NCBI GenBank assembly: GCA_025774805.1
Contig: JALGZR010000015.1
Span: 1 to 42,797 of the forward strand
DNA from: a bacterium
GTDB lineage: Bacteria > ARS69
Length of the DNA stretch: 42,797 bases
Direction of reading: 5' to 3'
Each line of letters starts with the position of its first letter. The stretch's first letter is position 1. Both the position numbers and the translations under genes were made by a program. The notes beneath the pieces are model-generated. The model worked only from the letters and a program-made list of their open reading frames with translations, made no database searches and was not told where the DNA came from. This document shows, one piece after another, positions 1 to 42,797 of the stretch.

Positions 1-807
1 GTCCGTGCCCCACTCGACGAAGACGTCGGCGTCGGTGTGGGGGATCAGGTTCACCTGGATGGAGGTCGGAGTCGGGCGGCAGAGCAGCTCCCTTCCGTGG
101 AAGGCGTCCAGGAAGCCCTCGTTCACGATCAGTCGGGCCGGTCGGATCCCGGGATTCCCTCCGTTCCAGTATGCCCCGTGGGTGTCATCGAAGCGGACGA
201 CGTCGTCGGATCCCGAGGACTCCACCTCGAGGAAGAACAGGATCTCGCTTCCGGCCGCCCCCCATCCGGGCTGGGCGGAGACCTCCTCGAGAATCGCGGA
301 GAGATCGGGAGTCTCGACCCACTTGGCGATGCGCTGCCCCGAGGAATCCCAGGGGGCCGTCACGGTCCAGAGGACCGACGCGCTCGTGCGGGGGAGGGAG
401 AAGCGGGCCGCCCCCGAGGTCGCGAGCGGGTTCGAGTCGAGAGCGGCGGTGATTCTCACCGACAACCCCGAATCGATCCGCCCTCCCTGCATGTTCATTC
501 GGAGCCGGGCGTCCTCGACCGAGGCCGGGCCGGAGAATTCGGGCACCGCATACCCGAGAGAGCACTCATGAAGCGTTCCCCCCTCCCGACCCAGGCGGAG
601 GAGAAGACCCGACTCCGATTGCTCCCCGGGGTGATGGTCCCAGACCGTGCCGTCCGTGAGCCGGCCGTCGTCGGAGTCCGAGACCGGCTCGTAGACCCGG
701 CGCGCGGCGGAGGAGGGCTCGGCCGCCCCGAGCGTCCCGAGCAGCAGGACGGCGATCGGAAGGAGGCGGAGATACGATTCCGAAACCGTGCGGAGGCGCG
801 TCGGCAT
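1..807 (-). CDS. Secreted protein with N-terminal beta-sandwich, possibly a metallophosphoesterase; 3' end outside window
   Basis: An open frame of 269 codons runs from ATG at 807 down to base 1 without a stop, so the C-terminus lies outside the window. The N-terminus has a basic start (MPTRLR), a hydrophobic stretch (LLPIAVLLLGTLGAA) and an Ala-rich cleavage region, i.e. a signal peptide. The next ~190 residues hold no catalytic motif I recognise but look like a DNRLRE/CBM-type jelly roll (paired strands such as ASVEDARLRMNM, a conserved RFDDTHG stretch). The last visible segment (SIQVNLIPHTDADVFVEWGTD, positions 1-63) resembles the Fn3-like domain that precedes calcineurin-type phosphoesterases (purple acid phosphatase/PhoD style). 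That link is an inference, because the metal-binding part would lie beyond the edge. It follows the lysine-ketoglutarate-reductase-like gene on the same strand after 78 bases. Confidence 0.7.
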   Translation of the reverse strand, partial: MPTRLRTVSESYLRLLPIAVLLLGTLGAAEPSSAARRVYEPVSDSDDGRLTDGTVWDHHPGEQSESGLLLRLGREGGTLHECSLGYAVPEFSGPASVEDARLRMNMQGGRIDSGLSVRITAALDSNPLATSGAARFSLPRTSASVLWTVTAPWDSSGQRIAKWVETPDLSAILEEVSAQPGWGAAGSEILFFLEVESSGSDDVVRFDDTHGAYWNGGNPGIRPARLIVNEGFLDAFHGRELLCRPTPTSIQVNLIPHTDADVFVEWGTD

Positions 808-867
808 GGCTGTCGGCTCTCTGAGGGGAGTGGGGGCGGTAGGCTCTCTGATTGTACCACGACTGTA

Positions 868-899
868 CCACCGGGGGAGACCGGGTCAGATCCCGGTGG
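868..899 (-). terminator. Hairpin over the stop codon of the upstream reductase gene
   Basis: CCACCGGG (868-875) pairs perfectly with CCCGGTGG (892-899) around a 16-base loop and spans the TGA of the gene ending at 886. No T-run follows on either strand, so intrinsic termination is uncertain. It could be an attenuating or 3'-protecting hairpin between the reductase gene and the secreted-protein gene. Nearby, GTACCAC occurs twice (853-870) as a short direct repeat of unknown meaning. Confidence 0.3.
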
Positions 900-2232
900 T
901 CGCGACCTCTCCGTACCGCCGGAGCGGCTCCCGCAGCCGCTCGCTCCACTCGTCGAGGAGCCTTCCCCGAACCGCGAGGTAGCTGCGCCGCACCGACGCG
1001 GGGAACGCCGGGTCGTCGGGGCGGTCCGCGACGTCCTCCCGGGCCAGGTGGGGTATCAGGGGGGTGAGGATCTCGCTGAAGTGACGCGACGCGTCGACGG
1101 GGATCTCGGCCGGGAGAATCTCGACGGCCTGGACCGCCAGCCCCTCCCCCTCGAGGCCGTCCCTCGTCTCTCCGGTCCCGGGATCGTAGACGTAGATCGG
1201 GTTCCCCGGCTCCGTCAGGCGCGTGAGGCACTCGTTCGATCCCATCAGATCGCAGGTGATGTCCGTCACGAGCTGGAGCTTCGGCGGGGCCCCGGCGGCG
1301 AAGACCCGGCGCACGTCTTCCCGGAGGATGAACCGGGGATAGTTCTCGGCCCAGAAAATTCCGTGGATGATCGCCGTCAGGAAGGGCAGGTCCGCGCCGA
1401 AGCGGGCCCGGTACTTCTCCGGGTGATGCGCGTAGTCTTCCCACGTATACGCGTGCCCCGGATCGACCGGCTCGACGAGATCCCCCGGCCCGTAACTCAC
1501 CGACCAGATCTCGTGCGCCCGTCCCCGATGGGCCCGGACGCGGGACGCCACCTCCGAGGCGGGGACCCGCCGAGCGGGCAGCGCGTCGAGCACCTCGAGC
1601 GCGCCCCCCCAGACCTTCCCTCCCTCCCCGGTCACGGCGATCGTCACCGGAGAGATCTCCTCGGGCAGCCCCTCCTCCGCGATCCGTCGTCCCGCCGCCT
1701 CGATCTCGGCGAGAGCGGGCGCCACCTCGCCGTGCTCGAGAGCGCGGGACAGGTCCCCGAGCGGCGTGACGTGCCCCCGACCGGCGAGTCGTCGGCCGAG
1801 GGCCGAGAGCGTGTCGATGGCGCCGGCGAGTCCGGCGTGCCGTCCGAACGCGATGGTCCGGATGCCCTCGTCGTCGGTCATGAGCTCGTAGTCGAGAAGC
1901 GTGCAGCCGAGGTCGAGGATCCGCCGCAGCATCGGCATGTTGTAGGGCTGGCCCTTCATCGTGTGCGAGAAGAAGAGGTAGGTCTTGCCGCTCCGGAGCA
2001 GGTCCGGCGGGATCTCCTTCACCCCGATGATCACGTCCGCTCCGGACAGGTCGTCCGTGACAATTGCCCCCACCTCGCGATACGCGTCGTCGGGGAAGCA
2101 TCGGTTCGGAGAGGCCTGCACCTGGATCGCGATGCCGCTCTCACTCACGATCCTCGCGACGTCCTCGGGAACGAGCGGCGTGCGGCGTTCCCATGCGCTC
2201 TTGTCCTCGCGACGGATTCCGATGATCGACAC
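886..2232 (-). CDS. Lysine-2-oxoglutarate reductase-like protein (saccharopine-forming type, AlaDH/PNT fold)
   Basis: The 448-residue protein starts at GTG 2232, 8 bases after GGAGG. It matches the lysine-ketoglutarate reductase half of eukaryotic alpha-aminoadipic semialdehyde synthase along its length: an N-terminal AlaDH/PNT domain with IGIRREDKSAWERRTPLVP, then VIIGVKEIP, YLFFSHTMKGQPYNMPML, LIDYE-type LLDYELM and AFGRHAGLAGAID. The C-terminal half (VTGEGGKVWGGALEVL; later LVTDITCDLMGSNE) would carry the nucleotide-binding part. The family reaction joins lysine and 2-oxoglutarate to saccharopine with NAD(P)H. The saccharopine dehydrogenase half of the animal/plant enzyme is absent, and no stand-alone partner is in view, so the product and direction here are inferred. 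It is 20 bases downstream of the algH-like gene and probably co-transcribed with it. The fold is clear; the exact substrate is not. Confidence 0.85.
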   Translation of the reverse strand: MSIIGIRREDKSAWERRTPLVPEDVARIVSESGIAIQVQASPNRCFPDDAYREVGAIVTDDLSGADVIIGVKEIPPDLLRSGKTYLFFSHTMKGQPYNMPMLRRILDLGCTLLDYELMTDDEGIRTIAFGRHAGLAGAIDTLSALGRRLAGRGHVTPLGDLSRALEHGEVAPALAEIEAAGRRIAEEGLPEEISPVTIAVTGEGGKVWGGALEVLDALPARRVPASEVASRVRAHRGRAHEIWSVSYGPGDLVEPVDPGHAYTWEDYAHHPEKYRARFGADLPFLTAIIHGIFWAENYPRFILREDVRRVFAAGAPPKLQLVTDITCDLMGSNECLTRLTEPGNPIYVYDPGTGETRDGLEGEGLAVQAVEILPAEIPVDASRHFSEILTPLIPHLAREDVADRPDDPAFPASVRRSYLAVRGRLLDEWSERLREPLRRYGEVATTGI

Positions 2233-2252
2233 GGTGACCCCCTCCGGCTCTC

Positions 2253-2822
2253 TCAGTTCACCCGAGGGTCGACGGGGACCCAGGTCAGGCGCGTGTAGTC
2301 CGGGCCGAGGGAGCGCAGAACGCGTTCCCACATGACCTCCGGCCGCGTGTCGAACACGATTCGGGGATCCCCGCTGCACGTGATCCAGGAGCCGGTCTGC
2401 ATCTCCGCGTCGAGCTGCCCGGCTCCCCACCCGGCGTGCCCCACGTACGCCTGGAGCGCCTCCCCGGGCTGCCGGGACTCCGCGGCGATCTCGCGGAACT
2501 GCTCGTGCTCCAGACCGAGGTGGACCCCGGGGAGTACCTCCAGCGTCGCGGACACGTCCCGCCGAAGCCGGTGGAGGATCTGCATGCGCGTCGTCTCGCA
2601 CGGACCGCCCCAGTGGACGGGTCCCTGTGACGACCCGGGAAAGGGAAGGTCGTCGAGAAGCTCGCCGAACGTGAGATGGGTGCGTCGGTTGAGGACCAGC
2701 CCCCAGGACCCTCCCGCCTCGTGCTCGCACATCAGCACGACGGTGTGATCGAAGTTCGGATCCCGAAGGAGTGGGCTCGCCACGAGAAACGTCCCGCGGG
2801 TGATCACCGAGACAGGCTTCAT
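2253..2822 (-). CDS. AlgH/YqgE (UPF0301) family protein
   Basis: The 189-residue protein has the usual length and pattern of the AlgH/YqgE family: GTFLVASPLLRDPNFDHTVV near the N-terminus, GLVLNRRT at about 41-48, the HWGGPCE segment at about 70, and YVGHAGWGAGQLDAEM near residue 130. The start at ATG 2822 is preceded by GGAGG with a 5-base spacer. The biochemical role of this family is not established: AlgH was named from alginate regulation in Pseudomonas, and YqgE proteins are often next to RuvX. No ruvX/yqgF gene is visible here. The gene lies between sod (80 bases upstream) and the reductase gene (20 bases downstream), all minus strand. Confidence 0.92.
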   Translation of the reverse strand: MKPVSVITRGTFLVASPLLRDPNFDHTVVLMCEHEAGGSWGLVLNRRTHLTFGELLDDLPFPGSSQGPVHWGGPCETTRMQILHRLRRDVSATLEVLPGVHLGLEHEQFREIAAESRQPGEALQAYVGHAGWGAGQLDAEMQTGSWITCSGDPRIVFDTRPEVMWERVLRSLGPDYTRLTWVPVDPRVN

Positions 2823-2902
2823 TCAGGCCTCCGAGCGCTCGCGGGGACGATCGGGGTCGTGCCCGCCCGCGAGGTGGGTGGACGACGATCCCGAAGTGTC
2901 GG

Positions 2903-3502
2903 TCACATGGAGGTCGCGCCGGCGAATCGCTCGGCGACGTTTTCCCAGTTGACCACGTTCCACCACGCCTTGATGTAGGCCGGGCGCTTGTTCTGGTACT
3001 TGAGATAGTACGCGTGCTCCCAGACGTCGAGCATCAGCAGGGGCACCGAACCGTGCAGGCCCTGGTTCTGGTGGTTCATCGAGGCCAGGACGATGAGCTG
3101 ACCCGCCGACGAATCCCAGGCGAGGATTCCCCACCCGTTTCCCTCGACGGTCGCGGCGGCCGCGCTGAAATGGGCCTGGAACGCATCGAAGCTCCCGAAG
3201 TCCCTCTGGATCCGGGCCCCGAGGTCGCCCGCGGGAGTGCCGCCGCCGTTCGGGCCCATGTTCTCCCAGAAGATGCAGTGGTTCGCGTGTCCGGAGCCGT
3301 GAAAGGCCAGTGCGCGCTGGACGGCCTGGACCGCCGAGAAGTCGCCGGTCTCCCGCATCTTCGCCAGCTTCTCCTCCGCCCCGTTCAGCCCGTCGACATA
3401 GGCCTGGTGGTGGAGGTCGTGGTGGAGCTTCATCGTCTGCTCATCGATGTGGGGCTCCAGGGCGGCATAGTCGTACGCGAGGGGGGGCAAGACGTGCGGC
3501 AT
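2903..3502 (-). CDS. sodA: Superoxide dismutase, Fe/Mn family
   Basis: This enzyme disproportionates superoxide to oxygen and hydrogen peroxide. The protein is 199 residues from ATG 3502. An in-frame ATG at 3511 is unlikely because GGAGG lies directly against it, whereas it is 9 bases from 3502. The four metal ligands are present: H27 (KLHHDLHHQAYV), H75 (GHANHCIFW), D159 and H163 (DVWEHAYYL). Gly71 before HANH is the Mn-type choice. The second-sphere position in MNHQNQ, around residue 144, appears to be His, as in the mycobacterial enzyme, rather than Gln. Metal preference (Mn, Fe or either) therefore cannot be read off; the symbol is by family only. No signal peptide, so cytoplasmic. Located between a membrane TPR gene and algH on the same strand. 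Confidence 0.95.
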   Translation of the reverse strand: MPHVLPPLAYDYAALEPHIDEQTMKLHHDLHHQAYVDGLNGAEEKLAKMRETGDFSAVQAVQRALAFHGSGHANHCIFWENMGPNGGGTPAGDLGARIQRDFGSFDAFQAHFSAAAATVEGNGWGILAWDSSAGQLIVLASMNHQNQGLHGSVPLLMLDVWEHAYYLKYQNKRPAYIKAWWNVVNWENVAERFAGATSM

Positions 3503-3629
3503 GGGATCCATCCTCCAACCGGGATTCTGAAAGGGGTGGGTCGGGGCCTTCGACGGGCAAACCGTTCCGGTTCCTCGAAGGCCGATCTCCGACGGTGGAC
3601 GCAGACGATAGGGTCGTCCCCGGAAGGGG

Positions 3630-5450
3630 TCAAGCCCCTGCGATCACGCTCTCGAGAAACTTCTCGGCCTCGCTGCCGGGAGCGATGCGGCGGATCTCTT
3701 CGAGTTGCTCGTTCGCCTGCTCGACGAAACCCTGCCGGACGAGGAGAGCTCCGAGACGGGCCAGGGCCGGGGCGGGCTCTTCGAGGTAGAGGGCCGCCGC
3801 CTGATACTCGGTGGCCGCCCCCGTGAGGTCGCCGTCGAACTCGAGGAGGGCCCCCAGGTTGTAGTGGATTCCCCCATGGTACGGATCGTAGTTGAGGCCG
3901 GTCAGGAGGGAAGCCCGTGAGTCGTCGAAGTTCTCCTCCAGGCGGTGGACGAGCGCGAGCTGGAAGTGGGCCTCGGCGTTCTCCGGATCCCGTTCCACCG
4001 CGAGACGCAGGAGGTTCCGGGCCCCGAGGAGCCGTCCGCTCGCCCGGAGAGCCGATCCCGCGCGCAGCGCCCATTCCGTGAAGGCCTGGCTCGTGTCCCG
4101 CACCGCCGAGAGCTCCGGTCCGGCGAGACGGGCGATGCTGTTCTGGACCCGCAGGGGATCGAACTCGTAGTCGTCGGGTCGCCGGTAGATCGTGACTCCG
4201 GGGCGACGGGAGAGTCCGGGTCCGATGCGGACGACGGTCGGCCACTGATCGCGAAAGAACGCGTGGAAGTCGTGTCGTGCCGCCGGAAGGAACTCACCGA
4301 GCCACTCCTCCTCGGAGGGCGGATCCCGCAGGGCGATCCAGGGGAAGAACCGCGCGATGTTCGGATCGTAGAAGATGGCCGCCTCCTCGGGGGACGCGCT
4401 GCCGCGGCCGGGCAGCCTCAGAATCCGGAGTGGAGACTCCTCTTTCTCCTCTTCCTCCGTCCCGATCGGGATGACCCCGGCCTCCACGAGGAGGGCCGTG
4501 CCCGGCGGCAGGCTTTCCCGGATCCACTCGGCGGCGCGGTCCTCGGGGGGGGAGACCCAGCGGGCCGCCACCCGACCCGCCGACCCGACCAGCCCGATGG
4601 CCAGAACGGCCCCCAGGACGACCCACGCCCTCCCGGGCGTCATTCCGAGCGTCTTCCGGTCGACCACCCAGTCGAGACCGAGTCCGGCGAGAAGCAGGAC
4701 CCCGGGAGACGCCGTCACCAGCCCCGTCGGATTCGGCCCGCCCCGGAGAAGGCCGATCAGCAAGAGCGCCCCCGTGGTCGCGAGGACGAGCCGGGCCGTA
4801 CGCCCCCGCCGCCACGCGATCCCGAGGCCGAGGAGCGCGAGCAACGCGGGCAGAAGACCCGCGACGCCCGGAATCCGGCGAAGGCCCGTGAGAAGTGGCG
4901 ACGTGATCCGGGGATCGGTCGCGGGATCGAACGGGGCCGGAGGCGGGAGTCCCATCGACGTGAAGAGACCGGGCGTGAAGACCGGCACCGCGAACAACAG
5001 GGCTCCGAGGAGCGCGATCGACCGACCGGTGGCCTCCCCGTGCACGAGAAGGAGGAGAACGGCGGCCCCGGCGAGAAGGAGAAAGCTCGCCGGGGCGGCC
5101 AGCGAGGCCGTCTCCACCGCGAACGGGGTCACCGCGAGCAGTCCGCCGGCCAACCAGCCGAGCCGCCGCCCTCCCAGGATCCCTCCCGCCCGCGCGGTGA
5201 GCACCACCGCAACCGAGCCGGCCAGGAGGGACGCGAGGCGAGGCAGAAGAAGGGACTCCCCGCTGTCGATCTCGGGCGGGCCGGGGGCCGTGCCGGGGCG
5301 AAACGCGGCGACTCTCAGGAGCACCGCGAGCATGAAGAGGAGCGCCAGCTCCTTCGGAAAGGGTCCCGCCTCGGCTCGGAGCGGCGTTAAGCCGATACTC
5401 TCAGGCGGAAGGGCCGCGGGAGGGGCCGCGGGAGGGGGATGCGATGTCAC
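3630..5450 (-). CDS. Multi-spanning membrane protein (GT39/PMT-like) with C-terminal TPR repeats
   Basis: The 606-residue protein starts at GTG 5450, four bases after GGAGG; an in-frame TTG at 5510 has no ribosome-binding site and would add 20 Pro/Arg-rich residues. About nine hydrophobic segments fill residues ~30-290 (for example LLPALLALLGLGIAW). The stretch GGRRLGWLAGGLLAVTPFAVETASL resembles the dolichyl-phosphate-mannose-protein mannosyltransferase (PMT_2) core. A soluble ~130-residue domain (AAEWIRESLPPGTALLVEAG to IYRRPDDYEFDP) follows, then three or four TPR units over the last ~150 residues (NAEAHFQLALVHRLEENFDDS; GIHYNLGALLEFDGDLTGAA). The usual acidic motif of the first PMT loop is not obvious, so glycosyltransferase activity is a guess. 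Opposite orientation to the metal-permease cassette, with which it shares a 253-base divergent region. Confidence 0.82.
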   Translation of the reverse strand: MTSHPPPAAPPAALPPESIGLTPLRAEAGPFPKELALLFMLAVLLRVAAFRPGTAPGPPEIDSGESLLLPRLASLLAGSVAVVLTARAGGILGGRRLGWLAGGLLAVTPFAVETASLAAPASFLLLAGAAVLLLLVHGEATGRSIALLGALLFAVPVFTPGLFTSMGLPPPAPFDPATDPRITSPLLTGLRRIPGVAGLLPALLALLGLGIAWRRGRTARLVLATTGALLLIGLLRGGPNPTGLVTASPGVLLLAGLGLDWVVDRKTLGMTPGRAWVVLGAVLAIGLVGSAGRVAARWVSPPEDRAAEWIRESLPPGTALLVEAGVIPIGTEEEEKEESPLRILRLPGRGSASPEEAAIFYDPNIARFFPWIALRDPPSEEEWLGEFLPAARHDFHAFFRDQWPTVVRIGPGLSRRPGVTIYRRPDDYEFDPLRVQNSIARLAGPELSAVRDTSQAFTEWALRAGSALRASGRLLGARNLLRLAVERDPENAEAHFQLALVHRLEENFDDSRASLLTGLNYDPYHGGIHYNLGALLEFDGDLTGAATEYQAAALYLEEPAPALARLGALLVRQGFVEQANEQLEEIRRIAPGSEAEKFLESVIAGA

Positions 5451-5703
5451 GGGACCTCCGTCGCTCGGGCGGGTGGAACGCGGCCGACCCCGTGCGCGGA
5501 TCTCCGCCAAGGTCGGGAACCGGGCGAGCTCCCGGTGAGTTTATGCTCCGGGATCCAGGCTTCCAACCCACTTTCCCGCTCTCCTTGCTCGGGCCGTCGT
5601 TTCCACGTAGGTTGGACCCGCTGGACGAGATCCCCGATCGGGCGTTGAACGGCTCCTCAAGACCGACGCCTCGTTGGGTCGATGACCGGCCGAGGAATCG
5701 CGC
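5451..5703. promoter_or_regulatory. Divergent intergenic region between TPR membrane gene and metal-permease cassette
   Basis: 253 bases with no gene I can support. Two -10-like hexamers lie back to back in the only T-rich patch: TAAACT on the minus strand (5538-5543) and TATGCT on the plus strand (5542-5547). No convincing -35 pairs with either, so these are weak candidates. The cassette start (GTG 5704) has GAGG eight bases upstream. Confidence 0.3.
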
Positions 5704-7878
5704 GTGAACGACCTCCCCACCCGCTTCCTCCGCGAGCTGATCGGGGTCTTCCTCGAGGCCTCTCCCTACATCCTCCTCGGTTTCACCGTCGCCGCCTGCA
5801 TTCAGGTGCTGCTTCCGGTCTCGTCCGTGCGTCGGCTCTTCGGCCGCGGGAGGGCGCGCTCGATCTTCGCGGCGTCGCTTCTCGGGATTCCGCTTCCGCT
5901 CTGCTCGTGCTCCGTGCTGCCGACCGCCCTCGCGCTCCGCCGGCGGGGGGCCGGACGGGGGGCGACCCTCTCGTTCCTGGTCTCCACGCCCGAAACCGGG
6001 ATCGACTCCATCGCCCTCACCTACGGGCTGATGGACCCGCTGATGGCGATCTACCGTCCGTTCGCCGCGCTGGCCTCCGCCCTGGCCGCCGGGTTCGCCG
6101 CCGAGGCGTGGGGGCAGGACGGGGCCGCCGAAGCCGCGGCGGAAGAGGGGGCGACCGACGCGGCGGAAACGCCCTCGCCGGAGCCGCATCCCGACGATCG
6201 ACTGGCGCTGGAAGAAGCGCGCCGTACCGCGGGGGAACACGCCCGGCCGATTCCCGCCCGCCTGCGGGAGGGGTTTCGGGGGGCGTTCGTCGAGATCTTC
6301 GACGAGACGTCCCACTGGATGCTCGCCGGTCTCGTGATCTCGGCCGTGATCTCCGTGCTCCTTCCCGCCGAGATCGTGACGCGCTACCTCTCGGCCGGCC
6401 CGGTGCCGCTCCTCCTCATGCTCGTCCTGGGCATTCCGCTCTACATCTGCGCCTCCGCCTCGACTCCGATCGCCGCCGCGCTCGTGCTGAAGGGCCTCTC
6501 CCCCGGGGCCGCGCTCGTCTTCCTCCTCGCGGGGCCGGCGACGAACATCGGATCCCTCGCGATCCTCGGACGGTTTCTGGGACGACGGGTAACGATCCTC
6601 TACCTTGCGGTGATCGCGATCATGAGCCTTGCGCTCGGAGCCCTGCTCGACGTGATCTATCCGTTGTTCTCCATCGATCCCCAGGGAGCGGTGGCCCGGG
6701 CCGGCGAGATTCCGACGTGGATCGCGGCTCCCGCGGCGGCAGTGTTCGCCGGGCTTCTCTTTCTCTCCTTCCGACGCAAGGAGGCTCCGAACGAGTTCCG
6801 AAAGCTCGGAGCCGCGATTCGATGGCTGCTGGGCTTCCGCATCACGGCCCGCAGTCTCGCATGGGTGGCCGGCGCGATCGTCGCCTTCTGGGCGATCACC
6901 CAGTTCTTCATTGTGGTGCCTCCGGGTCACCGGGGACTGATCAAGCGTTTCGGCGCCCCGCGGGGGGAGCCGATGGGAGAGGGGCTGCACGTGAAGTGGC
7001 CGCCGCCCATCGAGACGGGCGAAGTTCTACCCGTCGATGCCGTGCGGCGGATCGAGTTCGGCTTCCGCTCTCCCGGCCAGTCGACGGGTCCGACCGATCG
7101 GGGACCTCTCGACGCGGGAACCTCGGCCCGGCAACTCGAGGAGGAGGCGATCTATCTGACCGGCGACGAGAACCTCGTCGACGCGAAGTCGGTGTTGCAG
7201 TACCGGGTCGTCGATCCCGTGCGCTTCCTCTACGGATTCGAGAACCCCGAAGACGTGCTCAAGGCCCAGACGACCGCGGAGCTCCTGGACGTCCTGGCCG
7301 CGATCCGGATCGATCGGGTCTACACGGACGACCGCCCGATCGTGGAGGATCGCGTGCGCGAGGGGCTCGCGCGGCGCGCGGCGGAGGTGGACCTGGGGGT
7401 GGAGGTCCTCCACTTCGGAATCCGGGAGGTCCACGCTCCCCCCGAGGTCCACGCGGCCTTCCGGGATGTCGCGAGCGCCCAGGAGGACAAGGAGACCGCC
7501 GTCAACGTGGCGCTGCGCTATCTGGACGAGACCGTGAACCTCGCCCGGGGACAGGCGGCCGGCGACCTCGAGGAGGCGCGGAGTTTCGCGACGCGCGAGC
7601 TGGCGCGGGCGAAGGGCGGATCGGTCAGCCTGCTCATGCGAGGAGAGGCCTACCGGGAGAGACCGGTGGGCACCTATACGCGACTCTATCTCGAGACGGT
7701 GGAGGAGGTCCTCGCCTCGGCTCGGAAGATCATCCGGCCCGGATGGGCGGGATCGGGCGCCGTCGATCTCTGGATCTCCTCCGGGGCGGGGAAGGCCGTC
7801 GCCGTGGAGGACGTGCTGCGCGGCAGTGACGTCCGGCGCGACGAGGAACCCGAAAGCGAGGGAGTGATGGGGCGATGA
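5704..7878 (+). CDS. SO_0444/ArsP_1-type metal permease fused to an HflK-type SPFH domain
   Basis: The 724-residue protein joins two families. Residues 1-~365 are an SO_0444 (Cu/Zn efflux) / ArsP_1-type permease: IPLPLCSCSVLPTAL with C67 and C69, STPETGIDSIALTYGLMDP, a second repeat with IPLYICASASTPIAAAL (C249), and LSPGAALVFLLAGPATNIGS. Residues ~385-690 are an SPFH protein of HflK type: a membrane segment (WVAGAIVAFWAITQFFIVV), PPGHRGLIKRFGAP, YLTGDENLVDAKSVLQYRVVDP and the HflK-like tail APPEVHAAFRDVASAQEDKE. The cytoplasmic linker between permease halves (about 138-185) is Glu/Ala-rich and lacks the His/Cys cluster usually seen there. Start GTG 5704 with GAGG; the stop overlaps the next ATG (ATGA at 7875). 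The fusion implies that the permease works inside an HflK/HflC-like membrane assembly. Direction of transport and metal are inferred from the family. Confidence 0.9.
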   Translation: MNDLPTRFLRELIGVFLEASPYILLGFTVAACIQVLLPVSSVRRLFGRGRARSIFAASLLGIPLPLCSCSVLPTALALRRRGAGRGATLSFLVSTPETGIDSIALTYGLMDPLMAIYRPFAALASALAAGFAAEAWGQDGAAEAAAEEGATDAAETPSPEPHPDDRLALEEARRTAGEHARPIPARLREGFRGAFVEIFDETSHWMLAGLVISAVISVLLPAEIVTRYLSAGPVPLLLMLVLGIPLYICASASTPIAAALVLKGLSPGAALVFLLAGPATNIGSLAILGRFLGRRVTILYLAVIAIMSLALGALLDVIYPLFSIDPQGAVARAGEIPTWIAAPAAAVFAGLLFLSFRRKEAPNEFRKLGAAIRWLLGFRITARSLAWVAGAIVAFWAITQFFIVVPPGHRGLIKRFGAPRGEPMGEGLHVKWPPPIETGEVLPVDAVRRIEFGFRSPGQSTGPTDRGPLDAGTSARQLEEEAIYLTGDENLVDAKSVLQYRVVDPVRFLYGFENPEDVLKAQTTAELLDVLAAIRIDRVYTDDRPIVEDRVREGLARRAAEVDLGVEVLHFGIREVHAPPEVHAAFRDVASAQEDKETAVNVALRYLDETVNLARGQAAGDLEEARSFATRELARAKGGSVSLLMRGEAYRERPVGTYTRLYLETVEEVLASARKIIRPGWAGSGAVDLWISSGAGKAVAVEDVLRGSDVRRDEEPESEGVMGR

Positions 7879-8780
7879 AGACCCTGCGAAACGCCGTGCT
7901 GGCGTTGATCGTCGTCGGGCTGCTGCTCGGGACGTGTTTCTTCCAGGTCGACGTCACCGAGTACGCGGTCGTGACCCAATTCGGAAACCCCGTGAAGGTC
8001 GTGACCGAGCCCGGTCTGCAGACGAAGATCCCTCTCATCCAGCAGGTCCGGCGATTCGACGCCCGCCTTCAGGTCTTGGAGCCCCAGCAGGCCGAGTACC
8101 TCACGAACGACAAGAAGAACGTCATCGTGAACTACTACTCGGTCTGGCGGGTCGACGACCCGCTCCAGTTCTTCCGGGCTCTGCCCTCCGACGCGGCGGC
8201 GGCGAGTCAGCTCACCGACGTCCTCTCCTCGGAGCTCGGCGCCGCCCTCGCCGCGGTTCCGTTCGACGCGCTCATCAATCACGAGAATCCCGAGAATCGA
8301 CAGCTCGAAACGCTCGTGACGACGATCGAGACGGCCGTGCGCGGCGTCGCGGAAGAGAAATACGGAATCGAGGTCGTCGACTTCGACGTGCGGCGGCTCT
8401 CCTTTCCGGATCAAAACCGGCGAAGCGTGTTCGAGCGCATGCGCGCCGAGCGCGAGCGAATCGCCCGGCGCTTCCGGTCCGAGGGCGAGGAGGAGGCGCG
8501 CAAGGTGCGCGCCCGGGCCGATCGGGAGGAGAGCCAGATTCTGTCCGAGGCCTACCGGGAGGCCGAGATCCTCCGCGGCGAGGGAGAGGCGGAGGCCACC
8601 CGGATCTTCGGCGAGGCGATCGCCCAGGATCCCGAGTTCTACGAGTTCACCCGGACCCTCGAGGCCTACCGCAAGTTCCTCGATGAAAACACGACGCTGA
8701 TTCTTCCCTCCGACTCGGAGCTGATGCGGCTTCTGACCGACGGCCTGAGCGAGGCGAAGCACGGAACCGAGAGACCGTGA
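7875..8780 (+). CDS. HflC-like SPFH membrane protein
   Basis: The 301-residue protein has an N-terminal membrane anchor (residues 7-25), then the SPFH domain beginning VTEYAVVTQFGNPVKVVTEPGL and ending with the HflC-type signature RRSVFERMRAERERIARRFRSEGEEEA. A long charged alpha-helical stretch (about 190-250, rich in Arg/Glu/Ala) is predicted to form a coiled coil. In Escherichia coli, HflC pairs with HflK to form a cage around the FtsH protease. No ftsH is visible here, and both HflK-type partners are encoded by the flanking overlapping genes. The start overlaps the permease-SPFH stop by four bases, so translation is likely coupled. The gene symbol is left empty because this cassette is probably not the classical hflC. 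Confidence 0.9.
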   Translation: MKTLRNAVLALIVVGLLLGTCFFQVDVTEYAVVTQFGNPVKVVTEPGLQTKIPLIQQVRRFDARLQVLEPQQAEYLTNDKKNVIVNYYSVWRVDDPLQFFRALPSDAAAASQLTDVLSSELGAALAAVPFDALINHENPENRQLETLVTTIETAVRGVAEEKYGIEVVDFDVRRLSFPDQNRRSVFERMRAERERIARRFRSEGEEEARKVRARADREESQILSEAYREAEILRGEGEAEATRIFGEAIAQDPEFYEFTRTLEAYRKFLDENTTLILPSDSELMRLLTDGLSEAKHGTERP

Positions 8781-9700
8781 TGACGGGGCGCCTCCTCCGG
8801 ATCGGACTTCCCGCGCTGCTGGTCGCCGTCTGGTTCGCGACGGGCTTCTACACCGTCGAGCCCGAGGAGCTTGCGGTCGTCAAGCGATTCGGGGCCGTGA
8901 CCGAGCGGGCGGTTCCCTCCGGGTTCCACTGGCGTCTTCCCGTGCCCATCGAGAGCCACGAGAAGTTCCGGACCACCACCGTGTACAAGATGGGGGTCGG
9001 CATGATCACCCGGGACTTCCTCCGGGGGATCCCCTCTCCCGAGGAGCTGTCCCTCTGGCTGACCGGCGACACGAACATCCTGTCGGTGAAGATCATGATC
9101 CAGTACACGGTGGTGGATCTGGCGCACTACCTCTACCGGCTGACGGGCGCGCAGTTCCTGATGGCGAAGATCGCCGAGGCGGCGCTCACGGACATCCTGG
9201 GGGGCATGAACGTGGACGACGCCCTCACCGTGAACCGGCCGCTCATCGCCAGCGAGATCCGCAGGAGAACCCAGGCCCGACTCGACGAGCTCGACACGGG
9301 CATCTCCATCGTCTCCGTGAACCTCCTCTCGGTCGACCCTCCGAGCCAGGTCATCGACGTCTTCCGGGACGTCTCCAACGCCGCCGCCGACCGGGAACGG
9401 ATCATCAACGAGGCGAACGGCTACGCGAACTCGGTCATCCCCCGGGCCCGGGGTGAGGCCTCCTGGATCGTGGAGCGAGGGCAGGCGGAGCGGGACGCCC
9501 GAATCGCCGAGGCCAAGGGGGAGTCGGCCCGCTTCCTCTCCGTTCTGGGGGAGTACCGAAAGAACCCCGACGCGACCCGCCGCCGGCTCTACCTGGAGAC
9601 GCTGGAAACGGTGCTCCCCCGCGTGGACCGCTACATCATCGACGTCGACGGGGAGGGCGAGCGCTTCGACCTCAAGATCCTCGATCTCGACGGGCAATGA
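8777..9700 (+). CDS. HflK-like SPFH membrane protein
   Basis: The 307-residue protein is the second HflK-type member of the cassette. It has one N-terminal membrane segment (LRIGLPALLVAVWFATGFY), the SPFH core (VEPEELAVVKRFGAV, GFHWRLPVPIE, LTGDTNILSVKIMIQYTVVD) and the HflK hallmark VFRDVSNAAADRERIINEANGYANSVIPRARGEA. The start is GTG 8777 (overlapping the hflC-like stop as GTGA) or ATG 8780; both are in frame. The stop overlaps the ATG of the ZIP gene at 9697. With the SPFH half of the first gene and the HflC-like protein, the operon encodes three SPFH subunits in a fixed K-C-K order. Confidence 0.9.
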   Translation: MMTGRLLRIGLPALLVAVWFATGFYTVEPEELAVVKRFGAVTERAVPSGFHWRLPVPIESHEKFRTTTVYKMGVGMITRDFLRGIPSPEELSLWLTGDTNILSVKIMIQYTVVDLAHYLYRLTGAQFLMAKIAEAALTDILGGMNVDDALTVNRPLIASEIRRRTQARLDELDTGISIVSVNLLSVDPPSQVIDVFRDVSNAAADRERIINEANGYANSVIPRARGEASWIVERGQAERDARIAEAKGESARFLSVLGEYRKNPDATRRRLYLETLETVLPRVDRYIIDVDGEGERFDLKILDLDGQ

Positions 9701-10554
9701 TGGACGAATCGCTGGTTCCGGAGATCGCACGTCTCGCGCTCGCGGCGGGGTCGGTCGTGGCGCTGACCCTCATCGGAGGACTGCTGCCGCTCGCACGCGA
9801 GTGGAATCGCGGAACGATTCGAGTGCTGCTCGCCTTCGGTATCGGGGTCCTCCTCGGGGCAGCGTTCCTGCACATGCTTCCGGAGGCGATCACCGTCCTC
9901 GGATCCGGAGTCGGGGCTCCCGTGCTCGTGGGCTTCCTGCTCATCTACGTCCTCGAGCGGTTCGTGATGATCCACGCCTGCGAGGAGGAGGGCTGCGGCT
10001 TTCACGAGCTCGGGCTCGCCGCCTTCGTCGGGATCACGGTGCACTCCCTCATCGACGGGTTCGCGCTCGGGGCGGGCCTGACGATTCCCGAGATCTCGGT
10101 GCCGGTCACGGCGGCGATCATCCTCCACAAGCTTCCGGCCGCGCTCTCCTTGACCGGCATCCTGTTGCACTGCGAGTACCCGCGGAAGCGGATCGTCCTC
10201 ATGACGGTGATGTTCTCGATTTCGACCCCGTTCGGGGCCGCGCTCGCGTACGGCGCGCTGCGGGAGATGACCGGAACCACGCTGCTTCACTACGCAATCG
10301 CGTTCTCCGCCGGGACCTTTCTCGCGATCGCGACCGCCGATCTCCTCCCTCAGATCCACTCGGCTCCGGAGGGGCGCCTGCGCAATCTGTTCGCGCTGTT
10401 CGCCGGTATCCTGGTCATGGGGCTCACCGGCCCGGGGGGACCGGTGGGCGGTCACGACCACGACCACGCCTCTCGAACCGTGCCCGAGCCTCCGATGGCG
10501 AGTCCGGTTCGAGTGCCGGGCGGGTCCGCCGAGCGGAAGACCGTCCCCTCCTGA
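9697..10554 (+). CDS. ZIP-family metal transporter with altered TM5 motif
   Basis: The 285-residue protein has about eight hydrophobic segments typical of ZIP (SLC39) transporters, which move Zn and related divalent metals toward the cytoplasm. TM4 carries H116-S-L-I-D120-G and TM5 carries H144-K-L-P-A148. In canonical ZIPs the TM5 motif is HxxPE, and the Glu is a metal ligand; here it is Ala148. A His-rich loop-like tail (GGHDHDHAS, near residue 255) follows the last membrane segment, and ACEEEGCGFHE (~91-101) offers more Cys/His/Glu ligands. Start ATG 9697 (or 9700) overlaps the stop of the HflK-like gene. It ends the cassette. Transport activity or specificity may differ from normal ZIPs. 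Confidence 0.88.
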   Translation: MMDESLVPEIARLALAAGSVVALTLIGGLLPLAREWNRGTIRVLLAFGIGVLLGAAFLHMLPEAITVLGSGVGAPVLVGFLLIYVLERFVMIHACEEEGCGFHELGLAAFVGITVHSLIDGFALGAGLTIPEISVPVTAAIILHKLPAALSLTGILLHCEYPRKRIVLMTVMFSISTPFGAALAYGALREMTGTTLLHYAIAFSAGTFLAIATADLLPQIHSAPEGRLRNLFALFAGILVMGLTGPGGPVGGHDHDHASRTVPEPPMASPVRVPGGSAERKTVPS

Positions 10555-10597
10555 GGCCTTCGAGACCCCAGACTGCATTTCGCCCCCGAGCCCGTGG

Positions 10598-10603
10598 TAT
10601 TCT
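10598..10603 (+). promoter_or_regulatory. Candidate -10 element of the M1 peptidase gene
   Basis: TATTCT lies 35 bases upstream of ATG 10638 in otherwise GC-rich DNA. No clear -35 is visible. It fits a TANNCT pattern seen before several other genes in the window. Confidence 0.3.
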
Positions 10604-10637
10604 GGTCGAAACCGACCGTCCTACCGGAGGCCTCGCA

Positions 10638-12710
10638 ATGCACATCCTTTCCGCTGTCCGCACTTACCTTCTGCTTCTCCTGACCGCCGGTCTGCTGCTC
10701 CCGGTCGCGGCCGCCGCCGTGGAGCTTCCCGGAGACCCGTACCACCCTCGCGACAGGCTGATCGGGGACGAGGCGCTTCTCGACCCCTGGGATCCCCTCG
10801 CGAACTGGCGCATGCGGAGCGAGCCGCGCCACGCGCTTCCCGGACCGTTCGAGAACTGTCCCCACGACTACGACGTGCTCCACTACGAGCTGAACTTCTC
10901 CTCGTTCGACCACCTGAGCAACTATCTGGACGGGCATACCGTGATCGACTTCGTCTCGAGGGTCGACGCGCTCGGGTCGATCGATCTCGATCTGACGTCT
11001 CAGCTCACGGTCTCGTCGATCGTTCGGGATGGCACGGACTCCCTGTCGTACTCCCAGGTCGGAGACGTCCTGAACGTGCAGTTCGCGGCGCCGCCCGACA
11101 GCGGCGACACGGTCTCGATCGACGTGGCCTACGAGGGAGTGCCGTGGAACGAGGGAGCGGGCGGCTTCGGAGGGTTCTGGTTCCGCGGCTTCCCGAGCAC
11201 CGCCTTCTCGATGGGGATCGGCCTCGCCGCCGAGCCGCCGGCCGTCGGGCACGCCTGGTTCCCCTGCTGGGACTGGCCCTGTGACAAGGCCACGGTCGAC
11301 CTGAACGTCGAGGTGCCCCTGGACAAGATGGCGGTGGCGAACGGCGAGTTGCTCGGCGTCGACTCGACGGCGACCGACCACACCTGGCGCTGGTCCCACG
11401 ACTACCCGATCGCGACCTACCTGATCGCGGTCGCCGTCGCGCCCTACAAGGTGCTTTCCGACACCGTCGTCACCGATCCCCGCATCAAGGTCTATCATCA
11501 CCCGGGATACAAGAAGAAGGCGACGGTCAGCTTCCAGAACGTCGACGTGATGATGGAGGCATTCGAGACGCGCTTCGGCACCTATCCCTTCGAGAAGTTC
11601 GCGTTCATGGTCACGAACATCGGGGACATGGAGCACCAGACCTGCGTGAGCCACGCGGCCGGCCTCGTGGACAGCACGAACACGTATGATCCGATTCTCG
11701 CCCACGAGCTGATGCACATGTGGTTCGGGGACTGCGTGACCTACGGTTCCTGGGCGGACATCTGGCTCTCCGAGGGGTTCGGGACGTACGGGCCGGCCCT
11801 CTTCCGGGAGCACCAGGGGGGTATGAGCGCCTACCACGACCACGTGACGACCTCGATCCTCAACCGCATCATCACCTCGGGCAAGACCGACGGCATCTAC
11901 GACCCGCCCGACCGGTGGGGGGTCATCAACTACGAGAAGGGCGCCTCCCTCCTTCACATGCTCCGCGGGGTGCTCGATGACGACGTCACGTTCTTCCAGG
12001 CGTTGAACGACTTCTTCACCGCCCACGCCTACGGGAACGTCGTGACCGCGGACTTCACCGCCGACGTGAACGCCTCCACCGGACAGAACCTGAACTGGTT
12101 CTTCGATCCCTGGCTCTACGGAGAGGGGCATCCGGTGTACGAGTACGGGTGGTCTCCCGTCCCTCTGGGCGGGGGGAGCTGGCGCGTCGACGTCGGCATC
12201 CGGCAGGTCCAGACGACGGCCACGATCTTCGACATGCCGGTGGACTTCCGGGTCCAGACCGCCTCGGGTGACTTCGACTTCTCCGAGCGGATCGACTCGG
12301 CCGCCCAGACCGTCTCGTTCGTCGTCCCCGCCGAGCCCACCGGCCTCCTCGTCGATCCGGACGACTGGATCCTGGACGTCCAGCAGGTGTCTCCCACCTC
12401 CGCCGACTTCGGGCCCGAGGTCGCCGCGGCCCAGGCGCTCTCCCTCCTTCCGGCGCGTCCCAATCCGTTCCGGACCCGGACGGAGATCCCCTTCTACCTC
12501 CCTCGGGGGGGACGGACCACGGTCACGATCCACGACGCGGCGGGTCGGACCGTGCGATCTTTCGGGACCCGAGAGGAGATGCCCGGGGCCCGGAGCCTCC
12601 ACTGGGATCGCCGGGACGGCGACGGCGGGAAGGTGGCGTCCGGCGTGTACTTCGTCCGCCTCGAGGGAGTCGACGGAGTCCGCAGCGGCCGGGTGGTGGT
12701 CATCGACTGA
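10638..12710 (+). CDS. Secreted M1-family zinc metallopeptidase with C-terminal FlgD-like module
   Basis: The 690-residue protein starts at ATG 10638, seven bases after GGAGG. A signal peptide (LLLLLTAGLLLPVAAAA) leads into an aminopeptidase-N-like beta domain (~50-240). The gluzincin core follows: the substrate-binding GDMEH variant of GAMEN at 329-333, the zinc site H356-E-L-M-H360 with E379 in WLSEGF, and DPPDRWGVINYEKGASLLHML. The canonical four-helix C-domain is short; instead there is an Ig-like segment (about 490-590) and a FlgD-Ig module (~605-690) beginning with an RPNPFR turn and ending VASGVYFVRLEG plus a short tail. M1 enzymes remove N-terminal residues from peptides. The C-terminal module is shared with other exported proteins here and probably serves export or anchoring. 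Known enzyme family; peptide preference unknown. Confidence 0.93.
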   Translation: MHILSAVRTYLLLLLTAGLLLPVAAAAVELPGDPYHPRDRLIGDEALLDPWDPLANWRMRSEPRHALPGPFENCPHDYDVLHYELNFSSFDHLSNYLDGHTVIDFVSRVDALGSIDLDLTSQLTVSSIVRDGTDSLSYSQVGDVLNVQFAAPPDSGDTVSIDVAYEGVPWNEGAGGFGGFWFRGFPSTAFSMGIGLAAEPPAVGHAWFPCWDWPCDKATVDLNVEVPLDKMAVANGELLGVDSTATDHTWRWSHDYPIATYLIAVAVAPYKVLSDTVVTDPRIKVYHHPGYKKKATVSFQNVDVMMEAFETRFGTYPFEKFAFMVTNIGDMEHQTCVSHAAGLVDSTNTYDPILAHELMHMWFGDCVTYGSWADIWLSEGFGTYGPALFREHQGGMSAYHDHVTTSILNRIITSGKTDGIYDPPDRWGVINYEKGASLLHMLRGVLDDDVTFFQALNDFFTAHAYGNVVTADFTADVNASTGQNLNWFFDPWLYGEGHPVYEYGWSPVPLGGGSWRVDVGIRQVQTTATIFDMPVDFRVQTASGDFDFSERIDSAAQTVSFVVPAEPTGLLVDPDDWILDVQQVSPTSADFGPEVAAAQALSLLPARPNPFRTRTEIPFYLPRGGRTTVTIHDAAGRTVRSFGTREEMPGARSLHWDRRDGDGGKVASGVYFVRLEGVDGVRSGRVVVID

Positions 12711-12729
12711 TCGAGGAGCCGCCCCGACG

Positions 12730-12773
12730 CCCCGCCGGGCCGGGTCGAAACCCCTTTGCCCGGTCCGGCGGGG
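12730..12773 (+). terminator. Long GC-rich hairpin after the M1 peptidase gene
   Basis: CCCCGCCGGGCCGGG (12730-12744) and CCCGGTCCGGCGGGG (12759-12773) form a 15-bp stem with one G-U pair around a 14-base loop. It begins 19 bases after the TGA. No T-tract follows, so it is a strong 3' hairpin, not a classic intrinsic terminator. Confidence 0.5.
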
Positions 12774-12793
12774 AGACTATGCTTCCGGACGAG

Positions 12794-12868
12794 CCAGCCT
12801 GCACCTTTCACCCGGCCCCTCGCCGCTTGCCGCTGCCGCCGCAGAGCCTGGTGATGAACGCAGGATAG
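12794..12868. repeat. Diverged copy of the CTAG-ended palindromic repeat
   Basis: The left end AGCCTGCACCTTTCACC and the right end GCCTGGTGATGAACGCAGG are inverted relatives of the ends of the better copies at 32469, 36159 and 40346. CCAG and ATAG stand where those copies have CTAG. The element is about 75 bp, lies 84 bases past the peptidase stop, and does not touch a stop codon, unlike the other copies. It looks like an old, decayed member of the family. Confidence 0.55.
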
Positions 12869-12901
12869 GCCCCGCGCCGGAAGGCAGGCGTCGGGAGGTG
12901 G

Positions 12902-14071
12902 ATGATGGGTCGGGGTGCGCGTTTCGGCCGGCACGGTCCGTGGCTGTCCGTCCTGCTCGTCGGGATCTCGTCTCTCGGCGGGTCGTTTCCCTCCGGGGCG
13001 GACCCTGACGGGCCGACAGGCGTCTCCCGCTCGCCCGGCGCCGTCTCTTCCGTCTCTCCCGCCTCACCCCCGGCTCCGGCGTTCGGCGGACCGATCCTGA
13101 TCGACGAGAGCTTCGAGGGCGGCGGATTTCCTCCCCCCGGCTGGGTTCGCTTCGGGAATCCCGACGTCCCCGACAGCGCGACGTGGCACGCGACGAACCG
13201 ACCCGTTCACGTGCGGACCGGGGACCGGGCGGCGCTGGTCCAGTGGCAATCGGTTCACGATCAGGACGAGAACCTCGGTCTCCCGCGTCTCGATCTGAGG
13301 TCGCTTCCGGGTGAGGACCTCCGGCTCTCCGTCTGGCACCACGCCGAGCCGTTCTGGGCGCCCGACAGCGATCTCCAGATTCGGGCCTCCACGGACAGCG
13401 CGAGCTGGACGTCCCTCTGGCGGCTGTCCGATCTCGCCGACTCGGGTTGGGCCTGGCGGAACGCGTTGCTGGATCTCTCACCGTACGCCGGGGAACTTCT
13501 CTTTCTCCGCGTCCGGTACGTCGGGAGGAACGGAGCCGATTTCTCGATCGACGACGTTCGGGTCGGATACATCGAACCGCCCACCGCCCCCGCGAACGAC
13601 GACTGCGCCGGGGCGTCGGCGGACACGGCCTCCTTCGGCATCGGACCGGATCCGGGCCCGTTCACCGTGAGCGGCAACAACACGCTTGCGACCCCCGACT
13701 ACTCGCTTCCCGACGCGGGAACGAGCTGCACCGGATCGACCCACGCGGGAAGGGACCTGGTCTGGGTGGTTCACGTGCCGCGGGAGCACCGGATCACCGC
13801 CACGATGACGACCGCGGGGGGGTGGGACGACACCCTCTTCCTGATCGCGGACTGCGGGGATCCGGCCGGGAGCTGTCTCGCGGGCGACCGACAGATTCCG
13901 GACGGCTCGACGATCACGTGGGCGAACTGGCGACCGACGGTCCGCGTCCTCTGGCTGATCGCCTCCGCGTGGGACGGCGGCTTCGGGGAGTTCACCGTGA
14001 CCGGGAGCGTCGATGCGATCACGGCGATCGAGCCCACGACGTGGGGAGAGGTGAAGGCGCTCTACCGGTGA
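12902..14071 (+). CDS. Secreted choice-of-anchor/jelly-roll protein ending in a WGEVKALYR tail
   Basis: The 389-residue protein starts at ATG 12902 or 12905 after a GGGAGGTGG site. It has a basic N-terminus and hydrophobic signal segment (WLSVLLVGISSLGG), then a Pro/Ser/Ala linker. Residues ~60-225 look like a cleaved-adhesin/MAM-type jelly roll: DESFEGGGFPPPGWVRF at the start and FSIDDVRVGYIEPP at the end. Residues ~230-370 form a second beta domain (NDDCAGASADTASFGI, WDDTLFLIADCGDPAGSCL) like the PPC-type or NDDC repeats of surface proteins. There is no FlgD module; the protein ends AIEPTTWGEVKALYR, which may be a short sorting tail. No catalytic residues were recognised, so a binding or structural surface role is inferred. 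Confidence 0.8.
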   Translation: MMGRGARFGRHGPWLSVLLVGISSLGGSFPSGADPDGPTGVSRSPGAVSSVSPASPPAPAFGGPILIDESFEGGGFPPPGWVRFGNPDVPDSATWHATNRPVHVRTGDRAALVQWQSVHDQDENLGLPRLDLRSLPGEDLRLSVWHHAEPFWAPDSDLQIRASTDSASWTSLWRLSDLADSGWAWRNALLDLSPYAGELLFLRVRYVGRNGADFSIDDVRVGYIEPPTAPANDDCAGASADTASFGIGPDPGPFTVSGNNTLATPDYSLPDAGTSCTGSTHAGRDLVWVVHVPREHRITATMTTAGGWDDTLFLIADCGDPAGSCLAGDRQIPDGSTITWANWRPTVRVLWLIASAWDGGFGEFTVTGSVDAITAIEPTTWGEVKALYR

Positions 14072-14124
14072 GGCGGCGGGCGGGCGGTCGGGTGGGGAGA
14101 GGAACGGGGAATCGGGGAGACGGG

Positions 14125-17100
14125 ATGAGTCACTCCAGAGTCGCATCGCTTCTCGCGCTCGGGCTTCTGGCCGTGTCCGGCATTCACGCGACGCTCGCCG
14201 TCCGGTCGGCGGTCTCCGCGGGGCCTTACCGGGGACTCCCGCCCTCTCTCGCGGTCTCGTCCGACACGGTGGATTTCGGCGGTGCCCTCGTCCACTCCGT
14301 CGCGTCCGAAGTTCTCGTGATCGCGAATGTCGGAGGCTCCCCACTCGTCCTCGGGGAGCTCGCGGTGGATGCCGGCCAGTTCTCGGTCGGAGGCCACTCG
14401 GGCGGCGTGCCTCCGGGGACGGAGATCTCTCCCGGCGACTCCCTCGACGTGCCGACGTTCTTCCGGCCCCGCGTCCTGGGCCCGGCGGCCGCCCGGCTCA
14501 CGATTCCCTCGAACGACCCGCTGCGCCCCGTCGTCGCGGTGGAGCTGCGCGGTGAAGGAGTCGAAGATCCGCCGATCCTGAGCGTGCTGACCGACTCGGT
14601 CCACGCGAGCGTCGAGTTCGGGGACACCACGACGACGGTTCGCCCGCTCGTGATCGCCAACCGGGGCGACCTCCCGCTCACGTTCTCGATTTCGGTGCTG
14701 CCTTCCGTCCCGCCCGGTCGAGGGACGCCGACCGATGATCTCGAGGGGATCCGCATCCTGTGGGATCGCACGCACAATCAACCCGGGAGCATCAACTCGT
14801 CCCTGATCGTCGGGGATCTGACGGACCGGGGGGCGGTCGTCGAGGAGGTCGTGGACTCGGGAGGGGGAGATCCCATCACCCCGTCGCTTCTCTCCGGTTA
14901 CCAGATCTACCTCTCCCTCGACACGGGCTCCCCCTGGTCGGGGAGCGAGATCGCCGCGCTCGATGACTGGACGCGGGCGGGCGGCGGCATTCTGCTGATG
15001 GCGGACAACCCCTCGGGGATCGCCTCGTACAACGACCTGCTCTCCGGTCTCGGCGCGCACGTTCGCTACACGGCCCTCGGGGCCTCCGGCCAGACGGTGA
15101 CGACGAACATTCCGGGCCGTCCGTCGGGTCATCCGACGGCGGAAGGGGTGTCGCGCATCTGGCTCGGGCTGGGCATCAAGGCTCTCGACTCGGTCGAGGC
15201 GCCCGCGGAAACTCTCGTGCTGGATCTGGGAGGCCACCCGGTGGCCGTGGCGGAGCCGGTGGGGTCGGGACGCTGCCTCGTGCTCTCCGACGAGATGCTG
15301 GAGGACGGGGCGCTCCTCGAGGCGGAGAGCGTGAGCGCGGACAACCGTCGCTTCGGAAACCAGATCGTCGGATGGCTCGTCGCGAGCTACTGGGTCCGGA
15401 CCGACCCCTTCGACGGGATCATCCTTCCCGACGAGTTCACGATCGTGAGCCTCCTCTTCGACACCGACGAGCTCGCGGGAGGGGACTACGATCTGAACCT
15501 GCGGATCTCCTCGAACGATCCCGCCACGCCCTTCGCCGACGTCCCCGTCCACCTGTTCGTGCACGGGGTGCCGATGATCGAGGTCGAACCCTCTTCGTAC
15601 GCGTTCGGATCGGTTCCCGTCCATACGACGGCGGACACGACGCTCGTGATCCGCAACCAGGGGAGCGAGCCCCTGCTCGTGGAGGCGCTGAACACCACGG
15701 GGACGCCTTTCGAGGTGAGCTTCGGCAACCTCACCGTTCCCGGCGGCGGCGCCGACACGATCGACGGGACATTCCGTCCCGATCGGATCGGTCCGCTCAC
15801 GGGATCGATCATCCTGGTGAGCAACAGCGGAGGCGGGTCCGAGCCCGACTCCCTGGAGATTCCCTGGACGGGAAGCGGTCGCGTGAACTGCCGGCTGCCC
15901 TGTGAGGCTCCCTCGCTGCGTCCCGCCACGCTCGACGCGACCCACGGGTACGAGTTCTGGCTCCCGGTCGTGCTCACCCAGAATCCGGAGGAGCTCGTCA
16001 CCTTCGGCTTCGAGCTGGAATACGATCCGGACATCCTGACGTTTCCCGACTCCTCCAACGTCCGGGTCGGGAGTCTGACGGAGGGCTACTTCCCGCTGGC
16101 GGACGAGAACGAGCCGGGCCGACTCACGTGCGGCGGCATCCTGGGCAACGGGGATCCCATCCCCGCCGGGGCGACGGGCTCCCTCGTGGAGCTGCGCTTC
16201 CGGGTCGACTGCCCCGCGTGCGTGCCGGGGGACTCCACGGACGTCGCGGTCGGAGATCTCTCCGCCGGGCTCGCCTCCGGTCTCGTGAATCCGTGCTGCG
16301 GCCTGGTCCGGATCGCCGCCTGTCCCACCGGAGACGGGGACGTCAACGCGGACTCCGTGCTCTCCGCCACGGATGCGCTCTGCGCGCTGAAGATCTTCGT
16401 CAACGGAGGGCAGCTTCCGGACGATCCCGACTGCCAGGCGAACGGGGAGTGCGAGGTCGATCGCGCCGACGCGAACTGCAGCGGCGACGTGGATCCCGAT
16501 GACGCCCTCGCCATCTGGGAACACGTGGTCTGTGATCTGGAGCCCGAGCCGACTCCCTGCATCGGCAACACGGCTCCGGACTCGAGCTGTCTCGGCGGCG
16601 GTGGCGATCCGGTCCCCGCCCGCCGCACGGGAGCGATACGGTGGAGCGGGACCGGGGCGAACGGAGGGGGGGAGATCCTCTACTCGCTGGAGGCGACGGG
16701 GCCGATCCCGTTCTTCGGAGTCGAGCTGTCGCTCGACCCGGACGCCCTACGCTTCGTTCGCGTGGAACTCGGAGACGTGACCGCTCCGTGGGACGCCTTC
16801 GTCTCCGGAACCCCCGCGCCGGGAGTCGTTCGACTCGGGGGGTTCCGCTCGGACCGCGGGGGGGACGCCGGAGAGCTCGCCCGCCTCGTGTTCGCGCCGC
16901 TGGAGACGGCAGACGAGAGCCCTCTCGGCGTTCGAATCGAGCGGGCGTTCGGGGTCGGGATCGAGGGAGCCCGGGAGGCGTGGGATCGGCTCGGTACCGC
17001 CTCCTCGGGGGTCGCCGGATTGGAGGGCGTGACCCCGAACCCGGCCGGATCGTCGGTCACGATCACGTTCGGGGTCTCTCGAGCATCGGCGCGGATCGCG

Positions 17101-17289
17101 CTCCGGGTCCACGATGTCGCCGGCCGCCTCGTTCGTGAGCTGATCACCGGGACCCGGCCCGCGGGGCGTCACTCCGTTGTTTGGGACGGCCGGGACAACG
17201 CCGGAGGCGCGGTCGCCTCGGGAACTTACTTTGTCCGACTCACGGTGGACGAGCGCACCTGGGTCCGGAAGATGATCCGGGTGCGCTAG
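14125..17289 (+). CDS. Large secreted protein: HYDIN-like, ThuA/GATase-like, cohesin-like, dockerin and FlgD modules
   Basis: The 1054-residue protein starts at ATG 14125 after GGGGAG. Order visible: signal peptide (SLLALGLLAVSGIHATLA); HYDIN/ASPM-like Ig domain (~40-150, VDFGGALVHSVASEVLVIANVG); part of a second; a Rossmann-like ThuA/glutamine-amidotransferase-like domain (~207-425, IRILWDRTHNQPGS, WTRAGGGILLMADNPSG); another HYDIN-like domain (~485-590, VEPSSYAFGSVPVHTTADTT); a cohesin-like beta domain (~605-730, PEELVTFGFELEYDPDILTF); a dockerin-like double Ca-loop (~735-805, GDVNADSVLSATDALCALKIF and SGDVDPDDALAIWEHV); a second cohesin-like segment (~830-930); and a FlgD-Ig module at the C-terminus (VASGTYFVRL, then a basic end). 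It has no catalytic site I can name. A scaffold or matrix role outside the cell is an inference. It follows the choice-of-anchor gene after 53 bases. Confidence 0.85.
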   Translation: MSHSRVASLLALGLLAVSGIHATLAVRSAVSAGPYRGLPPSLAVSSDTVDFGGALVHSVASEVLVIANVGGSPLVLGELAVDAGQFSVGGHSGGVPPGTEISPGDSLDVPTFFRPRVLGPAAARLTIPSNDPLRPVVAVELRGEGVEDPPILSVLTDSVHASVEFGDTTTTVRPLVIANRGDLPLTFSISVLPSVPPGRGTPTDDLEGIRILWDRTHNQPGSINSSLIVGDLTDRGAVVEEVVDSGGGDPITPSLLSGYQIYLSLDTGSPWSGSEIAALDDWTRAGGGILLMADNPSGIASYNDLLSGLGAHVRYTALGASGQTVTTNIPGRPSGHPTAEGVSRIWLGLGIKALDSVEAPAETLVLDLGGHPVAVAEPVGSGRCLVLSDEMLEDGALLEAESVSADNRRFGNQIVGWLVASYWVRTDPFDGIILPDEFTIVSLLFDTDELAGGDYDLNLRISSNDPATPFADVPVHLFVHGVPMIEVEPSSYAFGSVPVHTTADTTLVIRNQGSEPLLVEALNTTGTPFEVSFGNLTVPGGGADTIDGTFRPDRIGPLTGSIILVSNSGGGSEPDSLEIPWTGSGRVNCRLPCEAPSLRPATLDATHGYEFWLPVVLTQNPEELVTFGFELEYDPDILTFPDSSNVRVGSLTEGYFPLADENEPGRLTCGGILGNGDPIPAGATGSLVELRFRVDCPACVPGDSTDVAVGDLSAGLASGLVNPCCGLVRIAACPTGDGDVNADSVLSATDALCALKIFVNGGQLPDDPDCQANGECEVDRADANCSGDVDPDDALAIWEHVVCDLEPEPTPCIGNTAPDSSCLGGGGDPVPARRTGAIRWSGTGANGGGEILYSLEATGPIPFFGVELSLDPDALRFVRVELGDVTAPWDAFVSGTPAPGVVRLGGFRSDRGGDAGELARLVFAPLETADESPLGVRIERAFGVGIEGAREAWDRLGTASSGVAGLEGVTPNPAGSSVTITFGVSRASARIALRVHDVAGRLVRELITGTRPAGRHSVVWDGRDNAGGAVASGTYFVRLTVDERTWVRKMIRVR

Positions 17290-17321
17290 ACCGGCTGCAC
17301 CTCGAAGCACGACTCGTGACG

Positions 17322-17347
17322 CGGGCGTCCGGAAAGCCGGGCGCCCG
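17322..17347 (+). terminator. Hairpin downstream of the large secreted protein gene
   Basis: CGGGCGTCCGG (17322-17332) pairs with CCGGGCGCCCG (17337-17347) around an AAAG tetraloop: 11 bp with one G-U pair, 32 bases after the stop. No T-run follows. It separates this gene from ispG. Confidence 0.5.
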
Positions 17348-17406
17348 TAGTCCGCGGTCCGTCTCCCGGTCCCGGAACCCGGTTTCCCTTCCGCAGTCGC
17401 CTCGCG

Positions 17407-17412
17407 TATCCT
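17407..17412 (+). promoter_or_regulatory. Candidate -10 element of ispG
   Basis: TATCCT lies 31 bases upstream of the GTG start of ispG. No good -35 is visible at 16-18 bases. It is another instance of the TANNCT pattern. Confidence 0.3.
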
Positions 17413-17443
17413 CCACCCTTCGCCCGTCCCGCCGGAGGTCCCC

Positions 17444-18661
17444 GTGGCCGAGATCACGCGTCGCCCGACCCGCACCGTGCGGGTGGGGGAGATCCCGATC
17501 GGTTCCGCCCATCCGATCGTCGTCCAGTCCATGACGAACACCGATACCGCCGACGCGGAGGCGACGGCCGACCAGGTGGCGCTTCTCGCCCAGACGGGGT
17601 CGGAGCTCGTTCGGGTCACCGTGGACACGGAGCAGGCCGCCGCGCGCGTCCCGGAGATCGCGACCCGGCTCGCGGACCGCGGGGTGACGGTGCCGATCGT
17701 CGGGGACTTCCACTTCACCGGACACCGGCTCCTCCGGGAGTTCCCCGACTGCGCCGAGGCCCTTGCGAAGTACCGGATCAACCCGGGCAACGTGGGACGG
17801 GGGGAGAAGCGCGACGCGAACTTCGAGAGGATGATCCGCGTCGCGATCGACCATGAGAAGCCGGTCCGGATCGGGGTGAACTGGGGTTCTCTCGACCGCG
17901 AGCTGCTGACGCGCCTCATGAACGAAAACGCCGCCCGCCCCGATCCGCGGGACTCCCGGGACGTGCTTCTCGACGCCATGGTCGAGAGCGCCGTGGGGTC
18001 GGCGGAGCGCGCGGTGGCGATCGGCCTCGATCCCGACCGGATCGTGCTCTCGGCGAAGATGTCCCGGGTGCACGACCTCGTCGACGTCACGGCGCGGCTC
18101 GCGGAGCGCACCGACGCGCCGATTCACCTCGGTCTGACGGAGGCGGGCGGAGGGGCGCAGGGGGTCGTGAGCACGGTGACCGCCCTCTCGATTCTCCTCC
18201 AACGGGGCATCGGCGACACGATCCGCGCCAGCCTCACGCCCTCACCCGGAGGCGACCGGGCCGAAGAGGTCCGGATCTGCCAGCACGTTCTCGAGTCCCT
18301 CGATCTGAGGCACTTCGCCTCCCGCCTGACCGCCTGCCCCGGATGCGGGAGGACGACGAGCACCCTCTTCCAGCGCCTGGCCGAAGAGGTCCAGGCGCAC
18401 CTGGACGCCCGGATGCCCGAGTGGCGAGCCCGCTACCCGGGAGTCGAGACGCTGAAGGTGGCGGTGATGGGGTGCATCGTGAACGGCCCCGGCGAGTCGA
18501 AGCACGCCGACGTCGGCATCTCGCTGCCCGGACGGGGGGAGTCCCCCCGGGCGCCCGTCTTCATCGACGGACAGAGGACGACCTCCCTGGCGGGGGAGGA
18601 CCTCCTCCCGGGGTTTCTCCGGATCCTCGACGAGTACGTGGAAAAGCGCTTCGCGGGCTAG
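17444..18661 (+). CDS. ispG: 4-hydroxy-3-methylbut-2-en-1-yl diphosphate synthase
   Basis: IspG (GcpE) reduces methylerythritol cyclodiphosphate to HMBPP in the non-mevalonate isoprenoid pathway with a [4Fe-4S] cluster. The 405-residue protein begins at GTG 17444, five bases after GGAGG, and is full length for the short bacterial type. Cluster ligands are visible: C298 and C301 in CPGCGRT, C344 in GCIVNGPGE, and E351 in the same motif. The TIM-barrel part shows PIVVQSMTNTDTADAEAT, GDFHFTGHRLL, YRINPGNVG, and LTEAGGG. Its TAG overlaps, in one shared CTAG, the stop of the convergent P-loop gene at 18658. Confidence 0.97.
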   Translation: MAEITRRPTRTVRVGEIPIGSAHPIVVQSMTNTDTADAEATADQVALLAQTGSELVRVTVDTEQAAARVPEIATRLADRGVTVPIVGDFHFTGHRLLREFPDCAEALAKYRINPGNVGRGEKRDANFERMIRVAIDHEKPVRIGVNWGSLDRELLTRLMNENAARPDPRDSRDVLLDAMVESAVGSAERAVAIGLDPDRIVLSAKMSRVHDLVDVTARLAERTDAPIHLGLTEAGGGAQGVVSTVTALSILLQRGIGDTIRASLTPSPGGDRAEEVRICQHVLESLDLRHFASRLTACPGCGRTTSTLFQRLAEEVQAHLDARMPEWRARYPGVETLKVAVMGCIVNGPGESKHADVGISLPGRGESPRAPVFIDGQRTTSLAGEDLLPGFLRILDEYVEKRFAG

Positions 18662-19224
18662 CCCTCGGGCTCCCGGAAGAGCCGTTCCTGGCGGGGCCGG
18701 GACGGCAGCCCGAGCTCGCGCAGGATCGCTCCCGCCCAGTCCTCGGATTGCTCCGGCGCCAGCCGGGTCGCCTCCAGTCCGAAATCGGCCAGGAGCTCGT
18801 CGATCGTCTCGTCGATCGCGCGCTGGAACACGGTGTCGGTGTCGCGCGTGCCGTCGAAGGAGGGCGTCCGCCAGACGGGGATCTTGAAGAGCCCCCGGTA
18901 CGTGCCGCACCAACGGCGGATCCACGGGTCCAGCTCCTTCCGTCGGCCCAGGGCGTGCACGAGATAGGCGTAATTGTCCAGAATCGACCGATCGCACACC
19001 ACGTCGTCGCCGTCGCGCTGGGCGGCGATCTCCCGGGCGCACTGCGCGTGCAGGATCCAGCTCTGCGCGTCGAGCGTCGTCTCCCGGTTGATGGGAAGAG
19101 GACAGTCGCGGGCGACCTCCTTGACGAGCTCCACGCTCCGGTCGAGGCGCTTGAGACGCGCGGCCAGCTCGAAGCAGAGCGTGGTCTTGCCGACCCCGTG
19201 GGTTCCGATGAGGGCGATCTTCAC
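18658..19224 (-). CDS. P-loop NTPase, NadR-kinase/AAA_28-like
   Basis: The 188-residue protein has a Walker A motif G7-T-H-G-V-G-K13-T-T, the acidic EVARDCPLPIN segment, and a DRSILDNYAYLVHALGRRKE motif like the lid/DRxxLD region of NadR-type ribosylnicotinamide kinases and AAA_28 proteins (also seen in deoxynucleoside-kinase-like enzymes). A phosphotransfer role on a small molecule is inferred; the substrate is unknown. It is 25 bases downstream of ino1 on the same strand, so co-expression with inositol-phosphate synthesis is likely, but that does not prove the substrate is an inositol. Its stop shares CTAG with the ispG stop (18658-18661). Confidence 0.8.
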   Translation of the reverse strand: MKIALIGTHGVGKTTLCFELAARLKRLDRSVELVKEVARDCPLPINRETTLDAQSWILHAQCAREIAAQRDGDDVVCDRSILDNYAYLVHALGRRKELDPWIRRWCGTYRGLFKIPVWRTPSFDGTRDTDTVFQRAIDETIDELLADFGLEATRLAPEQSEDWAGAILRELGLPSRPRQERLFREPEG

Positions 19225-19249
19225 ACGCGGTCTCCGACGCTTGTGTGAC

Positions 19250-20557
<1,308 letters not shown>

Positions 20558-20704
20558 CGTTCGCTCCTCCCTTTCCGGGCGAGATCCCGGAACCAGGCGT
20601 GAGTCGCGGCGGGAATCGATGTCGGCCGGATCCCCGAACGGATTCCGGGAAAGGGTGAGCCGATTGTGCCCGTTCCGCAACCGGGAAGCTAGGAGTGCCA
20701 CACC

Positions 20705-20721
20705 TATCAGTCCAATCGATA
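20705..20721. promoter_or_regulatory. Upstream T-N11-A inverted repeat (candidate LysR recognition site)
   Basis: TATC and GATA flank nine bases; the inner ATC-N9-GAT contains a T-N11-A core. Its centre (20713) is 31 bp, about three helical turns, from the centre of the stronger inverted repeat at 20736-20752. That spacing suits side-by-side LysR dimers. The arms are short, so alone it would be weak evidence. Confidence 0.4.
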
Positions 20722-20725
20722 TTTC

Positions 20726-20754
20726 TTGTCAATATGATAAGTTCAGCTTATCCT
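20726..20754 (+). promoter_or_regulatory. Promoter of lysR, probably leaderless
   Basis: TTGTCA (20726-20731), a 17-base spacer and TATCCT (20749-20754) form the best promoter in the window. The start site would fall at or next to ATG 20762, and no ribosome-binding site precedes that ATG, so the mRNA may be leaderless. On the other strand a perfect TTGACA (20727-20732) overlaps it and points toward ino1; its -10 (TGATAG, 17 bases on) is poor, which suggests activator dependence. Confidence 0.55.
20736..20752. promoter_or_regulatory. Perfect 17-bp inverted repeat with LysR-box geometry
   Basis: GATAAG and CTTATC flank TTCAG. The inner ATAAG-N5-CTTAT holds a T-N11-A core, the classic LysR-type operator shape. 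It overlaps the spacer and -10 of the lysR promoter, which fits autorepression, and sits just upstream of the ino1 -35. Target assignment is inferred from position next to lysR. Confidence 0.6.
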
Positions 20755-20761
20755 TTCCGAC

Positions 20762-21676
20762 ATGGACCTCCGTTCGATCCGGTACTTCCTCGCCGTGGCG
20801 GATGCCGGCTCCTTCCGAAAAGCCGCGGCGCGCGTGGGCGTGAGCCAGCCCGCGGTGTCCCAGGCGATCGGAGCGCTGGAGGAGGAGCTGGGGGAGCGTC
20901 TCTTCGACCGGCGGCCGCGGGAGGCCGCGCTGACCCCCGCGGGCCGACTCCTGCAGGAGCCGGCGGGGCGCCTCCTCGCCGAGTTCGACGGTCTGCCCGC
21001 TCTCCTCGACCGGGCCCGGGGGACGGTGCGGGGGCGGCTCGAGATCGGCACGACCGACGCCGCGAGCATCTACGTTCTCCCGAACGTGTACCGGGCCTTC
21101 GGCCGTCGCCATCCCGACGCCGAGCTCTCGGTCCGGGTGGAGGGGACGGAGTCCCTCCTCCGCCAGGTGAGCGAGGGCACGATCGAGATCGCCATCGTCA
21201 CCCTCCGGGCCGGGGCGATCCGCGCCGAGCTTCCCGGCCCCGGATTCCTCGCCGAGCCGCTCTTCCGTGAGGAGCTCCCGTTCCTCGTGTCGGGACGGCA
21301 TCCGCTCGTCCGCCGTCGCCGCGTCGCGCTGGCGGAGCTCGCCGAGACGCCCCTCATCGCGTTCAAGGCGGAGTCGATCACCCGGCAGGCCGTCGACGCC
21401 CGGTTCGGCTCGGCGGGGCTCGCTCCGCGCGTGGCGATGGAGATGTCGAGTCCGGAGGCCATCAAGAAGCTGGTCGCCGTCGGTCTGGGCACGGCCACTC
21501 TCCCGTCCCGGTCGGTGACGGCCGAGATCCGCTCCGGAGTCCTCGCTCCCCTCCGCGTGACGGGAGGAAACCTCGTCCGGGTGCTCGGGGTCGTTCGCGA
21601 CGGCAGGCGGACTCCGTCTCCCGCCGCCGCCGGGTTTCTGGAACTGGCGGAGCGGATCCGGAACGTCGGCTCCTGA
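20762..21676 (+). CDS. LysR-family transcriptional regulator
   Basis: The 304-residue protein begins MDLRSIRYFLAVADAGSF, the standard start of the family, so ATG 20762 is secure despite lacking a Shine-Dalgarno site. A winged helix-turn-helix covers residues ~15-60 (FRKAAARVGVSQPAVSQAIGALEEELG), followed by a periplasmic-binding-protein-like effector domain (~90-300). The effector cannot be predicted. It is divergent from ino1, with a T-N11-A inverted repeat in the shared region, so control of ino1 and of itself is the simplest reading. Confidence 0.94.
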   Translation: MDLRSIRYFLAVADAGSFRKAAARVGVSQPAVSQAIGALEEELGERLFDRRPREAALTPAGRLLQEPAGRLLAEFDGLPALLDRARGTVRGRLEIGTTDAASIYVLPNVYRAFGRRHPDAELSVRVEGTESLLRQVSEGTIEIAIVTLRAGAIRAELPGPGFLAEPLFREELPFLVSGRHPLVRRRRVALAELAETPLIAFKAESITRQAVDARFGSAGLAPRVAMEMSSPEAIKKLVAVGLGTATLPSRSVTAEIRSGVLAPLRVTGGNLVRVLGVVRDGRRTPSPAAAGFLELAERIRNVGS

Positions 21677-21729
21677 TCCCGGCGCGGCCGTCCTTGCCGT
21701 CGGTGGTGGTCGCAAACCGTCAATGCGGA

Positions 21730-21735
21730 TAGACT
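21730..21735 (+). promoter_or_regulatory. Candidate -10 element before the two small membrane genes
   Basis: TAGACT lies 40 bases upstream of ATG 21776, in the 99-base gap after lysR. No convincing -35 is seen. Confidence 0.28.
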
Positions 21736-21775
21736 CGGGATCCCGATCCGGTCTCAATGTCTTCGAGGTGTCGTC

Positions 21776-22270
21776 ATGGCGTCCCCCGAGTCCCCCGTCG
21801 ACGAGGTCCCGAGCGGCCCTGCCTATCGATTCTGGGGGGCGCTCCTGATCGTGGGGGCGCTCCTCCTCTTCCTCGGAGGCGGCGCGGTCGAGAACTTCCG
21901 CTCTGACCCTCCCGTCTTCGCGGACGACGAGTCGCTCCCCCTGCCCATCGTCCCCGACGGGATGTCCGACGAGCTCCCGACGCTCTTCCGCTGGACTCCG
22001 GGAAGCGACGAGACCGAGTTCTCCCAGGTGGTCCTGCATCGGAGCACCTTCGAGCCCTTCTGGCGCTCCCGCCCCGTCCGGGGAGACCGTCTCGAGATCT
22101 CCCCGTCCGTCTTCGACGACATCCGGCCGGGCGAGCTCAGCTTCTGGCGGGTCCGGGAGGTGGCCCGCGGAAAGCCCCGGGCCGGATCGGCGTTCACGGC
22201 GTTCTCCTGGGGCGCGTCCCCTCCGGTGGCGGAGACCGCATCGCCCGAGTCCGTCACCGAGGAGAGGTGA
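21776..22270 (+). CDS. Hypothetical single-pass membrane protein
   Basis: The 164-residue protein begins at ATG 21776 behind GAGGTG. One membrane helix (FWGALLIVGALLLFLGGGAV, ~18-38) anchors an extracytoplasmic domain with LFRWTPGSDETEFSQVVLHR and LSFWRVREV, a pattern like a small Fn3/beta-sandwich fold. I do not recognise a family. It is followed after 58 bases by another membrane gene in the same direction, and both may share a transcript. Confidence 0.65.
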   Translation: MASPESPVDEVPSGPAYRFWGALLIVGALLLFLGGGAVENFRSDPPVFADDESLPLPIVPDGMSDELPTLFRWTPGSDETEFSQVVLHRSTFEPFWRSRPVRGDRLEISPSVFDDIRPGELSFWRVREVARGKPRAGSAFTAFSWGASPPVAETASPESVTEER

Positions 22271-22328
22271 CCCCCGGTTCGGGCCTCATTCCCCGGCCCC
22301 CGGACGCCGATCGAGTCTCGGGGGGCCA

Positions 22329-22871
22329 TTGACCGAGTTACTCTGGCTGGACACGGCGTTGCTCACCGCGGGAGCCATCGTCGCCGTCCTCGACATCGAC
22401 TTCCAGTGGGGAAGGTACAAGGCGGGGCGCCCGGTCTACGGCGTTCTCGTGCTCGCCGGCCTGTTCGCGGTCTACGTTCACGTCGTGCGATCCGGCTCGG
22501 TCCCCGTTCCCGGCTGGCCGGTGATGGTCTGTGCGTTCGGATACCTTCCGTTCCTCTCCAGCCGGTTCATCGATCTCGACACGACCGATCTTCTCGCCCG
22601 GGAGGCGCTGGAATCGCTTCTTCTCGAACGGAACTTCTCTCAGCTGAGGTTCGCGTCGGCGGAGGGTGTGTTTCGGGTGGGCAAACGGAGATTCCGATTT
22701 CACTGGGAGAGTCGGGAGGAGAGAGACGGTATCGTCATCGAGCTCGACGTTCATCCGAGCCTCTTACCGGTGACGATCTCGCGCCCCCACGTCGCTCTCG
22801 TCCGCGATCCGATTCACCTGGAGCGACTCCGCGAAGACATCCGCCGTCGACGCGGTCATCCCTCGTCGTGA
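22329..22871 (+). CDS. Hypothetical membrane protein with soluble C-terminal domain
   Basis: The 180-residue protein appears to start at TTG 22329 behind GGGGGG. Two or three hydrophobic segments (LLWLDTALLTAGAIVAVLDI, VYGVLVLAGLFAVYVHVV, WPVMVCAFGYLPFLSS) fill the first ~75 residues. The remainder is a soluble alpha/beta domain with several charged patches (VGKRRFRFHWESREERDGIVIELDVHPSLL). No family recognised. It converges on the LolA-like gene, with seven bases between stops. Confidence 0.6.
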   Translation: MTELLWLDTALLTAGAIVAVLDIDFQWGRYKAGRPVYGVLVLAGLFAVYVHVVRSGSVPVPGWPVMVCAFGYLPFLSSRFIDLDTTDLLAREALESLLLERNFSQLRFASAEGVFRVGKRRFRFHWESREERDGIVIELDVHPSLLPVTISRPHVALVRDPIHLERLREDIRRRRGHPSS

Positions 22872-22878
22872 GATCGGA

Positions 22879-23655
22879 CTACAAGTCCCCGGTGCCGCCG
22901 GCCGGCACGAACTCCTCCGGGGGGAACTCCGACTCCTCCCGGACCCGTTCGAGAACGATCTCGGCCACGGCCTCGCCGTCCTCGAATGCCGTCGACCGGA
23001 ACGGGATCAGGACACCGTCGACGCGGCGGAAGTCGGTGAGCTCGACGATGTGCTCTTGCGCCTCGTCTCCCGATCCGGCCGTTCCCCGGACGCGAACGAC
23101 GTGTCCCGTCTCCAGGTCCACCTCGTAGGTCGTGGTGAGACGCTCGTCCCAGTTCCGCTCGATGCGATACCACCCCTCGCCCGAGACTCCGGTCGCCCGG
23201 AGCGAATCCAGCGGAACGGAGAGGAGCTCGAAGGGCGCCGCGAGCTCGTGATAGCGGAGACGGATGGCGTCGGCCGCCCCGGGAGGGGCGGGACGCTGCC
23301 GGCGCCCTCCCCCCGTCCAAGCGAGCTGCCCCGCGAGGATCCGAATCTCGGTCCGGCGGGGATCCCGGATCTCCTCGCGCATCCCTTCGCCGAGCGAGAC
23401 GGAGATGCGGCACGTTCCCCCGATCCCTTCCTTCAGCGATAGGACCTTGCCTCGGGCGTGGAAGCCGGGGAAGGCGAGCAGTCGCTCGCGGCCGCCGTAC
23501 GCGCGGAACACGGCGTCGAGGGAATCCCCGAGGGAGTCGTCGGCTCGCACCGGTCCCGGAGACCCGATCGCGGCCAGAAGACCGGCGAGCGCGAGAGCTC
23601 CGAGGGCTCGAAGAAGGTCGGGACCCCGAGGCGGCCGGGGGCCTGCGTTCGACAT
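22879..23655 (-). CDS. Periplasmic LolA-like protein
   Basis: The 258-residue protein is assigned to ATG 23655, which has GGAGGAG upstream; an upstream in-frame start at 23706 would lie inside the palindrome region. It has a signal peptide (LRALGALALAGLLAAIGSPG, then VRADD) and the pattern AVFRAYGGRERLLAFPGFHARGKVLSL, typical of LolA/LolB-like or DUF4292-type half-barrel domains that bind lipoproteins or lipids. The tail includes FRRVDGVLIPFRSTAFEDGE, common in such proteins. Function is inferred from fold. It is transcribed away from the SDR gene; a perfect palindrome lies 17 bases upstream of its start. Confidence 0.7.
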   Translation of the reverse strand: MSNAGPRPPRGPDLLRALGALALAGLLAAIGSPGPVRADDSLGDSLDAVFRAYGGRERLLAFPGFHARGKVLSLKEGIGGTCRISVSLGEGMREEIRDPRRTEIRILAGQLAWTGGGRRQRPAPPGAADAIRLRYHELAAPFELLSVPLDSLRATGVSGEGWYRIERNWDERLTTTYEVDLETGHVVRVRGTAGSGDEAQEHIVELTDFRRVDGVLIPFRSTAFEDGEAVAEIVLERVREESEFPPEEFVPAGGTGDL

Positions 23656-23671
23656 GGACTCCTCCGCGTCG

Positions 23672-23696
23672 TCGTCGATTCTAGTCGAATCGACGA
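23672..23696. promoter_or_regulatory. Perfect 25-bp inverted repeat, candidate operator
   Basis: Arms TCGTCGATTC and GAATCGACGA are perfect inverted repeats around TAGTC. On the minus strand TAGAAT, a good -10, lies inside it, so bound protein would block the LolA-like gene. It also sits in the region divergent to the SDR gene (ATG 23832). It could fold as a 10-bp hairpin in RNA, but its position before the start favours a binding site. Confidence 0.6.
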
Positions 23697-23831
23697 TGCT
23701 TCTCATCCGTTGCCGATTTCCACCCCGAACCGGGGAAGACGGTTCCCGCGCTTGCGGAGCCCCTCCGAAATGCCGATGCTACGGAACCTCGCGGTCCCCA
23801 CCGCGGCGGCTCCTCTCTTTGGAGGTTGGAC

Positions 23832-24635
23832 ATGACCTTCTTTCACGGGTGGGGCGGAGCGGCCCTCGTGACCGGCGCGAGCGGGGGGATCGGACTGGAG
23901 CTGGCCCGCCGCTTCGCGGCCCGCGGTTTGGATCTGATCCTCGCGGCGAGATCGGCGGAGAACCTGCGCATCCACGCGGACCGGATCGCATCGGCGCACC
24001 ACGTGCGCGTGGTCGCGGTTCCGGTGGATCTCTCCCGGCCGAACGGACCCTCCGAGTTGCTGCGCGCCCTCCGAGACATCGACCTCACGATCGACGTGCT
24101 CGTGAACAACGCGGCCTTCGGGACCTACGGCCCGTTCGCGAACCGCGGCCCGAGGCGGGAGACCGAGATGATCCGACTCAATGTCTCCGCCCCCACCGAG
24201 ATCACGGCCCGCGTCCTGCCCGGAATGCTCCGTCGGCGGCGCGGTCTGCTTCTGAACGTCGCCTCCACGGCGGGGTTCTATCCGGTTCCCTGGCTCGGCA
24301 CGTACGCGGCGGCGAAGGCGTACCTCGTCTCCTGGACTCACGCGCTGGCGGCCGAGCTTCGCGGCAGCGGGGTACGGGTCGTGACGCTCTGTCCGGGGAA
24401 CACGGACACGCAGTTCCAGAACGCGTCGGGAGAGCCTGCGGGGAAGTGGACAAGGTGGTCCGCGCTGAGTGCGGCCGACGTCGCCGAGGAGTGTCTCCGG
24501 GGTCTCGATCGGGGGAAGAGGGTCATCGTCACGGGCCGCCTCAACCGTGTGGTCAGCGCGTTGACCCGTCTTCTGCCTCCCTCGGTGGCGGCGACGCTCG
24601 CGGCGAGGGTCACGCGGCCGAAGGGCTCGGGCTAG
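23832..24635 (+). CDS. Short-chain dehydrogenase/reductase (SDR)
   Basis: The 267-residue protein starts at ATG 23832, six bases after GGAGG; an in-frame TTG at 23826 abuts the site and is unlikely. The classical SDR signatures are present: cofactor motif TGASGGIG (~14-21), NNAAFG (~92-97), catalytic S (NVASTAGF), Y and K (YAAAKAYL), and LCPGNTDTQF. Substrate unknown; related bacterial short-chain enzymes act on fatty or oxo compounds. The TAG stop is part of the CTAG at the left end of the repeat at 24632. Confidence 0.88.
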   Translation: MTFFHGWGGAALVTGASGGIGLELARRFAARGLDLILAARSAENLRIHADRIASAHHVRVVAVPVDLSRPNGPSELLRALRDIDLTIDVLVNNAAFGTYGPFANRGPRRETEMIRLNVSAPTEITARVLPGMLRRRRGLLLNVASTAGFYPVPWLGTYAAAKAYLVSWTHALAAELRGSGVRVVTLCPGNTDTQFQNASGEPAGKWTRWSALSAADVAEECLRGLDRGKRVIVTGRLNRVVSALTRLLPPSVAATLAARVTRPKGSG

Positions 24636-24707
24636 CCCGCTCTTCTTGCACGAACGAGACCGGCCGCCGTCACCGCCATGCGGCCGGCCTGGTGAGTTGC
24701 GGGCTAG
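24632..24707. repeat. CTAG-ended palindromic repeat between convergent genes
   Basis: A 76-bp element begins with CTAG containing the SDR stop and ends with CTAG containing the stop of the convergent gene at 24704. Its right end GGCCTGGTGAGTTGCGGG matches the ends of the other family members, and its left end CTAGCCCGCTCTTCTTGCAC is a diverged inverse. Inside, CCGGCCGC and GCGGCCGG (24660-24687) form an 8-bp hairpin. It could act as a bidirectional terminator. Confidence 0.6.
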
Positions 24708-26017
24708 AGCCCCTCTTCCCGTCTCCTCCAGGACGGGGGAAGATCGACGATGCGCAAGACCCGCCGGTCGGGACGGAACCAGTAGAGCACCAGGGCGCGA
24801 TCGACGTCGGGAGACACGTAATTGAAATACGAGGCGACGCCGCGCGAGGCCTCGTAACCCCGCCGGTACTGCAGATCCCGCGGCAGCGGATCGGAGGCGT
24901 CGTAGTAGCCGCTCCCCCGGTCCCAACGAGTGTCCAGGAGCTCGCCGAAACCCTTCGGAGAGGGGGGAAGGGGGAGAAGCTCCCATTGGTCCCGGTGGAA
25001 GAGGATCTGATCTCCGCCTTCCCGGGTGATCAGCACGAGTCCGTGGTCGAGGATGGCGAGGTGCTCCGTCTCCCGGGCCACCTCGATCCACTCTCCGTCG
25101 CTCCGCGCGTAGACCGCCGGGCGCTCTCCGAACAGCTCGGAGACGACCGGGTCCCTCTGCCCGCGCTGCGTCCAGCGGTCGTCCAGTCGCGGTAGCACCT
25201 CCCCGAGCGGCCGGAGAGTCCGGACCCCCGAGCCCACAGCGATTTCCCGGGCGAGGGCGATGCGGCGATCGTCCTCCTCCTCGAGATGCGTTCCCTGAAG
25301 CTGGTAGGAGTCCGCGAGCTCCCCGTCGTAGAGGGGCCAGACGGTGGCCGGATCCTGCTCCTCGCTCCAGAACCCGTGGTACGTCTTGCGATGCTTCCAC
25401 CGGAAGGGGCTGCCGTTGCGGCGCCCCGTGAAGGGTCTTCGCGGGACGAACTCGGAGGTCACGACGTCGTAGATGTAGTGATACGTCGTCCAGGAACCCG
25501 TCAGGGAGGAGAGGAGATCGGGACGATGCGACTCCAGCAGCACGTAGCGACCGGTGGCGTCCCAACCGCAGATGCGAGCGGCCCTTCCCTTCGGAGTCGG
25601 GATGGCGCGCGTCTCGCCGTTCTCGAGATCGAGAAGAAACGCGCACCGCACGGGCTTGCGGGAGAGGAATCCCCCCGGCACGTGGAACAGGTAGACGAAG
25701 TAGAAACCCTCCGGTGAGAATGACCCCGCGGTGACCGGGATTCCGTGATGGAAGAGACGGCCCTCGGCCTCGACGTCCTTGACGGTCGCCTGTGGAAGAA
25801 CCGAGGGCGGAACCCTCATCGTGTCCGCGGGCGACGGCGGGCCCTCGACCGTCTCCGGGGTATCGGCCGCCGTCTGCGGCGCGTCGGCGGCCGGCGGCGG
25901 CGGTTCGTCGACGATCCCGCCACTCTCGTCCGTCGTCTGGGCCCGGACCGACGGCGCGAGTCCGGCCAGGAGAGCCCCGGCGAACGCGGCCACGAGAACA
26001 GGGGTCGTCGGTCTCAT
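24704..26017 (-). CDS. Secreted propeller-like protein of unknown function
   Basis: The 437-residue protein is assigned to ATG 26017, whose ATGA overlap with the upstream flippase-glycosyltransferase stop supports the start. A signal peptide (VLVAAFAGALLAGLAPSVRAQ) is followed by a Pro/Glu/Thr/Ala-rich linker (~25-75). The remainder has repeated beta-strand patterns such as GSFSPEGFYFVYLF, LLDLENGETRAIP, GWDATGRYVLLES and VLIT-type, like a TolB or WD40-type beta-propeller. No catalytic motif is visible. Coupling to the flippase-glycosyltransferase gene suggests a role in the cell envelope, but this is inferred from position only. Confidence 0.7.
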   Translation of the reverse strand: MRPTTPVLVAAFAGALLAGLAPSVRAQTTDESGGIVDEPPPPAADAPQTAADTPETVEGPPSPADTMRVPPSVLPQATVKDVEAEGRLFHHGIPVTAGSFSPEGFYFVYLFHVPGGFLSRKPVRCAFLLDLENGETRAIPTPKGRAARICGWDATGRYVLLESHRPDLLSSLTGSWTTYHYIYDVVTSEFVPRRPFTGRRNGSPFRWKHRKTYHGFWSEEQDPATVWPLYDGELADSYQLQGTHLEEEDDRRIALAREIAVGSGVRTLRPLGEVLPRLDDRWTQRGQRDPVVSELFGERPAVYARSDGEWIEVARETEHLAILDHGLVLITREGGDQILFHRDQWELLPLPPSPKGFGELLDTRWDRGSGYYDASDPLPRDLQYRRGYEASRGVASYFNYVSPDVDRALVLYWFRPDRRVLRIVDLPPSWRRREEGL

Positions 26018-28686
26018 CGGGGCTCCCCGCGGTCGGAATCGTCGGCGGCAGAAGGAGAACACCGCGGATTCTGAAGCCTCACCCCGGTTTCGGCAACCGG
26101 GGAGATCTCACGGTTCTCGACCCGCGAGAGGACATCGGCGAACCGTTCGACCGTGACCTCGGCGGAGTGGTGCCGCCGGACCGTCTCCCGGAGCGCGCGA
26201 GCATGTTCCTCGCCGCGAAACTCCGCGCGGCGGCGGATGAGCTCCGTGATCCGGTCGGCCAGCGCCCGCGCGTCCCCGGCGGGGAAGACCAGCTCCCGCT
26301 CGAGAGGGGGGGCCTTCGCCCGCAGGTCGGAAAGCGCGGGGAGGTCCGACCCGATCACGGGAATCCCCCGCTCCCACGCTTCCACCACGGCCAGTCCGAA
26401 CGACTCGCGCCGGCTGGGAACGAGCAGCGCATCGAGCGGTGCGAGGAACGCGGCCGCGTCCTCGACGGGGCCGAGCCACCGTACGACCACGGAGTCCGGG
26501 GGCGTATGGCGCTCCGCGAGCGCCCGGAGGCCTTCCTCGTCGGGGCCCTCGCCGGTGATGAAGACCTCGAGCCGGGCCGAGCCGGAGTCCACACCGGAGA
26601 GCGCGGTCAGCACGGTGTCGATGCCCTTCTCCCGGTGCAGTCGGGACAGAGTTCCGAGACGGACGACGTGCGGGTCGACGGGACGGAACGTCCACTTCTC
26701 GATTGGCACCCCCGGAGTGACGATCTCGATTCCCCCCGCGTCGAGACCGCGCTCGCGCCACGTTCGTCTCAGACTCTCGGACACGAGAACGGGGGCGCAC
26801 GAGCGTTGGACCCGCCGCAGGATCCACCGCAACGGGGGGAGGGTGAGCGTTCGGGGCACCCGCGCGTTCTGCACGATCAGCACCGGGCGTCGGCCCAGGA
26901 TCCCGATCAACCACGGGAACAGCGTGAGGACCTCGGTGAACGACGTCGGGGAGACGACCACGTCGGCTCTCCGGAAGAGCGCGAAATGGCGGACGAAGTG
27001 AAGCCCGCCGACGAGGAACGAGAGCGGAAAGAGAACGAGGCCGCGAAGCCCGATCGGCTCCCAGCCCGCGGCCCGGTCGCGGGCGCTCAGCTCCCGGCGA
27101 CGGAACAGGTCGAGGAGCGCGCGACTCGAGCCCAGGAACTCGTGATCCCAGTCCGGAAGACCTTCGATCAACCGCTGAACGAGCCGCTCGCCGCCGCCGA
27201 AGCAGGAGCTCACCGGACTCGACACCCAGAGAATGCGGGGTCGGGCGGACGGCCCTCCGGGGACCCTCCGGGACGCGAGCGCGCGGACCTCCCGAGCGAA
27301 CCGCGGACCCGCGATCGCTCCGAGCGCGAGGGGGTAGAGGACGAAGCCCACGACCGCTGCGGCCCCGGGATCGAGCGGAAGAAGCCTCGGAAGCCCGAAC
27401 GCCGCTCCGCCCGCCAGGATCGGGGGGAGCAGGGTCTCCCAGGACGCGACGCCCACGGCCCGCGTCTCCTTCACGGCCAGCGCGGCGAGAAGCCGGACGG
27501 CATACGCGAGCAGCGTCGCCACCGCCGCCCCCGCGATGCCGTGGGTCGGGATCAACATGAGGTTCGCACCGATGTTGACGAGAGCGGCGAGGAGCACGAA
27601 GAGGAGATTCCACCGCTCCTGCCGGGCCGCGACGAACCGATAGGTCACGACCACGTCGGTGAAGATCAGGAACTCGGCGAGCGCGAGCGGAGGCAGGGCG
27701 CCGCTCGATGGCAGGTACTCCACCCCGAAGAGGAACCCGAGCAGGGGACGGGCGAACAGTATCTCGATCGCGGCGATCGGGGTCAGCACCGCGATCAGGA
27801 GACGGAGGCTTCCGCGAAAGAGAACATCGCGCCGGGCGGGATCGGTCGGGTGCGCCGCCGCCATCAGCGGATACACCGACGTCATCAGGAGGATCGGCAG
27901 GAGGTTCGCGGTCTCCACGAGGCGAACCGGTGCGCTGTAGAGGCCGACGTCGACGGATCCCCGCAGCATCCGCAGCATGATCACGTCCACTCGGACCAGG
28001 AAGACGTTCAACAGGACGATCCCCATCAGGGGCGCGGCCGATCGCGCCAGCGCGACGAGCGAGGAGGCACGGGGACGGAGCTCGGGTCGCACCTCGCGCA
28101 GCGAGTAGACGAGCAGCACCAAGGCGAACGGAAGCGGGGCGAGAGCCTGCAGACCGACCGCGCCCGCCACCCCGGCCGCCCCGATCGCGAGGGGAAGAAG
28201 GGCGAGGTGCAGGGTCTCGGCCAGCGCCCCGAGCAGCGTCGGGATCCCCATGCGCAGGCGCATCCGGAACGGGATCTCGAGGAGCCGCGCGAGCGACGTT
28301 CGACGATTGGACGCGATCAGCGTCGCCCCGGCGATCGCGACCAGGGGGAGATCCCGCCGATCGGGCGACACGAGGGGAAACGCGAGAACGGCCAGCGGAA
28401 TCACGACTGCGGCGAGCCCGGCCCGCAGAACGATCGCATCCCCGAGACGGCGCGCGGAGCCCTTCTCCCCCTGGGCCTGCTCGCGCAGAGCGAGCGAATC
28501 GAGACCCGCGTCGGCGATGAGCTCGAAGAAAGCGAGGTAGGCGAAGATCAGCGAGTAGCGGCCGAAGTCCTCGGGTCCCAGCATCCTCGTCAGGACGAGG
28601 GTCGAGACGAAGACGAGGCCCTTCGCGGCCGCCGTTCCGGCGAGAAGGACCGCGGAGTTGCGGATCAGCGCGATGAGCACGGACAT
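26014..28686 (-). CDS. Fusion of Wzx-type polysaccharide flippase and group-4 glycosyltransferase
   Basis: The 890-residue protein has two halves. Residues 1-~470 form a MATE/MOP-superfamily flippase (Wzx-like): LIRNSAVLLAGTAAAKGLVF, TRMLGPEDFGRYSL, APLMGIVLLNVFLVRVDVIML, about 12-14 membrane segments. Residues ~490-860 form a GT4/GT-B glycosyltransferase: WVSSPVSSCFGGGERLVQRL, VVSPTSFTEVL, VTPGVPIEKW, LGTLSRLHREKGIDTVL, FITGEGPDEEGL and PSRRESFGLAVVEAWERGIPVIGSD. The join is in one uninterrupted frame. Such proteins usually act separately in O-antigen or exopolysaccharide assembly, so the fusion couples sugar addition to lipid-linked export. The start at 28686 has no ribosome site; a -10-like TAGCCT at 28695-28700 suggests a leaderless message. 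Stop overlaps the next gene by four bases. Confidence 0.9.
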   Translation of the reverse strand: MSVLIALIRNSAVLLAGTAAAKGLVFVSTLVLTRMLGPEDFGRYSLIFAYLAFFELIADAGLDSLALREQAQGEKGSARRLGDAIVLRAGLAAVVIPLAVLAFPLVSPDRRDLPLVAIAGATLIASNRRTSLARLLEIPFRMRLRMGIPTLLGALAETLHLALLPLAIGAAGVAGAVGLQALAPLPFALVLLVYSLREVRPELRPRASSLVALARSAAPLMGIVLLNVFLVRVDVIMLRMLRGSVDVGLYSAPVRLVETANLLPILLMTSVYPLMAAAHPTDPARRDVLFRGSLRLLIAVLTPIAAIEILFARPLLGFLFGVEYLPSSGALPPLALAEFLIFTDVVVTYRFVAARQERWNLLFVLLAALVNIGANLMLIPTHGIAGAAVATLLAYAVRLLAALAVKETRAVGVASWETLLPPILAGGAAFGLPRLLPLDPGAAAVVGFVLYPLALGAIAGPRFAREVRALASRRVPGGPSARPRILWVSSPVSSCFGGGERLVQRLIEGLPDWDHEFLGSSRALLDLFRRRELSARDRAAGWEPIGLRGLVLFPLSFLVGGLHFVRHFALFRRADVVVSPTSFTEVLTLFPWLIGILGRRPVLIVQNARVPRTLTLPPLRWILRRVQRSCAPVLVSESLRRTWRERGLDAGGIEIVTPGVPIEKWTFRPVDPHVVRLGTLSRLHREKGIDTVLTALSGVDSGSARLEVFITGEGPDEEGLRALAERHTPPDSVVVRWLGPVEDAAAFLAPLDALLVPSRRESFGLAVVEAWERGIPVIGSDLPALSDLRAKAPPLERELVFPAGDARALADRITELIRRRAEFRGEEHARALRETVRRHHSAEVTVERFADVLSRVENREISPVAETGVRLQNPRCSPSAADDSDRGEPR

Positions 28687-28881
28687 GGAAGGGCGAGGCT
28701 ACCTTCGTTTCGCCGAGAAATCCCGAACAAAACGGTCGGCGGGAGGCGCGCCGCGCGTCGGGTCGGGCGACGAACGCGGGCGGCCGATTCCTCCGGACCG
28801 GGGAAGTGGTTGCATCCGCCTCCGGGGACTCGTAGCTTGACGGAGATCGCCCGCGGGACGAGAGGACCCAGAGGAAACCCA

Positions 28882-28905
28882 GGCACGTCGAAGGGGCACG
28901 TCGAA
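28882..28905. repeat. Short tandem repeat upstream of metH
   Basis: GGCACGTCGAA occurs twice with a 13-base period (28882-28892 and 28895-28905), 15 bases before the metH GTG. It could be a regulator-binding direct repeat, or chance. The rest of the 233-base gap between the flippase fusion and metH shows no recognised RNA regulator. Confidence 0.3.
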
Positions 28906-28919
28906 CCGGGGAGTCCACC

Positions 28920-31900
28920 GTGACGCACTCCGAAGCCACGTCCCACCCGCCCGTTCCCGACCTGGACGGGCCCGCGCCGGCTCGCCGGACCGAGGCGGAG
29001 CTGCGGGATTTTCTGGCGGAGCGGGTCCTGGTGCTCGACGGGGCGACGGGAACCGGTTTTCAGGCGCGCGATCTCGGCCCCGACGACTTCGGAGGACCCG
29101 ATCTCGAGGGATGCAACGAGCACCTCGTGTTCACCCGCCCCGACGTCGTGGTCGATCTCCACTCGTCCTATCTCGCCGCCGGCGCCGACATGGTCCAGAC
29201 GAACACGTTCGGGGGAACGGGAATCGTGCTCGCCGAGTACGGTCTCGCCGATCGCGTCCTCGAGATCAACCGGCGCGCGGCGGACCTCGCGAAGCGGACG
29301 GCGGCGGCCTTCGCGACGAAGCAACGGCCGCGCTTCGTGGCGGGGTCGATCGGCCCGACTACGAAGGCGATCTCCGTGACCGGCGGCATCACGTTCGATG
29401 CGCTCGTGACCGCGTTTCGGGATCAGGCCGCCGGGCTCATCGAGGGGGGCGTCGACGTCCTCTTGATCGAGACGCAGCAGGACACCCGCAACGCGAAGGC
29501 GGCGCTCATCGGCGCGGACGACGCGATGGCGATCACGGGGATCCGGGTGCCCGTCATGCTGTCGGGCACGATCGAGAATACGGGCACCATGCTCGGCGGA
29601 CAGAGCATCGAGGCGTTCTGGACGAGCGTCTCGCACTTCCCGCTCCTCTCGGTCGGTCTCAACTGCGCGACCGGACCCGCGTTCATGACGGACCACCTGC
29701 GAACTCTCTCCGCCCTCGCGACTACCCATGTCTCCTGCGCGCCCAACGCCGGCCTTCCCGACGAGGAGGGCCGCTATCACGAGACCCCCGAGAGCATGGG
29801 GAAGGTGATGGCGCTCTTCCTGGACGAGCGATGGGTCAACGTCATCGGCGGATGCTGCGGCACGACGCCGGACCACGTGCGGGTTTTCGCCCGGTTGGCC
29901 CAGGGCGCACGACCCCGGATCCCCGCACCGGTCTCGGGAACGCGTGTGAGCGGGATCGACTACCTCGAGGTGACCGAGGACATCCGTCCCGTGCTCGTCG
30001 GCGAGAGAACGAACCTGATCGGCTCGCGGAAGTTCCGGCGCCTCATCGAAGAGGAGAAGTACGAGGAGGCGGCCGAGATCGGACGGCGTCAGGTGCGAGG
30101 GGGCGCTCAGGTCCTCGATATCTGCCTGCAGGATCCGGATCGGGACGAGCTGGCCGACGTCCGGGGCTTCTACGAACGGATCGTGCGCATGGTCCGGACT
30201 CCTCTCATGATCGACTCCACGAACGCGGAGGCGATCGAGCGGGCCCTGACCTACTGTCAGGGGAAGGTGATCATCAACTCGGTAAACCTGGAGGAGGGAG
30301 AGAACCGGCTCGCCGCCGTCTGTCCCCTTGCGCGGAAGTACGGCGCGGCTCTCGTCGTCGGCACGATCGACGAGGATCCGGTACAGGGGATGGCGGTCAC
30401 GCGGGAGCGGAAGCTGTCGATCGCGCGGCGAAGCTACGATCTGCTCGTGAACCGATACGGGATCGCTCCCGGGGACATCCTCTGGGACCCCCTCGTCTTT
30501 CCGGCGGGGACCGGAGATCCCCAGTACGTCGGCGCCGCGGAGGAGACGATCGCCGCGATCCCCCTCCTCCGGTCGGAGTTTCCGGGAACGAGGACGATCC
30601 TCGGGATCTCGAACGTCAGCTTCGGTCTTCCGACGGCGGGGCGGGAGATCCTGAATTCCGTCTTTCTGCACGATGCGACGAAAGCCGGTCTCGACTTCGC
30701 CATCGTGAACGCCCAACGGCTCGAGCGTCACGGCAGCATCCCGCCGGAGGAGATCGAGCTCGCCGAGGACGTTCTGTTCGCCCGGGGCGAGGACCCGGTC
30801 GGCGCGTTCGTTGCGCACTTCCGGAAGGGCCGGACCCGGGTCCGTCCCGAGGACGCCCGGCCGCGGTCTCTCGACGAGCGTCTGGCGGCCTGCATCGTCG
30901 AGGGGACGAAAGACGGGCTCGTGGCGGATCTGGACCGGAAGCTCGCGGAGGGAGTGCCCCCCCTCGACATCATCAACGGTCCGCTCATGGAGGGCATGGC
31001 CGAGGTCGGTCGACTCTTCAACGACAACCGGTTGATCGTGGCGGAGGTGCTCCAGAGCGCGGAGGCGATGAAGGCGGCCGTGTCTCACCTCGAGCCTCAC
31101 CTGGAGAAGACGGAGACGGCGTCCCGCGGAAAGGTGGTCCTGGCGACGGTCAAGGGGGACGTTCACGACATCGGGAAGAACCTGGTCGAGATCGTGTTCA
31201 CGAACAACGGCTACAACGTCATCGATCTCGGAATCCGCGTCCCCCCCGAGACGCTCATCGAGGCCTGTCGTGAGCACTCGCCGGACATCGTGGGACTGTC
31301 CGGACTGCTCGTGAAGAGCGCGCACATGATGGTCTCCACGGCCGAGGACATGACGCGAGCGGGCACGACCCCACCTCTTCTGGTCGGCGGCGCCGCCCTG
31401 TCCGAGAGATTCGCGCTCACGAAGATCGATCCGTCCTACGCCGGTCCCGTGTTCCACGCGAACGACGCGATGGCCGGCCTCTCGCTCGCGGATCGGATCC
31501 TCGGGGCCGGCGGAGGCCTGGATATGCTGAGGAGGGAGATGGACGCGAGGCGCCGGCGCCTGGGGACGGCGACGCGACGCGGAACGGAACCGGTCCACGA
31601 CGCGGGGTCGACGCGGAGCTCCCGTATCTCCGTGCTGCCCGCCGCTCCCGCCCCGCCCGACCTCGATCGCCATCAGGAAGAGGGGCGTCTCATTGAGATC
31701 TGGCCGTGGATCAACCCGCAGATGCTCTACGGCCGCCACCTCGGATTGAAGGGGCGCATCGACAAGCTTCTGGCCGCGGGCGACGAGAAGGCGCGGGGTC
31801 TCAAGAGGCGGGTCGAGATGCTGCAGGGGCTCGCGGAGAACGGGCGCATGCGGGCGCGGGCGGTATGGCAGTGGTATCGGGCCGAGTCGGAGGGAAACAC

Positions 31901-32435
31901 GATCCGCGTGCTCGGTCCCGACGGAAGTCCCCTCGAGGAGCTCACGTTCCGGCGCCAGCCGCGTCCCGACGGGCTGTGCATCGCCGACTGGGTCAAGCCC
32001 GCCGGAGCAGGGAACGACTGGCTGGGGATGTTCGTGACCACGGTCGGCGAAGGGGTCCGGGAGTGGGCCGCGGAGCTGAAGCAGTCGGGAGAGTATCTCG
32101 ACAGTCACGCCGTTCAGGCCCTGGCTCTGGAATCCGCGGAAGGCTACGCGGAATCCCTGCACGCGCGCATGCGCCGGGCCTGGAATCTCGACGACGAACC
32201 GGGGGCGGGCCCGAACGATCAATCCCCGAGCCGTTACCGGGGCATTCGGGTCTCCTTCGGGTATCCCGCTTGCCCCGATCTCGAGGACCAGGCGAAGCTC
32301 TGGCGGCTGCTGCGTCCCGAGGAGATCGGGGTCGAGCTCACCGAGGAGTTCATGATGAGTCCCGAGGCGTCGGTGTCGGCGATCGTCTTCCACCACCCGC
32401 AGGCGGCCTACTTCGGGGTGGGGGACACCCCCTGA
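28920..32435 (+). CDS. metH: Cobalamin-dependent methionine synthase
   Basis: MetH transfers methyl from methyltetrahydrofolate to homocysteine via cobalamin. The 1171-residue protein starts at GTG 28920, six bases after GGGGAG. All four modules are present: homocysteine-binding barrel (~35-330; zinc ligands C249 in NCATGP and C312/C313 in GGCCGT), pterin-binding barrel (~350-620; VLVGERTNLIGSRKF, MIDSTNAE, NSVNLEEG), cobalamin-binding module (~640-880; H749 in GDVHDIGKN is the lower Co ligand) and the SAM-binding reactivation domain (~930-1165; RVSFGYPACPD). A low-complexity linker (~880-930) precedes the activation domain. Close to the Escherichia coli enzyme in length. No cobalamin or SAM riboswitch was seen upstream. 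Confidence 0.97.
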   Translation: MTHSEATSHPPVPDLDGPAPARRTEAELRDFLAERVLVLDGATGTGFQARDLGPDDFGGPDLEGCNEHLVFTRPDVVVDLHSSYLAAGADMVQTNTFGGTGIVLAEYGLADRVLEINRRAADLAKRTAAAFATKQRPRFVAGSIGPTTKAISVTGGITFDALVTAFRDQAAGLIEGGVDVLLIETQQDTRNAKAALIGADDAMAITGIRVPVMLSGTIENTGTMLGGQSIEAFWTSVSHFPLLSVGLNCATGPAFMTDHLRTLSALATTHVSCAPNAGLPDEEGRYHETPESMGKVMALFLDERWVNVIGGCCGTTPDHVRVFARLAQGARPRIPAPVSGTRVSGIDYLEVTEDIRPVLVGERTNLIGSRKFRRLIEEEKYEEAAEIGRRQVRGGAQVLDICLQDPDRDELADVRGFYERIVRMVRTPLMIDSTNAEAIERALTYCQGKVIINSVNLEEGENRLAAVCPLARKYGAALVVGTIDEDPVQGMAVTRERKLSIARRSYDLLVNRYGIAPGDILWDPLVFPAGTGDPQYVGAAEETIAAIPLLRSEFPGTRTILGISNVSFGLPTAGREILNSVFLHDATKAGLDFAIVNAQRLERHGSIPPEEIELAEDVLFARGEDPVGAFVAHFRKGRTRVRPEDARPRSLDERLAACIVEGTKDGLVADLDRKLAEGVPPLDIINGPLMEGMAEVGRLFNDNRLIVAEVLQSAEAMKAAVSHLEPHLEKTETASRGKVVLATVKGDVHDIGKNLVEIVFTNNGYNVIDLGIRVPPETLIEACREHSPDIVGLSGLLVKSAHMMVSTAEDMTRAGTTPPLLVGGAALSERFALTKIDPSYAGPVFHANDAMAGLSLADRILGAGGGLDMLRREMDARRRRLGTATRRGTEPVHDAGSTRSSRISVLPAAPAPPDLDRHQEEGRLIEIWPWINPQMLYGRHLGLKGRIDKLLAAGDEKARGLKRRVEMLQGLAENGRMRARAVWQWYRAESEGNTIRVLGPDGSPLEELTFRRQPRPDGLCIADWVKPAGAGNDWLGMFVTTVGEGVREWAAELKQSGEYLDSHAVQALALESAEGYAESLHARMRRAWNLDDEPGAGPNDQSPSRYRGIRVSFGYPACPDLEDQAKLWRLLRPEEIGVELTEEFMMSPEASVSAIVFHHPQAAYFGVGDTP

Positions 32436-32453
32436 ACCTCTTCCGACTCGCCG

Positions 32454-32487
32454 GGTGAGAAATGCAGGCTAGCCTGCATGTCTCACC
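32454..32487. repeat. 34-bp near-perfect palindrome after metH
   Basis: GGTGAGAAATGCAGGCT and AGCCTGCATGTCTCACC are inverse copies with one mismatch, joined at a central CTAG. The left arm is an extra, oppositely oriented end of the repeat family abutting the full element at 32469. It is 18 bases past the metH stop and would make a 3' hairpin. Confidence 0.65.
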
Positions 32488-32650
32488 AGCCTCTGCTACG
32501 GCAGCGGCGAAGCCGCGCCTGGCTTCGTCGTTGGGACGCTTCCGCCCTGCGACGGGGCTACGGCCCCGCCTCGGGCGAAAGCACCCCATCTCCTCGCCAG
32601 ACACGACTATCCGCAGCCTCGCGACGAGCCTGGTGAGAAATGCAGGCTAG
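32469..32650. repeat. Full-length CTAG-ended repeat element between metH and trpS
   Basis: The 182-bp element runs from CTAG at 32469 to CTAG at 32647, which contains the trpS stop. Terminal inverted repeats CTAGCCTGCATGTCTCACC and (reverse) CTAGCCTGCATTTCTCACC differ by one base. After the left end comes GCGGCGAAGCCGCGCC, whose complement is found in the copy at 40346. About 85 bp of extra central sequence (around 32531-32615) is missing from the shorter copy. No coding capacity; it looks like a non-autonomous mobile or REP-type element. Confidence 0.7.
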
Positions 32651-33627
32651 CGCACGCGCGCACCAAGGCCGACGGCGTCCCGTATGCGCTCCAGCAGCGG
32701 TCCGGCGCAGGCCCGAGCGCGCTCGGCACCGCGCGCGAGCACGTCCTCGAGATCATCGGTCCGCTTCAGCCAGTCCTGTCGCTTCTCCCGGAGCGGTCCG
32801 AACGTCTCCTCGATCTTCGCGAGAAGGGCCTTCTTGGCCTCCCCGTAGCCGTACCCGCCGTCCCGGTAGCGTCGCGCCATGCTCTCGCGTTCCTCGTCGG
32901 TGGCGAACAGCGAGTAGAGGATGAACACGGTGCAGGAGTCGGGATCCTTCGGGTCCTCGACCGGCGTCGAGTCGGTGATGATGCCCATCACGCGTTTGCG
33001 CATCGGCTTCGGCTCGAGGAACAGATCGATCGTGTTCCCGTAGCTCTTCGACATCTTGGCTCCGTCCAGCCCGGGAACCACCGCCGACCGGGGGAGGATG
33101 TACGGCTCGGGAACTCGAAGGATCTCGCCCCACTCGTTGTTGAATCGGATCGCGAGATCGCGGGCGATCTCGACGTGCTGCTTCTGGTCCTGGCCCACGG
33201 GAACCCGATCGGCGTTGTACATGAGAATGTCGGCCGCCATCAGCACGGGATAGGCGAACAGGCCGTGGGAGGCCTCGAGACCCCGGGCGATCTTGTCCTT
33301 GTAGCTGTGCGCGCGCTGGAGGAGACCGACGGAACAGATCACCGAGAGGTACCAGGCCAGCTCGTGGTGCTCCGGAAGATCGGCCTGGTCGAAGAGCACG
33401 CTTCGCTCCGGATCGAGCCCGAGGGCGAGATAGCTGGCCGCGACGTCCCGGATGTTCTCCCGCAGGGTCGCAGGATCGCGCTGCGTCGTGAGAGCGTGAT
33501 AGCTCGCAATGAAGAAGTGGCACTCGTAGTCCCTCTGGAGATCGAGGAACTGACGGATGGCACCGAAGTAGTTGCCCAGGTGGAGCGCACCCGAAGGCTG
33601 GATTCCCGAAAGCACGCGCATCGGCAT
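32647..33627 (-). CDS. trpS: Tryptophan-tRNA ligase
   Basis: TrpRS charges tRNA-Trp. The 326-residue protein starts at ATG 33627 with AAGGAG 11 bases upstream; an internal ATG at 33621 is possible. Class I motifs are clear: SGIQPSGALHLGN (HIGH-type HLGN) near the N-terminus, AADILMYNADRVPVGQDQKQH, and GAKMSKSYGNTI (KMSKS). The C-terminal helices (EKRQDWLKRTDDLEDVLARG) match the bacterial form. The TAG stop lies in the CTAG at the end of the repeat element. A -10-like TAAACT (33686-33691) lies 58 bases upstream. Confidence 0.97.
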   Translation of the reverse strand: MPMRVLSGIQPSGALHLGNYFGAIRQFLDLQRDYECHFFIASYHALTTQRDPATLRENIRDVAASYLALGLDPERSVLFDQADLPEHHELAWYLSVICSVGLLQRAHSYKDKIARGLEASHGLFAYPVLMAADILMYNADRVPVGQDQKQHVEIARDLAIRFNNEWGEILRVPEPYILPRSAVVPGLDGAKMSKSYGNTIDLFLEPKPMRKRVMGIITDSTPVEDPKDPDSCTVFILYSLFATDEERESMARRYRDGGYGYGEAKKALLAKIEETFGPLREKRQDWLKRTDDLEDVLARGAERARACAGPLLERIRDAVGLGARVR

Positions 33628-33837
33628 TTCTTCTCGAGCTCCTTCTCCACGATTCCGGAACGGGTTTTCCTGAGAAGAGTTGCCCAGTTTACGACGAATG
33701 GGAGAAACGGGGGAGCGGAGAGTACCCGCGACCGGCGCCCCGCGTCCGGGTCTTCCTCGGCCTGCCGCGTTCTGTTAGGATCTTTACCAGCGTGACGGGC
33801 CCGCCGCCGACTCTTCATCTTCGAGACGCTGACGCCC

Positions 33838-36162
33838 ATGCGACGATGGCCGCCGTTGTCCCCATCCCGCGGATCTCCCGCGAATCCGCCTCCGCCCGGA
33901 GTCCGGAGCGCAGCGACGACCTCCCGGGCACCCTTTCCGCTCGCCGCACGCGCCGCCGCGGTCGCCGTTCTTCTGATCGCGCTCTCCCTCCTGCCTCCCG
34001 TGCCCGCGGCCGCCGGTTTCGTCGACGTCTCCGCGGCGGCCGGATTCGACATCAACGATGTCACCTTCGGGGCGGGATGGGCGGACTTCGACGGGGACGG
34101 GAATCTCGATGTCCTCGTCTGCCGTCACTACTTCCGGCCCCTCCTCTACCGAAACCTCGGCGACGGGACCTTCAACTACTCCTTCTTTCCTCCTCTCTTC
34201 GACATGTACGATCACCACGGCCCACTTCTGTCCGACTTCGACGACGACGGAGACGTCGACATCTACCTGACCGGGGGGGCGGACGCCGGTACGAGCACGT
34301 CCTGGAAACCGATGTACCGCAACGACGGCGACTTCTCCTTCGTCGACGTCGCGGCGGAATGGGGAGTGGCGGACAGCCTCTCCCGAGGCCGGAGCAGCTC
34401 CGCGATCGATGTCGAGGGCGACGGGGACGTCGATTTCTTCGTGGCGAAGGCGAGGAGGGTCATCTCTCCCAACTCTCTCTTCATCAATGTCGGCAACCAG
34501 ACGTACACCGACGAGGCGGCCTCGGCCGGAATCGCGGACGACTTCGGATCGGTCGGCGGGCTGTGGGGCGACTACGACCGGGACGGCGACCCCGATCTCC
34601 TCATCGGCGGGGAGGAGACCGCCGACTTCGAGACCCGGCTCTATCGAAACGAAGGGAACGTGAGCTTCGTCGACGTGACCGACGCCCTCCTTCCCGGAAT
34701 CGGTCAAATCGCCTCGGCCGCGTGGGCGGACTACGACGAGGACGGCGATCTCGATCTGGCCATCGGGCGAGGCGATCATGCGCTCTTCGATGCGATGAAC
34801 TGGGACGCCGATTCGGTCTCGTTCTTCTTCAATTCCCGGAACGGCGACGACGGAGTCGACGCCCTGACGTTCTTGCAGACCGGGGACAGCACGACCTACG
34901 AACTCTACTTCAACGGGTTCTACTGGCCCGAGCTCGTGTTCATCTCCGAGACCGGATACCACCCGCCCCAGACGTCTCCCTTTACCCTGTCCGAGGACAT
35001 CCGCGGTGCGCCCGACTTCGCCCCGGGGGAGTCCACCGGGTTCTACCTCTGGACGGACGAGGTCATCGATATCTGGGAGATGCGGACGAGCTCCCCTCCG
35101 GCCACCGGAAACACGTTTGCCGGATACCTCACCGCCAACGGCAGCTTCACGAGCGTATCCCTCTCCGGCGTGGAACCCTACACCCACGGCGAGCGCGGCA
35201 CGCGTCTCTACCGGAACGACGGCACGGTCTTCACGAACGTGTCGGTCCTCTCGGGGCTGACCGACACGGTGAACGTCCGGCATGTGGCCTGGGTCGACCT
35301 CGACCAGGACGGGTCTCTGGACCTCCACGTGTTGAACAAGGGGGATACGCAGAGCGGGAACGGTTCCGACGTCTTCTATCGCGGCAACAGCGACGGGACC
35401 TTCCGGGACGCCACCGCTACCTGGAACCTGACCGGTCCGGCGAACGGACTGGCGGACGCCGTCGCGTACGGCGACTACGACGCGGACGGCGATCTCGACC
35501 TCGTGCTCACCTCGGGAACGGGACCCCGTGCCCTCACCCGTCGCGAGATCCACCGCCTCTACCGGAACGACGGACCGGTCGGCAACTGGCTGGAGGTCGA
35601 TCTGGTCGGTCTGTATTCGACCCGCGAGGGCCACGGGGCGTGGGTCACCTGTGTCTCCGCCACCGCGGGTCGCCAGACCCGTTACGTGACCGGAAACGCG
35701 TGGCGCGGGTGCCAGGAGTACCCCCGTCCCCGCTTCGGATTGGGAGCGGACGCGCTCGTGGACTCCCTGCGCATCGAGTGGCCTTCCGGCGTCGTCGACG
35801 TCCTGGCGGGCTTCTCCGCAAATCGGACGGTCACGATCTTCGAGAGCTTCGCCGGGGTCGAGGCTCCCGTGCGAACTCCCTCTCGGTCGGAGCTCGCACT
35901 CCGCGTTCTCCCGAACCCGACTCCGCGTCGGGGTCCGACCGTTCTGAGGTTCGAAGGCCGCCGGGAGGAGAAAGCGCGCCTCGAGATCTTCGACGCTGCG
36001 GGACGGAGAGTCGTCGAGCGCACGTTGCCCCCCGGTGTCGCTCGATTCGTGTGGACCGGGAACGGTTCGGACGGACGGCCCTCCGCCGCCGGCGTCTACT
36101 TCGCCCGGATTCGGGAGGGGGATCGGGTCGCCGCGGCCAAGATCGTCCGGATCGGTCGCTAG
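33838..36162 (+). CDS. Secreted FG-GAP/ASPIC protein with FlgD-like C-terminus
   Basis: The 774-residue protein has a long basic N-region and signal segment (ARAAAVAVLLIALSLLPPVPAAAG). Residues ~60-640 carry FG-GAP/VCBS-type repeats with Ca-binding loops such as WADFDGDGNLDVLV, DFDDDGDVDIYL, DYDRDGDPDLLIGG, DYDADGDLDLVLT. An UnbV/ASPIC domain follows (~640-680; VDSLRIEWPSGVVDVLAGF) and a FlgD-Ig module at the end (LPNPTPRRGPT to SAAGVYFARI). Such proteins are beta-propeller-like, exported and probably adhesive or enzymatic; the function is unknown. The start at 33838 has no good ribosome site. It is divergent from trpS. The TAG stop is inside a repeat end (36159). Confidence 0.86.
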   Translation: MRRWPPLSPSRGSPANPPPPGVRSAATTSRAPFPLAARAAAVAVLLIALSLLPPVPAAAGFVDVSAAAGFDINDVTFGAGWADFDGDGNLDVLVCRHYFRPLLYRNLGDGTFNYSFFPPLFDMYDHHGPLLSDFDDDGDVDIYLTGGADAGTSTSWKPMYRNDGDFSFVDVAAEWGVADSLSRGRSSSAIDVEGDGDVDFFVAKARRVISPNSLFINVGNQTYTDEAASAGIADDFGSVGGLWGDYDRDGDPDLLIGGEETADFETRLYRNEGNVSFVDVTDALLPGIGQIASAAWADYDEDGDLDLAIGRGDHALFDAMNWDADSVSFFFNSRNGDDGVDALTFLQTGDSTTYELYFNGFYWPELVFISETGYHPPQTSPFTLSEDIRGAPDFAPGESTGFYLWTDEVIDIWEMRTSSPPATGNTFAGYLTANGSFTSVSLSGVEPYTHGERGTRLYRNDGTVFTNVSVLSGLTDTVNVRHVAWVDLDQDGSLDLHVLNKGDTQSGNGSDVFYRGNSDGTFRDATATWNLTGPANGLADAVAYGDYDADGDLDLVLTSGTGPRALTRREIHRLYRNDGPVGNWLEVDLVGLYSTREGHGAWVTCVSATAGRQTRYVTGNAWRGCQEYPRPRFGLGADALVDSLRIEWPSGVVDVLAGFSANRTVTIFESFAGVEAPVRTPSRSELALRVLPNPTPRRGPTVLRFEGRREEKARLEIFDAAGRRVVERTLPPGVARFVWTGNGSDGRPSAAGVYFARIREGDRVAAAKIVRIGR

Positions 36163-36191
36163 CCTGCGTTTCTCACCAGGCTCGTCGCGAG
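36159..36191. repeat. Solitary end of the CTAG repeat at the FG-GAP gene stop
   Basis: CTAGCCTGCGTTTCTCACC followed by AGGCTCGTCGCGAG is the same end that abuts trpS (32647) and the first S8 peptidase (40346). No matching opposite end is visible downstream, so it is a half element or a decayed copy. Its CTAG holds the stop codon. Confidence 0.6.
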
Positions 36192-36261
36192 AATGGGCCA
36201 CCGCCTCCTCGGCAAGAACCGAGAGACCGAAATGGGAGGGCTCGGTGGTCCGGGGCACTTC

Positions 36262-36277
36262 ACGCCCGTTCGGGCGT
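36262..36277 (+). terminator. Hairpin between the FG-GAP gene and the convergent lipoprotein gene
   Basis: ACGCCC and GGGCGT flank GTTC and are followed by TTTCT, a compact intrinsic-terminator shape for plus-strand transcripts. It sits just before the stop of the convergent gene at 36280. Confidence 0.5.
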
Positions 36278-36279
36278 TT

Positions 36280-37815
36280 CTACAGTTCGTCCGCTCCGAG
36301 ATCGAAGAGCTCCTCGAACGTGGGACGGCCGTCCTCGTCGATGTCGTCGCGAACCGAACCATAGACGGACGAGGCGTGGCCCCCCGTATAGGGAGAGCCC
36401 GGGTGGTGTGCCTCCACCCCGTCGATCGCGGGATTCGGGTCGCCCCCCGGAAGGGGCGATTTCAAGTGGAAGTCGCCGTTGAGGTGATCGGAGAACAGGT
36501 TTCTCGGGATCGCTCCCGGGAAGTGAACGTTGACCAGGCTGACTCCACCCTGGGTCGTGAGCGCGTAATCGTTGAGTTCATCCTCATTCATCGGGTCGGG
36601 GCCGCCGGGATAGTCGTCGTACAGGGTGACGCCGAGAACGGTGAAGAGGTTCGCCTCGAGGCGCGTCGGATCGCAGTCGTCGCACTCCTCCTTGACGCCG
36701 ATACGGCTCGATCCGTCCGGACAGAAGAGGATGTTCCCCCCGATCGCGGGACGACCGGTCCGGATGCGGATCGCGGCCGCGCTGCTTCCGACGACGGGAG
36801 TGGTCTTGGCGGAGATCGTGTTCAGCCCGATCCGAACGTCTCCGGTCGTCTCCACGAGAACGCCCGACGAGGTCTGGAGCGCGGTCCCGCCGTCCACAAA
36901 GCAGTTCGTCACGAGGAGATTCGACGTGTCCTGAACGTGGATCCCGGTCGTCTGGGTGAGGCCGGGAGTCCGGCCCCCTCGGATCCGACAGCCGTCCAGA
37001 AACGCGGTCGACCCGTCGGCCACCCGGATCCCCGTTCCTCCGGACGCCGCCCCTCCGTCCACCTTGCAGGACCGGATCCAGAACGCGCGGAACTCGTCAC
37101 CGGCGGTTCGGGTGTTTCGGACATCGACGGCGACCTCCGCGTCCGTGGGGGCGATGATCTCCAGCCTTCGCAGCACCACCGGCGCGGTCTGATCCCGGAC
37201 CACGATCGGATTCCCGGAGAGGGGAACGATCCGGGAATCCTGATCCGCATCCTCGAGAAAGGTCACCGGACTCCGTCCTCCGTAAATATGGGTGGCGTGT
37301 GTGACGATGGACACGTTGGTGGGGTAGTCTCCGGTCGTGAGGAACACCGTACCGCCGGTGGAGAGCTTCGCCATCGCCGCGTCGAGGGTGGCGATCGACT
37401 CGGTGGGGCTTCGTCCCGAACGGGAGTCATTCCCGTTCTGGGAATCCACATAGATGCCCTCGAGGTAGCGGACGTCGACGTGAACGGTGGCGGAGTCGTC
37501 GCCGATCTCGTTCTGGAGCACCAGGGTGTATGTGGTGGGCTCGTGCGGCCGAACGCTCAGCGAGATGTCGTTGGGACTGTCGGTGATTCTCGGCCCCGGA
37601 TCGAGTTTGGCCACAGAGGCACCGCTTCCCTTCCAGCGCAGACGGGTCCAATCCCCGTGCTGAATGGACGCGTCGTCGGTGACGAAGAACTCGATCGAGG
37701 GAGCGCTGGCCGTCGGCCCGTTTTCCTCCGGGTCCGTGGTGCTCGAGCACCCCGCGAGGGAAGCGAGGGCTCCCCAGCCCAGGAGGCCCAGAAGCGGGAG
37801 ATGGGCGTCTCTCAT
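36280..37815 (-). CDS. Lipoprotein with beta-helix domain
   Basis: The 511-residue protein begins at ATG 37815 behind GGAAGG. A type II signal peptide ends in the lipobox LAGC23, so it is probably an outer-membrane lipoprotein. Residues ~38-115 form an Ig-like domain (IEFFVTDDASIQHGDWTRLRW, TTYTLVLQNEIGDDSATV). Residues ~120-480 look like a right-handed parallel beta-helix of the DUF1565/pectate-lyase type: IYVDSQNGNDSRSGRSPTES, VFLTTGDYPTNVSIV, GIRVADGSTAFLDGCRIRGG, and GEPNPAIDG-like GGDPNPAIDGVEAHHPG. Carbohydrate binding or lyase activity is possible but no catalytic residues are evident. A -10-like TATACT (37870-37875) lies upstream. Confidence 0.8.
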   Translation of the reverse strand: MRDAHLPLLGLLGWGALASLAGCSSTTDPEENGPTASAPSIEFFVTDDASIQHGDWTRLRWKGSGASVAKLDPGPRITDSPNDISLSVRPHEPTTYTLVLQNEIGDDSATVHVDVRYLEGIYVDSQNGNDSRSGRSPTESIATLDAAMAKLSTGGTVFLTTGDYPTNVSIVTHATHIYGGRSPVTFLEDADQDSRIVPLSGNPIVVRDQTAPVVLRRLEIIAPTDAEVAVDVRNTRTAGDEFRAFWIRSCKVDGGAASGGTGIRVADGSTAFLDGCRIRGGRTPGLTQTTGIHVQDTSNLLVTNCFVDGGTALQTSSGVLVETTGDVRIGLNTISAKTTPVVGSSAAAIRIRTGRPAIGGNILFCPDGSSRIGVKEECDDCDPTRLEANLFTVLGVTLYDDYPGGPDPMNEDELNDYALTTQGGVSLVNVHFPGAIPRNLFSDHLNGDFHLKSPLPGGDPNPAIDGVEAHHPGSPYTGGHASSVYGSVRDDIDEDGRPTFEELFDLGADEL

Positions 37816-37937
37816 GATGACCTTCCGATCACGGGGGGGAACACCGATCGTGCGCGTCGAGGCCTATCGAGTATAGGAACCGGTTCTCCGTGGCGCCACC
37901 CCGATCTCCGGAGGTCGCGGCCGAGGCCTCGCGGTGA

Positions 37938-37943
37938 TACACT
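37938..37943 (+). promoter_or_regulatory. Candidate -10 element of the first S8 peptidase gene
   Basis: TACACT, preceded by GA, lies 51 bases upstream of ATG 37995. No -35 is evident. The divergent lipoprotein gene has TATACT at 37870-37875 on the opposite strand, inside CCTAT-N5-ATAGG. Confidence 0.3.
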
Positions 37944-37994
37944 GGGAGCGTACCTCCTCCCGAGCCCTTGTCTTCCAGCCTCCGCGAGGTCCCG

Positions 37995-40349
37995 ATGACA
38001 CCGAGAGCTTCCCTTCCGGTCGCCCTTGCACTTTGGCTCTCGCTCTTTCTCTCGCTGCCGACGTTCGTCCTCGCTGTCCCGGGTTATACCCCGGAGGAGA
38101 CCTCCCGGTTGCTCCGGGAGCCGGGAATGATCCTCCTGCACGGGATCGAGTTCGACGTACGGGAGGGAGCGCCCCCGGCCCCGGAGGGCCTCGCTCTCTC
38201 GCCCGACCGGCGCATCGAGACGCGATACTGGCTGGTCCACGTCGTCGGTCCCCTGATTCCCTCCGTCCGGACGGAACTCGAGGGCCGAGGGGTGACAATC
38301 CTCTCCTACGTGCCGAACCACACGTACCTCGTGAGGGCGGAGGCCTCTCGCGTCCGGGAGCTCCTCGGGACGGCGGGAGTCGACTGGGTGGGGCCCTATC
38401 GGCCCGACTACAAGCTCTCTCCCGAGATCGGCCGGGTGCGGTACCAGAATCCGGATCGCCCGGTTCTCGAGGGTGAGCTGCTGCTGATTCTCTGCGCGTT
38501 CGAGGGCGAGGATCTCGATCGAATCGCGGCGGAGGCTCTCGCCGGGGGCGCCGACGTGCTCGGTATCAACCGTCATCCGGCGACGCCGCGCATTCGGGTG
38601 CGCGTCCGGGAGGGGGGAGAGCGCGACCTGGCGCGCATCGAGGGTGTCGCGTGGATCGAGGAGGAGGGAGAGATCGTTCTTCGGAACAACACGACCCGCT
38701 GGGTCGCGCAGTCGAACCAGTCGGGAGTCACGTCGATCTGGGATCAGGGGCTTCACGGCGAGAATCGGATCATCGGGCACATCGACGGGCCCATCCAGAT
38801 GGAAAGCTGCTACTTCGAGGATCTCGACGACAACACGCCGGGGCCGGACCATCGCAAGGTGGTGGCGTACCGCGGGTCGCTGTCCTCGAACTCGCACGGT
38901 GCCCACACGGCGGGTACCGCGGCGGGGCTCAACTCGAGCGAAAGCCTCGACCACGCCGGGATCGCTTACGAGGCCCGAATCTCCCACACCCGCTACGGGC
39001 TGATCACGGGGTACGGCGGGGGCCCCTCGAACCTCTACAGCTATTTCGAGCTCGCGAACGCAGACGGCGCCCACGACCACACGAACAGCTGGGGCGACGA
39101 CGGGCGTACGACCTACACGCCGTGGGCCCGCGACATCGATCGGTTCTCCCGCAACTACGAGGACGATCTGGTCCTGTTCGCGGTGACGAACACGTCCACG
39201 CTCAAGACCCCCGAGAACGCCAAGAACGTGCTCGCCGTCGGCGCGACGCACCAGGCGCCGAACCAGCACATGCACGGTCTGGGAGGAGAGGGGCCGACGA
39301 ACGACGGTCGACGCAAGCCGGAGATCTACCTGCCGGGCATCTCGATCGTTTCGGCGTCGACGGGCAGCTGCGGGACGGTGTCGAGCTCCGGCACGTCGAT
39401 GGCCTGCCCGGCGGTCACGGCCTGTGCGACCCTGGTGCGGCAGTACTACGAGGAGGGATTCCATCCCTCGGGAAGCGCCGACACCACGGACGCGATCTCC
39501 CCGTCCGGCGCGCTCGTGAAGGCGACACTCCTGAACGGAACGGTCGACATGACCGGAGAGTCGGGCTACCCCTCGAACCGCGAGGGCTGGGGCCGCCTCC
39601 TTCTCGACAACGCCCTCTACTTCACGGGTGAGTCCCGGAAGAACGTGATCCGGGACGTCTGGAATGCGGACGGCCTCGACACCGGCGAGCTCGACGAGTA
39701 CCTCGTCGACGTGACGAGCGGGGAGGACGTCCGGATCACCATGGTGTTCACCGATCGCCCGGCTCTCATCGGCGCGAACCCCGCCGTGATCAACGATCTC
39801 GATCTGGAGGTCGAGGGCCCGGACGGGCTCTACCTCGGCAACGTCTTCTCGGGAGGGGTCTCGGTCACCGGCGGATCGGCCGACAACCTGAACAACGTCG
39901 AGCGGGTCGTGCTCGGAGGAGGCAGTCTCACCTCCGGCGAGTGGACGGTGCGCGTCCGCGGGACTTCGATTCCGGACGGACCCCAGGGATACGCCCTGCA
40001 CGTGTCGGGAGATGTCGAGGAGACGAACCCGGTGGTCGGCGTCCAGCTCGCGCGTCTGCTGCCGCTCGCCGGAGAGCCGTCCCTCGGTCAGAACAACCCG
40101 AACCCCTTCTCCGGCTCCACGACGATTCGCTTCCATCTTCCGGTCCGAAACGAAGTGGAGCTCTCCGTGTTCGACATCGGGGGCCGTCGATTGCAGACGC
40201 TCGCGAGCGGGACGCTCGAGGCGGGCGACTACACCGTGCACTGGGACGGCCGGGACGAGACGGGGGAGAAGGTGGCGGCGGGGATCTACTTCTATCGTCT
40301 CGAGGGATCCGAGGTCGACGAGACCCGGAAGATGGTGGTTCTGCGCTAG
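37995..40349 (+). CDS. Secreted KP-43-like S8 peptidase with FlgD-like C-terminus
   Basis: The 784-residue protein is assigned to ATG 37995, with GAGGT five bases upstream; nine upstream in-frame residues lack such a site. Signal peptide (ALALWLSLFLSLPTFVLA), then a propeptide (~30-230; VRTELEGRGVTILSYVPNHTYLVRA) and a subtilisin catalytic domain with D264 (GHIDGP), H301 (NSHGAHTAGT) and S468 (SGTSMACPA). The D-region with DHRKVVAYR and the beta-rich region after the catalytic domain (~540-690; VFTDRP, INDLDLEVEGPDG) resemble the KP-43/kexin-like branch. A FlgD-Ig module ends the protein (NNPNPFSG to VAAGIYFYRLEG, then RKMVVLR). A second paralog follows. The stop lies in the repeat at 40346. 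Confidence 0.94.
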   Translation: MTPRASLPVALALWLSLFLSLPTFVLAVPGYTPEETSRLLREPGMILLHGIEFDVREGAPPAPEGLALSPDRRIETRYWLVHVVGPLIPSVRTELEGRGVTILSYVPNHTYLVRAEASRVRELLGTAGVDWVGPYRPDYKLSPEIGRVRYQNPDRPVLEGELLLILCAFEGEDLDRIAAEALAGGADVLGINRHPATPRIRVRVREGGERDLARIEGVAWIEEEGEIVLRNNTTRWVAQSNQSGVTSIWDQGLHGENRIIGHIDGPIQMESCYFEDLDDNTPGPDHRKVVAYRGSLSSNSHGAHTAGTAAGLNSSESLDHAGIAYEARISHTRYGLITGYGGGPSNLYSYFELANADGAHDHTNSWGDDGRTTYTPWARDIDRFSRNYEDDLVLFAVTNTSTLKTPENAKNVLAVGATHQAPNQHMHGLGGEGPTNDGRRKPEIYLPGISIVSASTGSCGTVSSSGTSMACPAVTACATLVRQYYEEGFHPSGSADTTDAISPSGALVKATLLNGTVDMTGESGYPSNREGWGRLLLDNALYFTGESRKNVIRDVWNADGLDTGELDEYLVDVTSGEDVRITMVFTDRPALIGANPAVINDLDLEVEGPDGLYLGNVFSGGVSVTGGSADNLNNVERVVLGGGSLTSGEWTVRVRGTSIPDGPQGYALHVSGDVEETNPVVGVQLARLLPLAGEPSLGQNNPNPFSGSTTIRFHLPVRNEVELSVFDIGGRRLQTLASGTLEAGDYTVHWDGRDETGEKVAAGIYFYRLEGSEVDETRKMVVLR

Positions 40350-40443
40350 CCTGTTTTTCTCACCCGGCTCGTCGCAAGGCTCCGGCGAAGCCGGGCGCGG
40401 CTTCGCCGCTGCGCCGCCGAGCCGGCTGAGATGTGCAGGTCAG
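40346..40443. repeat. CTAG-ended repeat between the two S8 peptidase genes
   Basis: The 98-bp element begins with the CTAG that contains the stop of the first peptidase and ends GTGCAGGTCAG, a diverged inverse end. CGGCGAAGCCG and CGGCTTCGCCG (40383-40408) form a perfect 11-bp hairpin with a GGCG loop. In reverse orientation it matches the outer ~60 and ~35 bp of the longer copy at 32469, so the two share an internal core, not only ends. Confidence 0.7.
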
Positions 40444-40577
40444 TTGCCGGACTTCACTCTCCTCCGCGTCGAGCGCCCTTCCCGGAATCCGCTCCGGGGC
40501 GGATAATGCGTACGTGCGGATGAGCCAGAGCGGACGATTCGGTCCGCGGTGACCCCGGTTTCCCCGAAGGACGGTTC

Positions 40578-42797
40578 GTGCCCGTGAAGAGAACGCGGCC
40601 GCTCCCCGGCACGCTGCTCCTGGCGGCGTTCCTCACGATGCCGGCGGTGGACCCCGCCCGGGGGGTGGATCTCGGAGACGGACTGGTCCGCCTTCGGGGA
40701 GAGGTCTTCTCCGCCGCCGCCGGTCCGGCCCCCGCTCCCGAGCCCTTGCGTCCCCGGCCGCTCTCGCCCGACGAGATCGGCGCCTGGCTCGTCGTCTTCG
40801 AGGGTCCGGCCGACGCCTGGATCCGGGAGGTCATCGAGGAGGAAGGCCGCCGAATCGTCGGCTACGTTCCGTCCTGCGCGTACCTCGTCCGCGCGACCGA
40901 CGGGAGCGCGGGCCGCCTCGCCGACCGGGACGGGATCGTACGCGTCGAGCGCTATCGTCCCGCCTGGAAGATCTCCCCCGAGATCGAGCGTGCGCGCGCC
41001 GACCACGCGGGCCCCCCCCGCCCGGAGGACGACCTTCGGCTCTTCGTCGAGCTGTTCGAGGGGACGTTCCCCTCCGCGGTGGCGGAACGGCTCGCGGGAT
41101 CCGGATTCGACGTCCTCCGGGTGGACTCCGGACGGAGCTCGCGCCGACTCCTCGTGCGGACGGCCGCGGACCGGATTCCCGAGCTCTCCCGCTTCTCCGA
41201 CGTCGCGTGGATCGAGCCTGTCGGCGAGCCGACGCTGCGCAACGACGTCACACGCTGGGTGATCCAGTCCGGAGTCGTGGACTGGTCCCCGCTCCACGAC
41301 GCCGGGCTCTACGGGGAGGGGCAGATCGCGGGACACATCGATGGTCCCATCGGGCGGGAGAGCTGTTTCTTCCGGGATCCCTCCGGCGCGGCCGTCGGAC
41401 CCGACCACCGCAAGCTCGTCTCCTGGAGAAACCTCGCAGGCGAGCCCACCAATTCCCACGGCACCCACACCGCCGGCACGCTGGCCGGAGATGCCGAGCC
41501 GGTCACCGGCTCCCTCGAGCACCGGGGCATGGCCCCGAAGGCCCGGATGGCCCACACGAGCTTCTTCGACCTGACCGGGACCGACAACGAGCCGCCCTCC
41601 AACCTCGCGGAGATGTTCCTCGACGCGCACGATCGCGGGGCGCGCGTCCACTCGAACAGCTTCGGAATCGAGACCATCGCGAGCTCCGTCTACACCCTCT
41701 GGTGCCTCGACATCGACACGTTCACCCGCGAGCACGAGGAGGACCTCGTGGTGTTCGCCACCACGAACGGCGGTGACATCAAGACCCCCGAAAACGCGAA
41801 GAACGTTCTCGCGGTCGCTGCGAGCGGGCGGTACCCGAGCCACCAACAGATGCACACCGGCGGGCGGGGCCCGACGGCGGACGGCCGCCGCAAGCCCGAC
41901 CTGTGCGCTCCGGGGAGGAACGTCCAGTCCGCGTCCAGCGGAGCCTCCTGCTCGGTGGTTCAATCCTCCGGCACGAGCATGGCCTGCCCCGCCGTGGCGG
42001 GGGGAGCGATGCTCGTGCGCGAGTACTTCCTGAAGGGCTTTCATCCGACCGGCGCCGCGGTTCCCGGCGATGCGATCGTGCCGACCGGCGCGCTCGTGAA
42101 GGCGGTCCTGATCAACTCCGCCGTCGATCTGACCGGTGTCGTCGGCTATCCGAGCGACCGCGAGGGCTGGGGGCGGATCCTCCTCGGTGACGCCCTCTAC
42201 TTCGCGGGAGATCGCCGGCAGCTCTGGCTGGTCGACCGGCGTCACGGGGAGGGTCTCGACACCGGGGGGATCGCCGTCCACCGCTTTCGCGTGAGAGAGG
42301 AGAGGGAGCCGCTGAAGATCACGCTCGTCTGGACCGACCCCCCCGGCACGCCGAGCGCGGAGATCTGGACCGTGAACGACCTCGATCTCGAGGTCGTGGC
42401 TCCGAACGGGGACCTGTACCGGGGCAACGTGATCGACGCCGCCGTCGGCGTCTCGATGGTCGGAGGGGTCGCGGATCTCCGAAACAACGTCGAGAGGGTC
42501 CTCGTCGAGGACCCCCCGACGGGCGAGTGGATCGTTCACGTGCGGGGGTCCTCGATTCCGGACGGCCCCCAGGGGTACGCGGTGGTGGCGAACGGAGGGA
42601 TCCGCCGCCTGCCGGACCGGGGAGCCGCTCCGGAAGAGCACCCCCGCGGACGGCTGTCGTTCCTTCTCGAGCCTCCGTTCCCCAACCCGTTCTCGGGGCG
42701 GACGGAGCTGCGCTTTCGGGTGCCGTCCCCCACCCACGTGACCCTTCGCGTCTACGACGTCTCGGGAAAGCTCGTGCGGAACGTCCTCGACCGCCCC
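40578..42797 (+). CDS. Second KP-43-like S8 peptidase (3' end outside window)
   Basis: The frame is open from GTG 40578 (AAGG seven bases upstream; GTG 40584 is an alternative) to the window end, 740 codons, so the C-terminus is missing. It is a paralog of the preceding gene with the same plan: short signal segment (LLLAAFLTMPAVDPARG), propeptide, catalytic D255 (GHIDGP), H294 (NSHGTHTAGT) and S467 (SGTSMACPA), KP-43-like C-domain (WTDPPGTPSAEIWTVNDLDLEV) and the start of a FlgD-Ig module (PPFPNPFSG, LRVYDVSGKLVR). The catalytic His motif is the canonical HGTH here and HGAH in the neighbour. Confidence 0.92.
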   Translation, partial: MPVKRTRPLPGTLLLAAFLTMPAVDPARGVDLGDGLVRLRGEVFSAAAGPAPAPEPLRPRPLSPDEIGAWLVVFEGPADAWIREVIEEEGRRIVGYVPSCAYLVRATDGSAGRLADRDGIVRVERYRPAWKISPEIERARADHAGPPRPEDDLRLFVELFEGTFPSAVAERLAGSGFDVLRVDSGRSSRRLLVRTAADRIPELSRFSDVAWIEPVGEPTLRNDVTRWVIQSGVVDWSPLHDAGLYGEGQIAGHIDGPIGRESCFFRDPSGAAVGPDHRKLVSWRNLAGEPTNSHGTHTAGTLAGDAEPVTGSLEHRGMAPKARMAHTSFFDLTGTDNEPPSNLAEMFLDAHDRGARVHSNSFGIETIASSVYTLWCLDIDTFTREHEEDLVVFATTNGGDIKTPENAKNVLAVAASGRYPSHQQMHTGGRGPTADGRRKPDLCAPGRNVQSASSGASCSVVQSSGTSMACPAVAGGAMLVREYFLKGFHPTGAAVPGDAIVPTGALVKAVLINSAVDLTGVVGYPSDREGWGRILLGDALYFAGDRRQLWLVDRRHGEGLDTGGIAVHRFRVREEREPLKITLVWTDPPGTPSAEIWTVNDLDLEVVAPNGDLYRGNVIDAAVGVSMVGGVADLRNNVERVLVEDPPTGEWIVHVRGSSIPDGPQGYAVVANGGIRRLPDRGAAPEEHPRGRLSFLLEPPFPNPFSGRTELRFRVPSPTHVTLRVYDVSGKLVRNVLDRP

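Follow-up and report, generated by a model that had tools for sequence, protein, structure and literature searches.

The locus lies in a 42,797-nucleotide stretch of bacterial DNA (contig JALGZR010000015.1 of assembly GCA_025774805.1, lineage ARS69), which was analysed at its full length and is called the window here. Four frames on its forward strand overlap stepwise at positions 5704-7878, 7875-8780, 8777-9700 and 9697-10554. The first-pass annotation had put these overlaps at 1-4 bases; the frames do overlap, but by exactly 4 bases at all three joints. The first gene (5704-7878) encodes, in a single open frame, a 724-aa protein in which a complete SO_0444-type permease is joined to a likewise complete HflK-type SPFH protein. 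It is followed by an HflC-type SPFH protein of 301 aa (7875-8780; TIGR01932, 214.3 bits against a cut-off of 134.4), a second HflK-type SPFH protein of 307 aa, termed HflK2 (8777-9700; TIGR01933, 210.8 bits against 159.4), and a ZIP-family metal transporter of 285 aa (9697-10554; PF02535, E 3e-37, 128.8 bits against a gathering cut-off of 35.1), which carries the His-containing TM4 and TM5 motifs HSLIDGFALG and HKLPAALSL. The family profiles thereby bear out the earlier reading of a permease fused to a complete HflK-type SPFH domain and followed by HflC, HflK and ZIP proteins. Around the cassette, an M1-type zinc peptidase with a FlgD-like C-terminal domain lies directly 3' of the ZIP gene (10593-12710, forward strand), and an Fe/Mn superoxide dismutase is encoded on the opposite strand (2903-3511). 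Further downstream, the window holds a complete B12-dependent methionine synthase (28920-32435, forward strand).

The permease domain occupies residues 14-352 of the fusion (5743-6759). The model of SO_0444 Cu/Zn efflux transporters, NF033936, matches residues 13-352 with 366 bits (cut-off 300) over positions 2-347 of its 351, and PF03773 matches residues 14-315; the SO_0444 equivalog cut-off was exceeded by all seven fused proteins that were scored. A profile of the efflux protein SaoE also matches the permease, with a score below its cut-off. Both motifs named in the first-pass annotation are present, CSCSV in the first permease half (residues 67-71; 5902-5916) and LAGPATNIGS in the second (residues 275-284; 6526-6555), and their columns are mostly invariant in an alignment of 14 fused proteins from nine phyla (C67, S68, C69 and V71; G277, P278, A279, T280 and N281). 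In the other half of the protein, PF01145 places the SPFH/Band 7 domain at residues 404-603 (6913-7512). The HflK model TIGR01933 matches residues 403-677 with 155.1 bits, just below its equivalog cut-off of 159.4, and among six other fused proteins four score above this cut-off (163-204 bits) and two below. The predicted structure of residues 379-724 is of moderate quality (pLDDT 64), and its best solved match is HflK 7vhq of the Escherichia coli cage (Foldseek E 4.5e-17); the architecture is that of HflK in 7vhq and 9cz2, with a transmembrane helix, an SPFH domain and a long helix. An AlphaFold2 model of the whole fusion, built from a three-row alignment, was uninformative (pLDDT 38) and was set aside.

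In E. coli HflK, the SPFH part is periplasmic (PMC12048511). The two halves of the fusion are connected by a linker (residues 355-386; 6766-6861), predicted to be cytoplasmic from hydropathy and charge, with 8 Lys and Arg against 2 Asp and Glu, and the HflK transmembrane helix follows at residues 387-405 (6862-6918; hydropathy). Because this strongly positive linker precedes the helix, the fused HflK part should be located outside the cytoplasm, in the periplasm, as in E. coli.

The single-frame fusion of permease and HflK was found in 33 genomes of nine phyla, nearly always with HflC and HflK genes behind it. In the window's phylum it is present in 5/5 genomes searched, with about 60% identity and one copy cut by a contig end. 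Among 386 genomes sampled across the domain, many other families had SO_0444 genes in frames 650-940 aa long, and the loci behind these frames showed the same fusion with HflC and HflK immediately 3'. Searches with a profile of the fusion, run within each phylum, recovered full-length fusions in 2/5, 2/4, 5/7, 3/7, 2/2, 5/18 and 5/16 genomes of seven small phyla and in 5/95 genomes of a larger one, together with two fragmentary copies in the latter. Since none of these searches returned members of another group, we count nine phyla, the window's own included. As a control, 28 loci with stand-alone SO_0444 genes had no HflK or HflC within 1.5 kb. Plasmids were searched with the whole fusion as well, and no SO_0444-type copy turned up.

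These results remove the three doubts raised in the first-pass annotation, namely that the fusion might occur in this genome alone, that a frameshift or assembly join might lie near position 6850, and that the neighbours elsewhere might be unrelated. In favour of an artefact, the source genomes are mostly metagenome-assembled (M3-22_Bin_282 and HKST-UBA01 among them) and mostly in many contigs, and one relative, G507, is frameshifted right at the linker. However, 33 genomes from nine phyla share this open frame, so the junction is no assembly error, and the chance that it is an artefact is negligible. G507 was also the sole candidate for a split version, with permease and HflK adjacent and unfused, and it was rejected as a frameshift in the linker. 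Upstream of the fusion, two phyla have an additional HflC-like gene and a gene of the acetamidase/formamidase family (loci L065, L069, L072 and L125-L127), the latter recognised in L065 and L069.

In a tree of 122 SPFH proteins from cassettes and canonical loci, the fused HflK parts (HflK1) formed one group, the branch itself being unsupported, and the cassette HflC and HflK2 proteins lay apart from canonical HflK and HflC. The same sub-clades recurred in HflK1, HflC and HflK2, and the cassette therefore travels as a unit. A canonical HflK was kept elsewhere in 9/14 genomes searched, as an hflK-hflC pair; the window's genome has such a canonical pair on another contig (G000:C79), and the cassette SPFH proteins do not group with the canonical pair. 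Judged from the tree, the cassette SPFH genes are a dedicated set, distinct from canonical hflK-hflC. The fused permease halves fell into four groups in their own tree; as a single clade was not rejected (p-AU 0.244), we do not claim repeated fusion as shown.

The loop between the two permease halves (6112-6273, from the alignment and loop counts) is rich in His, Cys and Asp in many fused proteins, with up to 18 His, and has few His in the window's own protein (three, with no Cys). A ZIP gene adjoins the fusion in 4/9 phyla and is absent in the other 5/9, so it is a frequent partner and was ruled out as a core member. In three genomes of one genus (G506, G511 and G512), the permease has just a short cytoplasmic tail beyond its last helix, and its gene overlaps that for ZIP; the same permease-ZIP pair was found in G508, and in G512 a CopA-like P1B ATPase comes after ZIP. 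In sister species, the HflK half, HflC, HflK2 and two further genes separate the permease from ZIP, and either gain or loss may underlie the two orders. Between HflK2 and ZIP, a gene for a periplasmic binding protein (Peripla_BP_6; L074:8081-9235) and a gene for a 165-aa uncharacterised protein (L074:9254-9748) are conserved in one genus. In several f112 species the permease is retained but SPFH genes are missing, and genome G367 has a further permease-HflK fusion gene, its second, with neither HflC nor HflK2 nearby (L066:6747-8918, G367:C10); the scaffold is thus dispensable for the permease.

The interpretation in the first-pass annotation is thus supported in part. It proposed that an exporter and a ZIP protein are made together; the putative exporter and ZIP are neighbours in four of the nine phyla and may act together there, but ZIP is no fixed part of the cassette, and the permease-ZIP pair exists without SPFH genes in one genus. 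The accompanying proposal of metal handling gains from the permease family, from the His/Cys/Asp-rich loops of many members and from the ZIP or P1B-ATPase neighbours. By analogy, zinc or copper handling is likely, because the nearest studied relative of the cassette is the Zur-controlled HflK/HflC-hmtA operon of Pseudomonas aeruginosa. No conserved regulatory palindrome was found upstream of the cassette in four relatives.

The same plan was found with other transporters. The second cassette of genome G121 (L184:7424-9811, G121:C137) joins an EamA-family transporter to HflK, with HflC and HflK behind it, and its HflK2 groups with cassette HflK2 in the SPFH tree. Another version lies on a conjugative plasmid of Aquibium oceanicum (Pseudomonadota; NZ_CP018172.1), where one protein (L196:5311-6858) combines a CDF cation-efflux domain at residues 8-198 (PF01545) with HflK at residues 243-414. 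Downstream come genes for HflC, HflK, a peptidyl-prolyl isomerase, a P1B ATPase bearing metal-binding domains, PCuAC and SCO. CopC and CopD genes lie near this cassette, and the setting is a copper/metal island of the plasmid. The Aquibium HflC falls among cassette HflC proteins with strong support, and its HflK proteins lie near cassette groups, without support. SO_0444, EamA and CDF are three unrelated transporter families carried on HflK with the same gene order, and with Pseudomonadota counted the design occurs in at least ten phyla. This recurrence of three unrelated kinds of transporter over at least ten phyla suggests that in some bacteria transporters are incorporated directly in a membrane cage, and since an EamA-HflK cassette exists, the plan is not restricted to metal transporters.

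Several described systems share parts of this plan. The E. coli HflK-HflC modulators of FtsH (PDB 7vhp, 7wi3 and 9cz1) belong to the same SPFH family, are encoded by adjacent, paired hflK and hflC genes, and have the N-terminal helix followed by an SPFH domain and a long helix; however, they are without a transporter domain and comprise two genes, whereas the cassette has three. Like the cassette, the P. aeruginosa operon PA2439-PA2438-PA2437-PA2436-hmtA-PA2434 groups three SPFH genes, HflK and HflC among them, with a metal transporter, in a gene order resembling that of the Aquibium CDF-HflK cassette. Its genes PA2439 (HflK), PA2438 (HflC) and PA2437 (SPFH) sit in the cluster of the Zn/Cu importer HmtA (PA2435) and are 9- to 14-fold up in a znuA mutant (PMC4542158), the PA2437-PA2439 proteins rise under Zn depletion (PMC11761036), and the PA2439 promoter is bound by Zur (PMC8531726). 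A 2026 survey described, in strain PA14, three SPFH genes in one operon with a patchy distribution and without a clear function (PMC13086221); this operon (PaFlo5-7) is probably PA2439-PA2437. Compared by description, the P. aeruginosa operon differs from the cassette in that the transporter is a P1B importer encoded by a separate gene, and no fusion is reported.

The whole permease half of the fusion fits the model of the SO_0444-family Cu/Zn efflux transporters and keeps their motifs, but the described members stand alone or are joined to HMA or DsbD-like parts, without an SPFH part; SO_0444 itself is needed under Zn and Cu stress (PMC3219624). Human stomatin offers a structural likeness, as its SPFH domes were observed to enclose a patch of membrane holding AQP1 or UT-B (PMC12407830); these cargoes are not metal transporters and are recruited non-covalently. 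In SPFH-NfeD operons (QmcA-YbbJ and others), an SPFH gene likewise has a dedicated membrane partner gene, but the partner is NfeD, which is neither a transporter nor fused to HflK, and the word "permease" is absent from the text of a survey of 12 subfamilies (PMC2636767). The first-pass annotation knew of no described system with the composition of the cassette. A search of freely accessible literature found no paper on SPFH-permease or SPFH-CDF fusions, but the PA2439-PA2434 (hmtA) operon has the same plan of HflK/HflC plus a metal transporter. As far as the searched literature shows, HflK/C scaffolds and SO_0444 transporters are each known, and their covalent union and its extension to several transporter families are undescribed.

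Considering all the above results, we lean towards a transporter-SPFH cassette, in which a Zn/Cu-type permease forms one chain with HflK, is produced together with its own HflC and HflK2, and is fixed in the scaffold. In this model, the fused HflK part in the periplasm, HflC and HflK2 would co-assemble into an HflK/C-like ring or dome, which, in line with the stomatin-transporter structures, would fix the permease within the area of membrane that the scaffold encloses. Metal would move into or out of a periplasmic space confined in this way, where partners such as ZIP or P1B ATPases, if present, could exchange it. The scaffold may concentrate, stabilise or gate the transporter, and the covalent fusion would make recruitment of the transporter to the scaffold obligatory.

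The SPFH part could instead act as a proteolysis adaptor that brings FtsH to the transporter, whose lifetime would be set by metal status and whose transport would need no cage. HflK and HflC are FtsH partners in E. coli, their native form is an open shell through which membrane substrates can reach FtsH (PMC12048511), and FtsH is a zinc protease; yet ftsH was not recognised among the identified cassette neighbours. Moreover, the Arg in the helix reported to touch FtsH, which is invariant in canonical HflK, occurs in 23/33 fused HflK1 and just 1/30 cassette HflK2 proteins and is replaced by Leu in the window's fusion, although its loss is a weak hint on FtsH, because this residue is R193 by our count and Arg191 as published. 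We regard such an adaptor as unlikely, while giving it some weight.

A simpler role would be that of a tether which clusters or stabilises the permease in a microdomain, with no closed chamber or gating. The permease does exist with no SPFH part in many bacteria, and within one genus in sister species as well, but in nine phyla the fusion is accompanied by two additional dedicated SPFH genes, which a tether would not require; this role is therefore quite improbable. Another question is the substrate, as PF03773 includes members with other known or proposed substrates, for example arsenical or organometal compounds. The match of the SaoE profile, albeit below its cut-off, and the absence of ZIP in 5/9 phyla would fit a permease that carries something other than Zn or Cu, with the ZIP neighbour incidental; against the SO_0444 cut-off, passed by 7/7 fused proteins, and the recurring ZIP, P1B-ATPase and CDF contexts, we find this very improbable.

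Beyond the cassette with the Zn/Cu-type permease, we tentatively put forward a modular class of SPFH machines, possible rather than probable, in which HflK would covalently carry an exchangeable transporter (SO_0444, CDF or EamA) as the floor of an HflK/C-type dome, with transport into or out of a closed periplasmic chamber. If true, this class would be a bacterial transport compartment with a protein wall. The role of bacterial SPFH scaffolds is a long-standing question, and their partners have been found by biochemistry and vary with the method. A covalent fusion in nine phyla, with two more transporter families, names an SPFH partner unambiguously together with its scaffold genes, and opens the idea of SPFH domes as housings for transporters to direct tests in bacteria. 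The cassette also suggests what the HflK/HflC genes of the P. aeruginosa zinc regulon, so far unexplained, might do.

Stand-alone members of the SO_0444 family carry fusions of other kinds. Judged from the sequences, these are a DsbD-like part or heavy-metal-associated domains, and the DsbD-like membrane part is N-terminal to the permease in two loci (L062:8415-10130 and L070:8242-10011).
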